A stretch of 64,000 nucleotides of DNA from Salinirussus salinus (GTDB taxonomy: Archaea; Halobacteriota; Halobacteria; Halobacteriales; Haloarculaceae): the NCBI RefSeq assembly GCF_009831455.1, contig NZ_WOWO01000003.1, positions 1-64,000 of the forward strand. The letters are read 5' to 3'. Of the stretch, positions 1 through 64,000 are shown one piece after another. Within the stretch, counting starts at the first letter, position 1; the number at the start of each line of letters is the position of its first letter. A program made the translations under genes and the position numbers. Below the pieces are notes generated by a model. The model had not been told where the DNA came from. It saw only the letters and a list, made by a program, of their open reading frames with translations, and ran no database searches.

Positions 1-19
1 CCCCCCACCCCGCTCGTCG

Positions 20-37
20 AAAAACGTGGGCGAAAAA
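20..37. repeat. 18-bp fragment of dispersed palindromic repeat
   Basis: The motif A5-CGTGGGCG-A5 lies just past the 3' end of ileS. It is the exact reverse complement of the T5-CGCCCACG-T5 core of the two longer repeats at 15783-15929 and 23625-23772. On the ileS coding strand it reads as two T-tracts, so it may act as the ileS terminator. The rest of the repeat may lie outside the window or be missing. Confidence 0.6.
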
Positions 38-97
38 GCCGGCCGCTCGTCGTTCCACGCCGCTCCCGATGGTCGCGCCATCACGACTCGCGGCCGG

Positions 98-3000
98 TCA
101 GTCGTCGCTGGCGGCTGCCTCCGGAAGTGGCTCGATAGCGATCTCCACGTCGACGCCCTCCACGTCCCAGGTCTTTCGGTGGCCATCCTCGACGGTCCCG
201 CGGTCACCAGCCCGGACCTCCTCCTCGAGGTAGTCGGCGTGGCGGGCCACGAGCCCCGCGACCCGGTCGTCCTCGATCTCGAGGTCGAGCCGGATCTCCG
301 CCTCGATGTCGAGGTCGAGGTCCTTGCGCATCTCCTGAACTCGCCTGACTACCTCGCGGGCGTAGCCCTCGCTCTCGATGTCCTCGGTCAGCGCGGTGTC
401 GACGTAGACGACCCCGCCGCCGTCGCCGGCAGTGAAGTCCGCGCCCGCGACCTCCGGGGGCGTCTCGCGGCGGAACTCGACCATCGCCTCGGTCAATTCG
501 ACGGCTTCACCGAGTGTGTCGGCGACAGCAGCCTCCAGGGCGTCGAGGGTCGGCTCCGGGACGCGAGCCTCGTTCAGCGCCTCCATCACCCGGCCGGCGT
601 CGTCGCCGAAGGCCGGCCCGAGTTCGCTCATATCCGCCGCCGCGGAGTAGCGCAACTCGCCCCACTCCTCGTCCGGGCCGAGCACCTCGACCGCGCGGGC
701 GTTCAGCCGGTCAGCCACCAGGTCGGCTCGCGTCTCGACGGCCGCCGCCACGTCCGCGCTGTCGGCGTCGACGACCACGCGGGAGACGGGCCAGCGCAGC
801 TTCCGCTCGGCCTGCTGGCGGGCGTTCGACCCTGCCTCCTCGACGGCCCGGACGACCTCGACCTCCCGCTCCAGGTCGGGGTCCCGCAGTCCGTCGTCGG
901 GTTCGGGCCAGTCACACATGTGGACCGTCGGGTGGCCGGCCCCGCCGGTCAGCGCGGCGTAGACCTCCTCGGCCGCGAAGGGCGCGAAGGGCGCGACGAG
1001 GGCGGCGACCTCCTCCAGCACACGGTAGAGGGTGGCGTAGGCCGCCCGCTTGCTCGGCGAATCCTCGGGCTCCCACATCCGCTCGCGGACGACCTGGATG
1101 TAGAAGCGCGAGACGTCCTCGACGACGAAATCGAGCAGCGCCTCGACGGCCTTGTGGTTCTCGAAGGCGTCCATGTGCTCTGTCATCGTCTTCTCCACGG
1201 ACTGGAGCCGTGAGAGCACCCACTCGTCGACGAGTTCGAGGTCCTCGGCGACGTCCGCGAGGGTCGTCCCGTCGGCGGCTTCGCCGCCTCCGTCCCGTTG
1301 CGGCTCCGCCGCAACGCCGGGCTCGAACCCGTCGGCGCGCATGTACGGCATCGGGAACCGGGCGACGTTCCAGAGGATGTTCAGCCGCCGTTGCATCTCC
1401 TCGGTCTCCTCCCAGGAGAAGTTCATGTCCTCCCCCTGGGGAGTCACCGACAGCAGGAACAGGCGCATCGGGTCCCGGCCGTACTCCTCGATGACCTCGC
1501 CGGGGTCGACGAAGATGCCCTTGGACTTGGACATCCCGCGGCCGTCGGGCATGTTGGCGTAGCCGTGCATCAACACCTCCTCGTAGGGGCTCTCGCCGAC
1601 GGCTGCCGTCCCCATCCCCAGTTGCGACCAGAACCACCCGCGGGTCTGGTCGTGGGCCTCGATGATCAGGTCCGCGGGCCACAACTGTTCGAAGCCCTCC
1701 GTCTCGCTGGGGTAGTCGACGGTCCCCCAGGTAGCGACCGAGGAGTCCAGCCAGACGTCGAAGACGTCGCCGACGCGGGTGTAGGTCGTCCCGTCCTCGG
1801 TGATGGTGAGGTCGTCGACGGTCCCCTTGTGGAGGTCCACGTCCCCGGGATCGATATCCTGGTCGACGCGCTCGGCCAGTTCCTCGCGGTCGCCGACGAC
1901 GACCACCTCGTCCATGTCCCCCTCCCAGTCCTCGGGAGTCCAGATCGGGATCGGGATCCCCCAGTAGCGCTGCCGGGAGACGTTCCAGTCGGGGGCGTCC
2001 TCGACGAAGTCACGGAAGCGGTTGTCCCGGGCCCACTCCGGGTGCCACTGGGCGTCCTCGATGTTCGCCAGCAGCTCCTCCTTGATGTCGGTGATCGTGA
2101 TGAACCACTGGTCGGTGACGACCCGGACGATGTCGGTATCGCAGCGCCAGCACTGCCCCTCGCGGACGTTCGTCCGGTCGTGTGCGAGCAGGTGCCCCTT
2201 CGCGTCGAGGTCGTCGATGATCTCGTCGTTGGCGTCGCGGACGAACGTGCCGGCGTACGTGCCGGCGTCGTCGGTGTACCGGCCGTCGCTGCCGACGGGA
2301 CAGAACACCTCCAATCCGAGTTCCTGGCCGCGCTCGAAGTCCTCCTCGCCGTGGCCGGGCGCGGAGTGGACCAGCCCCGTCCGGTCGGCCTCGACGTACT
2401 CCGCCGTGTAGACCTGGCCGGCACCCTCCCCCTGGGGGTGGGCCGGCACCTCCTCGGCCAGCGGGTGGTCGTACGTCCAGCCGACCATCTCCTCGCCGGA
2501 GAGCTCCTCGACGACCTCGTAGTCCTCGTAGCGGCCCTCCTTGAGCACGTCCTCGACGACGGCTTCGGCGACGTAGAGACGGTCCGTCTGGCCGTCCTTC
2601 TCCGCGTCGACGCCGACGTAGGTGAGGTCGCCGTCGACGGCGACGAATGTGTTGGCGACGATGGTCCAGGGCGTGGTGGTCCAGATGACCAGACTCCCCT
2701 CCCGGTCGACGAGGGGGAACCGGACGTAGATGGATGGCTTGCCGACGTCGTGGTACTCCACCTCGTTGTTGGCGATGGCGGTCTCACACCGGGGACACTG
2801 GTTGATGGAGCGTTTGCCCTGCTCGACGAGGCCGCGCTCGTGGGCCTGCGCGAAGCCCCACCAGGCCGCCTCCATGTACTCCGGGCTGACCGTCCGGTAG
2901 GGCTCGTCCCAGTCCATCCAGACGCCGAAGTCCTGGAAGTCCGCCTGCAGCCCCTCGAGTTGCTCCTGGGCGAAGGCCTTGCACTCCTCGATGAACGCCT

Positions 3001-3385
3001 CCTCGCCAAAGTCCTCGATCTCCTTCTTGTTCTCGAAGCCCAGTCGCTCCTCGACTTTGGTCTCGATTGGCAGGCCGTGCATGTCGTAGCCCGGCCGGTC
3101 GGCGACGTCGTACCCCTGCATCCGGTGATACCGGATGTAGAGGTCCTTGAGCACCTTGTTCCAGGTGGTGCCCATGTGGGCCGCGCCGGAGGTGTAGGGG
3201 GGGCCGTCGACGAAGAAGAAGTCCTCGCCGTCGCTGCGGTGCTCGACGGTCCGCTCGTAGGCGTCGACCGCCTCCCAGCGGTCGAACACACGCGGTTCGA
3301 CCGCGTCGGGGTCGTACTGGTCGTCCACCGGGGCGAAGCGCTCGCGCTCGCTCCCGTCCCCGGCGGACGCGTCGTCGTGGCTCAT
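98..3385 (-). CDS. ileS: isoleucyl-tRNA synthetase
   Basis: Class I aminoacyl-tRNA synthetase of 1095 residues that charges tRNA-Ile in the cytoplasm. The HIGH-type signature is HMGT at residues 70-73 after GPPYTSGAA, and the KMSKS loop reads GMSKSKG near residue 618. Two Cys pairs (CPRC and CWRC) flank the editing (CP1) insert, whose conserved WTTTPWT segment is present. The length and WNKVLKDLYIRY context are those of archaeal/eukaryotic-type IleRS. The ATG at 3385 precedes an acidic N-terminus (MSHDDASAGD). It is transcribed alone, with a T-rich candidate terminator at 20-37. Large open frames on the opposite strand are Arg/Ser-rich shadows. Confidence 0.97.
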   Translation of the reverse strand: MSHDDASAGDGSERERFAPVDDQYDPDAVEPRVFDRWEAVDAYERTVEHRSDGEDFFFVDGPPYTSGAAHMGTTWNKVLKDLYIRYHRMQGYDVADRPGYDMHGLPIETKVEERLGFENKKEIEDFGEEAFIEECKAFAQEQLEGLQADFQDFGVWMDWDEPYRTVSPEYMEAAWWGFAQAHERGLVEQGKRSINQCPRCETAIANNEVEYHDVGKPSIYVRFPLVDREGSLVIWTTTPWTIVANTFVAVDGDLTYVGVDAEKDGQTDRLYVAEAVVEDVLKEGRYEDYEVVEELSGEEMVGWTYDHPLAEEVPAHPQGEGAGQVYTAEYVEADRTGLVHSAPGHGEEDFERGQELGLEVFCPVGSDGRYTDDAGTYAGTFVRDANDEIIDDLDAKGHLLAHDRTNVREGQCWRCDTDIVRVVTDQWFITITDIKEELLANIEDAQWHPEWARDNRFRDFVEDAPDWNVSRQRYWGIPIPIWTPEDWEGDMDEVVVVGDREELAERVDQDIDPGDVDLHKGTVDDLTITEDGTTYTRVGDVFDVWLDSSVATWGTVDYPSETEGFEQLWPADLIIEAHDQTRGWFWSQLGMGTAAVGESPYEEVLMHGYANMPDGRGMSKSKGIFVDPGEVIEEYGRDPMRLFLLSVTPQGEDMNFSWEETEEMQRRLNILWNVARFPMPYMRADGFEPGVAAEPQRDGGGEAADGTTLADVAEDLELVDEWVLSRLQSVEKTMTEHMDAFENHKAVEALLDFVVEDVSRFYIQVVRERMWEPEDSPSKRAAYATLYRVLEEVAALVAPFAPFAAEEVYAALTGGAGHPTVHMCDWPEPDDGLRDPDLEREVEVVRAVEEAGSNARQQAERKLRWPVSRVVVDADSADVAAAVETRADLVADRLNARAVEVLGPDEEWGELRYSAAADMSELGPAFGDDAGRVMEALNEARVPEPTLDALEAAVADTLGEAVELTEAMVEFRRETPPEVAGADFTAGDGGGVVYVDTALTEDIESEGYAREVVRRVQEMRKDLDLDIEAEIRLDLEIEDDRVAGLVARHADYLEEEVRAGDRGTVEDGHRKTWDVEGVDVEIAIEPLPEAAASDD

Positions 3386-3564
3386 GTCCCACCGATCCGT
3401 CGCCGCGGTTATAGGCGCCTCGGTCCTGTGGGAACGGTTCAGACGGCGGGCGCGGGCGACCGCCGTGGCTGCGCGCGCCCGAAGACAAACGAGGTGGGGG
3501 CAGCGCGGTCGAGCGACCGTCCTGCTGAACGCGCGTGCGCTCGTGACGGCGCGGGCCGAAAACA

Positions 3565-3570
3565 GATATA
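3565..3570 (+). promoter_or_regulatory. TATA-like box of the DUF373 gene
   Basis: GATATA is centred about 27 bp before the ATG at 3595, the spacing expected for a leaderless haloarchaeal transcript. No ribosome binding site is visible, which fits. Confidence 0.5.
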
Positions 3571-3594
3571 CCGGGGGTGGTCTAGACCCACACG

Positions 3595-4677
3595 ATGCTG
3601 CTGGTGCTGTGTGTCGACCTCGACGACGACCTCGGCCGGAAGACCGGAGTCGACACGCCCGTCGTCGGACGCGACGCGGTCCGGGACGCGGCGGTCGACC
3701 TCGCCACGGCCGACCCCGAGGACAGCGACGTCAACGTCATGTTCGAAGGGCTCCACCTCGCGGAGGAGGTCGAGGACAGCGTCGAGGTCGCCGCCGTCAC
3801 CGGTCTCGAGGGAAGCGAGGTCGCCGCCACCCGGAAGGTCGGCGAGGAGGTCGACCGCGTGCTCGCCGGCCTGGAGACCGGCGAGGACATCCGCGCGCTC
3901 GTGGTGACCGACGGCGCCCAGGACGAGTCGGTCATCCCCGTCATCCGCTCGCGGGTCGCCATCGACGGCGTCCGTCGGGTCGTCGTCCGCCAGGCCCAGG
4001 ACCTGGAGTCGATGTACTACACCATCAAGCAGGTGCTCGACGACCCCGAGACGCGTGGGACGATCCTCGTCCCTCTCGGGATCTTGCTGCTCATCTACCC
4101 GCTGACGGTGCTGGCGAACGCGCTGGGCTTCCCGGGGACGGTCTTCGGGGTCACCTCCGGCCTGCTCGGGCTGTACGTGCTGGGCCGTGCCTTCGGCGTC
4201 GAGGAGGCGCTCGACACCGCGGTCGCCCGCGCCCGGAAGGCGCTGTTTACCGGCCGGGTGACGATCATCACCTACGTGGTCGCTGCTGCCCTGCTGGTCA
4301 TCGGCGGGGTCAGCGGCGTCCAGGCACTCGAACGGGTCCAGCTCGCCCACAGCAGCCCCCTCGGCGTGCTCGGGGTGGTGGCCGCGCTGGTCGACGGCGC
4401 CGTCCCGTGGTTCGCGGCCGCCGGGGTCACGAGCAGCCTCGGGCAGGTCACCGACGAGTACCTCGCCGGCCAGTTCCGGTGGCGGTATCTCAACGCCCCC
4501 TTCTACGTGCTCGCCATCGCCGCCGTGTTGCACGGCCTGAGCGCGTACTTCCTCGGGACGGTCACCCTCCAGTATCTCGCCATCGCGCTGACCGGCGGGA
4601 CGCTTCTCGGGCTCGTGAGTACGCTCTCCTTCGCGGTGGCGGAGTCGCGGTCGGAGCGGCGGACCGAGGCGGCCTGA
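3595..4677 (+). CDS. DUF373 family membrane protein
   Basis: A 360-residue protein of the archaeal DUF373 family, whose function is unknown. The N-terminal half (about 1-145) is soluble and very acidic, opening with the family hallmark LVLCVDLDDDLGRKTG at residues 3-18 and containing an ALVVTDGAQDE segment. The C-terminal half (about 155-345) has five or six hydrophobic helices separated by short loops. The start is the first ATG after a TATA-like box, which gives a leaderless message. It is divergent from ileS with 209 bp between the starts and is followed by a long non-coding stretch. The family assignment is confident; any catalytic role would be guesswork. Confidence 0.9.
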   Translation: MLLVLCVDLDDDLGRKTGVDTPVVGRDAVRDAAVDLATADPEDSDVNVMFEGLHLAEEVEDSVEVAAVTGLEGSEVAATRKVGEEVDRVLAGLETGEDIRALVVTDGAQDESVIPVIRSRVAIDGVRRVVVRQAQDLESMYYTIKQVLDDPETRGTILVPLGILLLIYPLTVLANALGFPGTVFGVTSGLLGLYVLGRAFGVEEALDTAVARARKALFTGRVTIITYVVAAALLVIGGVSGVQALERVQLAHSSPLGVLGVVAALVDGAVPWFAAAGVTSSLGQVTDEYLAGQFRWRYLNAPFYVLAIAAVLHGLSAYFLGTVTLQYLAIALTGGTLLGLVSTLSFAVAESRSERRTEAA

Positions 4678-5301
4678 ACTTCTGATGGCGTGGTTTTCGG
4701 GTGTGAATTCAACCCGCGAGGACTCGAACAGCACGAAAGGGGCCGCCTGACCTGGACAGTCAACCCGGGCGCACGCTGTCGCGGCCTTGTGCCGCGACGA
4801 CACCGTGCGAGGTCCTCGGGAACAGAGCCACCGAGGGCTCGGAAGGGGAGCGAGGCGAGCCTTCCGGTGGATGAGCGAACGAGGGAGCCCCGCGACCGAG
4901 TGAGAGTATCGGCTGGGGAGGTGTGTGGTTCCGGGCGGGACTGAAAGGGGCGAGTGTTTCGACGAACGCGGCCGGCGCAAGTAGCGAGGGACCGCAGGTC
5001 CCTCGGACCACGCGAACGGGCCGTGCACGGCGCTCCGCGCCGCGACGTCGGGGCGGTGAAACCGCCCCGCTGCCCGTGAGCAGACACCGCAGGCAACCAG
5101 CGGGAGGCAAGGAGCGCAGCAAGAGTCACGCGAGGCGAAGCCGAGCGTGACGTCGAGAGACGAGCAGCGCGAGTCGCTCGGTGCCCGGGAGTCGAGACAC
5201 TCGGGGCTTTCATGCTGTTTTCAGCAGTAAGCACGAGCACATGCAGCCCTGCACTCGCGCGACCACAACGGCTTTGCCAGTCGCTCCGTTGGCCCCGGTG
5301 A
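4678..5301. other. 624-bp non-coding stretch rich in short dyads
   Basis: No open frame here has haloarchaeal protein composition; all are Arg/Ser/Gly-rich. Several perfect hairpins are visible: 4778-4798 (GTCGCGG/CCGCGAC), 4987-5003 (AGGGACC/GGTCCCT), 5052-5070 (GGGGCGGT around GAA) and 5126-5152 (GTCACGC/GCGTGAC). The string GAAAGGGGC occurs at 4735 and again at 4943. It ends at tRNA-Arg. I looked for RNase P and SRP RNA signatures and found none. It may be an unrecognised RNA or decayed repeats. Confidence 0.4.
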
Positions 5302-5377
5302 GGGCACGTAGCTCAGTCCGGACCAGAGCGTCGGACTTCTAATCCGACGGTCGAGGGTTCAAATCCCCCCGTGCCCG
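5302..5377 (+). tRNA. tRNA-Arg (anticodon TCT)
   Basis: A cloverleaf can be drawn: acceptor GGGCACG with CGTGCCC and discriminator G, D-arm GCTC/GAGC, anticodon stem TCGGA/TCCGA around CTTCTAA with anticodon TCT at 5338-5340, and a T-arm with TTCAAAT loop. It reads AGA/AGG codons. The CCA is not encoded. The T-stem is GAGGG against CCCCC, leaving one A.C mismatch (positions 50/64). Both downstream tail copies carry CCCTC, which would pair fully. No intron is seen. Confidence 0.95.
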
Positions 5378-5595
5378 CTTCTGCGACGAGCGCCAGCGAG
5401 GCGTGCGGAACGAACCACGCGAGGATTTGAACTACGCGAGACGAACGGAGTGAGTCTCGCAATCGAGTTCAAATCCCTCCGTGCCCGCTTCTTCGACGAG
5501 CGGACGCGAGGAGCGAAGCGGCCCGTGGGATTTGAAGTAGACGGCAGCGAGTGAAGCGAGCCGACGGCGTGGTTCATAATCCCTCCGTGCCCGCT
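5378..5595 (+). repeat. two tRNA-Arg 3'-end tail units with inverted T-arms
   Basis: After the tRNA, its 3' end (T-loop to acceptor, ...GTGCCCGCT) recurs twice. The GTGCCCG starts are at 5371 (in the gene), 5481 and 5587, so the spacings are 110 and 106 bp. Each extra copy is preceded by an inverted T-arm. In unit A, 5421-5433 pairs with 5466-5479 and is extended by GCGAGAC (5436-5442) with GTCTCGC (5454-5460). In unit B, 5527-5536 pairs with about 5573-5583. Both units start with CT(G/T)CGACGAGCG. Nothing here encodes a full second tRNA. Confidence 0.85.
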
Positions 5596-5693
5596 CACCA
5601 CTGTTTGCTGTCGTTCGAGAAGAGTGGGGCTGAGGCCAGGGCCGGATCGCCTTCCCCCTCGTCTACCGCGGCGACTACGACCCCCGCAGGCAG

Positions 5694-6350
5694 CTAGTCC
5701 TCGGCGAGCCCGAGCGCCTGTGCGGTCGGGAGCTCCCAGCCGTAGACCAGCGCGGCGAGCCGGGTCCCGACAACCACGCTCGCACAGACCGCAGCCGCGG
5801 CACCACCCGCCAGGCCGACGACGTCCGCAAGCACGTACGCAGTCCCGCCGAGCACCGCACAGCTGGCGTAGAAGTCATCGAGCAGGATGAAGGGCGCCCG
5901 GTCCAGCAGGATGTCAGCGAGGGCGCCCCCGCCGACGGCGTTGACCGTCGCCACCACGACGACGCCGACCGGCGAGACGCCGGTCTGGGTGGCGACGATG
6001 GCGCCGGAGGTGGTGAACGCGGCGAGCCCGATAGCGTCGGCCAGCAGCGTCACCCGGAGCTCGTCCGGGGCGTCCCGGGTAGCCGTCAGCACGAGCGCCA
6101 GACAGACTCCGAGCAGGCCGAGGCCGAGTTCGACCGGCGCCTGGAGCACGAGCGGCACGCGGTTGACGAGCAGGTCCCGGGTGGTTCCCCCGGCGAAGGC
6201 CGTGGCGAGACCGACCACGGCGACCCCGAAGATGTCGAAGTGCTCGCGGACCGCCTTGGCCGCGCCCACGAGCGCGAACGCCACGAGCCCGACCGCATTC
6301 ATCACCGCGAACGGGTCGACGACCAGTAGCTCGGAGACGCTCGGCGTCAT
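5694..6350 (-). CDS. TRIC/UPF0126 family cation channel-like membrane protein
   Basis: A 218-residue integral membrane protein of the UPF0126 (YicG/TRIC) family. The protein is almost entirely hydrophobic, with about seven helices. The internal duplication typical of the family shows as GGTTRD at residues 54-59 and a related GGGALADIL near residue 143. Characterised members form trimeric monovalent-cation channels; the substrate here is unknown. The ATG at 6350 was taken because no upstream in-frame start is better. It is divergent from the acyl-CoA ligase (110 bp apart) and convergent to the tRNA-Arg tail array. Confidence 0.88.
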   Translation of the reverse strand: MTPSVSELLVVDPFAVMNAVGLVAFALVGAAKAVREHFDIFGVAVVGLATAFAGGTTRDLLVNRVPLVLQAPVELGLGLLGVCLALVLTATRDAPDELRVTLLADAIGLAAFTTSGAIVATQTGVSPVGVVVVATVNAVGGGALADILLDRAPFILLDDFYASCAVLGGTAYVLADVVGLAGGAAAAVCASVVVGTRLAALVYGWELPTAQALGLAED

Positions 6351-6429
6351 CAGTTCCCGCCCCGAGCCGGACGCTGATGAGGCTACCGGCTCGCCGCCCC
6401 TCGGGGGAGCGCGTCCCGCCGTCCCAACC

Positions 6430-6436
6430 TATAAAT
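6430..6436 (+). promoter_or_regulatory. TATA box of the acyl-CoA ligase
   Basis: TATAAAT is centred 28 bp before the ATG at 6461. This spacing predicts a leaderless transcript and selects the ATG at 6461 over those at 6443 and 6488. Confidence 0.6.
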
Positions 6437-6460
6437 CGGTGAGTGCCGACGGCGGTACAC

Positions 6461-8029
6461 ATGGAACCCGTCCCAGCCGAGGACCTTATGACGTCGCCCT
6501 ACGACGGGAGCGTGGCGAACCTGCTAACGCGGCCAGCCGAGAAGTTCCCCGACGAGGTGGCGGTCGAACACGCCGGCGACGAACTCACCTACGCCGAGTT
6601 TCACGACCGGGTGAAGCGGGTCGCCGGCGGCCTCCACGAGATGGGTCTCGAACCGGGCGACCGGCTCTGTGTCTACCTCCCCAACGGCATCCCCTTCTGT
6701 GTCACCATCTGGGCCTGCATCCACGCCGGCGTCGTCGCCTCCCCGATCAATCCGGAGTACCGCCGCCGGGAGACCGAGTACCAGTTCGAGGACTCAGACT
6801 CCGTTGCGGTGGTCTGCGACGGCGAGCGCGAGGAGTGGGCGGTGCCGGTCGCCGAGGAGGTGGGGCTGGAGGTCATCAGCGCCGACCCCGACAGCGACCA
6901 CACCACGCTCGACGACCTCGCGGCGGCCGGCGAGCCCACGCTGGTCGAACGCGAGGACGACGACGTCCTCCTCCAGCCGTACACCTCGGGAACGACGGGC
7001 AAACCGAAGGGGGTCCTGCTGACCCACGAGAACTTCCGGGTCCAGATCGTCAACGGCGTCACCTCCTACACCGCCGGACAGATCCGCGGGGACGGGCTCG
7101 CAGTCGTTCCGATGTACCACATCACCGGCGTCGTGGTGATGACGACGACACTCGCCACCGGCCGCACCCTCCATACCATCCGCCCCGACCAGTGGGACCC
7201 CGACCTCGTCCTCCGGACGCTGGACGAGTACGACATCCCCTCCTTTACCGGGGTCGCGACGATGTTCATGGACCTGCTCCAGACCTACAAGGAAAACCCC
7301 GACGCCTACGACCTCTCCTCGCTGTGGCGGGCCGGCCAGGGCGGCGACAAGCTTCCGGTCCCGGTCCACGAGGAGTTCGAGGAGGTCTTCGACGTCCCGG
7401 TCATCGAGGGGTACGGGCTGACGGAGACGACCGCCGGGAGTCACTCCGTGCGGTACGCGACGCTGGGCGACAAGATCGGCAGCGTTGGCCAGCCGGCCGG
7501 CCACACCCACTCGAAGGTGGTCGACCCCGAGACCGGCGAGGAGGTCCCCGACGGCGAGGAAGGGGAGATCGTGATGAAGGGGCCACACGTGATGGAGGGG
7601 TACTACAGGCGCCCGGAGGCCACCGAGGCGGCCTTTACCGAGGACGGCTACTTCCGGACGGGCGACCGGGGGTACCGCGACGAGGACAACTACTACTACA
7701 TCAGCGGCCGCGAGAAGGACATGATCCTCACCGGCGGGTACAACGTCTACCCCGCCGAGGTCGAGCAGGTGCTGTACGACCACCCCGAGATTCACGAGGT
7801 CGCCGTCTTCGGGGTCCCACACGAGCGCAAGGGCGAGACGGTCGCGGCAGCGCTCACGCTCGTCGAGGGCTCGGACCTCACCGAAGAGGAGATCAAGGAG
7901 TACGCCCTCAAGGAAATCGCCCCGTACAAACACCCCCGGATCGTGGAGATCCGCGAGCAACTCCCGAAGACCGGCAGCGGCAAGATCCGCAAGGTCGAGT
8001 TGCGCGAGGAACTCGTCGACGAAGAGTGA
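6461..8029 (+). CDS. AMP-forming acyl-CoA ligase (long-chain fatty acid type)
   Basis: A 522-residue ANL-superfamily adenylate-forming enzyme that probably activates a fatty or other carboxylic acid to its CoA thioester. The phosphate-binding loop YTSGTTGKPKG starts near residue 174, GYGLTE (A5) near 316, YFRTGD (A7) near 396 and GREKDMILTGGYNVYPAEVE (A8) near 415. The catalytic Lys in GSGKIRK near 507 completes the set. The acyl substrate cannot be read from sequence. The start at 6461 fits the TATA box spacing. It is monocistronic, and the next gene is convergent 31 bp away. Confidence 0.92.
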   Translation: MEPVPAEDLMTSPYDGSVANLLTRPAEKFPDEVAVEHAGDELTYAEFHDRVKRVAGGLHEMGLEPGDRLCVYLPNGIPFCVTIWACIHAGVVASPINPEYRRRETEYQFEDSDSVAVVCDGEREEWAVPVAEEVGLEVISADPDSDHTTLDDLAAAGEPTLVEREDDDVLLQPYTSGTTGKPKGVLLTHENFRVQIVNGVTSYTAGQIRGDGLAVVPMYHITGVVVMTTTLATGRTLHTIRPDQWDPDLVLRTLDEYDIPSFTGVATMFMDLLQTYKENPDAYDLSSLWRAGQGGDKLPVPVHEEFEEVFDVPVIEGYGLTETTAGSHSVRYATLGDKIGSVGQPAGHTHSKVVDPETGEEVPDGEEGEIVMKGPHVMEGYYRRPEATEAAFTEDGYFRTGDRGYRDEDNYYYISGREKDMILTGGYNVYPAEVEQVLYDHPEIHEVAVFGVPHERKGETVAAALTLVEGSDLTEEEIKEYALKEIAPYKHPRIVEIREQLPKTGSGKIRKVELREELVDEE

Positions 8030-8060
8030 GTCGGCGGGGTGGGAAGGCGACGTCGGGCAC

Positions 8061-8675
8061 TCAGACTAGCCGTGCAAAGGCCAGGTCGCCGCTGGTGGAC
8101 TCGATGACCGCCCGGACGACCTGTCCTTCCTGTGCGCCGGGGACGAAGATGGTGTAGTCGCCGCGGTTGGCGACACCGTCACCCTTCCGACCGGTCCCGG
8201 TGATCTCCAGTTCGTAGGTCGTCCCCTCCTCGACGGTCTCGCGCTGCTGGGTCCGGGTGGTCGAGGGGGCGTTCTTTCCGACCGGGCGGAACGCGCCACA
8301 GGCCTGACAGCGCAGCATCTCGACGCCGTCCTCGCGGCTCAACACGGTGTCGGGCAGGCCACACTCCGAGCAGGTGACGAACTGCTCGATGTAGCTGTCG
8401 ACGGCCGCCTCGAAGTCGTCGATCCCGAAGTCGCCGTTGTAGCGGGCGCGGTCGCCCTCGAACTGGCCGCTCGTGCCCAGCGCGGTCTGGATGGCGCTGT
8501 GGAGGTGCTCGGGCTCGCGGCCGAGCGCGTCCGCGATGGCGCCGATGTTGGTCAGCCGGGTGAACGCGCCGTCGGTCTCGCCTTCCGGGTCCGGGACCGA
8601 GAGTCGCTCGCCGGCGTCGTGTGTCTCCTCCGGCAGGTCGTCGTAGGCCCTGTCGAGCGCAGAATCGTAGTTCAT
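8061..8675 (-). CDS. translation initiation factor aIF2 beta subunit with C-terminal TRAM domain
   Basis: A 204-residue protein. Residues 1-135 are the aIF2 beta fold with its zinc ribbon (Cys102, Cys105, Cys123, Cys126). Residues about 146-204 form a TRAM RNA-binding domain that is fused to aIF2 beta in haloarchaea. The subunit helps the aIF2 heterotrimer deliver initiator tRNA to the ribosome. The start was placed at 8675 (MNYDSALDRAYDDLPEE); the 37-residue upstream extension is Arg/Ser-rich and out of character. It lies downstream of the aminopeptidase on the same strand, 191 bp apart. aIF2 alpha is also in this window, far away at 31326. Confidence 0.95.
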   Translation of the reverse strand: MNYDSALDRAYDDLPEETHDAGERLSVPDPEGETDGAFTRLTNIGAIADALGREPEHLHSAIQTALGTSGQFEGDRARYNGDFGIDDFEAAVDSYIEQFVTCSECGLPDTVLSREDGVEMLRCQACGAFRPVGKNAPSTTRTQQRETVEEGTTYELEITGTGRKGDGVANRGDYTIFVPGAQEGQVVRAVIESTSGDLAFARLV

Positions 8676-8776
8676 ACGTCCCGGAGGGGACCGGGCGGGA
8701 TACCGTTGGCGAGAGAGGTGGTGACACGGACCCCGGCCGCGGTGGCTCACCACACTCGTCGCCGCTCGCGTTTTCG

Positions 8777-8801
8777 AGGCGCTCACTTCGTTCGCGCCTC
8801 G
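8777..8801. terminator. hairpin between aminopeptidase and aIF2 beta genes
   Basis: GAGGCGC and GCGCCTC are separated by 11 bases in the 191-bp gap. The surroundings consist of the ACTTCGTTCGCG-type low-complexity sequence common between haloarchaeal genes. No T-tract follows, so a terminator role is weakly supported. Confidence 0.25.
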
Positions 8802-8866
8802 CTATTTCTCGCGGGTCGCTCCGCTCCCCGCTCGGTCTCCGAGGCTCTCCCTGCGGTCGAGCCTCG

Positions 8867-9946
8867 CTACTCTTCGAACCGGAAGGTGCCGTCCCGCTGG
8901 ACGACCTCGCCGTCGACCTCGATGACCGAATCCTCGCTCATGTCGACGATCATGTCGACGTGAACGGCCGACTCGTTCTGGTCGTTGCCCTCGCCGACGG
9001 TCTCCTCGTAGGCCCGGCCGACCGCCATGTGGACGGTGTCGCCCATCTTCTCGTCGAACAGCATGTTGTAGGTGAACTGGTCGATGTCCCGGTTCATGCC
9101 GATGCCGAGTTCGCCCAGCCGCCGGGCGCCGTCGTCGGTGTTCAGTACCTCGGTCAGCACCTCCTCGTTTTTCCCCGCGGAGTGCTCGACGACTTCGCCG
9201 CCCTCGAAGCGCAGGAAGACGTCGGTGACCTCCCGGCCCTGGTGGTAGAGCGGCTTGTCGAACAGGACCTCCCCCTCCACGCTGTCCGGGACGGGCGCGG
9301 TGAACACCTCGCCGCCGGGCAGGTTCTTCTCGCCGTAGTCGTTCAGTGTGCGGTTGCCGGCGACAGACATGGTGACCTCAGTCGTGTCTCCCGAGGCGAT
9401 CCGGACCTCCTCGGCGGGGTCGAGGATCTCGACCATCTGTGCCTGGTGTTCGCGAACCGCGTCCCAGTCCTTGTTGACGGCGTCCCAGACGAAGTCCTCG
9501 TACCCCTCGGTGGACATCCCGGCGAGCTGAGCGTTCGCGGCGGCGGGGAACTGGGTGAGACACCAGGTCTTCGAGAGCCGCTCGTCGAGCAGCGGCTGCA
9601 GAGCCTGCTGGTAGGCGGCGTTCGTCTCGGGGTCGACGTCGCTGGTCTCGGTGACGTTCCCGTTCCCGCGGATCGCAATGTAGACGTCCATCTCCTCGTA
9701 CAGCGCCTGCAGGTGCGCGGGCGTCTCAAATTCGTCACGGTTGCGCAGGAAGGCCCGCTGGTAGCGCTCGCCGAGCCGTTCCTGGATGACGAGCGGGTTC
9801 GCTCCCCGGTCGGCGGCCAGTTCGTGCAGCGCCACGACCAGGTCCTCGGCGACCGGGTGGGCGTCGATGACGATGTCCTCTCCGGCCGAGAGGTCGATCG
9901 AGTGGTCGACTACCACCTCGGCGTGCTCGCGGATGCGCGGGTCCAT
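8867..9946 (-). CDS. aminopeptidase, M29 family
   Basis: A 359-residue metallo-aminopeptidase of the M29 (AmpS/thermophilic aminopeptidase) family, which removes N-terminal residues from peptides in the cytoplasm. It shows the family's opening (RIREHAEVVVDHSIDLSAGEDIVI), a central GNRTLNDYGEKNLPGGEVFTAPVPDSVEG block, and the metal-site segment around MGDTVHMAVG near residues 300-308 followed by HVDMIVDMSEDS. The length matches the family. A 39-residue membrane protein lies immediately upstream on the same strand. The exact peptide preference is not predictable. Confidence 0.93.
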   Translation of the reverse strand: MDPRIREHAEVVVDHSIDLSAGEDIVIDAHPVAEDLVVALHELAADRGANPLVIQERLGERYQRAFLRNRDEFETPAHLQALYEEMDVYIAIRGNGNVTETSDVDPETNAAYQQALQPLLDERLSKTWCLTQFPAAANAQLAGMSTEGYEDFVWDAVNKDWDAVREHQAQMVEILDPAEEVRIASGDTTEVTMSVAGNRTLNDYGEKNLPGGEVFTAPVPDSVEGEVLFDKPLYHQGREVTDVFLRFEGGEVVEHSAGKNEEVLTEVLNTDDGARRLGELGIGMNRDIDQFTYNMLFDEKMGDTVHMAVGRAYEETVGEGNDQNESAVHVDMIVDMSEDSVIEVDGEVVQRDGTFRFEE

Positions 9947-9976
9947 ACGGGAGCGCGGGCCGCGGCGGACAAACCA

Positions 9977-10096
9977 CTAACGCTTGCCGCGGTCGACGCC
10001 CTCGCTGAAACCCGTGACCGTTCGGCGGATGAACAGGTACAGGAAGAAGACGAACCCCAGCAGGAGCCCTACCATCCCGACGAGGACCCAATCCAT
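9977..10096 (-). CDS. 39-residue single-helix membrane microprotein
   Basis: A short reading frame opens with [20 protein letters not shown], a clean hydrophobic helix over residues 3-23, and continues with a basic cytoplasmic tail ([17 protein letters not shown]). It starts at the ATG at 10094-10096 and stops at TAG 9977-9979. It lies 30 bp upstream of the M29 aminopeptidase on the same strand, so the two may be co-transcribed. The helix-plus-positive-tail layout is typical of real bitopic microproteins. No family is recognised and its function is unknown. Confidence 0.6.
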
Positions 10097-10335
10097 ACAC
10101 GCCCTCGCCGCTCGTCGGTCAAAGCCGTTTCGGCACGCAGCTTTTTGTACGGAAACGGGGCCAGGCTGCCCGTGACCTGACGGATCGCCGCGTGGCGGCC
10201 AGCGGGAGTCCGGCCGACCGCCACGCGCCGGGAGGCCGGCTGCTCGCCATCTCGATGACGCCGAACCCCCCTGACCCGAATCGGGACCGGCCGTCCGACC
10301 GTGGCGCTTTTCGCTGCCCCACCCGACCGGGCCGT

Positions 10336-11445
10336 ATGCGCATCCACGAGGGGGGTGTCGACCTCGAGGTCCCCGAACAGCCCGAGGAGGGTGCTGGCGA
10401 CGCCGTCTTCTTCAACCCCGTTCAGGAGCTGAACCGGGACCTGACCGTCGCAGCCCTCCGGGCCCACCGCGAGCGCAACTCCCGCGCCAGTAGCTACTGC
10501 GACGCCACGACCGCGACCGGCGTCCGCGGCGTCCGGGCCGCCGCCGACGGCTGGGAAGTCACCTGCTGTGACGTCGACCCTGACGCGACTGCCCTGGCTG
10601 CAGAGAATCTCGCGTTGAACGACCTCGACGGCGAGACCGTCACCAGGGACGCCAACGTCGTTCTCCACGAGCGGGCCTTCGACGTCGTGGATATCGACCC
10701 GTTCGGGACGCCCATTCCCTTCGCCGATGCCGCGTTCCGGGGAACCGGTGAGCTCCTCTGCGTCACGGCCACCGACCTCGCCCCCCTCTGTGGAGCCCAC
10801 TTCAACAGCGGTGTCAGGAGCTACAGCGCCGTCCCCAGAAACACCGAGTACCACGGCGAGATGGGCGTCCGCATACTCCTCGCTGCGCTCGCCCGGACTG
10901 CCGCCCGGTACGACGTGGCCGTCGACCCGCTGCTCACCCACGCCTCCGACCACTACGTTCGCACCTACCTCGGGCTCGACCGCGGTGCACAGGCCGCTGA
11001 CGCGGCGCTCGACCGGCTGGGCCACATCTATCACTGCCAGGAGTGTCTGTGGCGCGAGACCGAGCGTGGGCTCACCGCGGACCCCCCGGACTGCTGTGGC
11101 AACTGCGGGGCGGCGGTCCAGACGGCCGGCCCCGTCTGGCTCGGCCGAACAGTCGAGGACGACTTCCTCGACGCGACCGCGGCGGCGGTCCCCGACGAGT
11201 TCGGGACTGCCGAGGAGGCCCGCGCCCTCCTCGAGACCCTCGGCGACGAACTCGACACCCCGACCCACTACGACCAGCACCGGCTGTGCAAGCTGTGGGG
11301 ACGTCCGGCGACGGCGATGGACGACTTTCTCACCGACCTCCGGGCGGTGGGCCACGGCGCGAGCCGGACCCACTACGGCGGCACGACGTTCAAGACGACG
11401 GCGTCGGTCGGTGAGATCCGGACGGCCACCGGCGAGTCTGACTAA
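10336..11445 (+). CDS. trm1: tRNA (guanine(26)-N(2))-dimethyltransferase Trm1
   Basis: A 369-residue SAM-dependent enzyme that converts G26 of tRNAs to dimethylguanosine. [11 protein letters not shown] at residues 26-36, the DIDPFGTP catalytic motif near residue 119, and a C-terminal zinc cluster (CQEC near 235, CCGNC near 255) are all present. The ATG at 10336 was chosen because the family begins MRIHEGG...VFFNP; the upstream in-frame codons are Pro/Arg-rich. The stop overlaps the stop of a convergent membrane protein gene by 4 bp. Length and motif order are normal. Confidence 0.95.
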
Positions 11446-11831
11446 CCCGCGACGCGGGTCGCGTACCGACCGAGCCTGGCAAAGACGTGGTAGACCGGCC
11501 GCAGGAAGTAGTTGACCATCCCGGCCAGCCCGACGAGGCCGCCGATGGCCTGCAACTCGGCGGCTGTCGCACCTACCGCGAGGAGGGTTGCACCTGCGGC
11601 CGCGACCGGAGCCAGCCACACCGCTTCGCCGTAGAATCCGAGGTCGTGGCCGACCACGACCGGGAGTCCGGCGAGCCAGTCCCGAGCGGCGAACAGCCCC
11701 GCCCCGGCGCCGAGTAGAACGGCCGCGAGTGTCGCCGACCCACCGACGCCGCCCATCCCGAGCCCGACGAGCAGAGCGCTCGCGGCGACCAGCACGGCCG
11801 TCGCACGCACCGTCTCCGCCGTCCAGTCCAT
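11442..11831 (-). CDS. hypothetical four-helix membrane protein
   Basis: A 129-residue hydrophobic protein with about four predicted helices (residues about 8-25, 30-47, 63-85 and 90-110) and a short basic tail. It begins [18 protein letters not shown]. The composition (Ala/Gly/Leu-rich, few charges) is that of a genuine small membrane protein rather than an antisense shadow. It is convergent with trm1, overlapping by 4 bp at the stops, and divergent from the BrkB gene 75 bp away. I do not recognise the family and assign no function. Confidence 0.7.
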
Positions 11832-11906
11832 ACCACTCCTGTGACGGCCGTCATCTAATGGCTTTCGAGCGCCGGCTATTAGACCAGAAGCCCACAGGGA
11901 TCGGAT

Positions 11907-13205
11907 ATGTCCCGCTCCGCCCGGCCCGGAGTCGCTTCGACAGTTCGCTCGCTCGTCTCCGTTGCCCGAACCGAACAGCTCGGCTTCATGGCGGCCGCCA
12001 TCGCCTACTACGCCTTCGTCTCGCTGGTCCCGCTACTTCTCGTCACAGTGGCGGTCGCTTCGGCGGTTGCCGGCCCCGTATTCGCCGCCGACGTGTTGAC
12101 CATCGTCGGCGGGATCCTCTCGCCGGAGGCTATCGCCCTCCTGAGCGACTCGCTCACCGACGGGCCCGGCCGCGGCGGGGCGACCGTCGTCGGCCTCGTC
12201 GTACTGCTCTGGAGCGGACTCCGGGTGTTTCGCGGGCTCGACGTCGCCTTCGCGCGGATCTACCGGGCCGACGCCCACCGCTCGTTTCTGACGAACGTGC
12301 GCGACGCCGCCGTGGCGCTCGCCGCCATCGCGCTCGCGGTCGGTGCCGTCGTCGCGGTGACTGCGCTGCTTCCGCTCGCGGGACTCTCCCCCGGCGGCTC
12401 CCTGCGGACGCTCTGGCTGGCCGCGGCCCTGCCGGTCGTCTTTCTCCCGCTGTACTACGTCTTCCCGGACTGTCCGGTAACGGTCCGTGAGGTCGTCCCC
12501 GGAGCCGCCTTCGCCGGGGTCGGCTGGACGCTGCTGGGCTTCCTGTTCGGAGTCTACGCCGCGACCGCCGACAGTTTCCAGCTGTACGGGCTGATCGGGG
12601 GTGTGTTGCTCGCGCTGACGTGGTTCTATCTCGGCGGCCTGGTGCTGTTGAGTGGGGCCGCCCTGAACACCGTGCTCGCGGGTCGCCGCGACCGGCAACT
12701 ACAACAGGGGTCGCTACGAGACCCTACCCGAGCGCGTATGAGCGAGTCCGACGGCCCCGACGACGAGGCTGACGACACGGACGCCGATGCCGGTACAGAT
12801 ACAGCGGTCGGCGACACGGACCGGGCTGCCGACCGCGTCAGCGAGCGCGTCGACTACGAGGACATCGCACAGCTCCGGCGCGAACTCGACCGCTTCGAGT
12901 CCGAAATCGACGACCGCACGGTCCACCGCGACGAACTCGAGGCCGACCTGAAGGGGTATATCCGCCGGCGCCAGCGCCGCGGCCACGCACGCGGGTGGGG
13001 ACCGTATCTCGTCCTGCTGTACGGCACGCTCATGACTCTCGGTGCCTTCTACTTCCTGAACGGGGTCTGGGCGGTCCTCGCGATGGTCGTCATCTGGCTG
13101 TCGACGCTCGGGCTGTACACGCTGATGGTGCTCGTGGGAGTCACGTTCACCGTCGCCGGACTCCCCGGACGGCTCCGGGATACGGTTCGGGACTTCCGGG
13201 ACTGA
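11907..13205 (+). CDS. YihY/BrkB family membrane protein with a C-terminal extension
   Basis: A 432-residue protein. Residues about 1-275 are the BrkB/YihY fold (once called RNase BN) with six helices and the conserved AYYAFVSLVPLLL and LTWFYLGGLVLLSGAALN segments. An acidic linker (about 278-315), a predicted coiled region (about 318-350) and two more membrane helices (about 362-420) follow. The extension starts at an internal Met at 12738 (MSESDGPDDEADD), which could be an alternative start giving a separate product. BrkB proteins have no firmly known role; transport or envelope function has been suggested. It is monocistronic by position. Confidence 0.88.
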   Translation: MSRSARPGVASTVRSLVSVARTEQLGFMAAAIAYYAFVSLVPLLLVTVAVASAVAGPVFAADVLTIVGGILSPEAIALLSDSLTDGPGRGGATVVGLVVLLWSGLRVFRGLDVAFARIYRADAHRSFLTNVRDAAVALAAIALAVGAVVAVTALLPLAGLSPGGSLRTLWLAAALPVVFLPLYYVFPDCPVTVREVVPGAAFAGVGWTLLGFLFGVYAATADSFQLYGLIGGVLLALTWFYLGGLVLLSGAALNTVLAGRRDRQLQQGSLRDPTRARMSESDGPDDEADDTDADAGTDTAVGDTDRAADRVSERVDYEDIAQLRRELDRFESEIDDRTVHRDELEADLKGYIRRRQRRGHARGWGPYLVLLYGTLMTLGAFYFLNGVWAVLAMVVIWLSTLGLYTLMVLVGVTFTVAGLPGRLRDTVRDFRD

Positions 13206-13257
13206 CGGCCGAAAAAGACGGGAAAATGGCAAGACTGCGCGCGGAAACTGCAGCCGT

Positions 13258-14613
13258 TCAGAACTTCTCGAGGTAGCGGTCCAGCTCCCAGTCCGACACT
13301 TCGACGAGGTACTCCTGGAACTCCTGGCGCTTTGCCTCGACGAACTTCTCGGAGACGTGCGGGCCCAGCGCGTCCTGGATGACCTCGTCGCCCTCGAGTT
13401 CGTCGACGGCCTCGCCGAGGTTCGAGGGGAGCGTCTCGATGCCGTACTCCTCGCGTTTGGCCTCGTCGAACTCGTAGATGTTCTCCCGGACGGGGTCCGG
13501 ACAGTCCAGCCCGCGCTCGATGCCGTCCAGCCCGGCGTGGATCATCGCGGCGAACGCCAGATACGGGTTACAGGAGGGGTCCGGCGAGCGCAGTTCGATC
13601 CGGCTCGCGGCGGGCGTGCGCGCGGCGGGCTTGCGGACCAGCGCCGAGCGGTTGACGTCCGACCACGCGATGTAGACCGGGGCCTCGTAGCCGGGGATCA
13701 GGCGCTTGTAGCTGTTGACGGTGGGGTTGGCGACCGCCGTGATCGCGGGTGCGTGGTCGAGAATGCCCGCGAGGAACTGCTTTGCCGTCTCGCTCAGGTT
13801 GAACTCGTCGTCGTCGTCGTGGAAGGCGTTCTCGCCGTCCTCGGTAAAGAGGGAGAGGTGGGTGTGCATCCCCGAGCCGTTGATCCGCGGGATCGGCTTG
13901 GGCATGAACGTGGCGTGGAGGTCGTGCTGGGCAGCGATGGCCCGGACGACCGACCGGAACGTGGCGACGTTGTCCGCCGTGCTGAGGATGTCGTCGTACT
14001 TGAAGTCGATCTCGTGCTGGGACTGGGCGACCTCGTGGTGGCTGGCCTCGACGTCGAAGCCCATGTCTTCCAGCCCGTAGATGATGTCCCCGCGGACGTC
14101 CTGTGCGAGGTCCTTCGGCGCGAGGTCGAAGTAACCGCCCTTGTCGGAGTACTCGACGGTCGCGTTGCCGTCCTCGTCTTCCTCGAAGAGGAAGAACTCG
14201 GGCTCGGGGCCGGTGTTGACCGTGTAGCCCATCTCGTTGGCCCGGTCGACGGCGTTTTTCAGGACCCGCCGGGGGTCGCCCTCGAAGGGGGCGTCCGTCG
14301 ACGTGTCGTGGACGTCACAGATCAGCCGGGCGCTCGTGACCTCGGGGCCGTCGCGCCACGGGAGGATGGCGAACGTGTCCGGGTCCGGCTCCAGGCGCAT
14401 GTCCGACTCCTGGATGCGGACGAAGCCGTTGATCGAGGAGCCGTCGAAGTAGATCCCCTCGGTGAAGGCTTTCTCCGCCTGGTCGGACGGTACGGAGACG
14501 TTCTTGACTGTCCCGAGGATGTCGGTAAACTGCAGCCGCAGGAAGTCGACACCCTTCTCCTCGATCTCGTCGAGGACGCGCTCTGCCTCGCCAGATAGAT
14601 TTTCGCTTGTCAT
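13258..14613 (-). CDS. glnA: glutamine synthetase
   Basis: A 451-residue type I glutamine synthetase that makes glutamine from glutamate, ammonia and ATP. The N-terminal beta-grasp contains the [16 protein letters not shown] block, followed by a metal-site segment ([11 protein letters not shown]), [12 protein letters not shown], the [13 protein letters not shown] motif near residue 305, and [11 protein letters not shown]. The start at 14613 ([21 protein letters not shown]) matches the family; an upstream ATG at 14646 would add eleven odd residues. It is divergent from an Lrp-type regulator across a 125-bp AT-rich region with a dyad, which suggests nitrogen-responsive control. Confidence 0.96.
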
Positions 14614-14631
14614 CTTTCGACACCTGGTAGG

Positions 14632-14644
14632 GGTGCCTGGCACC
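14632..14644. promoter_or_regulatory. candidate operator dyad in the glnA promoter
   Basis: GGTGCC-T-GGCACC is a perfect 6-bp inverted repeat between the glnA TATA-like box (CCACTAAAA, 14643-14651, read on the minus strand) and the predicted start of transcription near 14621. This position suits a repressor. The neighbouring Lrp-type regulator is the obvious candidate binder, but that is inference. Confidence 0.45.
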
Positions 14645-14738
14645 ACTAAAACCCTCCTATTTTGCTCAAATATTACCTACCTGTCCGAAAATTCGGTATT
14701 CGTAAAATTCTAATCCCCGGCCGTCGTTGGTGGGACTG

Positions 14739-15194
14739 ATGACGTACGAAAATCTGGACCGAAAGTTGGTGAATGCCCTGCTGGGCGACGGCCGGGCGAG
14801 CCTGCGAAGCCTCGCGGAAGACCTCGACGTGTCGGTCACCACCGTCTCGAATCACCTCTCGGACCTGGAGGAACAGGGGATCATCCAGGGGTACACCCCG
14901 AAGATCGACTACAACGCGCTGGACTACGACGTGACGGCGATCCTCCAGCTGAAAGTGGAGGGCAGCGCCCTGAAGGAGGTCGTCGACGACCTCCAGGAGC
15001 ACCGCCAGATGATGAGCGTCTACGAAACCACCGGCGACCACGACATCATCGCGGTCGGGAAGTTCACCGACACCGACGACATGAACGACGAGATCAAGGC
15101 GCTGTTGACCGACCCCGACATCAAGGAGTCGAACACCAGCGTCGTGCTCAACATCGCCAAGGAACACGAGCAGTTCGACCTCGACCTGGAGTGA
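14739..15194 (+). CDS. Lrp/AsnC family transcriptional regulator
   Basis: A 151-residue regulator with an N-terminal winged helix-turn-helix (residues about 3-58, [28 protein letters not shown]) and a C-terminal RAM/AsnC ligand-binding domain (about 65-145, [20 protein letters not shown]). Such proteins sense amino acids and bind as dimers or octamers. It is divergent from glnA with 125 bp between starts, an arrangement that suggests control of glutamine synthesis. Start at 14739: a TATA-like TAAAATT at 14703-14709 lies 33 bp upstream, and the family opens with [15 protein letters not shown]. Confidence 0.93.
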
Positions 15195-15280
15195 CCGGCC
15201 GCCTCCCGGACCGGCCCCCGGTGTGAACCAGGACCGCCCCAGCGCGACAGATACTACCATCCCCAGCCCGTAGTACTGGC

Positions 15281-15553
15281 GTGACCCGCGAGCGAACGTA
15301 CCGGTGTCTGAACTGCCTCGAACATACTATCACCCGCGAGTTCGACGTCTCACATCTCTCGGTGACCTGTCCCAACTGTGACTCCTTCGAGCGCTTTGTC
15401 AACGACGACGTCTACCAGCGGTTCCAAGACTACGAGGAGTCCCCGCCCGAGAGTCTCGACTGGAGCCGGCTCGACCGGACGGAGAAGCTGATGGTCAGCG
15501 AGCGGGTCGTCCGCACCACCCGCACCATCGAGGACTTCGACATCGAGGAGTAG
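15281..15553 (+). CDS. small zinc-finger protein
   Basis: A 90-residue acidic protein starting at GTG 15281. Two Cys pairs, Cys9-x2-Cys12 and Cys30-x2-Cys33, form a probable zinc ribbon in the first 35 residues; the rest is charged and probably helical. The pattern YRCLNC...VTCPNCDSFERFVND resembles small haloarchaeal zinc-finger proteins of unknown role. It lies 86 bp after the Lrp-type gene on the same strand and could be read with it. A hairpin followed by six T residues at 15783-15817 may end this transcription unit. Confidence 0.75.
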   Translation: MTRERTYRCLNCLEHTITREFDVSHLSVTCPNCDSFERFVNDDVYQRFQDYEESPPESLDWSRLDRTEKLMVSERVVRTTRTIEDFDIEE

Positions 15554-15782
15554 CACCCTGCCGGAGCACAGCGCCTCACCGGGGGGCCATCCATCTACGC
15601 GCGCCGCGTCGACCACGGAGAAGTCCCCGTCGAGTGAACCGCAGTTTGAAAGGCAGCACGACTGGCCGGTCACCGAGTGAAACGCGTGAGGCGGCGGGCC
15701 AGCATCCGGCGGCCGTCAGGCCGCCCGTTCGCCGTCAGAGCGTTGCCCTGACGAGCCCTCGTTCCGTTCCCTCACGAGGACC
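15554..15782. other. non-coding stretch before palindromic repeat
   Basis: No credible reading frame is present; all frames are Arg/Ser/Pro-rich. The stretch leads into the palindromic repeat and lies between convergent genes, so it probably contains the 3' untranslated region of the small zinc-finger gene. Confidence 0.4.
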
Positions 15783-15929
15783 CGAGCGCGCGGCGGCCGC
15801 CGCGCGCTCGGTTTTTTCGCCCACGTTTTTTCGCCGAGCGGGTTGCGGGCCGACGGCCCGCAACCGCATGCCGTGGCGGCTCCGCCGCCACGCGGTGCGC
15901 GAGCGTACCCGAGGCGAAAAAAGGTGGTG
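15783..15929. repeat. palindromic intergenic repeat, copy A (probable bidirectional terminator)
   Basis: In order on the plus strand: a perfect 28-bp palindrome (15783-15810), T6-CGCCCACG-T6 (15812-15831), a 12-bp stem GGTTGCGGGCCG (15841-15865), a stem CGTGGCGG around CTCCG (15872-15892) and GGCGAAAAAAGGTGG. Copy B (23625-23772) is nearly identical from the T-tract onward. The element lies between the convergent zinc-finger and thermosome genes. Read on either strand it offers a stem and T-tract. Confidence 0.85.
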
Positions 15930-15934
15930 GCGTC

Positions 15935-17605
15935 TTACATGGCGCCGCCCATGCCGCCCATACCGCCCATGCCACCCATGCCGCCGCCGGGGCCGCCGGC
16001 GCCGGGGTCCTCGTCACCCTCGGTGGAGAGGTCGCCGGCGGAAATGATGTCGTCGATCTTGAGCACGAGGTTGGCTGCCTCCGTGGCGGAGGAGACGGCC
16101 TGGCGCTTGGCGTGGGCGGGCTCGACGATACCCGCCTCGAAGGTGTCCTCGACGTCGCCGCTGAAGACGTTCAGGCCGGCCCGGACCCGGCCGTCGTCGT
16201 GGGCCGAGCGCAGGTCGACCAGGGTGTCGATGGGGTCGAGCCCGGAGTTCTCCGCGAGCGTCCGGGGCACGACGTCGAGTGCGTCCGCGAAGGCCTCGAC
16301 GGCGAGCTGTTCGCGGCCGCTGACGCCGTCGGCGTAGTCGCGCAGCCGGGCGGCGACCTCGGTCTCGGGGGCGCCGCCGCCGGGCAGGACCGTCCCCTCG
16401 GTGATGGTGTCGGCGACGACGTCCAGCGCGTCCTGGACGCCGCGCTCGATCTCGTCGACGACGTGGTCGGTCGATCCCCGCAGGAACAGGGTGACGCCGT
16501 GGGCGTCCTCGCCGCCCTCGACGACGTAGTGGCCGGCGTTCTCGTCGCGGGTGACCGTCCCGTGGCCGAGGTCCTCGGCGGTCGCAGCGTCCAGGTCGGA
16601 GACGATGTTCGCGCCGACGACCTCACGCAGGAACTCCAGGTCGGACTTCTTGACGCGGCGCATCCCCAGGATGCCCTCCTTGGCGAGGTAGTGCTGGACC
16701 ATGTCGTCGACGCCCTTCTGGCAGATGACGACGTCGGCCCCGAGGTCGACGATCGTATCGACCAGGTCCTTGAGCTGCTGTTCCTCCTGGGCGATGAAGT
16801 CCTGGAGCTGGTCGGGGTCGGTGACGCTGACCTGGGTGTCGACGTCGGCCTCCTCGAGTTCGAGCGGCGAGTCAAGCAGGAGCACGTCGCCCTCGGCCTC
16901 GGTCGGCATGTCCTCGTGGAGGGGGTCCTTGTCGATGATGCTCCCCTCGATGAGCTCGGAGTCGCCGGCGGAGCCGCCGGTCGCGGTCTGGGTGTTCAGG
17001 TAGGCCAGGTCGACGACGTAGGAGCCGTCGTCGGCCTCGACGGTGACCGCGCGGGCGGCGTCGACGACGAGCCCGGCCAGCGTGTCCTTGTGCTGCTCGG
17101 CGCCCTTGCCGGTCATCGACGTCTCGGCGACCTTCCGGAGGACCTCCTCGTCCTCGCGGTCGACCTCGACGGCGATGTCGTCGATCTCCTCGCGGGCCTG
17201 CTCGGAGGCCATCGTGAAGCCCTTGATGACCGCCGTCGGGTGGATGTCCTGCTCCAGGAGCTCCTCGGCGCCCTTGAGGAGTTCGCCCGCGACCGAGACC
17301 GCCGTGGTCGTCCCGTCGCCGGCCTCGTCCTCCTGTGTCTCGGCGACCTCGACGATCATCTCCGCGGTGGGGTTGTCGATGTCCATCTCGTCGAGGATGG
17401 TCACCCCGTCGTTGGTGACGACGATGTCGCCGAGGGAGGTGACGAGCATCTTGTCCATCCCCTTCGGGCCGAGCGTCGACCGGACCGACTCGGCGACGGC
17501 TCGGGCCGCGGCGATGTTGTGCTCCTGTGCGCTCTCGTCTTTCATCCGCTGGGCGTCCTCGCCCAGTACGATCATCGGCTGGCCCTGCATCTGCTGCTGG
17601 CTCAT
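15935..17605 (-). CDS. thermosome subunit (group II chaperonin)
   Basis: A 556-residue ATP-driven chaperonin subunit that assembles into double rings to fold cytosolic proteins. It shows the nucleotide-binding signatures TLGPKGMDKMLV, NDGVTILDEM and EDEAGDGTTT, a LPGGGAPE segment, and the GGM-repeat tail at the C-terminus. The start at 17605 (MSQQQMQGQPMIVLGEDAQRM) fits the family; the longer upstream frame is non-coding. The box TTTATATA 28-35 bp upstream gives a near-leaderless transcript typical of heat-inducible cct genes. Repeat copy A begins 6 bp after the stop codon and provides T6 on the coding strand. Confidence 0.96.
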   Translation of the reverse strand: MSQQQMQGQPMIVLGEDAQRMKDESAQEHNIAAARAVAESVRSTLGPKGMDKMLVTSLGDIVVTNDGVTILDEMDIDNPTAEMIVEVAETQEDEAGDGTTTAVSVAGELLKGAEELLEQDIHPTAVIKGFTMASEQAREEIDDIAVEVDREDEEVLRKVAETSMTGKGAEQHKDTLAGLVVDAARAVTVEADDGSYVVDLAYLNTQTATGGSAGDSELIEGSIIDKDPLHEDMPTEAEGDVLLLDSPLELEEADVDTQVSVTDPDQLQDFIAQEEQQLKDLVDTIVDLGADVVICQKGVDDMVQHYLAKEGILGMRRVKKSDLEFLREVVGANIVSDLDAATAEDLGHGTVTRDENAGHYVVEGGEDAHGVTLFLRGSTDHVVDEIERGVQDALDVVADTITEGTVLPGGGAPETEVAARLRDYADGVSGREQLAVEAFADALDVVPRTLAENSGLDPIDTLVDLRSAHDDGRVRAGLNVFSGDVEDTFEAGIVEPAHAKRQAVSSATEAANLVLKIDDIISAGDLSTEGDEDPGAGGPGGGMGGMGGMGGMGGAM

Positions 17606-17632
17606 AATCAGGCGAAGCTTTGTCTGTGGTTC

Positions 17633-17640
17633 TATATAAA
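17633..17640 (-). promoter_or_regulatory. thermosome TATA box
   Basis: On the minus strand the sequence reads TTTATATA, centred about 30 bp before the ATG at 17605. It is a strong haloarchaeal TATA box giving a transcript with a leader of a few bases. Confidence 0.65.
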
Positions 17641-17846
17641 GGATGCGGTCAGCGGCCGTCGCCGCCACGCAGCCACTACCGCCGAACACTCCCCCGAGAC
17701 GGGGGATCTCCGGCCCGTATGCGGTTCCTCTCCGTCGGTACCGTTCCCCCGGTTTTTGTACCGCGAGCCCGCGAGGTGACGCCGCCGGCATTCCACCGCC
17801 GGACCGCTGTCGGGAGTGTTTTGTCGTGGCTACCCGAGAGAGAGGT

Positions 17847-18947
17847 ATGACGGAACTGTTCGACCCCCTGGAGCTGCGCGGGACCACACTCCCGAACCGC
17901 GTGATGGTGTCGCCGATGTGCCAGTACTCCTGCGAGGACCGCGACGGCGTGGCGACCGAGTGGCACCGGGTCCACCTCGGCTCGCGCGCGGTCGGCGGCG
18001 CGGGCGTGGTGATGACCGAGGCGACCGCCGTCGAACCCCGCGGACGGATCTCCCCGGAGGACCTGGGGATCTGGACCGACGAACAGGCAGAGGCGCTCGC
18101 CCCCATCGCGGGGTTCATCAGCGACCAGGGGTCGGTGCCGGCGATCCAGCTGGCCCACGCCGGCCGGAAAGCCTCGACCAGCCGGCCCTGGGAGGGCCAC
18201 GACCCGCTGGGCCCCGAAGCGGGAGGCTGGGGCGTCGTCGGGCCGACCGACACCCCCTGGCCCTACGAGGAAGACGCTCCCGAGACAGCGCGGCTGGACC
18301 AGGACGGCATCGAGTCAGTCATCGGCGCCTTCCGGGCGGCGGCCCGCCGGGCCCGGGAGGCAGGCTTCCAGGTCGCAGAGGTCCACGGCGCCCACGGGTA
18401 CCTGCTCCACGAGTTCCTCTCGCCAGTCACCAATCGCCGCGAGGACGACTACGGCGGCGACTTCGAGGGCCGGAGCCGCCTGGTCCGGGAGGTCACCGCT
18501 GCGGTCCGGGAGGTCTGGCCCGACGACAAGCCCGTCTTCGTCCGCATCTCCGCGACGGACTGTCTCGAGGGCTGCGAGTCCTGGACGGTCGGGGACTCCG
18601 CGCGCCTGGCCGACCGGCTCCACGAGGCCGGCGCCGACCTCATCGACGTGAGCTCGGGCGGGATCGTCCCCGACTCGCATCCCGACTACACCGGCCCGAA
18701 CTACCAGCTCCGGTGGGCCGAGCACGTCCGCGAAGAGAGCGAGTCCGACATCGCAGTCGGGACCGTCGGCGGGATCACGACCGCCGAGCAGGCCGAGGCA
18801 GTCGTCGCGAACGACCGCGCCGACCTGGCGGTCGTCGGCCGCGAACACCTCCGGGACCCCTACTTCACGATGCGGGCTGCCCGGGACCTGGACGCGACCG
18901 ACGAACTCGAGGGGCCGCCGCAGTACTACCGCGCGTTCGGGTTCTGA
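17847..18947 (+). CDS. NADH:flavin oxidoreductase / old yellow enzyme (YqjM-like)
   Basis: A 366-residue FMN-binding TIM-barrel oxidoreductase. It starts TELFDPLELRGTTLPNRVMVSPMCQYS, and MCQYS at residues 24-28 is the YqjM-class signature. LAHAGRKAS, EVHGAHGYLLHEFLSPVTNRR (catalytic His/Tyr region), DDYGG and GREHLRDPYF are all in place. Such enzymes reduce activated alkenes with NAD(P)H, and the physiological substrate is unknown. The start at 17847 was chosen by alignment to the family; the upstream frame is Arg/Pro-rich. It is monocistronic. Confidence 0.93.
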   Translation: MTELFDPLELRGTTLPNRVMVSPMCQYSCEDRDGVATEWHRVHLGSRAVGGAGVVMTEATAVEPRGRISPEDLGIWTDEQAEALAPIAGFISDQGSVPAIQLAHAGRKASTSRPWEGHDPLGPEAGGWGVVGPTDTPWPYEEDAPETARLDQDGIESVIGAFRAAARRAREAGFQVAEVHGAHGYLLHEFLSPVTNRREDDYGGDFEGRSRLVREVTAAVREVWPDDKPVFVRISATDCLEGCESWTVGDSARLADRLHEAGADLIDVSSGGIVPDSHPDYTGPNYQLRWAEHVREESESDIAVGTVGGITTAEQAEAVVANDRADLAVVGREHLRDPYFTMRAARDLDATDELEGPPQYYRAFGF

Positions 18948-19261
18948 CCGGGCGCACACGGGAGGCGTCCGCCACGCCCGGCGGTCCCGCGACCGCACGA
19001 CGGGGCCGTCTACGTGGTGTGTGTTATCAGTTAACGATGGCTTTTAGTGGGCGGGAGTAGTGCTCCTGGGCGGGCGTACAGCGACACGGGGCGGAGCGAG
19101 TCGGTGCCCACCGCCGGTCGCGGCTGTGCGCCTACCAGCCACCACCTGCACGGCTGTTTCCTGGTGCCTGCCATCCACCCGTGCGCCGGGAGACCGGGAC
19201 GGGGGATGGCCGGGGCACTCGTGGCCCGCGGTACCGGTCCGTTGCCGAGCGCCCGGCCTCG
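18948..19261. other. 314-bp gap with one TATA-like box
   Basis: No open frame with haloarchaeal composition is seen. On the plus strand an AT-rich patch (19022-19046, including CTTTTAG) could be a promoter, but what follows encodes no protein. A small RNA is possible and unsupported. Confidence 0.35.
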
Positions 19262-19411
19262 TTACCGGAAGGGACGGCCGTCGCGGGCGTACTCGGCGGC
19301 CGAGGAGTAGAGGTTCCCGGACATGAGATTCTCCTCGCCGGCGGCGCGGCGCTCGTAGACTTCAGTGACCGCCGCCTGGACATCCTCGTCGTCCGGAGCG
19401 GCCTCCAGGGC
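19262..19411 (-). pseudogene. stranded C-terminal end of the sulfatase-like MBL protein
   Basis: Beyond the TAA at 19412-19414 the same frame stays open for 49 codons to TAA 19262-19264. It keeps clear haloarchaeal protein character, with short strings such as ALEAAPDDEDVQAAVTE and NLMSGNLYSSAAEYAR. It is the natural end of the alkylsulfatase dimerisation domain of the preceding gene. One substitution (for example TAC to TAA) would explain the break. It is either a real nonsense mutation or a sequencing error. Confidence 0.75.
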
Positions 19412-20512
19412 TTAGTCGGCGAGGTGACAGGCCAGACGCACGTCTTCGTCGGCCAGTTCGAGCGCGCGGTCGGCGAGCGTCCCCGCGTCGCCGGCAAGCG
19501 CCGCGACCTCCTCGGCGACCGCGTCCCGCGGAGCGGGCTTGAGCTCGGAGGGTCGGCCGGTCCACCAGCCACCGTAGTACCGGATGACGTTGCGGGCGAT
19601 GAACTCCCCCTCGTCGTAGGTCTCGGCCAGCCAGGGGGCGTCGTACTCCGGGTAATCGACCGCGTGGACGACGTCGACGTGGGGCGGCGAGCCGTCGTTG
19701 AGTACCTCCAGGGTTCCCTCGACGATTGTGTCGAGATACTCGGCGCTGTGGAGTAGCCGCTCCTGGACCTCGGCGGGGTCGTCGACGACGGGGTGGCCGT
19801 GGCCGGGACAGAGGTGGCGGGCGTCCAGCGCCGCCATCTCCCGGAGGGTGTCGGCCCACGCCCAGGGGTAGCGCTGGACCTTCTGGGGGTTGCCGGCGTT
19901 GGGGGCGACGTTGATGTGGAAATCGCCCGAGCAGAGCACCTCCCGCTCGGGACAGTAGAGCCAGGAGTGGTCGTCGGTCTCGCCTTTCCCGTGGTGGATT
20001 TCGAAGGTGAGTCCGCCCACCGACAGGGTTACTCCCTCCTCGTAGGTGACCGTCGGCGGGTAGTCGGGCACCCGGAACCGGCTGCCGGATTCGTCTGCCA
20101 GGTCCTCGGTGGCGTCGACGGTCCCGCCGAACTGGCGGGCGTTGACCGCCTCGTTGTGGCCCGCAGTCCGGGCGTACCGCTCGAAGCGGTCGGGGACGTT
20201 CTCGTGGGCGAGCACGCGTGGGTCGTCCTGGTCCTCCAGCAGGAAGTGCTCCAGCCCGTAGGCGTGGTCGAGGTGGCCGTGGGTGTAGATGGCGGTGTGG
20301 ACCGGCGCGTCGGTCACCTCCCGGAGGTCCTCGGCGATCCGGGGGGAGGCCTGCTCGACGCTCGTGTCGACCAGCACCAGCCCCTCCTCGGTGTCGAAGG
20401 CCGTCACCGAGCTGAAGTAGGAGTGGTAGTAGACGTCCTCGGCGACCTCGCGGACGCCGTCGAGGCGCTCGAACATGTCGGTCTCGAAGGGGTCGATGTC
20501 CTCTGCTGGCAT
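19412..20512 (-). CDS. alkylsulfatase-like metallo-beta-lactamase fold hydrolase, C-terminally truncated
   Basis: A 366-residue metallo-hydrolase. The MBL zinc site HGHLDHAYG lies near residues 77-85, with HHGKGETDDHSW and CSGDFHINVAP further ligand segments, and CPGHGHPV. A second domain (from about 255, GWWTGRPSELKPA...) is the alkylsulfatase dimerisation domain. TAA at 19412 interrupts that domain 49 codons before the next stop, so this copy may be inactive or unstable. Start at 20512 (MPAEDIDPFETDMFERL). It is the last gene of a minus-strand cluster after a cytochrome P450 (81-bp gap). A role in sulfate-ester or related hydrolysis is inferred from family only. Confidence 0.85.
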   Translation of the reverse strand: MPAEDIDPFETDMFERLDGVREVAEDVYYHSYFSSVTAFDTEEGLVLVDTSVEQASPRIAEDLREVTDAPVHTAIYTHGHLDHAYGLEHFLLEDQDDPRVLAHENVPDRFERYARTAGHNEAVNARQFGGTVDATEDLADESGSRFRVPDYPPTVTYEEGVTLSVGGLTFEIHHGKGETDDHSWLYCPEREVLCSGDFHINVAPNAGNPQKVQRYPWAWADTLREMAALDARHLCPGHGHPVVDDPAEVQERLLHSAEYLDTIVEGTLEVLNDGSPPHVDVVHAVDYPEYDAPWLAETYDEGEFIARNVIRYYGGWWTGRPSELKPAPRDAVAEEVAALAGDAGTLADRALELADEDVRLACHLAD

Positions 20513-20593
20513 GGCCCGGAGTTCACCCGCCCGGGGCATTTAGCTGTCGCCTGCGCCGGTCGGCCGTGGCGGCGACCAGCCGCGGCCTCCCGC

Positions 20594-21778
20594 TCACCCG
20601 CGGCGTTCGAACCGGACCGGGAGCTCGCGGACGCCGTAGAGGAACGTACCAGCGACGGGTTCGAGGTCGGTCGTCGCCAGCCTGACGTCCTCGACCCGGT
20701 CGAACAGCTCCGAGAGGGCGATCCGTGCCTCCAGGCGAGCGAGCGCGGCGCCCAGACAGAAGTGGATGCCCCGGCCGAACGCCATGTGAGGATTGGGGTC
20801 CCGGTCGGGACGGAACTCGTCGGGCCGGTCGAACACCGCGGGGTCGCGGTTGGCCGACCCGATGTAGGTCCGGACCGGCGTGCCCGCCGCTATCTCGTGA
20901 CCTTCGACCTCGACGGGTTCGGTCGGGATCCGCGAGGTCCACTGGACCGGCGAGCGGTACCGCAGTGTCTCCTCGACGGCCCGCTCCAGGGCGTCCTCGT
21001 CACCCCGGACCGTGCCGACGCAGTCGTTGGCTGCGAGACACCAGACGGCGTTGGTGATCAGGTTCGTCGTCGTGACGTTGCCCGCGACCAGGAGGAGTTC
21101 GAAGATGCCGCGGATCTCCCCCTCGGTGAGGTCGCCGCCGTCGTACTCCAGGAGGACATCGGAGATCAGGTCGTCCCGGGGCTCCTCGGCGCGGCGGGCC
21201 ATCACCTCCATGAAGTAGTCGCGCATCTCCCGGCCGGCCGCCTCCTGGCGCTCCTGGAGCGCCTCGCGGTCGCCGCCGGTCAGCTGCGGCCCGGCGACGA
21301 TGGTGTCCGACCACTCCTTGAACCGCTCGCGCTCCTCGGGCGGGACGCCCAGCAGGGCGGCGATGGTCATCGTCGGGAGCCACCGCGCCAGGTCGTCGAC
21401 CACGTCCATCTCCCCGCCGGCGACGGCCTCCTCGACGAGCTCCGTGGCCATCCGCCGGATCTCGGGAGCCAGCCGCTCCACCTCGCCGGGCGCGAACCGC
21501 CCCTCGACGGGCTCGCGGAGCCGGGTGTGGGTCGGCGGGTCGGAGCTGAGCATCGACGGCGGCGCGTCGACGTCGGGCTCGCGGTCCGAGGAGTAGGTCT
21601 CGTGGTCCCGGAGGATCCCGTCGACAGTTTCGTAGCGGAACACCCCCCAGATGTCCCGCTCGGAGTCGTACCGGACCGGCGCCGATTCCCGCATCTCGCG
21701 GTACCACCCGAAGGGTTCGAGCTGGCGGCGCTCGCTCCGGAGGGGTGCCGGGTACGCCGCGTCCCCGCGCTCGCTCAT
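20594..21778 (-). CDS. cytochrome P450
   Basis: A 394-residue soluble haem monooxygenase. The oxygen-binding I-helix reads LLVAGNVTTT (family AGxxTT), the ExxR pair is in ETLRYRSP, and the haem loop FGRGIHFCLGAALARLE puts the ligand Cys near residue 341. The length is that of bacterial-type class I enzymes, which need a separate ferredoxin and reductase; neither lies nearby. The start at 21778 (MSERGDAAYPAPLRS) is the first well-placed ATG. It follows the alpha/beta hydrolase by 26 bp on the same strand and is probably co-transcribed. The substrate is unknown. Confidence 0.94.
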   Translation of the reverse strand: MSERGDAAYPAPLRSERRQLEPFGWYREMRESAPVRYDSERDIWGVFRYETVDGILRDHETYSSDREPDVDAPPSMLSSDPPTHTRLREPVEGRFAPGEVERLAPEIRRMATELVEEAVAGGEMDVVDDLARWLPTMTIAALLGVPPEERERFKEWSDTIVAGPQLTGGDREALQERQEAAGREMRDYFMEVMARRAEEPRDDLISDVLLEYDGGDLTEGEIRGIFELLLVAGNVTTTNLITNAVWCLAANDCVGTVRGDEDALERAVEETLRYRSPVQWTSRIPTEPVEVEGHEIAAGTPVRTYIGSANRDPAVFDRPDEFRPDRDPNPHMAFGRGIHFCLGAALARLEARIALSELFDRVEDVRLATTDLEPVAGTFLYGVRELPVRFERRG

Positions 21779-21804
21779 GACGTGTGGTAACACGCCCCGC
21801 CACT

Positions 21805-22812
21805 TCAGTCCCCCTCACGCGCTCCCCCGCGTGGCCCGCAGGCCGTGGCCGCCGTCCCCGAAGCGTCGCTCCCCGTCCCCTCGCCGGCCTCGCGGTCGAC
21901 GAACGCACGGAGCCGGCCGGCGAACTCCCCGGGATACTCCCGGAACGGCATGTGGCCGCAGCGACCGATCACCTCCAGGCGCGCCCGCGGGTTCGCCTGT
22001 CCGAGCAGTTCGAAGGCCCCGACGGCGGTCCGGAACGGGACGGTCATGTCGTTGTGGCCGTAGACGTACAGCGCTGGCTTCTCGAACGCGCCGGCCCGGA
22101 GCCGGCGGCGGGTCTCGACCATCCGCTCGGCGACACCCTCCTCGAAGGCCTCGCCGTGTTCGGCCATCATCTCGGCGGTCGTCTCGGCCTTGGGCCGGCT
22201 CCGGAGGGCGGCGGCCGTCCGGCAGAACTCCTCGGTGACGTGGCCGGTCCGGTGGCTGAACTGCTCGTGCTGGAACCGGTACCACTCCGAGTCGGTCGAG
22301 CCGTACTCGACCCCGTCGGGCTTGAGCAGCCGGTCGCTGCGGTGGGCGCGGTCGCCGGATTTCGGGCCGAGCGTGTGGCTGTTGGTCAGCGTCAGCGTCC
22401 GGACGCGCTCCGGGTACTCGACCGCGAGCCAGGCGGCCAGGCCGGCGCCCCGGGAGGTGCCACAGAGGTGATACTCCTCTATCCCCAGGGCGTCCACGAC
22501 CGCGAGCGCGTGGTCGAGTTCCGTGCGGAAGCAGTAGTCCTCGACCGCGTCGGGGTTGTCCGTCAGCCCGCAGCCGACCCGGTCGAAGGCGAGGGTGTGG
22601 AACCGCTCGCCGAGCGGGTCGAACGCCGGCGCCCAGTCGTTGGCGCTGCTGCTCCCGTTCCAGAGCCCGCCGTGGAGCAAGACGAGCGGCTCCCCCTCGC
22701 CGACCTCGTAGTACCGCGTCCGCAGGCCGTCGGCCTCGAGGAAGGCGGGCTCGAACCCTCTGACCCCGCCGTGGTCGGGGACGTCCGCGAACCGGTCGTC
22801 GGTCTCTTCCAT
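21805..22812 (-). CDS. alpha/beta hydrolase
   Basis: A 335-residue alpha/beta-fold hydrolase. It has the oxyanion HGG segment (LVLLHGGLWNG) near residue 46, the nucleophile elbow GTSRGAG near residue 116 (Ser nucleophile), and a late RCGHMPF segment carrying the catalytic His. The substrate could be an ester, epoxide or haloalkane; the sequence does not decide. It is the first gene of the hydrolase-P450-MBL cluster on the minus strand. The last 25 residues are Gly/Ala/Thr-rich and probably disordered. It is divergent from the universal stress protein gene. Confidence 0.88.
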   Translation of the reverse strand: MEETDDRFADVPDHGGVRGFEPAFLEADGLRTRYYEVGEGEPLVLLHGGLWNGSSSANDWAPAFDPLGERFHTLAFDRVGCGLTDNPDAVEDYCFRTELDHALAVVDALGIEEYHLCGTSRGAGLAAWLAVEYPERVRTLTLTNSHTLGPKSGDRAHRSDRLLKPDGVEYGSTDSEWYRFQHEQFSHRTGHVTEEFCRTAAALRSRPKAETTAEMMAEHGEAFEEGVAERMVETRRRLRAGAFEKPALYVYGHNDMTVPFRTAVGAFELLGQANPRARLEVIGRCGHMPFREYPGEFAGRLRAFVDREAGEGTGSDASGTAATACGPRGGAREGD

Positions 22813-22936
22813 GACCCTCCTGTGGCCGGCCGGTACTTAGAGGATGGCACCGACGGTATCGACGGAGTCCGGGGCCGCGACGGGAACCCGGGCGGGCGTC
22901 AGGTGGACTTATCCGGGTCGGGTGGGACCGGCCTGC

Positions 22937-23371
22937 ATGGGGCAGCACATCCTGGTCCCGGTCGACGGCTCCGAGCAGGCCGAGCAGGCGCTGGAGTACG
23001 CGCTGAGCGAGCGGCCCGACCCGGCGGTCACACTGTTGCACGTGGTCAACCCCGTCAACACCTTCGGCTACGGCGACGACGAGTACTTCGACGTCGAGAG
23101 CTACCAGGCGGAGGCCAGACGCCAGCACGAGCGCGGGGAACGCCTCCTCGAGGAGTACCGCGAGACCGCCGCCGACCGGGGAGTCGAGGCCGAGACGAGC
23201 CTCCGGACCGGCTCGCCGGCGCGGGAGATCCTCGCCGCCATCGAGGAACTGGGCGTCGACCACGTCGTCATGGGGAGCCGCGGCCGGTCGGGCGTCGGCC
23301 GCGTGCTGTTCGGCAGCGTCGCGGAGGCGGTCACCCGCCGGGCCTCCGTCCCCGTCACCATCGTCCGGTAA
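22937..23371 (+). CDS. universal stress protein (UspA family)
   Basis: A 144-residue single-domain USP. It begins with the beta-strand HILVPVDGSEQAEQALEYAL and ends with the ATP-binding motif GSRGRSGVGRVLFGS followed by SVPVTIVR, the usual G-2x-G-9x-G(S/T) pattern. Such proteins bind ATP or act as stress-related switches; the partner is unknown. The start at 22937 (MGQHILVPVD) is set by the family, as the upstream codons are non-coding in character. The stop lies 17 bp inside a short convergent frame on the other strand. Confidence 0.93.
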   Translation: MGQHILVPVDGSEQAEQALEYALSERPDPAVTLLHVVNPVNTFGYGDDEYFDVESYQAEARRQHERGERLLEEYRETAADRGVEAETSLRTGSPAREILAAIEELGVDHVVMGSRGRSGVGRVLFGSVAEAVTRRASVPVTIVR

Positions 23372-23543
23372 TCCGCCGCTCTCCCGGGACCGCAGCGCGG
23401 GCGGCGAGGGCCCGCTCCAGGCCGCCCCGGACGCGCCGTTGCAGGCCGGCGAACCGCTCGGCGCCGGGCCGTCGGGTCCGCTCGACGTGCCGGACGTCGT
23501 CGTGACGCGCCAGCAACTCCTCGACGGTGGGCGTCGACGGCAT
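23355..23543 (-). CDS. hypothetical 62-residue protein, possibly a truncated N-terminus
   Basis: The frame starts MPSTPTVEELLARHDDVRHVERT, which has haloarchaeal character, then becomes Arg/Ala-rich (about residues 24-62), as out-of-frame or decayed sequence does. A TATA-like ATACTTTT about 29 bp before the ATG fits a leaderless transcript. The 3' end overlaps the universal stress protein gene by 17 bp. It may be a small real gene or the surviving head of a larger gene cut by recombination. I do not recognise the family. Confidence 0.4.
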   Translation of the reverse strand: MPSTPTVEELLARHDDVRHVERTRRPGAERFAGLQRRVRGGLERALAARAAVPGERRITGRW

Positions 23544-23624
23544 CGTCCCTGGCTCACCACTCTCTGTGAAAAGTATCTGTCGAGTCGCTGTCCCGACGAA
23601 CGTTCAGAGCTCGGCGTCGCCGAC

Positions 23625-23772
23625 GCGAGCGGCTCCGCCGCTCGCGCTTTTTTCGCCCACGTTTTTTTGCCGAGCGGGTTGCGGGCCGACGGCCCGCAAC
23701 CGCATGCCGTGGCGGCTCCGCCGCCACGCGGTGCGCGAGCGTAGTGAGCGCGCCCGGGGCGAAAAAAGGTGG
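23625..23772. repeat. palindromic intergenic repeat, copy B (probable bidirectional terminator)
   Basis: GCGAGCGG-CTCCG-CCGCTCGC (23625-23645) runs into T6-CGCCCACG-T7, then the same two stems as copy A (GGTTGCGGGCCG at 23677-23701 and CGTGGCGG/CCGCCACG at 23708-23728) and GGCGAAAAAAGGTGG. It is almost identical to 15812-15929, except for a 10-bp difference before the last block and a different leading stem. It lies between the plus-strand stress-protein gene and the minus-strand tRNA-Ser. Confidence 0.85.
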
Positions 23773-23774
23773 TA

Positions 23775-23858
23775 CGCCAGGACTGGGATTTGAACCCAGA
23801 ATCCCATACGGGAACACGCTTTCCAGGCGTGCGCCTTACCAGATTCGGCCATCCTGGC
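23775..23858 (-). tRNA. tRNA-Ser (anticodon GGA)
   Basis: Read on the minus strand: acceptor GCCAGGA with TCCTGGC and discriminator G; anticodon stem CACGC/GCGTG around CTGGAAA, anticodon GGA at 23822-23824; a long variable arm (TTCCCGTATGGGA region) marking a class II tRNA; T-loop GTTCAAATC. It reads UCC/UCU serine codons. The CCA is not encoded. Unlike the other two tRNA genes here it has no tail copies; palindromic repeat copy B begins 2 bp past its 3' end. Confidence 0.95.
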
Positions 23859-23886
23859 TCGCATCCGGCGATAGCGGGAGCGCGGC

Positions 23887-24090
23887 TTAAGTCCTTTCGT
23901 TCCCCGCGAGCCGCGGTCTGAGCGCGTGGGCGGCGAGCGCCGTGACCACCAGCACCCCGAGGGCCACGCCCGTCTTGACGGTCAGGGCCACGGCCTCGTC
24001 GGCGAGGAGTTCGTACCCCTGGACGAGTACCAGGAAGGCCAGCCCCCCGACCACGCCCCACAGCAGGCTGTCTTTCCGTCTGGCGTCCAT
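23887..24090 (-). CDS. small two-helix membrane protein
   Basis: A 67-residue protein with two hydrophobic helices (about residues 9-28 and 36-57) separated by an acidic turn (LLADEA) and ending in a basic tail. The start at 24090 gives MDARRKDSLLWGVVGGLAFLV. It lies 13 bp downstream of the RidA gene on the same strand, so they are probably co-transcribed. Short two-helix proteins like this are common and uncharacterised in haloarchaea; no function is assigned. Confidence 0.65.
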   Translation of the reverse strand: MDARRKDSLLWGVVGGLAFLVLVQGYELLADEAVALTVKTGVALGVLVVTALAAHALRPRLAGNERT

Positions 24091-24103
24091 GGCTGTCACG
24101 CCG

Positions 24104-24487
24104 TCACGGCTGCCGGGCCGCGATGGCCTCTATCTCCACCCCGACGCCCGCCGGGAGGTCCTCGACGGCGACCGCGCTCCGGGCGGGGGGGTCGCCCTCG
24201 AAGAAGGTCTCGTAGGTCGCGTTCATCGCCTCGAAGTCCTCGATGTCGTCGAGGTAGACAGTCACCTTCAGCGCGTCCGTGAGACTCGAGTCCGCGGCCT
24301 CCAGCACCGCCTGGACGTTCTCCAGGGCCTGCTCGGTCTGGACGTCGATCGCGGCCTCGTCCAGCAGGTCGCCCTCGGGGGTCAGGGCGATCTGTCCCGC
24401 GGTGAAGACCAGGTCCTCCGTCACGGTCCCCTGGCTGTACGCCCCGACCGCTGCCGGTGCCTCGTCGGTACTGACTGTGTCGCGCAT
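24104..24487 (-). CDS. RidA family enamine/imine deaminase
   Basis: A 127-residue protein of the YjgF/YER057c/UK114 (RidA) family, which hydrolyses reactive enamine intermediates released by PLP enzymes. It shows the GAYSQGT opening, FTAGQIAL, and the catalytic Arg103 in PARSAVAVEDLP. The start at 24487 (MRDTVSTDEAPAAVGAYSQ) is standard for the family; a longer frame adds 24 unlikely residues. It sits between a small membrane protein and a P-loop kinase, all on the minus strand. Confidence 0.93.
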   Translation of the reverse strand: MRDTVSTDEAPAAVGAYSQGTVTEDLVFTAGQIALTPEGDLLDEAAIDVQTEQALENVQAVLEAADSSLTDALKVTVYLDDIEDFEAMNATYETFFEGDPPARSAVAVEDLPAGVGVEIEAIAARQP

Positions 24488-24565
24488 GCCCGTGTGTGCG
24501 CGAGCCGCCCTCAAAACGGTGCCGGCGGGGACGGCGCCGGCGCCCGCCGACTCCGCCACCGGGGG

Positions 24566-25084
24566 TCAGCGCTCCCCGAGCGCCTCGCGGACCTGCCGCT
24601 CGGTCTCCTCGACGCTCCCGGCGTTGTCGACGGCGTGGTGGTCCCGCTCCAGGGGCTCGAATTCGGCGGCGATGGCCCGGTAGTCCTCGAACTCGGCCTC
24701 GCTTGGGTCGTCGGTCCGGGCCGCCATCCGCTCGCGGACCACCGACTCCGGGCAGGTCACCCGCAGGAAGACCGACGGGACGCCCAGGTCCTCGGCGACC
24801 GCCGCGACCGCGTCCCGGAGGGCGACCGAGCGGTAGGTTCCGTCGAGAACGACCGGCTCGCCCGCGGCCAGGCGCTCGCGGGCCCGGTCGCGCATCTCCG
24901 CGTAGACGCGGCTGACCTCCTCGTCGGTGTAGCCGGGGTCGTCGAAGAGGTCCTGCCGGACGACGTCGGTCCGGAGCACCCTCGCGCCGACGGCGTCGGC
25001 GGCGGTCCGCGCGACCAGACTCTTGCCCACTCCCGGCGGACCACAGACGACCACCAGGGTCGGCCCCTCAGCCACGGCCGCCAC
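24566..25084 (-). CDS. P-loop kinase-like ATPase
   Basis: A 172-residue AAA_33-type small-molecule kinase. The Walker A motif GPPGVGKS lies at residues 15-22, followed by LRTDVVRQDLFD (a typical Asp after strand 2) and VVLDGTYRS, the equivalent of the gluconate-kinase/AAA_33 second strand. A lid segment RERMAARTDDPSEAEF follows. The substrate (sugar, nucleoside or other) cannot be decided. It lies 78 bp before the RidA gene on the same strand. A 165-bp gap upstream contains a perfect 16-bp palindrome at 25204-25219. Confidence 0.8.
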   Translation of the reverse strand: MAAVAEGPTLVVVCGPPGVGKSLVARTAADAVGARVLRTDVVRQDLFDDPGYTDEEVSRVYAEMRDRARERLAAGEPVVLDGTYRSVALRDAVAAVAEDLGVPSVFLRVTCPESVVRERMAARTDDPSEAEFEDYRAIAAEFEPLERDHHAVDNAGSVEETERQVREALGER

Positions 25085-25203
25085 CCCTCGCTCCGTCCGC
25101 CGTCGCCTGCTCCGCGTCCCGCCGTGCCCGCGTGGACGCCAGCATACCCGGCCCTCCCGCGTCCGACCAAATCAAACCTCCGGGTCTCCCGCTCGGCGGA
25201 CTG

Positions 25204-25219
25204 GTGGCGCCGGCGCCAC
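25204..25219. repeat. perfect 16-bp palindrome
   Basis: GTGGCGCCGGCGCCAC lies in the gap between the UDG stop (25250) and the kinase start (25084). It could be part of a terminator stem or simply GC-rich chance; no T-tract follows. Confidence 0.3.
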
Positions 25220-25249
25220 GGCGCGGGCGACCCCAGCCGACGCCCGGCG

Positions 25250-25906
25250 CTACCGCCCGGCAAGCAGGTCCGCGATGGCCGCCCGGTAGGACGCCACAGT
25301 GTGCTCGATCTCCGGGAGCCAGACATCCTGGTAGGAAGGGTGCAGGATCGGAACCACGCGCACCCCCAGCCCCGGACAGTCGACCGGCTCCAGCACGTTC
25401 TCGATGAACCCGTCGGTCTGCTTGCCTTCGAGGGCGAGAACCGACTGCGTGGCGTGTTTGCCCGTCGGGACGACGACGCGGGGGTCGACGGTCCCGACCT
25501 CCTCGCGGAGGTACGGCCGGCAGTTGGCCCGTTCCTCCGCGGTCGGTTCGCGGTTGCTGCCCTCCCCGTCGCCCGGAAAACACTTCACGGCGTTGGTGTA
25601 GTAGGCGTCGGGGTGGCCGACGGCGGTCATCAGCTCCCGAACTCGACGGCCGGAGTGCCGGGAGGTGTAGGCCAGCCCGGTCCAGTTGCCCCCGCACCAG
25701 CGGTCCGCATCCGGGCTCCCCGCGCCCGGCGCCTCGCCGACGACCATCACCTCGGCGTCGGCGGGGCCGTTCCCCCAGGAGATGCACTCCCGACTCGCGA
25801 CGAGGTCGGGGCAGCGCCGACAGTCCGCGGCGAGGGCGTTTCGCGTCTCGGGGTCGGGAGCGGCGGGCTCGGTGCTGGCGCCCGCGTTCGGGTCTGTCTC
25901 GTCCAT
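25250..25906 (-). CDS. uracil-DNA glycosylase (family 4-like, iron-sulfur)
   Basis: A 218-residue UDG-superfamily protein that would excise uracil from DNA. Motif A reads GEAPGAGSPDADRW (family 4 has GEAPG), and a HPSYQ motif near residue 190 supplies the second catalytic loop. Cys29 and Cys32, then Cys41 and the Cys of NAVKCFPG, are candidates for the Fe-S cluster ligands of family 4/5. The GGNWTGLAYTSRHSGRR stretch is a haloarchaeal variant. It is adjacent to msrA (15 bp) on the same strand, so both damage-repair genes may be co-transcribed. Confidence 0.88.
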   Translation of the reverse strand: MDETDPNAGASTEPAAPDPETRNALAADCRRCPDLVASRECISWGNGPADAEVMVVGEAPGAGSPDADRWCGGNWTGLAYTSRHSGRRVRELMTAVGHPDAYYTNAVKCFPGDGEGSNREPTAEERANCRPYLREEVGTVDPRVVVPTGKHATQSVLALEGKQTDGFIENVLEPVDCPGLGVRVVPILHPSYQDVWLPEIEHTVASYRAAIADLLAGR

Positions 25907-25921
25907 CCGTCCCCTGCCGCG

Positions 25922-26476
25922 TCAGTCCCCGCCTGGCGCCTCGGGGGCCAGCTTGTCCGCGTGTTTCGATTCGAGTTTCTCCAGCTTCGGCGGGATCTGC
26001 ATCCGGCAGTAGGGCTGGTCGGGGTTCTTCGCGAAGTAGTTCTGATGTTTCTCCTCGGCGCGGTAGAACGTCTCCAGGCGCGTGACCTCGGTCACGACCC
26101 CCTCGTACTCGCCGCTCTCCTCCAGTTCCTCGATATAGCGCTCGACGGCCTCGCGCTGGGCCTCGCCGTGATAGAGCACGATGGAGCGGTACTGCGAGCC
26201 GACGTCCGGCCCCTGGCGGTCCTTCGTCGTCGGGTCGTGGATCGTAAAGAAGACCTCGAGCAGGTCCTCGTAGCTGACGGCGTCGGGGTCGTAGGCGACC
26301 TGGACGACCTCGGCGTGGCCGGTCGAGCCCGAACAGACTTCCCGGTAGCTCGGGTCCTCGGTGTGACCGCCGGCGTACCCCGAGACCACCTCGCGGACGC
26401 CGCGCACGCGCTCGAAGGCCGCCTCGACACACCAGAAACAGCCGCCACCGAAGGTCGCCAGTTCGGTCTCGCTCAT
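25922..26476 (-). CDS. msrA: peptide-methionine (S)-S-oxide reductase
   Basis: A 184-residue MsrA that reduces methionine S-sulfoxide in proteins. The catalytic GCFWC motif is at residues 12-16 (Cys13 catalytic), followed by GGHTEDPSYREVCSGSTGHAEVV with a further conserved Cys, and the DVGSQYRS segment. The start at 26476 (MSETELATFGGGCFWC) places the motif at the usual position. It is paired with the UDG gene downstream (15 bp) and divergent from the truncated GARS-like gene. A TATA-like CTATAGG lies about 25 bp before the ATG. Confidence 0.95.
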   Translation of the reverse strand: MSETELATFGGGCFWCVEAAFERVRGVREVVSGYAGGHTEDPSYREVCSGSTGHAEVVQVAYDPDAVSYEDLLEVFFTIHDPTTKDRQGPDVGSQYRSIVLYHGEAQREAVERYIEELEESGEYEGVVTEVTRLETFYRAEEKHQNYFAKNPDQPYCRMQIPPKLEKLESKHADKLAPEAPGGD

Positions 26477-26604
26477 GCTCTTCCATAGGGCGTGCAGGCC
26501 TATAGCCCCTTTGCGTCCGCGTGCCGGCCGGTCCGGTCGGCCTGGCCGCTCGCCGGTACGCGCACCGCCCGCACCCTTTTGCGCGACGGCAGCCACCGTT
26601 TGCC

Positions 26605-27066
26605 ATGGAGAAGTTCCTGTTCGTCTCTGCAGACGCCGCCCTGGTCACCGACCTCGCGTGGCAGGTCCACCGGGAAGGCCACGGCGTGAAGTACTACATC
26701 GAAGCCGGGAGCGACAAGGAGATCGGCGATGGGTTCGTCCCCAAAACCGACGACTGGCGTGCGGAAATCGAGTGGGCGGACGTCGTTGTCTTCGACGACA
26801 TCTGGGTCGGCTCGGACGTCGGCACGGGCCGGCTCGCACGGGACCTCCGCGAGCGAGGGAAAGCGGTCGTCGGTGGCACGCCGAACACCGACCGGCTGGA
26901 AGAGGACCGGGGCTACGCGATGCAGGTCCTCGAAGAACACGGCGTCAGCACCGTCGAACACCCACTCGAGAGAGTCACACCGACATCAGCTCCGAGAGAC
27001 GAACGCCCGGCCCCGCTCGCCAGCCGGCGAGATTTTCCGGCAATACTTGTGGACAAGGGTGAATAA
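26605..27066 (+). pseudogene. truncated GARS-like (PurD-type ATP-grasp) gene
   Basis: Residues 1-119 match the N-terminal domain of a haloarchaeal protein annotated as phosphoribosylamine-glycine ligase-like (about 430 residues when whole): MEKFLFVSADAALVTDLAWQ and AVVGGTPNTDRLEEDRGYAM are diagnostic. After EEHGVSTVEH (near 26962) the frame changes to an unrelated 34-residue basic tail and stops. The ATP-grasp and C-terminal domains are missing. The TRAP transporter begins 44 bp later, so the break marks a recombination junction. It is probably non-functional. Confidence 0.75.
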
Positions 27067-27073
27067 TGACCAA

Positions 27074-27084
27074 AAATTATTTTT
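27074..27084 (+). promoter_or_regulatory. TATA box of the TRAP transporter operon
   Basis: AAATTATTTTT in an otherwise GC-rich region is centred 26 bp before position 27105, so transcription should begin almost at the ATG (27111), giving a leaderless message. Confidence 0.55.
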
Positions 27085-27095
27085 CATGTTGACGT

Positions 27096-27112
27096 ATGAT
27101 AGACACTATCAT
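27096..27112. promoter_or_regulatory. candidate operator over the TRAP operon start
   Basis: ATGATAG-ACA-CTATCAT is a perfect 7-bp inverted repeat centred at 27104. It covers the predicted transcription start and the ATG of the solute-binding protein, the position expected for a repressor. No regulator gene is adjacent. Confidence 0.5.
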
Positions 27113-28205
27113 GCAGACGACGACACGAAGACGGACGTTCCTGAAGACAGTCGGTTCGGCGAGTGCGGCCGGAATGGTCGCGCTCGCGGGGTGTTCGGAC
27201 GGTGGCGGCGGCGGTGGGGGGCAGACGCGGTTCACCTACGCCGGAGGGGAGAACGGGTCCGCCCCTTACCAGATCGGGTTGACCTGGGCCAACGAGATCC
27301 AGGGTGGCACCGACTACGAACTCAGCGTGCAGACGACCGGCGGGTTCAACGCCAGTCAGCGTCAGGTGGGAAGCGGGTCGGTCGACATGGGTGCGGGGTC
27401 GACGCCGGATTTCCAGGCGGCCGATATGGCTCACCCCCCATTCGAGAACCAGTTCGACACGAACATCCTGTTCACGTGTGCGGCGTACCCGTTCCCCATC
27501 GCGTTCACGACGGCCGATACCGACATCGACTACCTCAAAGACACCGCCGGCAAGCGGGTCGTCACCGGGCTCCCGGGGTCGACGGTCCACACCTACTACC
27601 GGCTGTTCATGCTCGCCAACGGGTACGGCTGGGAGGAGACCGACCCGGTCCGCGTGGGGGGTGAGGAAGGGTTCCAGAACCTCCAGGACGGCCAGGTCTC
27701 GGCGGTCATCACCGCCGGTGTCAACAACATCATCGGCCCGCAGGCCCAGCAGTTCATCCAGACTGCCGACGAGCCGAAGCTCGTCGTCCCGGACGGCGAG
27801 GAGCCAACCGACCGGCTGATCAACGCCCGCGAGTACGTCGATAACTGGAACATCACCGGCGGCGTCGAGTGGGAGTTCAACATCGAGGGGCTCGGCCCAG
27901 CGTTGGAGAACTCCGTCTACAGCGACCGGTCGTCGTACAAGACGGTCGCCGGGACGAACACCCACTTCGCGACGCTGGACATGCCCGACGACGCCGTCCG
28001 GGAGATGGTCACCGTGGCCATCGAGAACCGCGAGACGCTGGCGGAAGGAACGGGGCTGTGGGCGGGGTTCGCACAGGCCCCCGAGCAGTTCGCGACGCTC
28101 ATCACCGACCAGGACGCCGAGGCAGCCCCGTTCCACCCCGGTGCCGTCGAGGCGCTCCGTGAAAACGACCTCTGGGACGACTCCCTGCCAGTCGCCGAAC
28201 GATGA
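27111..28205 (+). CDS. TAXI family TRAP transporter solute-binding lipoprotein
   Basis: A 364-residue periplasmic-type binding protein of the TAXI branch of TRAP transporters, which capture substrates for a secondary symporter. A Tat signal (RRRTFLK, residues 6-12) leads to the lipobox LAGC with Cys28, then a Gly-rich linker and the binding domain (from about 38, FTYAGGENGSAPYQIGLTWA). TAXI family markers include KRVVTGLPGSTVHTYYR. The start at 27111 is preferred over 27096 because of the TATA spacing. ATGA overlap with the permease shows a tight operon. The ligand is unknown (dicarboxylates or glutamate in studied homologues). Confidence 0.92.
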   Translation: MQTTTRRRTFLKTVGSASAAGMVALAGCSDGGGGGGGQTRFTYAGGENGSAPYQIGLTWANEIQGGTDYELSVQTTGGFNASQRQVGSGSVDMGAGSTPDFQAADMAHPPFENQFDTNILFTCAAYPFPIAFTTADTDIDYLKDTAGKRVVTGLPGSTVHTYYRLFMLANGYGWEETDPVRVGGEEGFQNLQDGQVSAVITAGVNNIIGPQAQQFIQTADEPKLVVPDGEEPTDRLINAREYVDNWNITGGVEWEFNIEGLGPALENSVYSDRSSYKTVAGTNTHFATLDMPDDAVREMVTVAIENRETLAEGTGLWAGFAQAPEQFATLITDQDAEAAPFHPGAVEALRENDLWDDSLPVAER

Positions 28206-30310
28206 GCCTCATAGACCGGGAATCGCTCGACAGCTACATCGGCGACCTCGTCGACAGCACGACGACCTCCATCGACACCACCGGCGAGGACGAAGACGAG
28301 GACGCCCAGACCGACGACGAGGAGATGGTCTCCTACTACACCTCCTCCAACTACCGCCGGCTGCTGTTCGTCGGGGTCTCGATACTCGCGATCGCGACGA
28401 CGGTCTGGCACGTCCTCTTCGTCGTCGGCCCCGTCCTCTCGGGCCGGCCGTTCGTCATGACCCACTTCCTGACGATGGGCGTGCTGGTCTTTTTGACGAC
28501 GCTGTACACCGGTGACAGCCGGCGCAAGCGGCTGCTGTACAACGGCCTCTCGGTGCTGATGGCGCTCATCATCGTGGGCGCGGCGGCGTATTTCTTCCTC
28601 GAGGGGGCAGCCGCGTTCTCACAGCGCAGCGGGCTTCCGAACGACGCCGACATTCTGATGTCGTCGCTGCTCATTCTGGTCACGCTCGAGGGCGCGCGCC
28701 GCATCGTCGGCCTCCCGTTCGTGGTCCTGGGACTGGCCGCGCTCGCCTACGGCCTGTTCGGGAACTTCATCCCCGGCCCCCTCGGGCACGCCGGACTGGA
28801 CTGGACCCGGATCGCCGCCGGCGCGGCCTTCCCCAACTTCACCGGCGTTCTGGGGCGGTTCATGAGCCTCTCGGCGTCGCTGATCACGATGTTCATCTTC
28901 TTCGGCGTCTTCCTGTTGCACCTCGGCGGGGCGGATTTCTTCGGCGACTTCGCCAGCCGGATCGCCGGCCGGCTCCGCTCGGGGCCGGCCCAGGTCGCCG
29001 TCATCTCCTCGGGCTTCATGGGGATGCTGTCCGGCGCGGCCATCGCGAACGTCGCCGCCACCGGCGCCTTCTCGATCCCCCTGATGAAGCGGCTCGGCTA
29101 CGACCGGGACTTCGCGGGCGCCGTCGAGGCGACGGCCTCGACCGGCGGACAGATCACACCCCCCATCATGGGCGCGACGGCCTTCATCATGGCCGACATC
29201 ATCGGCACGAGCTTCTTCAACATCCTGGTCGCGGCGGCCATTCCTGCCTTCCTGTTCTACGCGACGCTGATGATCTCGGCACACTTGCGGGCGGTCAAGC
29301 GGGGCTTCGAGCCGATCCCCCGAGAGGACATGGTGAGCTTCCGGTCGCTTTTGGTGCGCTCGTACCTGTTCGTCCCCATCGGCATCATCATCGTCTCGCT
29401 CTCGGAGGGTGACGCCGCCTACGTCTCCGCCTGGAAGGGGATGCAGGCGATGCTGGTGCTGTTCGCGCTCCACCGGCTGGTCGCCGCCCTGAACGACGGG
29501 GCACTCCTCTCGGGGGTCAAGGAGGTCGGCCGCTCGGTCACCCTGGCCTTCGACAGCGCCAGCCGGTCGATGGCGTCGATCATGATCGTCATCGCAGAGC
29601 TGGGGTGGATCATCGAGATATTCAGCATGACCGGCGTGTTCGGCGTCATCTCCTCGACCCTGCTCGACGTCGCCGGCGGGAACCTCCTCTTCCTGCTGGT
29701 GATGGCCGGCCTGATCGGCATCGTGCTCGGGTTCGGCACCCCCTCGATCGTCGCATACCTCGTCGTGGCGTTGCTCGCAGCCCCGGCTATCGTCAACGCC
29801 CGGCCCGGCTTTCTCACCGACACGGAGAGCCTGAAGATCGCCGCCCACATGTTCGTGTTCTACTACGCCATCCTGTCGAACATCTCGCCGCCGGTGGCGG
29901 GGGCGTGTCTGGTGGCGACCGGGATCTCCAAGGGGAACTTCCTCAACACCTGCAAGTACGCCATCCGCTTTGCGCTCCCGATCTACATCATCCCCTTCGT
30001 CTGGATCTACAACCCGGCGCTCATCGCCAACGGCGGCCCCGTCGCCATCTTCACCGCCGTCGTCCAGGTGCTCGGCGCCATCCTGTTCCTGGCGGCCGGG
30101 TTCGAGAACTTCCTCGTGACCCAGTACACCCGGCCGGAACGGGCGGTCTCCTTCGTCGCCGCCGCGTTGCTGTTCGTCCCGTCGACGGTGTCCACGCTCG
30201 CTCCACTGGCCGGCGTGACGCTGGCGCTCGTCGTGCTGGCAGCCAACGTCCGGCGGTACACCGTCGAGAACTCGATCGACGTCCGGGCACAGCTCAGCCG
30301 GAGCGACTGA
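28202..30310 (+). CDS. TRAP transporter fused permease (TAXI type)
   Basis: A 702-residue membrane protein in which the small (DctQ-like) and large (DctM-like) subunits are fused, as in TAXI systems. The N-terminus is acidic and cytosolic (about 1-50). Then come about four helices, and the large domain with GFMGMLSGAAIANVAATGAFSIPLMKR, GGQITPPIMGATAFIMADIIGTSF and FGTPSIVAYLVV segments typical of DctM. It imports an organic acid with sodium or proton. The start ATG overlaps the stop of the binding-protein gene (ATGA). Nothing in the sequence tells the substrate. Confidence 0.93.
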   Translation: MSLIDRESLDSYIGDLVDSTTTSIDTTGEDEDEDAQTDDEEMVSYYTSSNYRRLLFVGVSILAIATTVWHVLFVVGPVLSGRPFVMTHFLTMGVLVFLTTLYTGDSRRKRLLYNGLSVLMALIIVGAAAYFFLEGAAAFSQRSGLPNDADILMSSLLILVTLEGARRIVGLPFVVLGLAALAYGLFGNFIPGPLGHAGLDWTRIAAGAAFPNFTGVLGRFMSLSASLITMFIFFGVFLLHLGGADFFGDFASRIAGRLRSGPAQVAVISSGFMGMLSGAAIANVAATGAFSIPLMKRLGYDRDFAGAVEATASTGGQITPPIMGATAFIMADIIGTSFFNILVAAAIPAFLFYATLMISAHLRAVKRGFEPIPREDMVSFRSLLVRSYLFVPIGIIIVSLSEGDAAYVSAWKGMQAMLVLFALHRLVAALNDGALLSGVKEVGRSVTLAFDSASRSMASIMIVIAELGWIIEIFSMTGVFGVISSTLLDVAGGNLLFLLVMAGLIGIVLGFGTPSIVAYLVVALLAAPAIVNARPGFLTDTESLKIAAHMFVFYYAILSNISPPVAGACLVATGISKGNFLNTCKYAIRFALPIYIIPFVWIYNPALIANGGPVAIFTAVVQVLGAILFLAAGFENFLVTQYTRPERAVSFVAAALLFVPSTVSTLAPLAGVTLALVVLAANVRRYTVENSIDVRAQLSRSD

Positions 30311-30389
30311 CCCGGCCGCCTCTTCCCCCGACGCCGGCTGCCGACGGCCGGTCCGGGCGTTCACGGACGGTGCCGCCGGTCAGGGGACG

Positions 30390-31139
30390 TCAGCCGATGT
30401 AGCGAAGGTCCTCGTCGGTCGCCGCCGGGCCGCCCTCCATCTCCTGGATCTTCCGGACGACCTCCTCCATCTCCTCGGCGCGCTCCTCCAGCGAGCCGAA
30501 GTCGACCTCGAAGCCGAGCACGTCCTGTAGGACCTCGAGGACGGCCTGGGCGCTCTTGGGGTCGACGAGGTAGCCGCTGGTCTCGCCCATCAGGCAGGCC
30601 GCGGGGACGCCGCGGCGCTCTCCGAGTCCCAGCAGGAGGCCGCTGATGCCGACGATCCCGCCGGCGGGCTCGTCCTCGCGGAACTCCACGCCGGCCTCGG
30701 TCAGGTCGTCGCGCTCGGCCTCGGAGGTGGCCGCGCCGACGACGTCGTACTCCTCGATCAGCTCGCCCGTGGGGACGCCCCCGAGCGCGAACACCCGCTC
30801 GACGCCCAGGTCCCCGGCGACGTCGAGGAACGCCTCGGCCAGGCCGTAGTGGCCGGGCCCGTCCTGGGCCTGGTGGTCGCCGGTCAACACGAGCAGGTCC
30901 CGCTCGCCCGCGTCGACGGCGTGGATTTCGGCGTTCGCGAGCGTCGACACGCCGTCGTCGACGCTTACCTGCGGGGGGAAATGCGTGGAGTAGACCCGCC
31001 GGACGAGTTCGCTGTCGAGCTCCTCGACGAGGTGCTCGGCGGCGAGCTTGCCGACGTGGCCGACGCCGGGCAGCCCCTCGACCAGCACCGGGTCCGAAAG
31101 CTCCGGCTCGGCGACGCTCTCGATGTCGAATTCGTCCAT
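30390..31139 (-). CDS. proteasome assembly chaperone family protein (PAC2)
   Basis: A 249-residue PAC2-family protein. It has the family's VLVEGLPGVGHVGKLAAEHL near residues 17-36, ALGGVPTGEL, and a C-terminal segment GVPAACLMGETSGYLVDPKSAQAVLEVL. Homologues in eukaryotes help assemble the proteasome; archaeal members are of less certain role. A coiled-coil-like tail (about 218-240, EERAEEMEEVVRKIQEMEGG) is visible. It is the last gene of the L44e-S27e-aIF2alpha-Nop10-PAC2 operon, 3 bp after the nop10 stop. Confidence 0.93.
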   Translation of the reverse strand: MDEFDIESVAEPELSDPVLVEGLPGVGHVGKLAAEHLVEELDSELVRRVYSTHFPPQVSVDDGVSTLANAEIHAVDAGERDLLVLTGDHQAQDGPGHYGLAEAFLDVAGDLGVERVFALGGVPTGELIEEYDVVGAATSEAERDDLTEAGVEFREDEPAGGIVGISGLLLGLGERRGVPAACLMGETSGYLVDPKSAQAVLEVLQDVLGFEVDFGSLEERAEEMEEVVRKIQEMEGGPAATDEDLRYIG

Positions 31140-31142
31140 AGC

Positions 31143-31325
31143 CTACTCCCGGGTGCGCCGCTTAAGAGCGCGTCGGTAGCTGCCGTGGGGGTCTTCCGGG
31201 TTGAACGGCGCGGGGGCGCTGTTGACCGCGTCGGCCCCGCACTCGGGGCAGGTCTCCCCCAGGGTGTACACCGGCCGGTCGTGGCGCTCGGCCCAGGCCG
31301 CGCAGACGCGGATGTCCGAGCGCAT
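31143..31325 (-). CDS. H/ACA RNP protein Nop10
   Basis: A 60-residue protein of the H/ACA ribonucleoprotein, which guides pseudouridylation of rRNA. It matches archaeal Nop10 in length and in CPECGADAVNSAPAPFNPEDPHGSYRRALK, the conserved core that contacts Cbf5. The first Cys of the usual zinc pair is at residue 8 (IRVC). It starts directly after the aIF2 alpha stop (TAG followed by ATG, no gap) and precedes the PAC2 gene by 3 bp, the classic archaeal gene order. Confidence 0.95.
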   Translation of the reverse strand: MRSDIRVCAAWAERHDRPVYTLGETCPECGADAVNSAPAPFNPEDPHGSYRRALKRRTRE

Positions 31326-32126
31326 CTACTCCTCGTCGGTCTCGCGCTCGCGGTGGAAGCGGCCGGTCCCGCCACGCTCGGTGACGAGCGCGCGGGCGCG
31401 CTCGGCGCTCTCCTCGAGTTCGGTCTCGGCGGTCTTGTAGTCCGGCGCCTGGACCTCGATACGGTACTCCGGGGAGCCGACGTAAGTCACCTCGAGGTCG
31501 ACCTCCTCGGGCACCTCGCCGTTGCCCTCCGCGGCCTGCAGTGCCTCCTTGATCACGTCGACGCCGTCGCCGGTCGGACACTCCAGGCTGACGTAGCCCG
31601 TCACCTTCACGTAGGGCACAGAGACGTTCTCGCGGGCGGTACCGACGATGGCCTCGACTTCCCCCTCGTCGAGGTCGGTCTCCTCGAAGGCCTCCGCGCC
31701 GTGGATGGCCGCGGCCTCGAAGCCGTCGTACAGCGACCCGAAGTCCGCGAGCAGCTCGTTGGCGATGGCGGCGTACTGCTCGTCGTCCATGTCCTCGCCG
31801 AAGGCCAGCTCCATCCAGTTGTCGGCCTTCTGCTCGTTTTTCCACTCCTGGATCGTGTCCTTTCGCTGGTGGTCGTTGACGTCTTTCAGCGAGAGGTCGA
31901 TCTGCTGTGCGCTCTTGTCGATGTCGAGCACCTTCGCGACGACGCGCTGGTCGACGTTGACGTGGTCGCGGACGTTCTTGATCCACCCCGAGGCCACCTC
32001 CGAGATGTGACAGAGCCCGCGCTTGTCCTCGTACTCCAGCAGGTCGATGAACACCCCGAAGTCCTCGATCTCGTCGACACGGCCGACGACCAGTTCGCCG
32101 GGTTCGGGCCAGCCGCTGTATTTCAT
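31326..32126 (-). CDS. translation initiation factor aIF2 alpha subunit
   Basis: A 266-residue aIF2 alpha. The S1 RNA-binding domain occupies about residues 9-85 ([46 protein letters not shown]), then come a helical domain (about 90-175) and the C-terminal alpha/beta domain that binds aIF2 gamma ([19 protein letters not shown]). It helps deliver initiator tRNA-Met. The start at 32126 ([15 protein letters not shown]) is the family start. It is in the ribosomal operon, 64 bp after the S27e stop. Confidence 0.95.
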
Positions 32127-32190
32127 ACCTGTCGGTTGTCGACGGCCGGTGATAACCTCGTTGCTTCAGCGGACCGCGACGGAGAAGGAG

Positions 32191-32364
32191 TTACCGCGCC
32201 TCGACGGTCTCGGTGACCTCGCCCTCGAGGACGGCCTCGCCGCCGGTCGGGCGGGCGAGCGTGTGACCACAGACCTGGCAGGCAACCTCAGTGGCGGCAC
32301 GGCCGAAGACTATCTGCTCGTTCTCACAATCCGGGCAAGCCACCCGGTAGAAGCTCCCCGCCAT
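32191..32364 (-). CDS. 30S ribosomal protein S27e
   Basis: A 57-residue ribosomal protein with a zinc ribbon: Cys10, Cys13, Cys29 and Cys32. It fits archaeal S27e in size and in the VACPDCENEQIVFGRAAT pattern. The ATG at 32364 was chosen because the upstream frame is Pro/Arg-rich and lies inside the L44e gene. The L44e stop codon overlaps the S27e ATG by one base (TGATG), indicating translational coupling. It lies between L44e and aIF2 alpha. Confidence 0.95.
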   Translation of the reverse strand: MAGSFYRVACPDCENEQIVFGRAATEVACQVCGHTLARPTGGEAVLEGEVTETVEAR

Positions 32365-32645
32365 CAGTCCTGGAACTCCAGGCGGCCGGCGCGCCACCCC
32401 TCGCGGCGGTGGGCCTTCCCGCAGTCGGTACACCGGTAGGTGAGGTCGGTCTTCTTCGTGGGCTTGTCGCCGCCGGGCACCTTCGAGAACTTCCCGTCGT
32501 TGCCGATGCCCGACTGGCGCTCGGACTGGCGGCCGTCGACCTTGGTCATCCCGGAGGGCCGGCCGCTCCGGACCTTCTCGACCTCGTGTTCGTGGTGGGC
32601 GTTACAGTGCGGACAGTAGGTGTTGAACCGTCGCGGCATCTCCAT
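32364..32645 (-). CDS. 50S ribosomal protein L44e
   Basis: A 93-residue zinc-binding large-subunit protein with Cys11, Cys14, Cys72 and Cys75 as ligands. It has the archaeal L44e pattern [24 protein letters not shown] and a basic middle. MEMPRRF at 32645 was taken over MPRRF at 32639 because haloarchaeal L44e proteins begin with one extra Met pair. It is the first gene of the L44e-S27e-aIF2alpha-Nop10-PAC2 unit. The preceding 329 bp has no gene. Confidence 0.95.
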
Positions 32646-32974
32646 AGATATCGACCTTGCGGGCTCGTTGGACAGGCCCGGTTAAAACCCGTTTGGTTCG
32701 GACTGCCTTCGGGAACCCGCGCCACGGCTTCGGAGTGACCCGGAGCGGGCGCTGGGCGGGAGGCGAAACGCCGCCGGAGAACCGCCCGGCGGCCGGCAGT
32801 CACAGTGACGTGGAGTGGCCGGCAGCAGCCGACCAGGTGGCTGGGTGGTGACCGGCTGGGCGCACCCGCCCCCTGGCATGGACCCCGGGGCAGGGGCGCC
32901 GTTGTCCGTGCCGAACGCGAGTTCGCGTTCGAGCGGTCGGACCGGTCGGCCGACCAGGACGGGCAGGCCTCCCC
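32646..32974. other. 329-bp gap upstream of the L44e operon
   Basis: I see no credible gene. Frames on both strands are Arg/Pro/Gly-rich. The promoter of the L44e operon should lie near 32650-32700 (TTTAACCGGG read on the minus strand). No repeat of the window's families occurs here. Confidence 0.4.
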
Positions 32975-33166
32975 CTACCGACCCACCTCCGGCAGTGCCG
33001 CCTCGCCGCAGGCGCGACACCGCGAGGCCCGCAGGTCCGGGTCGTAGACGAGTGTCCCCTCGCCGCAGTGTTCGCAGGGCATGTAGTTCGCCGACGGGGC
33101 GAAGGCCCCGTCCGGGCTGGTCGTCGCCGGTACCGCGCCTGATGTCGTGTTTTCTTCGACACTCAT
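32975..33166 (-). CDS. small zinc-ribbon protein
   Basis: A 63-residue protein. The first 28 residues are low-complexity (Thr/Ser/Ala). Cys31-x2-Cys34 and Cys50-x2-Cys53 then form a zinc ribbon of the CEHCG...CRACG type. The start at 33166 (MSVEENTTSGA) follows an AT-rich promoter region at about 33175-33240. Similar CPxCG-type small proteins are abundant in haloarchaea; some affect growth or motility, but this one is unassigned. It is divergent from the HAH_0734-family gene. Confidence 0.75.
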   Translation of the reverse strand: MSVEENTTSGAVPATTSPDGAFAPSANYMPCEHCGEGTLVYDPDLRASRCRACGEAALPEVGR

Positions 33167-33425
33167 CGATTAGTTCGAATGTACGGATATACTTGAATTC
33201 TTTGCCCATACGTATCTAGAAGACCTATTATTCTATATGCACACACAAATAAATGCGAGAGAAAAATATAGATGGTCACAGAGAATTTTCAGAAGCGACT
33301 ATCCGGCCACTCCTCCGACACGGTTCCCGTGGCGGTGCCGGGACGCTCCGGGGACGGCGCCGGAACGGGCCACACGGACGGCCCGCTTCGAAGTGCCTAA
33401 GTGCGCTACGGGGGAATCCGCGGGT

Positions 33426-33677
33426 ATGCAGAAGCTGATCATCCACGGCGACCCGGGGATCCGGAAGGGGGCCCGCATCGAGTACGACGGGGAGGAGTAC
33501 GTCTGCTTCAGCGTCGCCCGCCAGGGTGACTGGCACGGCCCCACCGAGCCCAAGCTGTGGTGTACGGTCGGCGCCGCAGACGAGCAGGAGGCCTACGAGC
33601 GCCGGGAGTACATCCCGATGCATCTGGACACCGAGGACGTCGACGCCGGCGCCGTCACCGTCCTCGAGTCGTCCTAG
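33426..33677 (+). CDS. HAH_0734 family protein
   Basis: An 83-residue acidic protein of the haloarchaea-specific HAH_0734 family of unknown function. Its opening (MQKLIIHGDPGIRKGARIEYDG), the WHGPTEPKLWCTVG centre and the REYIPMHLDTEDVDA end match the family over its full length. The start at 33426 follows a family Met; upstream in-frame codons to 33237 are not protein-like. Its stop overlaps the stop of the convergent DUF2298 gene by 4 bp. Confidence 0.85.
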   Translation: MQKLIIHGDPGIRKGARIEYDGEEYVCFSVARQGDWHGPTEPKLWCTVGAADEQEAYERREYIPMHLDTEDVDAGAVTVLESS

Positions 33678-36043
33678 TCGAGGTACTCGCTCTCTCCTAA
33701 CGCGCTCGCGTTGACCCGGTAGACGGTCACGTCCTCGAACGCCCTCGCCACCTCCGTCCAGGGCCGCTCGCCGACCGTCACGTCGTATCTTGCCCGCTCG
33801 GCCGGCCCGACGTAGACGTACCGCAGGTCGTACCGCTCGGCCAGGACCGCCTGCTGGTTCGGTGCCCCCGAATAGAGGAGTTCGACCGCCCGCAGTCGGG
33901 TCGAGTACGCCTCCTCGCCGCGGTACTGTGCCTCGTGGAACCACCCGAGCACCGCCGGCAGCCCCGTCAGACTCGCCGGCGCGCTCGCACCGTCTCCCTC
34001 CGGCGAGTACCAGGTGTACCCGCCCGGCGCCGCGGTGAGGATCGTGGGTCTGCCCTCCCGGCCGTCCAGCCACCGGATTGCCGGCGCCTCGCCGGGGTGG
34101 CGGACGTCGAGGTAGGCCAGCCCGTCGAGGGTGGGGTCGTCGGTCCGGGCGATGTCTGCCTCGCTGGTGAAGTGGTTCGCGAGCGCGAAGCCGCCGTAAA
34201 TCGACGCGCTCACCAGCAAGAGGGCGGCGCCGACCCGGACCGTCCGGCCGCGCCAGCCCCCGAGCCGGGCCAGCAGCCACGCCAGGGCCGCCCCCGCCGC
34301 GAGACTCCAGAGCACCCACACCTGCATGTAGGTCTTGAAGACGGTGTTCATCCGGCCGACGTTCTCCCGGATGAAGACGAATTCGACGAGGACTACGAGT
34401 CCGGCGCCGGCGACCAGCAGGACCGCCTCGAAGCCGGGGCGACGGCTGCCGCCTCCGGCGGCGACGGCGCCGTCGCCACTGTCCGGATTCCCGTCCCCCT
34501 CCGCCCCGCCGTCGGCCCGCGCCGGCGCCAGTCCCGGAAGCCCGGGCCGGCGGGCGAACAGCCACCCCAGCGCGACCAGCGGCGCGACCAGCCCGAGCGC
34601 CGCGACGTCGAGGGCCGCCGCGACCCCCACGACCGCGACGCTGGCGACGGCCCCGAGTCGTGCCCGGCGCGTCCCGAGGGTGTCCGCCCCCCGGACGTAG
34701 AGGTAGCCCGCGAACACCGCGAGAAAGACCCCGTGGACCACCAGCAACTCCCCGAGCGAACTCCGGTCGGGGAAGACGGCGACGGTCCGGCTGGTCACCG
34801 AGGTGACCCAGAACGGGAGCGACCACGCCACGCCCAGCGCGAGGACGCCCCCGGCGACGAGCAGCCCGACGCCGACCCGGCGGAGTTCCCCACGCAGGTC
34901 GTCGTCGGTGCCCAGGCGCGAGCGGGCGGGCGCGGGCAACAGCGACCGCGGGGCTGCGGGCGCGAGAACGACCGTGACGAGAACGAGGCCGGCGACGCTG
35001 GGGAACGACCAGGTGTTCGTGACCGCGACCAGCCCGCCGACGGCCGGGATTGCGCCCAGCAAGAGGAGACGGCGCCGGCGCACGCGGTCGGCGTCGGTCC
35101 GGTAGTACGCGAAACAGAGTCCGGCGACGAGCACGAGGAAGGCGGTGCTCATCATGTGGGCGTGCATGTCGCCGTTGAGCCAGGCAAACAGCGGGAACTC
35201 GTTTATCGTGAGCGCGTTCGGGGGGGTGTAGGTGGCGAAGTCCGCGGGGTCGTCGGCGATGACGCGGCTGGCCGACCAGTAGCTGAACTCCCCGGGGCCG
35301 GCGGCCAGCCCCTCGACGGGGGCGCCCAGCGCGGCCGCCACCCCCTCGCCGCCGGGGACCAGCCAGACCAGCAGCCGGCCGGCCGCGAGCAGGTTCGCGG
35401 CCACGCCCACGAAGAAGGCCCCGAGGGCGGCGCCGAGCCGCCGGGACGCCCCCCGGCTGGCGGCCACCTGACCGGCGAGCCCGTAGACCGCCGTGACGAG
35501 CGTCGCATAGAAGCCCGCCAGCGCGAGATTGTAGGCGAAGCGGCCGGCGGTGCCCGTGAGGCGTGTCAGCGCCGCCGCGAGCAGGTGGCCCCCGTAGTAG
35601 TAGGAGAAGGGGCGGCCGGCGAACCACACGTCCTCGGCGGGGAGCGCGTCGGCCCGGACCAGCGACTTCAGCAGGCCGAAATCGAGGAACTTCTCGCCAC
35701 CGCCGGGGACGATTGCGGGGTCGACCGCCCGGACCGCCACCAGGAAGAGGAAGGCGACGGTGAACACGGCCGCGGCCTCCAGATAGCCCGCCGGTATCGG
35801 GTCGGCACCTGACCGGATGTCGAGCAGGATAGCCGCACCGACGAGCACCGCGACCCCGAGCCAGACGGCGGGGCCGAGCGCGAGGTGGCCGACCCAGAAG
35901 GTCACGAGCCAGAGAACCGCCAGCGCGACCGGGAGGGCGAGCCCGCTCCCGTGCCAGGGGAGCAGGCGGGCGGCGACGGGCTGGCCGGCCCGGAGCAAGA
36001 CGAGATACAGCGCCAGCCAGCCCGCGACGAGGCCGTACTCCAT
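33674..36043 (-). CDS. DUF2298 (YYY motif) polytopic membrane protein
   Basis: A 789-residue membrane protein of the DUF2298 family, which resembles GT-C glycosyltransferases. The diagnostic block is at about 122-155: EKFLDFGLLKSLVRADALPAEDVWFAGRPFSYYYGGH. About fifteen helices cover residues 1-600, then a soluble C-terminal domain (about 600-789) follows. A hydrophilic loop in the middle (ARADGGAEGDGNPDSGDG) looks disordered. A sugar-transfer role in cell-surface glycosylation is a reasonable inference, not shown. It overlaps HAH_0734 at the 3' end and is 66 bp downstream of the LLM oxidoreductase. Confidence 0.9.
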   Translation of the reverse strand: MEYGLVAGWLALYLVLLRAGQPVAARLLPWHGSGLALPVALAVLWLVTFWVGHLALGPAVWLGVAVLVGAAILLDIRSGADPIPAGYLEAAAVFTVAFLFLVAVRAVDPAIVPGGGEKFLDFGLLKSLVRADALPAEDVWFAGRPFSYYYGGHLLAAALTRLTGTAGRFAYNLALAGFYATLVTAVYGLAGQVAASRGASRRLGAALGAFFVGVAANLLAAGRLLVWLVPGGEGVAAALGAPVEGLAAGPGEFSYWSASRVIADDPADFATYTPPNALTINEFPLFAWLNGDMHAHMMSTAFLVLVAGLCFAYYRTDADRVRRRRLLLLGAIPAVGGLVAVTNTWSFPSVAGLVLVTVVLAPAAPRSLLPAPARSRLGTDDDLRGELRRVGVGLLVAGGVLALGVAWSLPFWVTSVTSRTVAVFPDRSSLGELLVVHGVFLAVFAGYLYVRGADTLGTRRARLGAVASVAVVGVAAALDVAALGLVAPLVALGWLFARRPGLPGLAPARADGGAEGDGNPDSGDGAVAAGGGSRRPGFEAVLLVAGAGLVVLVEFVFIRENVGRMNTVFKTYMQVWVLWSLAAGAALAWLLARLGGWRGRTVRVGAALLLVSASIYGGFALANHFTSEADIARTDDPTLDGLAYLDVRHPGEAPAIRWLDGREGRPTILTAAPGGYTWYSPEGDGASAPASLTGLPAVLGWFHEAQYRGEEAYSTRLRAVELLYSGAPNQQAVLAERYDLRYVYVGPAERARYDVTVGERPWTEVARAFEDVTVYRVNASALGESEYLD

Positions 36044-36108
36044 CGTTCGGGGGAGAGGCGGCGCCGGCTAAACCTCTTGTGACTGGCCGCGGCCGGCGTG
36101 GCCGGCGG

Positions 36109-37056
36109 TCAGTCGCCCCCGCCGGCACTGCGGTCTTGCAGGCGGGGCAGCACCCGCTCGCTCCACCGCTCGAGCTGGTCGAGCTGCTCGTCGACGTCGC
36201 GGGTGTAGAAGTCGAGCACGACCCGGGTGGCCCCGGCGTCGGCGTAGGCGGCGAGGTCCTCGAGGACCGCGTCGGCCTCGCCGACCAGCGGCTTTTCGGG
36301 ATCCCGGTCGGTGTCAGTCCCGACCTGCGTCGCGCGGGTGACCGCTATCTCCGGCGTCCCCGCGCGGTCGAAATCCCGCCACGCGGCCATGATCCGCTCG
36401 CGAGTTTCGGCGACGGCGCCGGGCCGGTCCCAGAAGATGGTCCAGCCGTCGCCGTACTCCGCGAGCCGGCGGAAGGAGGCCCCGGAGCGGCCGCCGACCC
36501 ACAGCTTCGGGCGCCCCCGGGGTGGCGCCGGGTGGAAGCCGGTCCGCTGGAGGGAGTGATGGGGGCCGTCGAAGGCGAGTTCGGGCTCCTCGCGGGCCTG
36601 CTCGAAGAGGTCGAGGAACTCGTCGGTCCGGGAGCCGCGCTCCTCGAAGGGGACGTCGAGCACCTCGAACTCGGTCTCCAGCCACCCCGGGGCGACGCCG
36701 AAGTCGAAGCGGCCGCCGCTGAGCTGTTCGAGGGTGAGTGCGTTGCGGGCGAGTACGACCGGGTTGCGGTAGGGGACGATGCAGGTGTTCGTCCCGAGGT
36801 CGACCCGGTCGGTGACGCCCGCGAGATACGAGAGGACGCCGAAGCAGTCGTAGACGTCCTGCCCGATGTCGAAGGGCGCCTCGCCCGAGGGCGAGAACGG
36901 GTAGGTGTCGGGGATCTCCGCGGGGAGGGTGACGTGGTCGCCGACCCACACCGCGTCGAACCCGCCATCGTCTGCTGCCGTCGCCAGCCGCTCGATGTTC
37001 TCCCTGGTCGCCTGTTCCCCGAACGTGCCGACCATGACGCCGACCTCTATCTCCAT
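36109..37056 (-). CDS. LLM class flavin-dependent oxidoreductase
   Basis: A 315-residue luciferase-like TIM barrel, probably using F420 or FMN. Typical segments are EIEVGVMVGTFGEQ, FDAVWVGDHVTLPAEIPDTYPF, DLGTNTCIVPYRNPVVLARNALTLEQLSGGRF and PKLWVGGRSGASFRRLAEYGDGW. The start at 37056 (MEIEVGV) is from the family; an earlier Met adds nine odd residues. The real substrate is unknown. It lies 125 bp away from the divergent glycosyltransferase and 66 bp upstream of DUF2298. Confidence 0.88.
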   Translation of the reverse strand: MEIEVGVMVGTFGEQATRENIERLATAADDGGFDAVWVGDHVTLPAEIPDTYPFSPSGEAPFDIGQDVYDCFGVLSYLAGVTDRVDLGTNTCIVPYRNPVVLARNALTLEQLSGGRFDFGVAPGWLETEFEVLDVPFEERGSRTDEFLDLFEQAREEPELAFDGPHHSLQRTGFHPAPPRGRPKLWVGGRSGASFRRLAEYGDGWTIFWDRPGAVAETRERIMAAWRDFDRAGTPEIAVTRATQVGTDTDRDPEKPLVGEADAVLEDLAAYADAGATRVVLDFYTRDVDEQLDQLERWSERVLPRLQDRSAGGGD

Positions 37057-37151
37057 GGGTCGACCCTCGCGGGTCGCCCACAAGTAGTTTGGCGGCGATG
37101 GAGGGCGTCGGGGTCGAACCCCGAGGGCCGGACGGTCCGGGAGTCGAACGG

Positions 37152-37159
37152 TTTTTTAT
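37152..37159 (+). promoter_or_regulatory. TATA box of the glycosyltransferase-GtrA operon
   Basis: TTTTTTAT lies 23-30 bp before the ATG at 37182. This supports a leaderless transcript and fixes the start codon. Confidence 0.6.
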
Positions 37160-37181
37160 CGGCCCGGGCAGACTGCCGGTG

Positions 37182-37961
37182 ATGAGTTCCGTCGGCGTCG
37201 TGGTCCCCGCCTACCGCCCCGACGTGGACCAGCTGGTCTCGTATCTCGGCGACCTCCAGCAGGCGGTCGACCCCGCAGCCCTCCGGGTCGAACTCGACGC
37301 ACCCGGTGACACCGTCGAGGCAGCGATGGAGGCCGTTCCCCCGGGTGTGGCGGTCAGCACCGTCCCCTACCGCCGCGGGAAGGGTGCGGCCGTCACGGAC
37401 GGCTTCGAGGCGCTCGAGACGGACGTGCTGGCCTTCGCGGACGCCGACGGGGCGACCCCGGCGGCGTCGGTCGCGGAGGTGGTCGCGGCGGCGCGGGATG
37501 GCACCGCGGACCTGGCGGTCGGCTCGCGCCGGCACCCCGGTGCGACCGTCGAGAGCCACCAGACGCTGGCCCGCCGCTATCTCGGCGACGGGTTCGCGTG
37601 GCTGGCCCGCCAGCTGCTGACGGTCGACCTCTACGACTACCAGTGTGGCGCAAAGGCCATCACCGCAGAGGGCTGGCACCGGGTCCGCCGGCACCTCTAC
37701 GAGCCCGGCTTCGCCTGGGACGTCGAGCTGGTGGCCATCGCCGGCGCGCTCGACCTGGAGGTCGCGGAGATCCCGGTCCACTGGAACGACCGGCCGGGCT
37801 CGACGGTCTCGCCGGTGCGGGACTCCCTGCGGCTGGGTCGGGCGCTGCTCGCGGCCCGCCACCGCGCCGAGCGCCTGCGGGACAGCTCCGTCCACACTGC
37901 CATCGCCGCCCGGCGCGGGGAGTCACCGGCGCTGGTCGAACAGGACTCGCCGGAGCGATGA
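37182..37961 (+). CDS. family 2 glycosyltransferase
   Basis: A 259-residue GT2-fold enzyme resembling dolichyl-phosphate sugar synthases. It starts VGVVVPAYRPDVDQL, followed by YRRGKGAAVTDGFEAL and ADADGATP (the metal-binding Asp motif), then SRRHPGA and a DYQCGAKAITAEGWH segment near residue 150. It would transfer a nucleotide sugar to a lipid carrier for protein or lipid glycosylation. It has no membrane helix of its own; the partner GtrA protein may supply one. Overlaps gtrA by ATGA. Confidence 0.9.
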   Translation: MSSVGVVVPAYRPDVDQLVSYLGDLQQAVDPAALRVELDAPGDTVEAAMEAVPPGVAVSTVPYRRGKGAAVTDGFEALETDVLAFADADGATPAASVAEVVAAARDGTADLAVGSRRHPGATVESHQTLARRYLGDGFAWLARQLLTVDLYDYQCGAKAITAEGWHRVRRHLYEPGFAWDVELVAIAGALDLEVAEIPVHWNDRPGSTVSPVRDSLRLGRALLAARHRAERLRDSSVHTAIAARRGESPALVEQDSPER

Positions 37962-38401
37962 GCTTCGTCGACGCGCTGCGGTCGCGGGTCAGATTCGGCA
38001 AGTTCGTCTCCGTCGGCGTGGTCGGCGCGGTCTGTGACACGACCGTTCTCGTCACCCTGACACAGCTCGGGTTCCTGCCCGAGGTCGCGACGCTCGTCGG
38101 GATCGAGACGGCCATCCTGGTGATGTTCGCGGTCAACGAGAACTGGACGTTCGCCGACCACGGGGCCGCCGACGGGCGGTCGCTTCTGGGCCGGCTGGCC
38201 CGCTCGCACGGCGTCCGCGCGGCGGGGAGTCTCACGCAGTTCGTCGTCTTCGTCGCCATCTTCCGTGGGTTCCCCCTGACTGTCCCCCTGGCGGGGGTCA
38301 ACCTCTGGCTGATCGCCGCGAAGGGCGGCGGGATCGCCGTGGGGATGGTGGTCAACTACGTCTTCGAGAGCCTCTTTACCTGGCGGGTTCACCGGGACTG
38401 A
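37958..38401 (+). CDS. GtrA family membrane protein
   Basis: A 147-residue protein with four hydrophobic helices, typical of GtrA, which is thought to flip or hold undecaprenyl/dolichyl-phosphate sugars. It has the family marks FGKFVSVGVVGAVCDT, LFAVNENWTF (here MFAVNENWTF) and the terminal VVNYVFESLFTWR. Start ATG overlaps the stop of the glycosyltransferase gene. The two form an operon of a well-known type in surface glycosylation. The next element is initiator tRNA-Met, 54 bp on. Confidence 0.9.
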   Translation: MSFVDALRSRVRFGKFVSVGVVGAVCDTTVLVTLTQLGFLPEVATLVGIETAILVMFAVNENWTFADHGAADGRSLLGRLARSHGVRAAGSLTQFVVFVAIFRGFPLTVPLAGVNLWLIAAKGGGIAVGMVVNYVFESLFTWRVHRD

Positions 38402-38424
38402 AATCGACCGAGGGGAAACGCAAT

Positions 38425-38432
38425 CCTTAACC
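38425..38432 (+). promoter_or_regulatory. TATA-like box of tRNA-Met
   Basis: CCTTAACC lies 24-31 bp before the 5' end of the tRNA at 38456, the right spacing for an archaeal TATA box. Confidence 0.45.
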
Positions 38433-38455
38433 GGCGGACTCGGTTACGAGCGGGT

Positions 38456-38530
38456 AGCGGGATGGGATAGCCAGGAGATTCCGGCGGGCTCATAACCCGC
38501 AGACCGGTGGTTCAAATCCACCTCCCGCTA
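38456..38530 (+). tRNA. initiator tRNA-Met (anticodon CAT)
   Basis: The acceptor AGCGGGA pairs with TCCCGCT and ends with A. The anticodon CAT is at 38491-38493 in CTCATAA, with a stem of consecutive G:C pairs next to the loop (GGG/CCC). The A1-U72 pair plus GGG:CCC in the anticodon stem are initiator features. The T-arm is GGTGG/CCACC around TTCAAAT. The sequence follows the known haloarchaeal initiator tRNA pattern AGCGGGATGGGATAGCC. The CCA is not encoded. Two extra copies of its 3' end follow. Confidence 0.95.
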
Positions 38531-38809
38531 CTTCTCACGAACTCACTGCTTAGCGCCGAGTTCCATCTCGGCGCGCTCCGTGAGTGAGTGGTTGCGGTGT
38601 GGGTTTGAACCGGACGACGAGCGACCACCGGGAGCGAAGTCGGCGTGGTTCAAATCCACCTCCCGCTACTCCTGATGAACAACTCCCGGGCGGCGCGTTT
38701 CATCGCGCCGCGTTCTGTGAGCGCGTGATAGCGACGAGTGGATTCGAACCTGGCCGCGAGGGAGCGGAGCGACCGAAGCGGACGTGGTTCAAATCCACCT
38801 CCCGCTACT
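38531..38809 (+). repeat. two tRNA-Met 3'-end tail units with inverted T-arms and covarying hairpins
   Basis: The 26-bp string GTGGTTCAAATCCACC + TCCCGCTACT occurs at 38507 (in the tRNA), 38645 and 38784, spaced 138 and 139 bp. Each extra copy is preceded by an inverted T-arm: 38599-38611 pairs with 38647-38659 and 38738-38750 with 38786-38798. Before it lies a GC hairpin, GCGCCGAG/CTCGGCGC (38553-38574) in unit A and GCGGCGCG/CGCGCCGC (38690-38711) in unit B. The stems differ on both sides but pairing holds; the loops are TTCCAT and TTTCAT. Confidence 0.9.
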
Positions 38810-38935
38810 CCCGGCGGTACGCCGGTGCCCGTCGGCCGCTTCGTGGTGCGTTCCGAGCGACTGGGGACGAAATTGGGAAAGCCTCGGGTGACAATTGAGA
38901 AAACTGTTTTCAGGTGCTGATCCCTGCTCCGCGGT

Positions 38936-39814
38936 ATGGAACGGAGAACGTTCCTTTCGGTTGGCAGTGCATCGGTCCTCGCACTCACGGCTGGCTTCCC
39001 CTCCATCGCTGCCGGGACCACCGCGGACGGGCCGGCAGCCGTCGTCGAAGCGTACTACCGCCGTGCACGTGCGGCTGAAGACAGTGAGACCTTCGCCGAA
39101 CAGGTCCCGGAACTCACACACAGCGTGTCGCCGCTCTCGGAGCTCGCGACGGACGCTCCGATGGCCTTCGACGGCACGCTGCGCCAGGAACTCGTCGACG
39201 TCGAAGTGGTCGAGGAGGACGTCAGTGCCGAGCGGATCGAGGACATCTCGGACTTTTTCGCCGCGTCGGTCGGCGAGGAGGGGATCGCGCAACTCGCCGG
39301 GAACAACGCCGTGGTGGCGGTCACGCTCGAGGCCGACGGGGTCATCGGCGGGCGGGTCGCAAAGGAGTGGCTCGTCGCGCCGGAGGACGGCGAGTGGCGA
39401 CTGGTCTGGTTCGACGGCAGGAACAGCCCCCGGGCGGCCGTCAGGGAGTTCTTCCGCCAGGTGAACGCGGCCGGGAGCTTCGAGGCACTCGACGAACCCG
39501 TCGATGACCTTTCCCACAGCGTCTCGCCGCTCCCGAGCGTCGTCGAGTACAACCCCCGCTTTTTCGCCGGGCTGCGCCGCCAGGAACTCGCCGGGACGGA
39601 AGTCGTCGCGGAGAACCTCGACGCCGGGGGGCTCGCCGACCGCTTCGGTCTGTTCGCCAACTGGGCACGGCGGGCGGACATCGAGCCGATTGCGGGGGAG
39701 AACGCGGTCGTCGCGGTGTCGCTGCGCGACGACTCAATCGGGGCCGGGGAGTTCGTCCAGGAGTGGCTCGTGGCGCCCGAGGCTGGCGAGTGGCGGGTCG
39801 TCTGGTTCCAGTAG
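38936..39814 (+). CDS. secreted protein with two tandem NTF2/SnoaL-like domains
   Basis: A 292-residue protein. The N-terminus MERRTFLSVGSASVLALTAGF is a Tat-type signal (RR at 3-4). The remainder is an internal duplication: repeat one (about 34-160) and repeat two (about 163-292) share VSPL blocks (LTHSVSPLSEL and LSHSVSPLPSV), RQEL, and the terminal EWLVAPExGEWRxVWF. The pattern resembles NTF2/SnoaL-like pockets, but I could not confirm the fold. It is downstream of the tRNA tail array (126 bp) and convergent with the DUF5789 gene. Unknown role. Confidence 0.75.
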   Translation: MERRTFLSVGSASVLALTAGFPSIAAGTTADGPAAVVEAYYRRARAAEDSETFAEQVPELTHSVSPLSELATDAPMAFDGTLRQELVDVEVVEEDVSAERIEDISDFFAASVGEEGIAQLAGNNAVVAVTLEADGVIGGRVAKEWLVAPEDGEWRLVWFDGRNSPRAAVREFFRQVNAAGSFEALDEPVDDLSHSVSPLPSVVEYNPRFFAGLRRQELAGTEVVAENLDAGGLADRFGLFANWARRADIEPIAGENAVVAVSLRDDSIGAGEFVQEWLVAPEAGEWRVVWFQ

Positions 39815-39841
39815 ACTCCGGGCGCTCGAGCGGGCGACCGG

Positions 39842-40441
39842 TCAGACTCCCAGCCACTCGTCCTTGCGGACCTCGTAGCCGTTGGCCCGGCAGAACTCCG
39901 CCGCCTCGCGTCGGACCGCCCGCGAGCCCGGGATCCGGTCTTTCTCCCGGATCCGGTCGACGATCCAGTCGGTGATGTACCGGACCCCTTCGTCCTCGTC
40001 GTCGGCGTCGACCGCCTTGAGCGCCCGGAGGGTCTTCTCGTAGGCTTCCCGCTGTGAGGTTCCCAGGGAGACGTTCGAGACCGTCTCGCTGGCTTCCAGG
40101 ATCCGCTTCATCGACGCGGCGACCGTCGGCCGCTGGACGCGTACCCGGACGTCTTCGGGCGCCTCGAACCGCTCCCTGTCCGTCTCCGGGACCAGTTCCG
40201 CGACCGCGAATCTCCCCTCGGCGGAGTCGAGTTCGCGGTCGCCCACCGCCGCGACGACCTCCGCACCCGTCGCCGGGAACTCCAGGCTGTCGAGTGCCGC
40301 CTCGACCTCCCCGAGTTCCGTCTCGTCGACCGGCGGCTCGGTCTCCTCCCACCGTTCGAGCTCTGCGATGATGTCGCGCTCGCGCTGCCGTCGGTCGGCG
40401 TCCTGTGCTTGCTTGTCGCGCCCTCGTTTGTCGTCCGCCAC
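39842..40441 (-). CDS. DUF5789 family protein
   Basis: A 199-residue soluble, highly charged protein. I place it in the haloarchaeal DUF5789 family from the strings ADDKRGRDKQAQDADRRQRERDI, LEFPATGAEVVAAVGDRE, SQREAYEKTLRALKAVDAD and RREAAEFCRANGYEVRKDEWLGV. The GTG at 40441 is preferred as start (VADDKRGRDK); an ATG at 40468 would add nine residues (MRSGDRRSD). Function unknown; the family occurs in many halophiles. It is the neighbour of the broken tenA gene, 60 bp apart on the same strand. Confidence 0.8.
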   Translation of the reverse strand: MADDKRGRDKQAQDADRRQRERDIIAELERWEETEPPVDETELGEVEAALDSLEFPATGAEVVAAVGDRELDSAEGRFAVAELVPETDRERFEAPEDVRVRVQRPTVAASMKRILEASETVSNVSLGTSQREAYEKTLRALKAVDADDEDEGVRYITDWIVDRIREKDRIPGSRAVRREAAEFCRANGYEVRKDEWLGV

Positions 40442-40759
40442 GTCCGAACGTCGGTCGCCCGACCGCATAACCCTGAATACCACCTGCGTGCCGGCTACGT
40501 GTCACACGCTCCAGTCTTCCTCGGTGTAGCACATCTCCCAGAACTCGCCCTCGAGGCGGGCACTGGTCAGGAAGGCCTCCCGTTCGCCGGGGTACTGCTC
40601 GCCACAGCGGTCGACGAGTTCGCGCATCCAAGCGACGGACTCGCGGAACTCGTCGCCGGTGTACTTCTCGATGAACGGGGTGTACCGGTGCTTCTCCGTG
40701 GCCACGTCGGCCATGTGGTCGGCGACGTCCAGGTATCCCTGGCCACAGGGGTGAACCCA

Positions 40760-40780
40760 CCCCGAGGTCAAGCCTCGGGG
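40760..40780 (-). ncRNA. right-end hairpin, possible omega-RNA 3' stem
   Basis: An 8-bp perfect stem with a 5-base loop. In IS605-family elements the right end and the tnpB 3' region encode the guide RNA (omega-RNA/reRNA), with the guide being the flanking host sequence. Here the flank is tenA. Whether it is transcribed is unknown. Confidence 0.35.
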
Positions 40781-41055
40781 CTTCCTGCTTCTACGACGCG
40801 CTTTGCAGGAACCGAGAGGGTTCCCGTAGGGAGCGCAGTCTGCACAGGCGTTAACGAGAGCTTCGCTCTCGTTCGCACATCAGAATCGCTCTGCGATTCT
40901 GAGGACGTTGATTCGGAGCGTCCCGCCCCTATCTGTGAGCGACCGCGAGAAAGGATGTTCTTCGCCGCGTTCAGGTCCCTGTCCTCGGTGTGACCGCACG
41001 CCGGACAGGAATGTTCTCGAATCCAGAGTGGTTTCGACGTTTCCACACCGCACTC
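40768..41055 (-). pseudogene. tnpB: TnpB C-terminal fragment
   Basis: About 95 codons of the C-terminus of an IS605-family TnpB. The second half of the zinc ribbon (CPACGHTEDRDLNAAKN) and the third RuvC Asp (in DRDLNAAKN) are present, followed by ILSRG and the haloarchaeal tail TALPTGTLSVPAKRVVEAGSPEA. There is no start, and the first zinc Cys pair is cut (ECGVETSKPLWIREHSCPACG). A GTG at 41046 could begin a 92-residue product, but the protein would lack its nuclease core. It is not a functional nuclease. Confidence 0.9.
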
Positions 41056-41472
41056 ACTCGGCGGCGAAATCCCGATGCAGGTCCATCTCGTGGTCGAGGA
41101 CCGTGTGAGCGACCTCCATCAGCCCGGTCATCGTCGCCTCGTCGTCGGCTTTCGTCCCCGCGAGGGCAAAGACCCGTGCGTAGTCCAGCAGGTACCGGTA
41201 GTCCTGTTTCACCCAGTGCGAAAGGCCGCCTCCTCGAGCGTCCCCTCGGCGAGTTCGACGACGAACGGGTGTTCTCTCTGTGCCTCCCAGACCGCCGCGC
41301 CCTCCTCGAGCAGACTGTCGCTGAACGCCATCTCACCGGGACAGTGTTTCCGGACCGGTATATAACTAACTACTACAACTGAGTAATAGACAGCGGTCCG
41401 GCCGGCGGCCTCCCCGCTCCGGCCTCCTGCCGGAACCGCCGGTCATAATTGCGGAGGGCGTGAATTCGGCCC

Positions 41473-42399
41473 GTGGACAGTCGCCTCCGGACCGTCGGCG
41501 CGTTCGTCACGCTGGCCGTCGTCTGGGGGTTTTCGTTCCTGTCGATCGCCGTCGGCCTGGAGTCGCTGGCGCCGCTTCTGTTCGCGGCCTTCCGGTACGA
41601 CGTCGCCGCCGTGGTGTTGCTCGGCTACGCGCTGGTCCGGGGGGTCGACTGGGCGCCGACGGCCCCTGCGGACGCCGCGGCCGTCGTCGCCGGCGGGGTC
41701 TTCCTGGTCAGCGCCAACGGGTTTCTGTTCGTCGGCCAGCAGACCGTCCCCAGCGGCGTGGCCGCGATCATGCAGAGTCTCGTCCCCATCGTCACCTCGC
41801 TGTGGGCGCTGGCCCTGCTGCCCGAGGAGCGGGTCTCCGGGGCCGGCGCGGTCGGGATCGGACTCGGATTCGTGGGCGTCGCGCTGGTGGTCCGCCCGGA
41901 CCCGACGAACCTGCTGGGCGGCGACGCGGTCGGCCGGCTGCTCATCCTCGCGCAGGTGACGAGCGCGGCGCTGGGCGGCGTCCTGATCCAGCGGGCGAAG
42001 CCGACACTCGACCGGGCGGCGCTGTCGGGCTGGTCGATGCTCCTGGGCGGGCTCCTCCTGCACGCCGGCAGCGCCGGTCTCGGCGAGGCGTTCGCGCTCC
42101 CGACGACAACCATCGGATGGCTCGCGGTCGGCTACCTCGGCGTGTTCGCTACCGGCCTGGCCTTCTTCATCTACTACTGGCTGCTGGAGACCCGCGGCGC
42201 GCTGGAGACCTCGCTGGTGGCGTATCTGGTGCCGGTAGTCGCGACCGTCGCCGGGGTCGTCGTCCTCGGCGAGGAGATCACCGTGCTGACTGTCGTCGGC
42301 TTCGGCGTCGTCTTCCTCGGCTTCGTCCTGCTGAAGCGCCGTGCCATCGCCGCCCTCGTGGACGAGGTCGGCCGGGCAGTCGAGCGCCCGGGAGACTGA
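41473..42399 (+). CDS. EamA/DMT family transporter
   Basis: A 308-residue membrane protein with ten helices arranged as two EamA repeats (about 1-138 and 148-290). Segments such as FLSIAVGLESLAPLLFAAFRYDVAA, SGVAAIMQSLVPIVTSLWALALLPEE and ALETSLVAYLVPVVATVAGVVVLGEE are typical. Such carriers export or import metabolites such as amino acids or purines; the substrate is not readable. It starts at GTG 41473 after the family opening VDSRLRTVGAFVTLAVVWG. The stop is followed directly by the SDR remnant on the other strand. Confidence 0.9.
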   Translation: MDSRLRTVGAFVTLAVVWGFSFLSIAVGLESLAPLLFAAFRYDVAAVVLLGYALVRGVDWAPTAPADAAAVVAGGVFLVSANGFLFVGQQTVPSGVAAIMQSLVPIVTSLWALALLPEERVSGAGAVGIGLGFVGVALVVRPDPTNLLGGDAVGRLLILAQVTSAALGGVLIQRAKPTLDRAALSGWSMLLGGLLLHAGSAGLGEAFALPTTTIGWLAVGYLGVFATGLAFFIYYWLLETRGALETSLVAYLVPVVATVAGVVVLGEEITVLTVVGFGVVFLGFVLLKRRAIAALVDEVGRAVERPGD

Positions 42400-42683
42400 C
42401 TACCGGAACTGCATCCCGCCGTTGAGGACTTCGCCCTGGACGTGGTCGTTCATGTCGGTCTCGACGGGACCGGGCGCGACCGCGTTGGCCTGGAGGCCCC
42501 CGCCGCCGTACTCCCGGGCCAGCGCCCGGGTCAGCCCGTGCAGGCCGGCCTTGCTCGCCGCGTAGCCCGCGTCGACGGTCCCGGCGGTGCCGCCGATCGA
42601 GGAGACGAACACGACGTCGCCATCGGGTTCGAGGTGCTCGACGGCCGCGCGGGTGCCCCTCTCGCCGGGGAGACCGTCGCCGT
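42400..42683 (-). pseudogene. eroded short-chain dehydrogenase/reductase
   Basis: About 94 codons of an SDR (normally about 240). It opens mid-protein (GERGTRAAVEHLEPDGDVVFVSS) right after the hpt stop, keeps the catalytic YxxxK (YAASK) and APGPVETDM, then jumps from NDHV to QGEVLNGGMQFR, the usual SDR end. The coenzyme-binding N-terminus is missing and about 45 residues between ETDM and the C-terminus are deleted. The ATG at 42612 would give a 70-residue protein that cannot bind NAD. It is a remnant. Confidence 0.8.
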
Positions 42684-43253
42684 TCAGTCGTCGCCCTGCT
42701 CGTCCACAATGACGACCTCCCCGCCCTGGATGTCGACGTTGATCAGCGTCTTCACGTGGTAGCCGGCCTCGTCGACGGCGTTCTCGCCGCCGACTTTCTT
42801 GATGACGGCGACGGTGTCGACGACCTCGGCCCCGATCCCGTCGAGCGCGTCGAGCAGGGCGGCGAGCGTCCCGCCGGTCGAGAGCACGTCGTCGATGACG
42901 ACCACGCGGTCGCCCGCGCTGACGTCGTTGATGAACATCTCCGACTCCTCGTAGCCCGTCGCTTTCGAGAGGGCGACTTCCCCGTCGAGGCCGTACTCCC
43001 GCTTGCGGGCGACGACGACGGGGATGTCGGTCATCAGCGAGACTGCGGTGGAGATGTGGATCCCCATCGCCTCGGGGGCGATGATCTTGTCCACGTCGTC
43101 GATGTCGGCCTTGCGGACGATCCGGACGACGATCTCCCGCAAGAGCTTGGGGTCGAGCTTGGGGACGCCGTCGCTGACCGGGTGGATGAAGTAGTGGTAC
43201 CCCTCTTTCTCGACGATCGGCGTCTCCCGCAGCGAGTCCGCGAGCCGGTCCAT
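42684..43253 (-). CDS. hpt: hypoxanthine/guanine phosphoribosyltransferase
   Basis: A 189-residue archaeal HGPRT (APRT-like class) that salvages hypoxanthine and guanine with PRPP. The PRPP-binding motif [14 protein letters not shown] spans residues 117-130; the family head is [31 protein letters not shown]. The start at 43253 is the family Met; an earlier one adds 13 odd residues. It is alone on the strand. Just downstream lies the SDR remnant, its 5' end cut at the hpt stop. Confidence 0.93.
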
Positions 43254-43359
43254 ACCCGCGGTACTGCCAGGCCGGGCAAAAACCTGTCTCACCGGGCCCG
43301 CCGCCGGCCGCCCGCGGAGACGGCCGGACCGGGCGGACGGGGGTAGCCCGGGCGCCGAC

Positions 43360-43848
43360 TCACCCCGTCACCTCGATGACCACCGGCTCGCGGTACAGCG
43401 TGGTCTCGCCGCCGGACGCGCGCAACACCAGCCGGAGCTGGCCGATGTACCGCTCCCGGTCGACCGCTCCGGGGTCGAAACTCAGCCGGTCCATCGAGAG
43501 TTCCTTCTGTCCCTGCTCGCCGGGGCGGAGGAAGAAGACCGACGAGCGGCTCTTGAGCTCGGGGACGCTCAGCGAGTAGGTGAGTACGGGCTGGCCAGTC
43601 ACGGCCGAGACGTCGACGGCGGCGTCGGGCACCTCCAGGTAGTAGACGTCGGTGCCGTACTGCCCGGGCTCGAGTGTGGCCCGGTCGGGCATCGAGACCA
43701 CCGAGACCGTCGCCGACCCGGTGCCGGGTGCCGGCCCCGAGACCCCGCCCTCCGGGACGGTGACGGCGCCGACCAGCGGCCCGCTGGCGACCGTCACCAA
43801 GACGATGACCGCGGCCGTCGCGTAGACGGCTGCCCGCGAGCGTTCCAT
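43360..43848 (-). CDS. exported protein of unknown function
   Basis: A 162-residue protein. Residues 5-25 form a signal or membrane helix ([21 protein letters not shown]). The rest is a soluble domain of beta-strand character ([72 protein letters not shown]) that I read as a secreted Ig-like or beta-sandwich domain. The start at 43848 (MERSRAAV) was chosen because upstream residues are Arg/Pro-rich. It lies 111 bp after the pilin gene on the same strand. No family recognised. Confidence 0.65.
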
Positions 43849-43959
43849 CGGTCGCCCGGAAGCGGCCAGCGCACAAAAGGGTTCCCGGAACCCGGTCGCA
43901 GGCACCGGCACCCGCCGCACGCGTCGGTGCCTGCGCGGGGCGGAGCGGTGCCGCGCCGC

Positions 43960-44448
43960 TCAGCCCGGCACGTCGACGGCGGTCAGCGTCGCGGTCCGGG
44001 CGCCGCCGGGCGCGGTCCAGACGACCCGCACGGTGTCGCCGGGCGCGACCGCGAGCGCGAAGCTGTCGCCGGCACCCACCTGGCTCCCGGCGGCGTAGGA
44101 GGGAGTGTCTGCGAGCTGGTCCGACCCCCCTGGATAGCTGACGCTGACCCGCTCGGCCTCGATCCCGTCCCCGCTCGTGAACGCGACGTCGAGTTCCCCG
44201 GTTTCGTCGGTGCTGTCGCCGTCGAAGTCGTCCCCGTAGGAGTGGTCCCAGCTGTCGGCCGAGGCCGCGGGGCTCCCGGTGTACTTCGTCGAGAAACTCG
44301 TCTGCGGGGCGGTCGTGTTGATACGGTCGCCGAAGCCGAAGACGAAGGCGGCGGCCGTGGCAGCCAGCACGACCGTCACGGCCACCATCAGGACGACGCC
44401 GATGACCGGGCTGACCGACCGGTCCTCGCGCAGCGCACCCAGCTTCAC
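43960..44448 (-). CDS. archaeal type IV pilin-like protein
   Basis: A 162-residue type IV pilin-like protein. The N-terminus REDRSVSPVIGVVLMVAVTV is the class III signal: charged head, then the SPVIGVVLMV hydrophobic segment processed by the archaeal prepilin peptidase. The rest is a small acidic, Ser/Thr-rich globular domain. It starts at GTG 44448 (VKLGALREDRS), within the family's usual spacing. It could be a pilin subunit or secreted pseudopilin. It lies between coaBC and the exported protein, all on the minus strand. Confidence 0.85.
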   Translation of the reverse strand: MKLGALREDRSVSPVIGVVLMVAVTVVLAATAAAFVFGFGDRINTTAPQTSFSTKYTGSPAASADSWDHSYGDDFDGDSTDETGELDVAFTSGDGIEAERVSVSYPGGSDQLADTPSYAAGSQVGAGDSFALAVAPGDTVRVVWTAPGGARTATLTAVDVPG

Positions 44449-44591
44449 GGCACTCCCCCCAGGTCGTCCGCCCTGTCCACGTCGCCCGTCTCGCCCGCGT
44501 CGCGCTCCCGCCGCCCGCGCCCTGCGTTGTGGTGGACGGTTCGGGACACGGTCTGTATGCCGGCCGGCCGCCGGTATAAACGCTCCGGCCC

Positions 44592-45746
44592 TCACCCCAG
44601 GACGCCGGCCAGCCGGTCGGCCACCCGGGCGCCCAGGTCGGCTTTCGACCCCTCGACGGTCTCGACCCCGTCGGCATCCACCAGCAGCGCGCGAGTCCGC
44701 TCGGCGCCCATCACGCTCGCGTCGTTACCGACGACGAAGGCCAGGCCGACCCGCTCCATCGTCTCGCGGGCCTTCTCGACGATGGTCTCGTCGTCGCCGC
44801 CGGTCTCGGCCTTGAAGCCGACGACCGGCAGGTCGGGATGGCTCTCGCGGACGGTGTCGATCAGCTTCGGCGTCGGTTCCAGTTCCAGCGTTAGCTCCTG
44901 GCCCGAGCGCAGTTTCTCGCCGGCGGTGTCGACGGTGTAGTCGGAGATGGCCGCCGCCGAGACCAGCGCGTCCGCGTCGGAGGCGTGCTCTTCGACGGCC
45001 GCGAGCATCTCGGCGGCGCTCTCGACCCGTTCGGTCTCCGCCCAGGGCACCTCGGGCCCGTCGTGGACGAGCACGACCTCCGCGCCGCGTGCGTAGCAGG
45101 CCCGGGCGACCGCCCGGCCGGTCTTCCCGGAGGCGCGGTTCGAGAGCGTCCGGATGGGGTCGACCGACTCGGTGGTCGCGCCGCTGGTGACGACGACGGT
45201 CTCCCCGGCGAGGGGGTCCCCGCTGGTGGCCCGGGCGACCTCCGTGACGATAGCCTCCTCCGCGGCTATCTTCGCCTTTCCCTCCTCGATGCGTGGGTCG
45301 GCGAAGCCGACGTCCCACTCCGCCAGCCGGTCCAGCGCGTCGAGCACCCCGGGGTGGTCGTACATCGGCTCGTGCATCGCCGGCACCACCACGACGGGAA
45401 CCCCGGCGCCGAAGGCCGTCGTCGCGCAGGTGGTGACCGGCGTGTCGTCGACCGCGGCGGCCATCTTCCCCACCGTGTTGGCGGTCGCCGGCGCCACGAG
45501 CAGGACGTCGGCCCACCCCTCCCGGCCACAGAGTTCGACGTGCTCGACGCTCCCGGTGATCTCGGTGACGACGTCGTTATCGGTGGCGTACTCCAGCGCC
45601 CAGGGGTGGATGATCCCCTCGGCAGCGGGAGTCATCACCCCGCGGACCGCCGCCCCCTGGCGGCGGAGTTCGTGGGCGAGTTCGACCGTCTTCACGGCCG
45701 CGATCGAGCCCGCGACCCCGAGTGCGACGTTCACTCCTTCCAGCAC
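44592..45746 (-). CDS. coaBC: bifunctional phosphopantothenoylcysteine decarboxylase / phosphopantothenate-cysteine ligase
   Basis: A 384-residue CoaBC, which makes 4'-phosphopantetheine for coenzyme A. The CoaC flavodomain (about 1-175) includes GVNVALGVAGSIAAVKT, the catalytic His region (SVEHVEL) and LLVAPATANTVGKMAAAVDD. The CoaB ligase (about 180-384) shows VVVTSGATTESVDPIRTLSNRASGKTG and LVSAAAISDYTV. The length is normal for the fused archaeal enzyme. ATG at 45746. It is followed, 143 bp on, by the pilin gene on the same strand. Confidence 0.95.
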   Translation of the reverse strand: MLEGVNVALGVAGSIAAVKTVELAHELRRQGAAVRGVMTPAAEGIIHPWALEYATDNDVVTEITGSVEHVELCGREGWADVLLVAPATANTVGKMAAAVDDTPVTTCATTAFGAGVPVVVVPAMHEPMYDHPGVLDALDRLAEWDVGFADPRIEEGKAKIAAEEAIVTEVARATSGDPLAGETVVVTSGATTESVDPIRTLSNRASGKTGRAVARACYARGAEVVLVHDGPEVPWAETERVESAAEMLAAVEEHASDADALVSAAAISDYTVDTAGEKLRSGQELTLELEPTPKLIDTVRESHPDLPVVGFKAETGGDDETIVEKARETMERVGLAFVVGNDASVMGAERTRALLVDADGVETVEGSKADLGARVADRLAGVLG

Positions 45747-45837
45747 ACCCCCCCGTTGGCCCGCCCGGCATGTAAACTGTTCCGGGCCCGAGGTCGGGCC
45801 CCAGGCGGGAACGGAGCCGGGTCGGACAGGGGGGTCT

Positions 45838-46323
45838 CTACCCGGACGTGACGAACTCTATCTCGCCGGTACAGCCGTCGCCGAAGGCCGACGCGGCGAC
45901 CAGCGACCGGACCTTGCTCTCGCTCGGCCCGCCGACCGTCACGAGCCAGCTACCGGTCTGCAACAGTCCGCCGGCCGCGGCCGACTGGGTGTCGCTGTTC
46001 GCCGCCGCCTGCCGGAGCAGTTCGGCCGCGCCCGAGGCGCTGTCGCTCGACTCGAACTCGAACACCGCCATCGTGAGCGTGTTCCCGTCGCCGTCGGCGT
46101 AGACGCCCTGGGCCTGGCCCTGCAACCCGTCGAGCTGGATGCCGCTGCTCCCGGAAGTGGCCGACTCCTGAGTGAAGCTGTCGCCGCCGGAGGGCAGCAC
46201 CTCCGACGGTGACCCGGAAGGTGCCGAACACCCGCCCCCGAGGAAGGGAACCGAGGAGCATCCTGCGAGCCCTGCAGCGGCCGCGGCGGCCGGCGCCGTC
46301 TTCAGTACGTCTCGGCGATTCAT
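45838..46323 (-). CDS. Tat-exported lipoprotein of unknown function
   Basis: A 161-residue protein. A Tat motif (RR at 3-4, MNRRDVLKTA) runs into a poly-Ala segment and the lipobox LAGC with lipidation Cys22. The mature part is a small acidic Ser/Gly-rich domain (about 60-161, QGVYADGDGNTLTMAVFEFESSD, VTVGGPSESKVRSLVAASAFGDGC). No family is recognised. It lies 91 bp upstream of coaBC and divergent from the SRPBCC gene. Confidence 0.75.
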   Translation of the reverse strand: MNRRDVLKTAPAAAAAAGLAGCSSVPFLGGGCSAPSGSPSEVLPSGGDSFTQESATSGSSGIQLDGLQGQAQGVYADGDGNTLTMAVFEFESSDSASGAAELLRQAAANSDTQSAAAGGLLQTGSWLVTVGGPSESKVRSLVAASAFGDGCTGEIEFVTSG

Positions 46324-46473
46324 ACACCCCCGACGAGTCGGCTCACTTGCATAAAACCACCCATATTATCACCGATCGTGTTCGGGGTCGCGGCGGAGCG
46401 CGGGCCCACGCGCCGGCGCGGACAGCGCTCCGGCGGGGCGTGAGGCTTACGTACTGGCGACCGAACTACAGGT

Positions 46474-47004
46474 GTGGACAGCATCGAGGTCAGTACCGTC
46501 GTCTACCTGCCGCCCGAGGAGGTCTACGAGTTCCTGCTGGATTTCCCGCAGTACGCCGAGTACTCCAAACACCTCCGGGAGGTTCGCCGGCGCGGCGACG
46601 GCGGGACCGGCACGAACTACGACATCACCTTCGCGTGGTGGCGCCTCTCCTACACGGCGGTCTCGAAGGTGACTGACCTCGAGCCACCACGACGGATCGA
46701 CTGGCGACTCGTGAAAGACCTCGATGCCCGGGGCCACTGGCAGGTCGACCCCGAACCGGAGGCCGCTCCGGAAGGCGTCGAGGAAGCCTCCCGCGTCCGG
46801 CTGTACATCGAGTTCGCCCCCGAGTCAGCCGACGAGCGGCTGATCGACCTGCCGCAGTTCGTCTCGCTTGACTGGCTGGTCGACCGGGTGAAACCGAAGG
46901 TGAAACGCGAGGCCGAGCGCATCGTCCACCGGATCGTCGCCGACCTCGAGGGCGAGCCCCGCGAGGTTACCCTCACCATCCACGCCGCGCCGGATTCCGT
47001 GTAA
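46474..47004 (+). CDS. SRPBCC family protein
   Basis: A 176-residue START/polyketide-cyclase-like protein. Its opening SIEVSTVVYLPPEEVYEFLLDFPQYAEYSKHL is the standard SRPBCC pattern for a hydrophobic pocket that binds small molecules or lipids. The C-terminal helix (VDRVKPKVKREAERIVHRIVADLEG) is also typical. The start is GTG 46474. It is related to coenzyme Q-binding (COQ10-like) proteins, but the ligand is unknown. It lies alone, convergent with the halocyanin gene 40 bp on. Confidence 0.85.
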   Translation: MDSIEVSTVVYLPPEEVYEFLLDFPQYAEYSKHLREVRRRGDGGTGTNYDITFAWWRLSYTAVSKVTDLEPPRRIDWRLVKDLDARGHWQVDPEPEAAPEGVEEASRVRLYIEFAPESADERLIDLPQFVSLDWLVDRVKPKVKREAERIVHRIVADLEGEPREVTLTIHAAPDSV

Positions 47005-47044
47005 CGCGGGTGCCGCGGGCCGTCGCGTTGCCCCCGTCGACGGG

Positions 47045-47689
47045 CTACTCCTCGAAGTCGCCGTAGTCCCCGCCGTACTTCATGAAGAAGTAGGCCAGGC
47101 CGAGCGTCGCGACCATCACGAAGCCCGTGGCGACGCCGATCGTCTTCGCGCCGTCGGGCAGGACCCGCGGCTCGCCGCCGCCACCGTCGCCGCCGCCGGC
47201 GGTGGGATAGTCCGACCCGACGACCACGGACCCTTTCATCCCCAGCCCCCGGTGTGGCGTACAGAAGTAGTTGTAGATGCCGTCTTCCTCGAAGGTATAC
47301 TCGTAGTTGACGCCGGCGGCAGTGTAGAGGTCACTCTCAAACTCGCCGTCCTGGTGGACGACGTTGTGTTCCTGATTGCCGGTCCACTCGAACTGGATGG
47401 TGGTCCCGGCGTCAACGTGAACGGCAGCGGGAGTGTACCCGTAAGGACCACCGTTAGCCTCCGTCCCCACCCGGACGGTGACCTGGTCGTTCCCGCGCAT
47501 GTCCTCGACGCCGTTGAAATTCCCGACGTCGTCCAGCCACCCGCCGAAATCCGGCTCCCCGCCACCGCCGCCACCGCCCTCCGTCGTCTCCTGGGCGGCG
47601 GCAGTTCCGGTCGCGGCCGTCGCGGCGGCGCCCCCGGCGGCCGCCCGGATGAATCCACGGCGGGAAACGTCCGCGTCACTGTCGGTCAT
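47045..47689 (-). CDS. halocyanin (membrane-anchored blue copper protein)
   Basis: A 214-residue type I copper protein that would carry electrons at the outer membrane face. It has a Tat signal (RRGFIRAAAGG, RR at 10-11), a Gly-rich linker, then the cupredoxin domain (about 46-158) with the four copper ligands His108, Cys143, His146 and Met151. A Gly-rich spacer and C-terminal membrane helix (about 183-205) follow. The start is ATG 47689. The helix at the C-terminus rather than an N-terminal lipid anchor is a known variant. It is convergent with the SRPBCC gene. Confidence 0.93.
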   Translation of the reverse strand: MTDSDADVSRRGFIRAAAGGAAATAATGTAAAQETTEGGGGGGGEPDFGGWLDDVGNFNGVEDMRGNDQVTVRVGTEANGGPYGYTPAAVHVDAGTTIQFEWTGNQEHNVVHQDGEFESDLYTAAGVNYEYTFEEDGIYNYFCTPHRGLGMKGSVVVGSDYPTAGGGDGGGGEPRVLPDGAKTIGVATGFVMVATLGLAYFFMKYGGDYGDFEE

Positions 47690-47753
47690 GTGCCCGGCTT
47701 TGTAGTGGCGGGTAGTGAATACTTCGCTTTCGCGTGCAGCGGGACGGCGGGGC

Positions 47754-48008
47754 TCACAGCGCGAGCGAGAGGACCGCGCCGACGAACAGCCCGGCGATCA
47801 GCGCGCCGACGAGCACGAAGAAGGCGTTCTCGGGGTCGATACTCCCCGGCGTGACCGGCCGGTCCGGGCGCAGCGTGCCGGCGACGTTCCCGCTGGCCTC
47901 GTCCCCGTCCGCCGTGCCGCGCTCGCCCGCCCCCTCGTCGCTCGCCTCCTCGTCCTCGAGGTCCTCGAGCGAGAACCGCCACTCCTCGCCGTCGTCGGGT
48001 GCAGCCAT
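47754..48008 (-). CDS. small membrane-anchored acidic protein
   Basis: An 84-residue protein. Residues 1-50 are very acidic (DDGEEWRFSLEDLEDEEASDEGAGE), and residues 60-84 form one membrane helix (ENAFFVLVGALIAGLFVGAVLSLAL). The EEWRFSLEDL start is a pattern I have seen in uncharacterised haloarchaeal proteins, but I cannot name it with confidence. The start at 48008 was chosen because the 24 upstream residues are Arg/Ala-rich. It lies 64 bp upstream of the halocyanin gene on the same strand and 90 bp from the metG stop. Confidence 0.7.
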   Translation of the reverse strand: MAAPDDGEEWRFSLEDLEDEEASDEGAGERGTADGDEASGNVAGTLRPDRPVTPGSIDPENAFFVLVGALIAGLFVGAVLSLAL

Positions 48009-48098
48009 AGCCGACCTTGACGGCCCAGCGACAAAAGCCCCTGCATCCGTCGCGGGGCTGTACCCGCGTGACCGCGCCACTGCACCCGCGTGCCCGCG

Positions 48099-50240
48099 CT
48101 ACCGCACCCGCGTGCCGACCGGCGCGTCCGCGTGGGTCGTCAGCAGGTCGGCCTCCTCGCCGGCCGCCAGCACCATCCCGTTGGATTCGTAGCCGAACAG
48201 CTCCGCTCTCTCCATGTTCGCCAGCAGGACACACCGCGTTCCGGGGAGGTCGGCGGCGTCGTGCAGCCCCTTGATCCCGGCGACGACTTGCCGGGTCTCG
48301 ACCCCGATGTCGACCTCCAGGCGCATCAGGTCGTCCGAGTCCTCGATCGGCTCCGCGACCGTGATCTCGCCGACTCGCATGTCAAGTTCCTGGAACGCTT
48401 CGAAGGAGACCCGCCCGTCGGCAAGCGGTTCCAGGTCGCCTGCGTCCGCGGCGTCACCCGCTTCCGGCTCGCCGTCGTCACCGTCCCCGTCGGCCCCGGC
48501 GTCCCCATCGCTCGCGGCGGCGACCCGCTCGCGCAGCGTCTCGTTCAGCCCGGCGACGCGCTCGTCTTCGACCTGCGTGAACAGCTCCTCGGGCTCGCCG
48601 AACTCGGCCGGCGGGGCCGCCAGCGCGTCCTCGAGGGCGGCGTCGGCGACCGTCCCGGTCTCGCCGAGCTGGGTCCACAGCCGCTCGGCGGTCTCGGGCA
48701 TCACCGGCTGCATCAACACGGCACACGCCTTGGCGAGCTGGACGCAGTCGCGGATGACCTGTGCGGCCCGGTCGGGCTCGTCGTCGACGAGGTTCCAGGG
48801 TTCGTTGCGCTGGATGTACTCGTTGCCGAAGTCCGCGAGCTCGACCGCCGCCTCGCCGACCGCCCGGATGTCGTAGTCGGCCACCGCGTCCTCGAACGCG
48901 GCGACGGCATCCTCGACCCGCTCGCGGACCTCCGGGCCGGGCTCGGCGTCGGGCGTGCCGTCGTAGTTGCGGTGGGCAAAGAGGAGCGCGCGGTAACAGA
49001 AGTTGCCGAGGTTGCCGACGAGTTCGCCGTTGACCCGCTCGGCGAAGCGGTCCCAGGAGAAGTCGACGTCCGTCTCCAGACCCGCGCCCGTCACGATGTA
49101 GTAGCGGAACAGGTCGGGGTGGAAGCTGGTCTCGAGATACTCGTCGGCCCAGACGGCGCGGTTCCGGGAGGTCGACAGCGCCTTCCCGTCGATGCCGACG
49201 AAGCCGGTCGCGAGCACCGCCCGGGGCTCGTTGTACCCCGCCCCCCGGAGCATCGAGGGCCAGAAGACGGTGTGGTGCTGGATGATGTCCCGGCCGATGA
49301 CGTGGATGATTTCGCCGCCCTCGTCGGTCCACCCCGCCTCCCACCCGGTGCCGTGGCGCTGTTCGCCACCGACCGTCCAGACGTCCCGCCAGTCGTACTC
49401 CTCGGCCCCGACCCGCTCGGTGTACTGCTTGGTCGAGGAGACGTACTCGATGGGGGCGTCGACCCAGACGTAGAGGACGAGGTCCTCCTCGCCTTCGCCC
49501 GGATAGTCGATCCCCCAGTCCATATCGCGGGTGATACAGAGGTCCTGCAGTTCCCCGTCGACCCACTCCCGGGGCTGGTTGCGGGCGTTGTCGGTCCCCT
49601 CCAGCCGGTCGAGAAAGCCCTGGAGATACTCCTGGAAGTCCGACAGCCGGAGGAACTTGTGCTCGCGCTCGCGGTACTCGGCGGGGTTACCCGTCAGCGT
49701 GGAGACGGGGTCGACGATCTCCCCGGGCTCGAGGTGGCGCTGGCAGCCCTCGTCGCACTCGTCGCCTCTCGCCTTTTCGCCGCAGTAGGGGCAGGTCCCC
49801 TCGACGTAGCGGTCCGGGAGCGGCTGGTCCTCCTCGGCGTCCCAGGCGACCTGGATCTCCTTCTCGAAGACGTGGTCGTTGTCGACCCACGACCGGACGA
49901 ACTCCCGGGTGGTCTCGGTGTTCGTCTCGTCGTGGGTGTGGCCGTAGTTGTCGAACTCGACGTTGAACTCCGGGAAGGTCTCCTCGTAGGTCTCGTGATA
50001 CTCGAGGGCGAACTCCTCGGGGGCGACCCCCTGCTCGGCGGCGTTGACGGCGACGGGCGTCCCGTGCATGTCCGAGCCACAGACGAAGGCGGTCTGCTGG
50101 CCCAGGCGCCGGAGCGCCCTGCTGTAGGCGTCGCCGACGACGTAGGTCCGGAGGTGGCCCACGTGCAGGTCGCCGTTGGCGTAGGGCAGCCCGCAGGTCA
50201 CCACCGCCGGCTGGTCGGTCGGAAGCGGCTCGTGACTCAT
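48099..50240 (-). CDS. metG: methionyl-tRNA synthetase
   Basis: A 713-residue class I synthetase that charges tRNA-Met. The HIGH motif is HVGH at residues 26-29 in PYANGDLHVGHLRTYV, with a zinc knuckle CPYCGEKARGDECDEGC near 155-175. The KMSKS loop reads KALSTSRN near residue 350, a variant with Ser-Thr-Ser. An acidic linker (about 585-615) leads to the C-terminal EMAP/Trbp111-like tRNA-binding domain (about 616-713, DMRVGEITVAEPI). The start is ATG 50240. It is monocistronic, with the RR-GAF gene divergent at 50332. Confidence 0.95.
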   Translation of the reverse strand: MSHEPLPTDQPAVVTCGLPYANGDLHVGHLRTYVVGDAYSRALRRLGQQTAFVCGSDMHGTPVAVNAAEQGVAPEEFALEYHETYEETFPEFNVEFDNYGHTHDETNTETTREFVRSWVDNDHVFEKEIQVAWDAEEDQPLPDRYVEGTCPYCGEKARGDECDEGCQRHLEPGEIVDPVSTLTGNPAEYREREHKFLRLSDFQEYLQGFLDRLEGTDNARNQPREWVDGELQDLCITRDMDWGIDYPGEGEEDLVLYVWVDAPIEYVSSTKQYTERVGAEEYDWRDVWTVGGEQRHGTGWEAGWTDEGGEIIHVIGRDIIQHHTVFWPSMLRGAGYNEPRAVLATGFVGIDGKALSTSRNRAVWADEYLETSFHPDLFRYYIVTGAGLETDVDFSWDRFAERVNGELVGNLGNFCYRALLFAHRNYDGTPDAEPGPEVRERVEDAVAAFEDAVADYDIRAVGEAAVELADFGNEYIQRNEPWNLVDDEPDRAAQVIRDCVQLAKACAVLMQPVMPETAERLWTQLGETGTVADAALEDALAAPPAEFGEPEELFTQVEDERVAGLNETLRERVAAASDGDAGADGDGDDGEPEAGDAADAGDLEPLADGRVSFEAFQELDMRVGEITVAEPIEDSDDLMRLEVDIGVETRQVVAGIKGLHDAADLPGTRCVLLANMERAELFGYESNGMVLAAGEEADLLTTHADAPVGTRVR

Positions 50241-50331
50241 ACCGGTCCGTGCGACCGGCAGGGGCAAAAACGGGCCGGTTCGCCGCCGCTTCCACCGGTG
50301 TTTAACCGTCCCCGGACCCCTACCGGCGTAC

Positions 50332-51249
50332 ATGCCAGAGCCGACCGCGCCGGAACCGACCGTCCTCGTCGCCGACCCCGACGGGGAGCGCAGGGCGGCG
50401 ACCGCCGGCGCCGTCCGGGAGGCGCTACCCGACGCGACGGTCCACGAGGCCGAGTCGCTCGCCGCCGCCCGGGAGGCGCTCGTCGCGGCAGTAGAGGAGG
50501 ACCGGGAGGCGGCCCGCCTGGACGCCGCCGTCACGGAGTACGACCTCGGCGACGGGACCGGGCTGGACCTGGCGGAGCACCTCCGGGGAGTGGCCCCCGA
50601 CGCCGGCTGCATCCTCTATACGGCGACGACCGACATCGACACCGCGTCGTTCGAGGGGGTCCTCGAGTACGTCCCGAACACCGGCGCCGACACCGACCAG
50701 TTCGCCGCGGCGCTCGAGGCGGCGGCACTCGACAACAGCCACACCGCGTACCCGCTCCCCGAAGACGAGGCGGGCCGGCTGGCGGCGCTCGCGGCCTACG
50801 TCGACGGCGAGGCCGAAGACCGCGCCGGCGACGCGCTGGACCGGGTCGTGGAGCTTGCCGCCGCCCACTTCGGGGTCGAGGTCGCCTCGGTCAACCTCAT
50901 CCGGGAGGACCAGCAGGACTTCCTGACGGTCCACGGCCGGGAGTGGGTCCCGACCCCGCGGGACGCCTCCATCTGCACGTACACCATCCTCGAGGACCGG
51001 ACGATGGCCGTCGAGGACACGACCGAGGACCCGCGCTTTGCCGACAACGACACCCTCCGGGAGATGGACATTTACGCCTACCTCGGCGCGAACCTCCGGA
51101 CGCCGGCGGGACACAGCATCGGCTCGCTGTGTGTCTACGACGACGAGCCCCGCTCCTTTTCCGCGGCCGACCGCGAGTATCTGTCGACGCTCGCCGACCT
51201 CGTGATGGACGTGCTGGCGCTGGCCAACGATGGGGGAGCGGAGCCGTGA
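50332..51249 (+). CDS. receiver-GAF signalling protein
   Basis: A 305-residue two-domain protein. Residues about 9-125 form a receiver-like domain (TVLVADPDGERRAATAGAVREALPD) with a likely phospho-Asp in VTEYDLGDGTG near residue 71. Residues about 160-300 are a GAF domain (LDRVVELAAAHFGVEVASVNLI, SICTYTILEDRTMAVEDTTEDPRF, GSLCVYDDEPRSFSAADREYL), which senses small molecules or light in relatives. It has no output kinase or DNA-binding part. GTGA overlap with the next gene shows coupling to a RecA-like protein. Confidence 0.85.
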   Translation: MPEPTAPEPTVLVADPDGERRAATAGAVREALPDATVHEAESLAAAREALVAAVEEDREAARLDAAVTEYDLGDGTGLDLAEHLRGVAPDAGCILYTATTDIDTASFEGVLEYVPNTGADTDQFAAALEAAALDNSHTAYPLPEDEAGRLAALAAYVDGEAEDRAGDALDRVVELAAAHFGVEVASVNLIREDQQDFLTVHGREWVPTPRDASICTYTILEDRTMAVEDTTEDPRFADNDTLREMDIYAYLGANLRTPAGHSIGSLCVYDDEPRSFSAADREYLSTLADLVMDVLALANDGGAEP

Positions 51250-51902
51250 GCGACGAGCCGTACACCTTCGACGGCCTCCCGCTCGAGCCGGTCCCCGCGG
51301 GGTCGTCGGTACTCGTGACGACTGCCGACCGGGCGGGCTCGCGGCTCGCCCGGGAACTGGTGCTCTCGGGGGACGACCGCGGGGAGGGGATGGTGCTGGT
51401 TTCCACCGGCTCCTCCGGCCGCCAGGTGGTCGCGGACTGCCTGTCGGCGGTCCCCGCCCTCGACACCTCGCGGCTCGGCGTCGTCGACGCCAGCGGCACC
51501 GGGGACGTGGAAACGGACACCGGCGCCCACGTCGAGTCGGTCTCGAACACCGGCGACCTGACGGGGATCAGCATCGGCTTCTCGGTCGTCTACTCGGCGC
51601 TGTACGACGGCGGCGTCGAACGCATCCGGACCGGTTTCGACTCGGTGTCGACGCTGTTGCTGTACTCGGAGTTTCGCACGATCACCCGCTTTGTCCACAC
51701 GATGGCCGGCCGGGTGTCGCAGACGGGGGGACTCGGCGTCTTCGTCCTCGACCCCGCGATGCACGAACCCCAGGTCGTCCAGACCCTGGCCCGGCTGTGT
51801 GACGGCCGGGTGGACCTCCGGCGGACCGACGCAGGGGGCTACGAACTCGACGCGCAGGGACCGGGCGACCAGCCCCGCGGCTGGCGGCCGGTCGACCTGT
51901 AG
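51246..51902 (+). CDS. RecA/KaiC-like (DUF7504-type) haloarchaeal protein
   Basis: A 218-residue protein starting at GTG 51246 inside the preceding stop (GTGA). The fold seems to follow the RecA/KaiC order: PAGSSVLVTTADRAGSRLARELVL stands where a P-loop would be, but no GKT/S is visible, so it probably lacks ATPase activity. DTGAHVESVSNTGDLTGISIGFSVVYSAL and GLGVFVLDPAMHEPQVVQTLARL are hallmarks of small haloarchaeal signalling partners. It is co-transcribed with the receiver-GAF gene; a regulatory role is likely but not shown. Confidence 0.7.
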   Translation: MSDEPYTFDGLPLEPVPAGSSVLVTTADRAGSRLARELVLSGDDRGEGMVLVSTGSSGRQVVADCLSAVPALDTSRLGVVDASGTGDVETDTGAHVESVSNTGDLTGISIGFSVVYSALYDGGVERIRTGFDSVSTLLLYSEFRTITRFVHTMAGRVSQTGGLGVFVLDPAMHEPQVVQTLARLCDGRVDLRRTDAGGYELDAQGPGDQPRGWRPVDL

Positions 51903-51930
51903 GGTGCGCTTCCCGCGAGCCGGGCGGCGG

Positions 51931-52683
51931 TCAGTTGACCGTCACGCCCCCGAACGCGGCGACGCCGGTCACGACCAGGTCCGGCTCGCTCCCCCGCTCC
52001 TCGCGGTCGCCCCGCTCGCCGGCCTGGCGGGTGGCGGCGTCGGCCGCGTCGGCCGGGTCGCCGCCGGCATCGCGGGCCGGGCGCGGCCGTTCGTCGCTCG
52101 CCCCGCCAAACAGCGGGAGCACGTCCAGGTCGACATCCCACTCGCGGGGGGCGTGGATCTCGACGCCGCCGAAGAGGGCCAGCGTGCTGACGTGTGCCGG
52201 CGGGTCGGATATCTCGGCGTCCCGCAGGTCGAGTTCGACGCCGCCGAAGGCCGCCGTCAGGCTTCCGCCGGTGAAGGAGCGGGAGGTCGACCGCTTCTCC
52301 GAGCCGCCGAAGGCCGCAAAGGTCGAAACGTACGAGCCGCTGTCGGCATCCGGGCCGGGCCGTCCCCGGAGGTAGTCGAACATCAGCGAGAGCCCGAAGA
52401 GGACGACCACGAGCGGCCAGAACTCCCAGACGCTGTCGACGGGGACGAGGTCGAGCGCGACCGCCTGCCAGGCGGCGGCCACGACCACGACGACCGCCGG
52501 GCCGAAGAGGTTGCGAAAGCCGCTGCGCACCATCGCGTACAGCCCGAGCAGGATGAACAGCGAGGGGACGTAGTCGAACAGGAACCGGGCGTCGTAGAGC
52601 CCGGTCGTCTCGGCCAGGAGGACGATGCCGACGACGACCACGAGGGCGCCGAACAGGACCTGGGTCGGGAGGCGGCGTGCCAT
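51931..52683 (-). CDS. LiaF-like membrane protein
   Basis: A 250-residue membrane protein with four hydrophobic helices (about 7-102) followed by a Gly/Ala-rich soluble tail. Repeated AFGG segments (VSTFAAFGGSEKRSTSRSF, LTAAFGGVELDLRDAEI, LALFGGVEIHAPREWDVDLD and VTGVAAFGGVTVN) are typical of LiaF/VraT-like C-terminal beta-helix proteins with a DUF5668-type helix bundle. They sense or damp cell-envelope stress in bacteria; here no kinase is near. ATG at 52683. Convergent with the RecA-like gene (28 bp). Confidence 0.85.
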   Translation of the reverse strand: MARRLPTQVLFGALVVVVGIVLLAETTGLYDARFLFDYVPSLFILLGLYAMVRSGFRNLFGPAVVVVVAAAWQAVALDLVPVDSVWEFWPLVVVLFGLSLMFDYLRGRPGPDADSGSYVSTFAAFGGSEKRSTSRSFTGGSLTAAFGGVELDLRDAEISDPPAHVSTLALFGGVEIHAPREWDVDLDVLPLFGGASDERPRPARDAGGDPADAADAATRQAGERGDREERGSEPDLVVTGVAAFGGVTVN

Positions 52684-52907
52684 ACGCTGACTACACGTAT
52701 TGCTGACATAAAACCCCGCGTCCTCTCCCCACGTCGGTGGTGACGGTCGCGCGCATCCGGTGGAATTAAATCGGGCGGCACCGCGAGGCTTAGAACAACG
52801 GGAACGATGGCTGTCCAGACCGGCCACGCCGACCGTCCTCCCGCCGCCGCGGCCCGTGTTACCGGGCGGGAGACGGCCGGTCCGCCGGGGACGCCGGGTG
52901 AACGGGG

Positions 52908-53591
52908 ATGAAAGTCTTCACGTCGAAGCGGAGCCGTCGGATCGCGGTCCTCGCAGCGTTGGGGCTGGTCGTCGTGCTCGCCGGCGGGTACCTGCTGGTC
53001 CGCACGTACGCCCCGTTCCTGTTCGACGCCGAGGCGATGCGCGACTGGGTCGGGGAGTTCGGCGCGTTCGCGCCGCTCGTGTTCATCGTCGCCCAGGTCG
53101 CCCAGGTCATCGTCGCCCCCATCCCCGGTCAGGTGACGGCCATCGTCGGCGGCTACCTGTTCGGCCCCGTGGCGGGAACCGCCTACAGCATGGTCGGCGT
53201 CACGGTCGGCAGCGCCATCGCCTTCCTCATCGCTCAGCGGTACGGCCGGCCGGTCGTCGAGCGGATGATCGACGGGGCCCTGCTCGACCGCTTCGACGGG
53301 TTCGTCGAGACGCTGGGCGTCCCCGGCCTGTTCCTCTTCGTCGTCATCCCGGGGCTCCCCGACGACGTGATCTGCTTTCTCGCCGGGCTGGCACACTTCC
53401 GGCTGTTCGTGTTCGTGAGTGTGATGTTCATCGGCCGCCTCCCCGCGTACGTCGTCACCAACTTCGCCGGCGACGGGCTGGCGACCGGCAACGTCGTCGA
53501 GGCCGTCGTACTCGTCGCCGCACTCGCCGTCTTCTCGGTGTACGCCTACCACAAACGCGAGGAGATCAGACAGTACACGCAGGGGATGTAG
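52908..53591 (+). CDS. TVP38/TMEM64 (VTT) family membrane protein
   Basis: A 227-residue membrane protein of the VTT/DedA-like family. The diagnostic stretch is VFIVAQVAQVIVAPIPGQVTAIVGGYLFGPVAGTAYSMVGVTVGSAIAFLIAQRYGRP. About six helices are seen, with a short re-entrant-like PIPG segment. Relatives act as lipid scramblases or transporters. Start ATG at 52908 follows a gap from the LiaF-like gene; the ATG is followed by a basic head KVFTSKRSRR. It is convergent with mfnA, 6 bp between the stops. Confidence 0.9.
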   Translation: MKVFTSKRSRRIAVLAALGLVVVLAGGYLLVRTYAPFLFDAEAMRDWVGEFGAFAPLVFIVAQVAQVIVAPIPGQVTAIVGGYLFGPVAGTAYSMVGVTVGSAIAFLIAQRYGRPVVERMIDGALLDRFDGFVETLGVPGLFLFVVIPGLPDDVICFLAGLAHFRLFVFVSVMFIGRLPAYVVTNFAGDGLATGNVVEAVVLVAALAVFSVYAYHKREEIRQYTQGM

Positions 53592-53597
53592 GCGGCG

Positions 53598-54662
53598 TCA
53601 GTACCAGTCCAGGTCCGCGACGAAAGAGCGCAGCATCGACCGGGTGACGTGGGGCATACAGACGACCCGGAGCTCCCCCGTACCGGTCCGTGAGAGTCGC
53701 CAGCCCCGCTCGCGGAGGTGGGCTATCGTCGGCGCCGACACGTCCGCCGCGACCAGCGGGAGCTCCGGCCCGACGACCGCGTGTCCGCGGCGCCGGAGTT
53801 CGTCCGCCAGCCACTCGGCGTTGTCCATCGAGGTACCGTACTGCTCGCGGTAGCCGGCCGGCCACAGCGCTTCCAGGGCCGCAAGCGCGCCCGCCACGCC
53901 CGCTCCCGAGCGGGTCCCCGTCAGCGTCGCCTGGGATGTCGACTCCAGATAGGGCGTCTCGACCGCCAGTTCGTCCAGCAGGGCTGGCGAGCGCGCCAGA
54001 AACCCGCCGGCCGGTACCGGCGCCTGCCCCGCCTTGTGGGGGTCGATGGTCATCGTGTCGACGGCGGCGTCCGCGAAGTCCCACTCGTGGTCGGTAAACG
54101 GGAGGAAGAACCCGCCCCAGGCGGCGTCGACGTGAAAGAGGGCGCCGGCGTCGGCCGCGACGTCGGCCAGGGCGGGCACGGGGTCGACCGCGCCGTACTC
54201 CGTGGACCCGGCGACGCCGACCACACAGACGGTGTCGTCGTCGACCAGCTCTGTGACCGCGTCCGGCCGGGCCCGGCCCGCGCCGTCGGTCGGCGCCGTC
54301 CGGAGGGAGACGTCGAGAAGCTCGGCGGCCTTGTGGAAACTGAAGTGAGCGCTCTCGGGAGCGACCACGTTCGGGTCGTCCGTGCGGGCGCGATTGCGCG
54401 CGACCCGGACCGCCTGGACGTTGGCCTCGGTCCCGCCGCTGGTGATGTAGCCCGCAGGGTCGTCGATGCCGGCGACGGCCCCGAGCCGGTCGACCGCACG
54501 CGCCTCCACGTCGGCGACCGTCCCGTATGTCCCCGGGTCGCCGGGGTTGGTCGCCAGGAAGCGCTCGGCGGCCTCGCGGGCGGCCGGGTGGGGCTCGGTG
54601 CACATCGAGGAGAGGACGCGCTCGAAGCGCTGGGGCTCGGGACCCTCCGGGGCCTGCTGCAT
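53598..54662 (-). CDS. mfnA: L-tyrosine/L-aspartate decarboxylase MfnA
   Basis: A 354-residue PLP-dependent decarboxylase. The Lys near residue 210 in [13 protein letters not shown] binds [15 protein letters not shown] and [20 protein letters not shown] are family motifs. In archaea MfnA makes tyramine (methanofuran route) or beta-alanine from aspartate (coenzyme A synthesis). Halophiles have no methanofuran, so beta-alanine for CoA is the likelier role, and coaBC is in the same window. ATG at 54662. It is convergent with the VTT gene. Confidence 0.92.
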
Positions 54663-54729
54663 ACCCGCTCTCCCCGGGGGAGGCGCTTAGCGGTTACGGG
54701 ACGGCGGCGACCCACCGCGGTACCGGGCC

Positions 54730-54993
54730 TCAGTGGTCGCCGCCGTAGCTGCCCTTCTTTGCGTCCAGCTCCTTCTCGCGGCGGGAGCGCCCGTCTTCGG
54801 AGCGTGTCGGGCCGTCCGAGCCGCCCCGGACGGCCAGGACGCCGGCGGCGGCCGTGACCGCCGCGGCGAGGGCGACAGCGGCCACAGCCGAGAGCCCGAG
54901 CAGGAGCCTTCCGGCACCGAGCGAGACGAGAAACAGCGCGGGCGCGGCGACGACCACGAACGCGATGTTGTCGAGGAGGGCTTCGCGGACCAT
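54730..54993 (-). CDS. small membrane protein with charged tail
   Basis: An 87-residue protein with two predicted helices (about 8-30 and 33-57) and a strongly charged tail (RSEDGRSRREKELDAKKGSYGGDH). The tail sequence with Lys/Asp/Glu and GSYGGDH looks genuine. Start ATG 54993. It lies 67 bp upstream of mfnA on the same strand and may be in one unit with it. I do not recognise the family. Confidence 0.7.
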   Translation of the reverse strand: MVREALLDNIAFVVVAAPALFLVSLGAGRLLLGLSAVAAVALAAAVTAAAGVLAVRGGSDGPTRSEDGRSRREKELDAKKGSYGGDH

Positions 54994-55077
54994 GTGCCCG
55001 GGTACCGGCGGCCGACAGAAAGGTCTTGTGAGCGGGCGGACCGGGCGGGCGACGGAGTATCGAAGGGGCGGCGGGCG

Positions 55078-57333
55078 TCAGCGCACCGAGTCGAGCAGGA
55101 GCTTCTGCTCGACGCGTTTGACCTCGTGCTGGACGTCCCGGACGGCGTCGATGTTCGCGGAGATGGAGGTGATCCCCTCCCGGACCAGAAAGCGGACCAT
55201 GTCGGTGTCCGAGCCCGCCTGCCCGCAGATGCTCGTCGCCACGCCGTGCTCGCGGCATACCTCGATGGTCTGGGCCATGAGCTGACGGATCGCCTTGTGG
55301 TTGGCGTCGTACCGGTCGGCGACCTGGCCGTTGTTGCGGTCGACCGCCAGCGTGTACTGGGTCAGGTCGTTGGTCCCGAAGGAGGCGAAGTCGATGCCGA
55401 CGTTTGCCATCTCCTCGATACAGAGCGCTGATGCGGGCGTCTCGATCATCACGCCCCACGAGCGTTTCTCGGTGTCGATCCCCACGCCCTCCATCAGCCG
55501 GCGGGCCGCCTGCACGTCGTCGACGTCGTTCACCAGCGGGAACATCACCTCGACGTTGTCATAGCCCATCTCGAACAGCCGCCGGAATGCCTCGAGTTCG
55601 TGCTCGAAGACGTCCGGGCGGTCGAGGCTGCGGCGGATCCCCCGGTAGCCCATCATCGGGTTGTGCTCAGTGGGTTCGTCCTCGCCGCCCTCGAGCTGGC
55701 GGAACTCGTCCGTGGGAGCGTCGAGCGTGCGCACGCGGACGGGTCGGGGGTAGAACTCGTCGGCCACCCCGCGCACGCCGTCGACGATCTGCTCGACGTA
55801 CTCGTCGGCGCCGTGGTCCTCGATGTACCGCTCGGGGGTCTTGCCCAGCGAGAGGACCAGGTGCTCCAGCCGCAGGAGCCCGACCCCGTCGGCGCCGGTC
55901 GCGGCGGCGCGCTCGGCGGCGTCCGGGATCGAGACGTTGACCTTGACCTCGGTCGCGGTCATCGGCTTGACCGGGGCCTGCGGGCGGACCTCCTCGATGG
56001 CGTCGCGCTCGTCCTCGGCCTCTGCACCGGTCTCGACGCTGCCTTTCTCGCCGTCGATAGTGATGACCTGGCCGTCCTCGAGACGGTCGGTGGCGTGTTC
56101 CGCGCCGACGACCGCGGGCACGCCGAGCTCCCGGGAGACGATGGCGGCGTGGGAGGTCATCCCGCCCTCGTCGGTGACGATGCCCGCCGCCCGCTTCATC
56201 GCGGGCACCATGTCGGGGGTGGTCATCTCGGCGACGATGACGTCGCCGTCCCCGACCTTGTCCAGCTCGTCGAGCTTCCGGACGAGCCGGGCTTCGCCGG
56301 AGGCCTGTCCCGGGCTCGCGCCGAGCCCGGAGACGACCAGTTCCGCCTCCTCGGCGACGCCGCCGTCGGCGACGCTGCCCTCCTCGGCGCCCTCGGCGAT
56401 GGTCGTGATCGGCCGGGACTGGAGCAGGTAGACCTCGCCGTCCTCGATGGCCCACTCGACGTCCTGGGGCTCGCCGTAGTGTGCCTCGATCTCCTCGCCC
56501 AGCGCCCGCAGCTCCTCGAGTTCCTCCTCGCCGAGGACCCGGCTCCCGCGCCTGTCCTCGGACACCTCGCGCTCGACGGTCTCGCCGGTCTCGGGGTCCC
56601 GGACGTGCATCACCTTCTTCTGGGCGACGGTGGTCTCGCGGAGGGCACCGGTCTCCCGGTCGATGACGTAGTTGTCCGGCGTCACGGCACCGGAGACGAC
56701 CGCCTCGCCGAGTCCCCACGCGGCCTCGATGGTGATCACGCCCGCGCCGGTGGAGGGGTGGCTGGTGAACATCACGCCGGACTTGTCGGCGTCGACCATC
56801 CGCTGGACGACCACGGCGATGTCGACGACGTCGTGGGCAAAGCCCTGTTCCTGGCGGTAGTAGATGGCCCGCTGGGTAAAGAGGGAGGCCCAGCACTCCC
56901 GGACCCGCTCGAGGAGGGCCTCGCCGGTGACATTCAAGAAGGTCTCCTGCTGGCCGGCGAAGGAGGCGTCGGGGAGGTCCTCCGCGGTCGCGGAGGAGCG
57001 GACGGCGACCGGGGCGTCGTCGCCGATCTCCTCGTAGGCCGCCATGACCTCCTCGCGGATCGACTCGGGGATCGGGGTCTCGCGGATGAGTTCGCTCGCG
57101 TGTTCGGCGGCCTCCGCCAGCGCCTTCGAGTCGTCGGTGTCGACGTCGACGGCCTCGAACAGCTCACCGTCGATCCCCGTCTCCTCGATGAACGAGCGGT
57201 ACGTGTCGGCGGTCACGACAAAGGCCGGCGGCACCGGCAGGTCCGCGGCCGTCAGTTCCCCGAGCGACGCCGCCTTCCCGCCGACGGCCCCCAGGTCGTC
57301 GCCCCGGATGTCGTCCAGCCAGAGTACAGCCAT
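55078..57333 (-). CDS. ppsA: phosphoenolpyruvate synthase
   Basis: A 751-residue PEP synthase that turns pyruvate and ATP into PEP for gluconeogenesis. It has an N-terminal ATP-grasp-like nucleotide domain (VLWLDDIRGDDLGAVGGKAASLGEL), the phospho-His motif GGMTSHAAIVSRE near residue 395, and a C-terminal TIM barrel with ASFGTNDLTQYTLAVDRN and the catalytic Cys in SICGQAGSD near 702. The start at 57333 is leaderless: ATTATTATACT is centred 29 bp upstream on the minus strand. Isolated between the small membrane protein and the DoxX pair. Confidence 0.95.
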   Translation of the reverse strand: MAVLWLDDIRGDDLGAVGGKAASLGELTAADLPVPPAFVVTADTYRSFIEETGIDGELFEAVDVDTDDSKALAEAAEHASELIRETPIPESIREEVMAAYEEIGDDAPVAVRSSATAEDLPDASFAGQQETFLNVTGEALLERVRECWASLFTQRAIYYRQEQGFAHDVVDIAVVVQRMVDADKSGVMFTSHPSTGAGVITIEAAWGLGEAVVSGAVTPDNYVIDRETGALRETTVAQKKVMHVRDPETGETVEREVSEDRRGSRVLGEEELEELRALGEEIEAHYGEPQDVEWAIEDGEVYLLQSRPITTIAEGAEEGSVADGGVAEEAELVVSGLGASPGQASGEARLVRKLDELDKVGDGDVIVAEMTTPDMVPAMKRAAGIVTDEGGMTSHAAIVSRELGVPAVVGAEHATDRLEDGQVITIDGEKGSVETGAEAEDERDAIEEVRPQAPVKPMTATEVKVNVSIPDAAERAAATGADGVGLLRLEHLVLSLGKTPERYIEDHGADEYVEQIVDGVRGVADEFYPRPVRVRTLDAPTDEFRQLEGGEDEPTEHNPMMGYRGIRRSLDRPDVFEHELEAFRRLFEMGYDNVEVMFPLVNDVDDVQAARRLMEGVGIDTEKRSWGVMIETPASALCIEEMANVGIDFASFGTNDLTQYTLAVDRNNGQVADRYDANHKAIRQLMAQTIEVCREHGVATSICGQAGSDTDMVRFLVREGITSISANIDAVRDVQHEVKRVEQKLLLDSVR

Positions 57334-57357
57334 GTGCGTGGATGAGACTGTGAACAA

Positions 57358-57369
57358 GTATAATAATGA
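57358..57369 (-). promoter_or_regulatory. ppsA TATA box
   Basis: On the minus strand the sequence reads CATTATTATACT, centred about 30 bp before the ATG at 57333, in a GC-rich context. It fits a leaderless transcript. Confidence 0.55.
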
Positions 57370-57537
57370 ACCTTCTGAACTCCGCCTCCACTCCCGGCCA
57401 CGTCCCTCCCGGGCCGCCGTGCCGTCTTAAAATATCCCCGCATGCTACGGCTCCGCCGGCACCCGGTTCTCGGGGCTCGGGAATCCGAGCGGCGCTTTTG
57501 CACCGTGAGAGCGAACCCCCGACTGGAGGGCAACAAA

Positions 57538-58062
57538 ATGGCATACCGCGAGACCACACGCGCCGCGACGGGCTTCGACCTCCGCCTGTCCGGCGGCTGG
57601 CAGCAGTACTGGCTGGCGTTCCTGCGAGTCATCGTCGGCTGGTGGTTTTTCCTGTCCGGGTTCACGAAGGTCCTCACGGACGGGTTCAACTACACCTACG
57701 GCCCGATGTACCTGCGGGAGATGACCGGGACCGCACTCGGCCCCATCCCGGTCTGGATGGGCGAGAACCTAGCGTGGCTGATCGAGCCGGGGGTGCCGCT
57801 GTTCGAGATGCTGATCGGGCTCGGCATCATGTTCGGCGTCCTCACCCGGCTGGCGGCCTTCGGCGGGGCCTTCTTCATGACCCTGTTCTGGGTCGGCAAC
57901 GCCGAGTTCGGCCACGGCCTGGTCAACGGCGACCTCTTCGGGTTGCTGTTGTTCCTGACGGTCGGCGTGCTCGCCGCCGGCCGGTACTACGGCCTGGACG
58001 CCTACCTCGAGCGCACCGCCTTCGTCGAACGCCACCCGCGGCTCAGGTACCTGCTCGGCTAG
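57538..58062 (+). CDS. DoxX family membrane protein
   Basis: A 174-residue membrane protein of the DoxX/DoxD family with four helices. Signature pieces are WLAFLRVIVGWWFFLSGFTKVL, PLFEMLIGLGIMFGVLTRLAAFGGAFFMTLFWVGN and LFGLLLFLTVGVLAAGRYYGLDAYLE. Members have been linked to quinol oxidase partners (DoxDA) and to redox stress. The start at 57538 follows a 200-bp leader region containing a TATA-like TTAAAATAT near 57425. A second membrane gene follows 13 bp on and is likely co-transcribed. Confidence 0.88.
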   Translation: MAYRETTRAATGFDLRLSGGWQQYWLAFLRVIVGWWFFLSGFTKVLTDGFNYTYGPMYLREMTGTALGPIPVWMGENLAWLIEPGVPLFEMLIGLGIMFGVLTRLAAFGGAFFMTLFWVGNAEFGHGLVNGDLFGLLLFLTVGVLAAGRYYGLDAYLERTAFVERHPRLRYLLG

Positions 58063-58064
58063 GA

Positions 58065-58072
58065 GGTGACAG
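58065..58072 (+). promoter_or_regulatory. Shine-Dalgarno-like site before the small DoxX partner
   Basis: GGAGGTGA ends about 3 bp before the ATG at 58076, just after the doxX stop. It is one of few strong ribosome binding sites in the window, as expected for an internal gene of an operon. The spacing is short but usable. Confidence 0.5.
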
Positions 58073-58075
58073 CAA

Positions 58076-58363
58076 ATGGACGACCTCAACACCATCGACA
58101 AGGCGGCGATGTTCCTCAGCACCGGGCTGATGTTCCTGGGCATCGTCGTCCTCGGCTTCGTGGAAACGCTCACCGGACAGCCACACTTCCCCATCGCGAC
58201 GGAGGGCGGAGAAGTCGTGGCCTACGGCACGTTCGGGCCGACGCTGCGGACCGGCCTCGTCATCGCCGGCCTCGTGGTCCTGCTGGTCTACGCCGTCTAC
58301 AAACTGGCGACGCCGGTCGAACCGGCCACCGACGAGACGACGGATGTCAGCACGGCCGACTGA
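58076..58363 (+). CDS. small two-helix membrane protein in DoxX operon
   Basis: A 95-residue protein with two hydrophobic helices (about 10-30 and 59-79) separated by a polar loop (TGQPHFPIATEGGEV) and an acidic Thr-rich tail. It starts 13 bp after the doxX stop (preceded by GGAGGTGA, a plausible ribosome binding site). It may form a complex with the DoxX protein. No family is recognised. Confidence 0.75.
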   Translation: MDDLNTIDKAAMFLSTGLMFLGIVVLGFVETLTGQPHFPIATEGGEVVAYGTFGPTLRTGLVIAGLVVLLVYAVYKLATPVEPATDETTDVSTAD

Positions 58364-58430
58364 CCGACGGGTCGGTCGCGTGACCGGTCCCGATCCCGCG
58401 GTCTGATCCTCCACACCCGCGCACGGACGC

Positions 58431-59498
58431 TCACTCCTCCAGCCCCAGCAGCGCCCCGACGTCGACCCGTTCGCTCAGGAGGTCGGCCATCCGGTCGACC
58501 GCGTCCTCGGTGGTGGTCCGGCCCGAGCGCAGCGTCTCCTCGACGCGGTCGACGGCCGTCCGGGTGTCGGCGTCGACCAGCACGACCGGCACGCCGCGGT
58601 CGGCGGCCTTCCCGAGGACGGCGTTGGGCGGGCGGTACCCGCCGGTGAGGACGAGACAGGCCAGCCCCCCCGCCTCCAGCGCTGCGGTCTGGACGTCCGC
58701 GCGGTCGCCGCCGGTCACCAGCGCCGCCCGCCGCGTCCGCCGGAGGTGGTCGAGCACCGCGTCCGCGCTCATCGCGCCGACGGCCACTCGCTCGACCAGC
58801 CCGTCGGTCGGCGCGTCCGGGGTCAGCAGGTCGCCGCCCACCCCACGCCGGAGGTCGGCGACGCTGACGCCCGCCAGCTGCTCGTCGCGGGGGACCGCCC
58901 CGAGGCTGTCGACCCCCCGCCCCTCGAGGAAGGGGATCGAATCCTCCGACAGCCCCTCGATGTGCGCGCTCTCGACGGCGTTGAACAGCACGCCCGCCAG
59001 CCGGTCGCCGAAGGCCTCGGCCCCGGCGAGCACGTCGTCGAGGTCACCGGCATCGGCGTAGCGGCTCACCAGCACCGCCCGGGCGTCGAGCAGGGCGGCG
59101 ACGTCGGGGTCGGTCAGCTCGACCACGCCGCCGGTCCACAGCCGCCCCCCGCCCTCCAGCATCATCAGGTCGACGCCCTCGGCCAGCTCCGCGAAGCTCT
59201 CGGCGACCCGCTCGCGCAGCGCGTCGGGGTCCTCCCGGCCGCGGACGGCCTCCTGGACGAACGTCGGCGAGTAGACGACGGGCTCCAGCTGGTGCATGCC
59301 GGCCTCGAGTCCCAGCACCTCGCGGGCCAGGGCGGGGTCCTCGTCGCGGGTCTTGCCGACCACGCTCTCCAGCCGTGTGCCCTTCGGTTTCATGTAGCCC
59401 ACCTCGGCACCCCGCTTCTGTGCCAGCCGCGCCAGCGCGACCGCGATCGCCGTCTTGCCTGTACTCTCCGCCGTCGACGTAACGAGTAGCGTGCTCAT
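58431..59498 (-). CDS. BioD-like/DRTGG (phosphotransacetylase N-terminal) protein
   Basis: A 355-residue protein. The first half (about 1-205) is a BioD/dethiobiotin synthetase-like P-loop domain (LLVTSTAESTGKTAIAVALARLAQ), the second (about 210-330) is a DRTGG domain (LVTGGDRADVQTAALEAGGLACLVLTGG). The pair resembles the N-terminal part of long phosphotransacetylases but lacks the catalytic domain. It overlaps the ADP-forming acetate-CoA ligase gene by 4 bp, so the two are translated together. A sensory or regulatory role in acetyl-CoA metabolism is inferred. Confidence 0.88.
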   Translation of the reverse strand: MSTLLVTSTAESTGKTAIAVALARLAQKRGAEVGYMKPKGTRLESVVGKTRDEDPALAREVLGLEAGMHQLEPVVYSPTFVQEAVRGREDPDALRERVAESFAELAEGVDLMMLEGGGRLWTGGVVELTDPDVAALLDARAVLVSRYADAGDLDDVLAGAEAFGDRLAGVLFNAVESAHIEGLSEDSIPFLEGRGVDSLGAVPRDEQLAGVSVADLRRGVGGDLLTPDAPTDGLVERVAVGAMSADAVLDHLRRTRRAALVTGGDRADVQTAALEAGGLACLVLTGGYRPPNAVLGKAADRGVPVVLVDADTRTAVDRVEETLRSGRTTTEDAVDRMADLLSERVDVGALLGLEE

Positions 59499-61600
59499 AG
59501 CGCCTCCAGGTCGAGGGTGAGCCGCAGGTCGACCGCCGTCGCGCCCTCGGCCGTCGCGACGACGGGGTTGATGTCCAGTTCCTCGATGGCCGGGAAGTCG
59601 GTCGCCAGCTGGGAGAGCCGCCCGATGACCTCCACGAGCCCGTCCAGGTCGACCGGGTCCCGGCCCCGCGCCCCGCGCAACAGCGGCGCCGCCTCGATCC
59701 CCTCGGTCATCGCCCGGGCCTCGCGCTCGGCGACCGGTGCGAGCCGGACGGCCGTGTCCTCGAACACCTCCACGAACACCCCGCCCAGCCCGAAGAGGAC
59801 GAGCGGGCCGAACTGCGGGTCCCGGTTGATGCCGACGATCGTCTCCGTCCCGGCGGAGACGTCAAGCAGCTCCTGGACCTGGACGCCGAGCACCGTCGCG
59901 TCGGGCTGGTAGCGCCTGGCCCGCGCGACGAGCGTCTCGTAGACGTCCCGCACCTCCCCGACCGGGACGCCCACCTCGACGCCGCCGATGTCGGACTTGT
60001 GGAGGATGTCGGGGCTGACGACCTTCATCACGACCTCCCCACCGGTCTCCTCGGCGACGGCGACCGCCTCCGCGGGGTCGTCGACCACCGCGCCGGCCGG
60101 CGTGGGGATCCCGTAGGCGTCCAGCAGCTCCATCGCCTCCACCCCGAGCCGCGTGGTGTCCCGGTCCCGGGCACGGTCGAGGACGGCGCGGGCACGCTCG
60201 CGGTCGACGTCGAAGGTCGCCGGCTCGGCGACCTCCCGCTCGCGGATGTCGGCGTACTCGGCGAGCGTCTCGAGGCTGTCGACCGCGCGCGCGGGGTCGA
60301 AGTAGGAGGGGACCCCCGCCTCGCTCAGCGTCGCCGCCGCCGACCGGGTCGAGGCCCCGCCCATCAGCACCGCGGCCATCGGGACGCCGTGCTCGGCCTG
60401 CAGGTCGACGGCCGCCGCCGCCAGGTCGTCGAAGGAAAGCGTCGCAGTCGGACACGCCAGCACCACCGCCATCCCGACGTTGGGGTCGGCGAGCACCGTA
60501 TCCAGCGCCCGTTCGAACCGCTCGACGGGGGCGTCGCCGATGATGTCGACGGGGTTGTGGATGTTCGCCCCGCCGGGCAGGTCCTCCCGGAGCGTCTCGC
60601 GGGTCCCGTCAGTCAGGGAGGCCAGGCCGAGGTCGGTGTCGCCGACGGCGTCGGTGGTCATCACGCCCGGGCCGCCGGCGTTGGTGACGATGGCCACCGC
60701 CGAGCGGTCGGGCAGCGGCTGGCCCGACAACACGGCCGCGGCGTCGAACAGCTCCTCGACGGTGTCGACGCGAACCACGCCCGCGGCGTCGAGGCCGGCC
60801 CCGTAGGCCCGGTCGCTGCCGGCCATGGCTCCCGTGTGGGAGGCCGCTGCGGTCGCGCCCGCCTCCGTCCGGCCGGACTTGACGACCACGACGGGCGTCT
60901 CCCGGGTCACCTCGCTCGCCACCTCCACGAACCGCCGGCCGTCCGCGACGTCCTCCAGATATCCGAGGACGACGTCGGTGTCGGGGTCCTCGCCCCACTC
61001 GCGGACGAAGTCGCTCTCGTCGAGCACGGCCTTGTTGCCCAGCGAGACGACGTCCTTGAACCCGAGGTGGCGCTCGGCCGCCCAGTCGAGGACGGCGGTG
61101 ACGAACGCGCCCGACTGGCTCATGAACGATATCGAGCCGGGGTCGGGGCTGGTCGGGGCGAAGGTGGCGTTCAGCCCGGAGGGGGTGGACATCACCCCCA
61201 GGCTGTTCGGCCCGACGAGGTTGAGGTCGAACTCCTCGGCGGCCGCGGCCAGCTCGCGCTCGCGGGCGGCACCCTCGCTGCCGGCCTCCGAGAATCCCGC
61301 GGTGACGACCACGACGTTCCCGATGCCGACCTCGCCGGCCTCGCGGACGGCCTCGACGGCCAGCTCGGGCGGGACCAGAACCACCGCGACGTCCACCTCG
61401 CCGGGGGCGGGAAGCGCCGACAGCGAGTCGTGACAGACGAGTTCGAGAACCGTCTCGCGGTTGGGGTTGACCGCGAGCACCTCGCCGCGGAAGTCCTCGA
61501 CGAGGTGTCCGGTCACCGCCCGGCCGACCGACCCCGGCTCGTCGCTCGCGCCCACCACGGCCACCCGGTCGGGTGCGAACAGCGTCGATAACCGTCCCAT
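59495..61600 (-). CDS. acd: acetate-CoA ligase (ADP-forming), fused alpha/beta
   Basis: A 701-residue NDP-forming acyl-CoA synthetase that converts acetyl-CoA, ADP and Pi to acetate and ATP, the main archaeal route. The CoA-binding domain (about 1-130) begins with LFAPDRVAVVGASDEPGSVGR; the phospho-His loop is GATAAASHTGAMAG near residue 255. The ATP-grasp domain (about 470-701) has GGEVVMKVVSPDILHKSDIGGVEVG. The alpha and beta parts are fused, as usual in haloarchaea. Start ATG 61600. The stop overlaps the DRTGG gene start (ATGA). Confidence 0.95.
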   Translation of the reverse strand: MGRLSTLFAPDRVAVVGASDEPGSVGRAVTGHLVEDFRGEVLAVNPNRETVLELVCHDSLSALPAPGEVDVAVVLVPPELAVEAVREAGEVGIGNVVVVTAGFSEAGSEGAARERELAAAAEEFDLNLVGPNSLGVMSTPSGLNATFAPTSPDPGSISFMSQSGAFVTAVLDWAAERHLGFKDVVSLGNKAVLDESDFVREWGEDPDTDVVLGYLEDVADGRRFVEVASEVTRETPVVVVKSGRTEAGATAAASHTGAMAGSDRAYGAGLDAAGVVRVDTVEELFDAAAVLSGQPLPDRSAVAIVTNAGGPGVMTTDAVGDTDLGLASLTDGTRETLREDLPGGANIHNPVDIIGDAPVERFERALDTVLADPNVGMAVVLACPTATLSFDDLAAAAVDLQAEHGVPMAAVLMGGASTRSAAATLSEAGVPSYFDPARAVDSLETLAEYADIREREVAEPATFDVDRERARAVLDRARDRDTTRLGVEAMELLDAYGIPTPAGAVVDDPAEAVAVAEETGGEVVMKVVSPDILHKSDIGGVEVGVPVGEVRDVYETLVARARRYQPDATVLGVQVQELLDVSAGTETIVGINRDPQFGPLVLFGLGGVFVEVFEDTAVRLAPVAEREARAMTEGIEAAPLLRGARGRDPVDLDGLVEVIGRLSQLATDFPAIEELDINPVVATAEGATAVDLRLTLDLEAL

Positions 61601-61688
61601 CGGCCGTCACTTCGTCCCCGGGGTGGATATATCTGCCCGTGGATGCCGGTCTCCGGCGGTCGCGGGGTTCCGCCGTCCGGCGGGCCTC

Positions 61689-62534
61689 CTACGCCTCCAC
61701 GATGTCGTCCTCCTCGGGCTCGGGGAGGGTCACGACCCCGTCGAAGACCGTCAGCGCCGTCCCCGCGACCTCGGGGTCGGCCCCGGCCAGGTCCACTCCC
61801 ACACGCGAGGGGCGGCCCACGAAGTGGCCCGACGCGGCGACGAGCGACTCGCGGTCGGCGTCGAGTGCGCCCTGCTGGCGCACGTACGCCCCGGTCGCGG
61901 CCGCCCCGCGGGCGCTCGCGGCCACCTCGCCCTCGCGGGTGAAGGCGCGGGCGTGCCAGTCGGTCTCGGCGGCGAGCGTGTCGAAGGTGAACGCGTAGAG
62001 CGCCTCGGCGTCGACCTCGTCGAGGAGGCCCGCGACCCACTCCCGGTCCGGGTCGGCGTTCCCGAGGTGTTCCATGAAGTTGACCGGGACTGCCAGGTAG
62101 CCCGCCCCCGCCGAGACGCGGGCCATCGGCAGGTCCGCGCCCACGTCCGCGAGTGCGGCGCGGTCGACCCCCAGCGCGTCCGCCACCTCGCTCTCGCTCA
62201 CCTCGACCGGGCGGGACCCGCCGGCCGGCAGCCCGACGGTGACGGTCCCGTCGGCCGCGATGTCGACGGACAGGTCGCGGTGACCCCGGACCGTGGCGGC
62301 GCCGGGCTCGCGGCCCCGTTCGACCAGCGCCCCGGCGGCGACGGCGACGGCCACGTCCGCCCGGGCGCCGACCGCGTACAGCCCGTCGGGCTCGGCCGCG
62401 AGCGTCCCCGCGGCCCCGAGTTCGTCGGCGACCGCGCGGTACTGGTCGTCGGTCAGGTCCGCCTCGGGGAGGACCGCGACGGGGCGGCCGGCCATCGGCT
62501 CCGTCGCGAAGGCGTCGACGACGAGCACGTCCAT
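61689..62534 (-). CDS. PhzF family protein, possible non-catalytic variant
   Basis: A 281-residue PhzF-like isomerase-fold protein. The N-terminus MDVLVVDAFATEPMAGRPVAVLPEADLT matches the family start (VFTxxPFxGNPLAVV), but Asn of GNP is Arg here, and the catalytic Glu in SETAF is replaced (ELGAAGTLA). The second half shows GVDLAGADPEVAGTALTVFDG. The remaining fold is intact over both duplicated halves. It may bind but not isomerise its ligand. Start ATG 62534. It is 88 bp from acd on the same strand. Confidence 0.8.
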   Translation of the reverse strand: MDVLVVDAFATEPMAGRPVAVLPEADLTDDQYRAVADELGAAGTLAAEPDGLYAVGARADVAVAVAAGALVERGREPGAATVRGHRDLSVDIAADGTVTVGLPAGGSRPVEVSESEVADALGVDRAALADVGADLPMARVSAGAGYLAVPVNFMEHLGNADPDREWVAGLLDEVDAEALYAFTFDTLAAETDWHARAFTREGEVAASARGAAATGAYVRQQGALDADRESLVAASGHFVGRPSRVGVDLAGADPEVAGTALTVFDGVVTLPEPEEDDIVEA

Positions 62535-62625
62535 ACCCGACGGTCGGCCCGTCGCCGTATCAATGTGTGGGGGACGGCGAGCCGTCGGCCCCGCGGTGCC
62601 GCCCGCCGTCGCGGCGACCGGGGGG

Positions 62626-64000
62626 CTACGTGTGCTCGGCCACGAACGTCGCGATGTCCTCGACGACCCGCTCGGGGGCGTTGTTCGGCCGGAAGTACTC
62701 CTCCGGGCCGGGCTGGCCCTCGCCGGGCATGAACAGGTGGTTCAGTTGCTCGTAGCGCTGGAAGCGCACGGAGGGCTGGTCGCCCAGCGCCTCCTGCCAC
62801 CGGCTGAAGTCGCCCTCGACGGTCACCTGGTAGTCCCGCTCGCCCTGCATCACGAGCCGGGGCAGCGACAGTTCCTGTGCGGTGGCGACGGGGTCGTACT
62901 CCTGGAGGGTCTGCCAGTACTCGTCGCCGCCGAGAAAGAGCACCTCGTCGTCGGGGATGTCGCCGGTCCGGATCCGCTCGACCAGCCGCTCGACCTCGTC
63001 GAGTTGCTGCTGTTCGGCCTCCGTGACGGTGCCGTCGCGCTCGACGAGATACCGGTTCTGCTGGAGCAGGGCGTCGGTCACGGGGCGGGCGAGCGCAGCC
63101 AGCATCACGACCCCGGCGAGGTTGCCGTCGCGGGCCGCGATCCGCGGGGCCAGCGTCGCGCCGATGCTGTGGCCGACGAGGACGACATCCCCGTCGGGCA
63201 CGCGGTCGACGCCGCGGAGCCGCTCGACCGCGGTCAGCGCGTCGTCGGTCACGATGTCGTCGATGGTGGCGTCGGCCAGGTCGACGTCACAGGCCGCGGT
63301 CCGCTTGTCGTAGCGCAGACTCGCTACCCCGCGGGAGGCGAGCCCCCAGGCGAGGTCCTTGAACAGCTTGGTCGGGCCGGCGGTCTCGTCCCGGTCGTTG
63401 GGCCCGGAGCCGTGGACGAAGACAACGCCCGGGATGTCGCCGTCCCCCTCGGGCAGGGTGAGCGTCGCGCCGAGCGAGCAGTCGACCGGCGTCGACAGCG
63501 ACAGCTCCCGCTCGGTGAAGGCGGACTGGTCGACGTAGCCGGGCGGGGACCACTGGCCGCCGCCGGGCCGGACCTGGAAACCGGCGATGCCCTCCTCGCT
63601 GAAGAAGACGACGACCTGCAGCTCCGAGCGCTCGAACCGGGCGGTCCCGGTGACGACGCGGTAGCCGCCGCTCTCGCCGTGGTCGAACCCCGAGACGCCG
63701 AGGTAGCCGCCGAACTGGTCGGTAATCCCCTCCCACGTCCCCTCGAGTTGCTCGACGGAGATCTGCGAGGCCGCGGCGGATTCGAAACGCTCGTGAGCCG
63801 CCTCGAACTCGCCGTCCCGGAGCAGCCCCAGAAACTCCCGGCTCCGGCGTTCGAGTTCGGCGTCGTCGGGCGACCACTCGTCGGGCGTCCCGGGTGTCGG
63901 GGTCGCCGTCCCAGGGTCGGGGGTGTCGGTCCCGGGCGGGCTCGGAGTCCCGTCTGTCGGTGTCTCGCTGGCCGACTGGCAGCCGGTCAGCGCCGCCATC
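62626..64000 (-). CDS. secreted lipoprotein alpha/beta hydrolase, cut by the window end
   Basis: At least 457 residues visible. The end of a signal peptide with lipobox LTGC (Met-Ala-Ala-Leu-Thr-Gly-Cys) is seen at 63999, too short alone, so the true start is beyond 64000. A Thr/Pro-rich linker (about 12-42) leads to a DUF3887-like domain (about 45-150, ERRSREFLGLLRDGEFEAAHERFE), then an alpha/beta hydrolase (about 155-457) with VVFVHGSGPNDRDETAG and the nucleophile elbow GHSIGAT near residue 276. The class resembles prolyl oligopeptidase-like or serine esterases. 5' partial. Confidence 0.88.
   Translation of the reverse strand, partial: MAALTGCQSASETPTDGTPSPPGTDTPDPGTATPTPGTPDEWSPDDAELERRSREFLGLLRDGEFEAAHERFESAAASQISVEQLEGTWEGITDQFGGYLGVSGFDHGESGGYRVVTGTARFERSELQVVVFFSEEGIAGFQVRPGGGQWSPPGYVDQSAFTERELSLSTPVDCSLGATLTLPEGDGDIPGVVFVHGSGPNDRDETAGPTKLFKDLAWGLASRGVASLRYDKRTAACDVDLADATIDDIVTDDALTAVERLRGVDRVPDGDVVLVGHSIGATLAPRIAARDGNLAGVVMLAALARPVTDALLQQNRYLVERDGTVTEAEQQQLDEVERLVERIRTGDIPDDEVLFLGGDEYWQTLQEYDPVATAQELSLPRLVMQGERDYQVTVEGDFSRWQEALGDQPSVRFQRYEQLNHLFMPGEGQPGPEEYFRPNNAPERVVEDIATFVAEHT

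Follow-up and report, generated by a model that had tools for sequence, protein, structure and literature searches.

Tandem hairpin units that repeat the 3' end of their host tRNA behind haloarchaeal tRNA genes

Behind a tRNA gene of Escherichia coli lie the tyrT repeats, also known as rtT RNA: units in tandem, every one of which closes with a copy of that tRNA's 3' end, and whose RNA is released as the tRNA transcript matures. They are confined to one enterobacterial locus, and we know of neither a host-matched inverted T-arm nor a genome-wide family for them. Among the systems known to us, they appear to be the nearest precedent for the tails described here, which are also tandem and whose units likewise contain the host tRNA's own 3' end. 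Another parallel is the integron attC site, recombined by an IntI-type integrase, in which sequence is variable, the folded single strand is conserved and the array grows at one anchored end. The tails also keep a folded single strand while their sequence varies, but they have no gene-bearing cassettes and their anchor is a tRNA gene. Integrative elements that use tRNA genes as sites for tyrosine recombinases (PMC8371274) share with the tails a direct copy from a tRNA loop to the gene end, a displaced distal copy and exact presence or absence. The tails differ from them in having units of only about 75–165 bp without an integrase gene or cargo between the copies, in a conserved hairpin pair and in building up in tandem at many tRNAs. 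Haloarchaeal MITEs, SMRs and PATEs, described in Haloquadratum (PMC3119063), are likewise short non-coding elements, some with palindromes; however, they are dispersed sequence families, whereas the tails keep to tRNA 3' ends and are conserved in structure. Finally, t-elements, which are tRNase Z substrates, are also haloarchaeal structures of tRNA origin next to stable RNA genes, but these are tRNA-like folds upstream of 5S rRNA, while the tails hold only nt 53–73. No tRNA was called in the tails of the stretch studied here. We found no earlier description of hairpin tails in the open-access papers searched.

The window, a stretch of 64,000 nucleotides from Salinirussus salinus (NZ_WOWO01000003.1, positions 1 to 64,000), contains three tRNA genes: initiator tRNA-Met (iMet) at 38456, tRNA-Arg at 5302 and tRNA-Ser at 23775 on the minus strand. 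An earlier note had reported that the 26-bp end of the iMet gene, GTGGTTCAAATCCACCTCCCGCTACT, occurs three times, and both sequences and coordinates were correct: the exact occurrences lie at 38507–38532, 38645–38670 and 38784–38809, spaced by 138 and 139. The GC hairpins with loops TTCCAT and TTTCAT and the inverted T-arms were also present as described, and the array at tRNA-Arg, to which the note's 'same kind of tail array' refers back, is also real, with two units (Table 1). Compared with dinucleotide shuffles, iMet unit 1 is more stably folded as RNA by 6.0 s.d. (z -6.0); for unit 2 the difference is weaker (2.1 s.d.). Rfam, at gathering and permissive thresholds, returned only the tRNA itself plus chance-level matches; its RtT family had no match at the gathering threshold in the window, nor at E<=10 in 38400–38900. 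Two mechanical ORFs, 38584–38898 (+) and 38650–39021 (-), cross the iMet array and might enter annotations as spurious proteins.

Table 1. Positions of the tRNA genes with tail arrays, and of the parts of these arrays, in the window
Feature	Position	Strand	Basis
Host tRNA gene, initiator tRNA-Met (CAT)	38456..38530 (end 38530/1 by caller)	+	ARAGORN, Rfam RF00005
R1, copied segment, tRNA nt 53-73	38510..38530	+	copy boundaries from 65 mixed + 54 iMet tails
Tail unit 1, with T-rich start, H1, H2 and copy R2	38531..38668	+	
Hairpin H1, unit 1	38535..38591	+	fold, covariation
Apical H1 of unit 1: GCGCCGAG-TTCCAT-CTCGGCGC	38553-38574	+	loop TTCCAT
R', inverted T-arm of unit 1, GTGGGTTTGAACC; 5' arm of H2	38599..38611	+	
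Hairpin H2 of unit 1 (R' - core - R2)	38599..38667	+	covariance model E 2e-14 (sequence itself in model), covariation
R2, exact copy of tRNA nt 53-73	38648..38668	+	
Tail unit 2	38669..38807	+	
Apical H1 of unit 2: GCGGCGCG-TTTCAT-CGCGCCGC	38690..38711	+	loop TTTCAT; covariation
R', inverted T-arm of unit 2, GTGGATTCGAACC	38738..38750	+	
Hairpin H2 of unit 2 (R' - core - R3)	38738..38806	+	covariance model match, covariation
R3, exact copy of tRNA nt 53-73	38787..38807	+	
tRNA-Arg (TCT), host of second window array	5302..5377	+	ARAGORN, Rfam
First tail unit of tRNA-Arg, with inverted T-loop (5424-5432) and nt 53-73 copy (5467-5487)	5378..5487	+	
tRNA-Arg tail unit 2, 3'-end copy decayed	5488..5593	+	covariance model match 5526-5595

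The tRNA-Ser gene has no tail array but a T-run and GC hairpins instead. This different downstream element, in which a T-run and GC hairpins are followed by a mirrored A-run, is a design repeated between tRNAs: it was seen at 23700–23775 (minus) and behind the tRNA genes Lys-CTT (L002), Pro-GGG (L043) and Arg-CCT (L010), three of the four being without a tail. Possibly it serves as a bidirectional terminator, or it represents another class of element downstream of tRNAs. Elsewhere in the window's genome, a dense group of a dozen atypical, low-scoring tRNA genes (G000:C4:596052-597722, L032), all without tails, probably belongs to a mobile element or virus.

About one third of the haloarchaeal tRNA genes that we sampled carry hairpin cassettes ending in the tRNA's own 3' end. 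Nearly all tRNA genes (191) were located in four genomes, and the last 20 nt of each tRNA were sought 40–220 nt downstream at a cutoff of at least 16/20. A copy of the own 3' end was found behind 66 of the 191 genes: 19/54 in the window's genome, 22/49 in Haloferax marinum, 18/43 in Natrinema zhouii and 7/45 in Halosimplex pelagicum. The controls gave 3/191 upstream and 13/1910 with the 3' ends of other tRNAs (own versus other, odds ratio 77, P ~ 1e-60). Scanning with a conserved 5' stretch of the iMet gene yielded 120 named haloarchaeal loci; 117 of these, including the window's own, were usable, and 60 carried a tail at a threshold of at least 16/24. In 65 tails of mixed tRNAs, identity to the own tRNA was ~0.95 over nt 53–73, against ~0.3 before and ~0.45 after this segment, and 54 iMet tails behaved alike. 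The limits of the copy are sharp, from G53, the first T-loop pair, to discriminator base 73 (21 nt). The 5' strand of the T-stem is absent; the copied segment is what completes the tRNA from the T-loop onward. Tailed tRNAs carry one to five cassettes with a unit length of about 75–165 bp; these are non-coding and without gene content, the ORFs over the arrays being mechanical only.

Each tail is a tandem array. A unit opens with a T-rich start and hairpin H1; next come an inverted T-arm (R') and a covarying core, and nt 53–73, copied in direct orientation (R), close the unit. The unit folds as two hairpins, H1 and then H2, with R', the variable core and R forming H2. R' is matched to its host. 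In non-iMet units, R' opposite nt 61–64 matches the own host at 0.70 per nt compared to 0.53 for other hosts (0/5000 permutations), and exact matches occur in 11/42 for the own host versus 4.5% for other hosts. In most iMet tails, R' reads GTGG when the tRNA has CCAC and GTAG when it has CTAC. Across 15 iMet H1 hairpins, selected for at least four inner pairs with the inner four pairs as the selection criterion, 88% of pairs are kept compared to 70% when shuffled and 19–57% when slid, and 22 double changes are seen versus 8 expected. Seventeen iMet H2 hairpins, picked by architecture and a recognisable R' from related source species, have 92.2% of cells paired, against 82.8% when shuffled and 26–45% when slid; pairing in the core helix reaches 98.5%, and each of its four pairs shows double changes. 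RNAalifold recovers identical H2 helices unprompted. At columns 16/45 of this alignment A.G occurs in 11 hairpins and G.A in 6, and A.A or G.G never (17/17 swap, Fisher 8e-5); in a wider, hand-classed set, the swap holds in 28/31.

The cores fall into a few architectures that recur over tRNAs and genera: one has a 4–6 bp helix under a GA-RC-GNA-GY-GA cap, one is of GGGA/GACC form, and one holds an AGTCG/CGTCT element with a U.U mismatch. GA-capped stems number 163 on the sense strand and 20 on the antisense strand. Two GA-capped hairpins with the same cap type also lie at ~8801 and ~8834 (-) of the window, outside any tRNA tail. Inspected by eye, the GA tandems sit between paired stems without a 3-nt bulge, and we rejected K-turn, K-loop and H/ACA readings of the core. 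Altogether, the conservation of shape over sequence, on one strand only, points to the importance of a folded single strand; RNA and single-stranded DNA would both be compatible with the sense-strand caps and with the A.G/G.A swap.

The earlier note had taken compensatory differences between the two iMet units as a sign of selection on a folded structure and had seen the initiator tRNA as a target of regulation. Covariation was indeed found in H1 and H2 in the larger alignments and supports a constrained folded strand; however, exchange of whole cores can also give compensatory differences between units. As for regulation, tails stand behind most kinds of tRNA and about half of haloarchaeal iMet genes are without one; nothing points to initiator-specific regulation, and this part of the proposal is not supported.

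The family is restricted to haloarchaea and to tRNA 3' ends. A covariance model built from the 17 iMet H2 hairpins gave 11 matches at E<=1 in the window's genome, comprising nine tRNA tails, one match antisense to a tail and one elsewhere (E 0.74). Among 120 genomes of the phylum, the model matched 17/19 haloarchaea and 0/101 others at E<=0.01. When matches were checked in eight genomes, 45 of 48 shared the strand of a tRNA gene and lay at most 700 nt downstream of it. A second, independent search pattern, with 25–55 nt between an inverted T-loop and a T-loop, was found in 46/53 haloarchaeal genomes, up to 17 times, and in 15/242 other genomes, once each among the matches listed. No cassette was found in the phages searched, and pattern matches in viral contigs were chance-like and were not accepted as cassettes. 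On plasmids, a cassette occurred only behind one tRNA-Met gene of a Haloferax plasmid. The 323-kb plasmid pHGLR2 of Haloferax gibbonsii carries a tRNA-Met gene with a tail array (L426, 2949–3167).

Units are gained and lost. At the Halorubrum locus L106, the tail is followed by a flank that in L112 and L162 directly adjoins the tRNA, with a shift of 134 bp, equal to the unit length; L101 and L110 likewise differ by the exact presence or absence of a unit. A five-unit array behind a tRNA-Ser TGA gene (G063, L447) has units 2–3 duplicated as units 4–5, and unit duplications were also seen at the tRNA-Thr gene of the window's genome and in Haloarcula sebkhae. In Haloarcula and Haloferax, H1 and core modules have been recombined between units. 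Near-identical cores at different tRNAs of one genome were found in 9/394 pairs versus 2/1143 other comparisons (P 1.5e-4), a result resting on 11 pairs. In 37 arrays with at least two units, the proximal copy was nearer to the tRNA sequence in 27, equal in 9 and worse in 1 (P 5e-6), where distal matches of 14–15/21 may include chance. Orthologous units diverge by 0.125 per site in R compared to 0.199 in spacer; copy R is thus only mildly constrained and, unlike the tRNA, drifts. In draft contigs of Haloferax prahovense and H. gibbonsii (L144, L149), the array shows the iMet gene doubled around an N, probably a misassembly brought about by the repeats.

Our preference, plausible though short of probable, is that the tails are site-anchored hairpin cassettes that regenerate the tRNA end, rather than functional trailer RNA. 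The family resembles an element that is anchored on tRNA genes and accumulates by itself. We propose that cassettes arrive or multiply through site-specific recombination at the T-loop, carried out by a putative enzyme; each incoming cassette would rebuild the tRNA end and displace the old nt 53–73 segment downstream, where it would then decay. The recognised substrate would be the folded sense strand, as single-stranded DNA or RNA, which could account for structure rather than sequence being conserved. Arrival or multiplication of this kind fits the exact limits at T-loop and gene end, the regenerated tRNA, the decay of displaced copies, unit presence or absence and the spread within genomes. 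In particular, copy limits at nt 53 and 73 are the pattern expected if recombination in the T-loop restores the gene to its end, and the T loop is listed among the integrase-site positions of tRNA genes (PMC8371274). The mild constraint on copy R counts in favour as well. Its acceptor half (nt 66–73) showed no pairing signal upstream of R'; hairpin pairing therefore does not explain why this half is copied, and a duplication origin explains it better than hairpin function.

Several points count against cassettes. Neither a recombinase or transposase nor an autonomous relative is assigned to them; any cassette that moves to another tRNA needs a way to obtain an R' matched to its new host; and cassettes were not found in the phages searched and occur on plasmids only at Haloferax tRNA-Met. 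Replication slippage between the 21-bp repeats could also be the source of exact loss and duplication, and slippage or conversion may lie behind the presence or absence of units and the shared cores. A bolder form of the proposal, in which a putative dedicated recombinase serves a class-wide mobile system by inserting shape-defined cassettes at the T-loop and rebuilding the tRNA, with outward array growth and R' adapting to its host, seems to us unlikely.

A somewhat less plausible explanation, yet a serious alternative, is that the tail is a functional trailer RNA, co-transcribed with the tRNA, whose hairpins act in termination, in 3' processing or as a small RNA. The sense-strand structure, with its excess of GA caps and the fold of iMet unit 1, would be expected of such an RNA, as would the double compensatory changes and the A.G/G.A swap (17/17 in A1 hairpins), which is unlike a product of palindrome repair. 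The position of the tails directly behind the tRNA on the same strand, their host-matched R' and a copy end that coincides with the mature tRNA end agree with this explanation too; in one variant, R' would have two possible partners, the T-arm of the tRNA itself and the copy in the tail, and the choice between them could act as a folding switch. However, the units show no wobble bias (G.U 41 versus A.C 41), whereas tRNAs of the same genomes do (30 versus 13); in the R'/R arms overall, 35 G.U and 52 A.C were counted, most A.C lying at the stem edge. Patchy presence at the same tRNA among relatives and the drift of copy R also speak against a trailer function. Transcription into the tail is itself uncertain, since T4 runs, a possible termination signal, directly precede the tail in 33/50 iMet cases. 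T4 within 20 nt was found at 33/50 tailed versus 33/67 untailed iMet genes, while T5 runs are rarer behind tailed iMet genes (2/50 versus 13/67, P 0.02), which counts in favour of a trailer. Tails as simple substitutes for T-runs were considered and found weak, given T5 at P 0.02 and no clear relation for T4.

That the tails are a neutral by-product, with slippage duplicating the tRNA 3' end and its flank and template switching at quasi-palindromes perfecting the hairpins, free of function or mobility, is improbable. The exact direct repeats, the unit duplications (tRNA-Thr, Haloarcula sebkhae and the G063 tRNA-Ser) and the compensatory arm changes could all arise in this way. By contrast, the recurrence of the same families of structured cores at many tRNAs and genera is not what such a process predicts, the A.G/G.A swap and the sense-only GA caps are not products of template switching, and the 5' strand of the T-stem was left uncopied. 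Scars of ordinary proviruses or integrative elements, left as attachment-site remnants by repeated integration and incomplete excision, are very improbable: tRNA 3' ends are standard integration sites and the copy limits resemble attachment sites, but the units, present at about one third of all tRNA genes and seen in no phages, have a narrow size, a conserved two-hairpin plan, covarying cores and no gene content.

The tails adjoin some of the most conserved genes of the cell, yet we found no RNA family and, among the open-access papers searched, no paper describing them. If they are mobile, as we tentatively favour, they would be selfish cassettes of a new kind, anchored on tRNAs and recognised by shape. 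If they are trailer RNAs, they would add a new layer to archaeal tRNA biogenesis. Both readings can be put to the test in Haloferax, a genus that is amenable to genetics and whose members carry iMet arrays.
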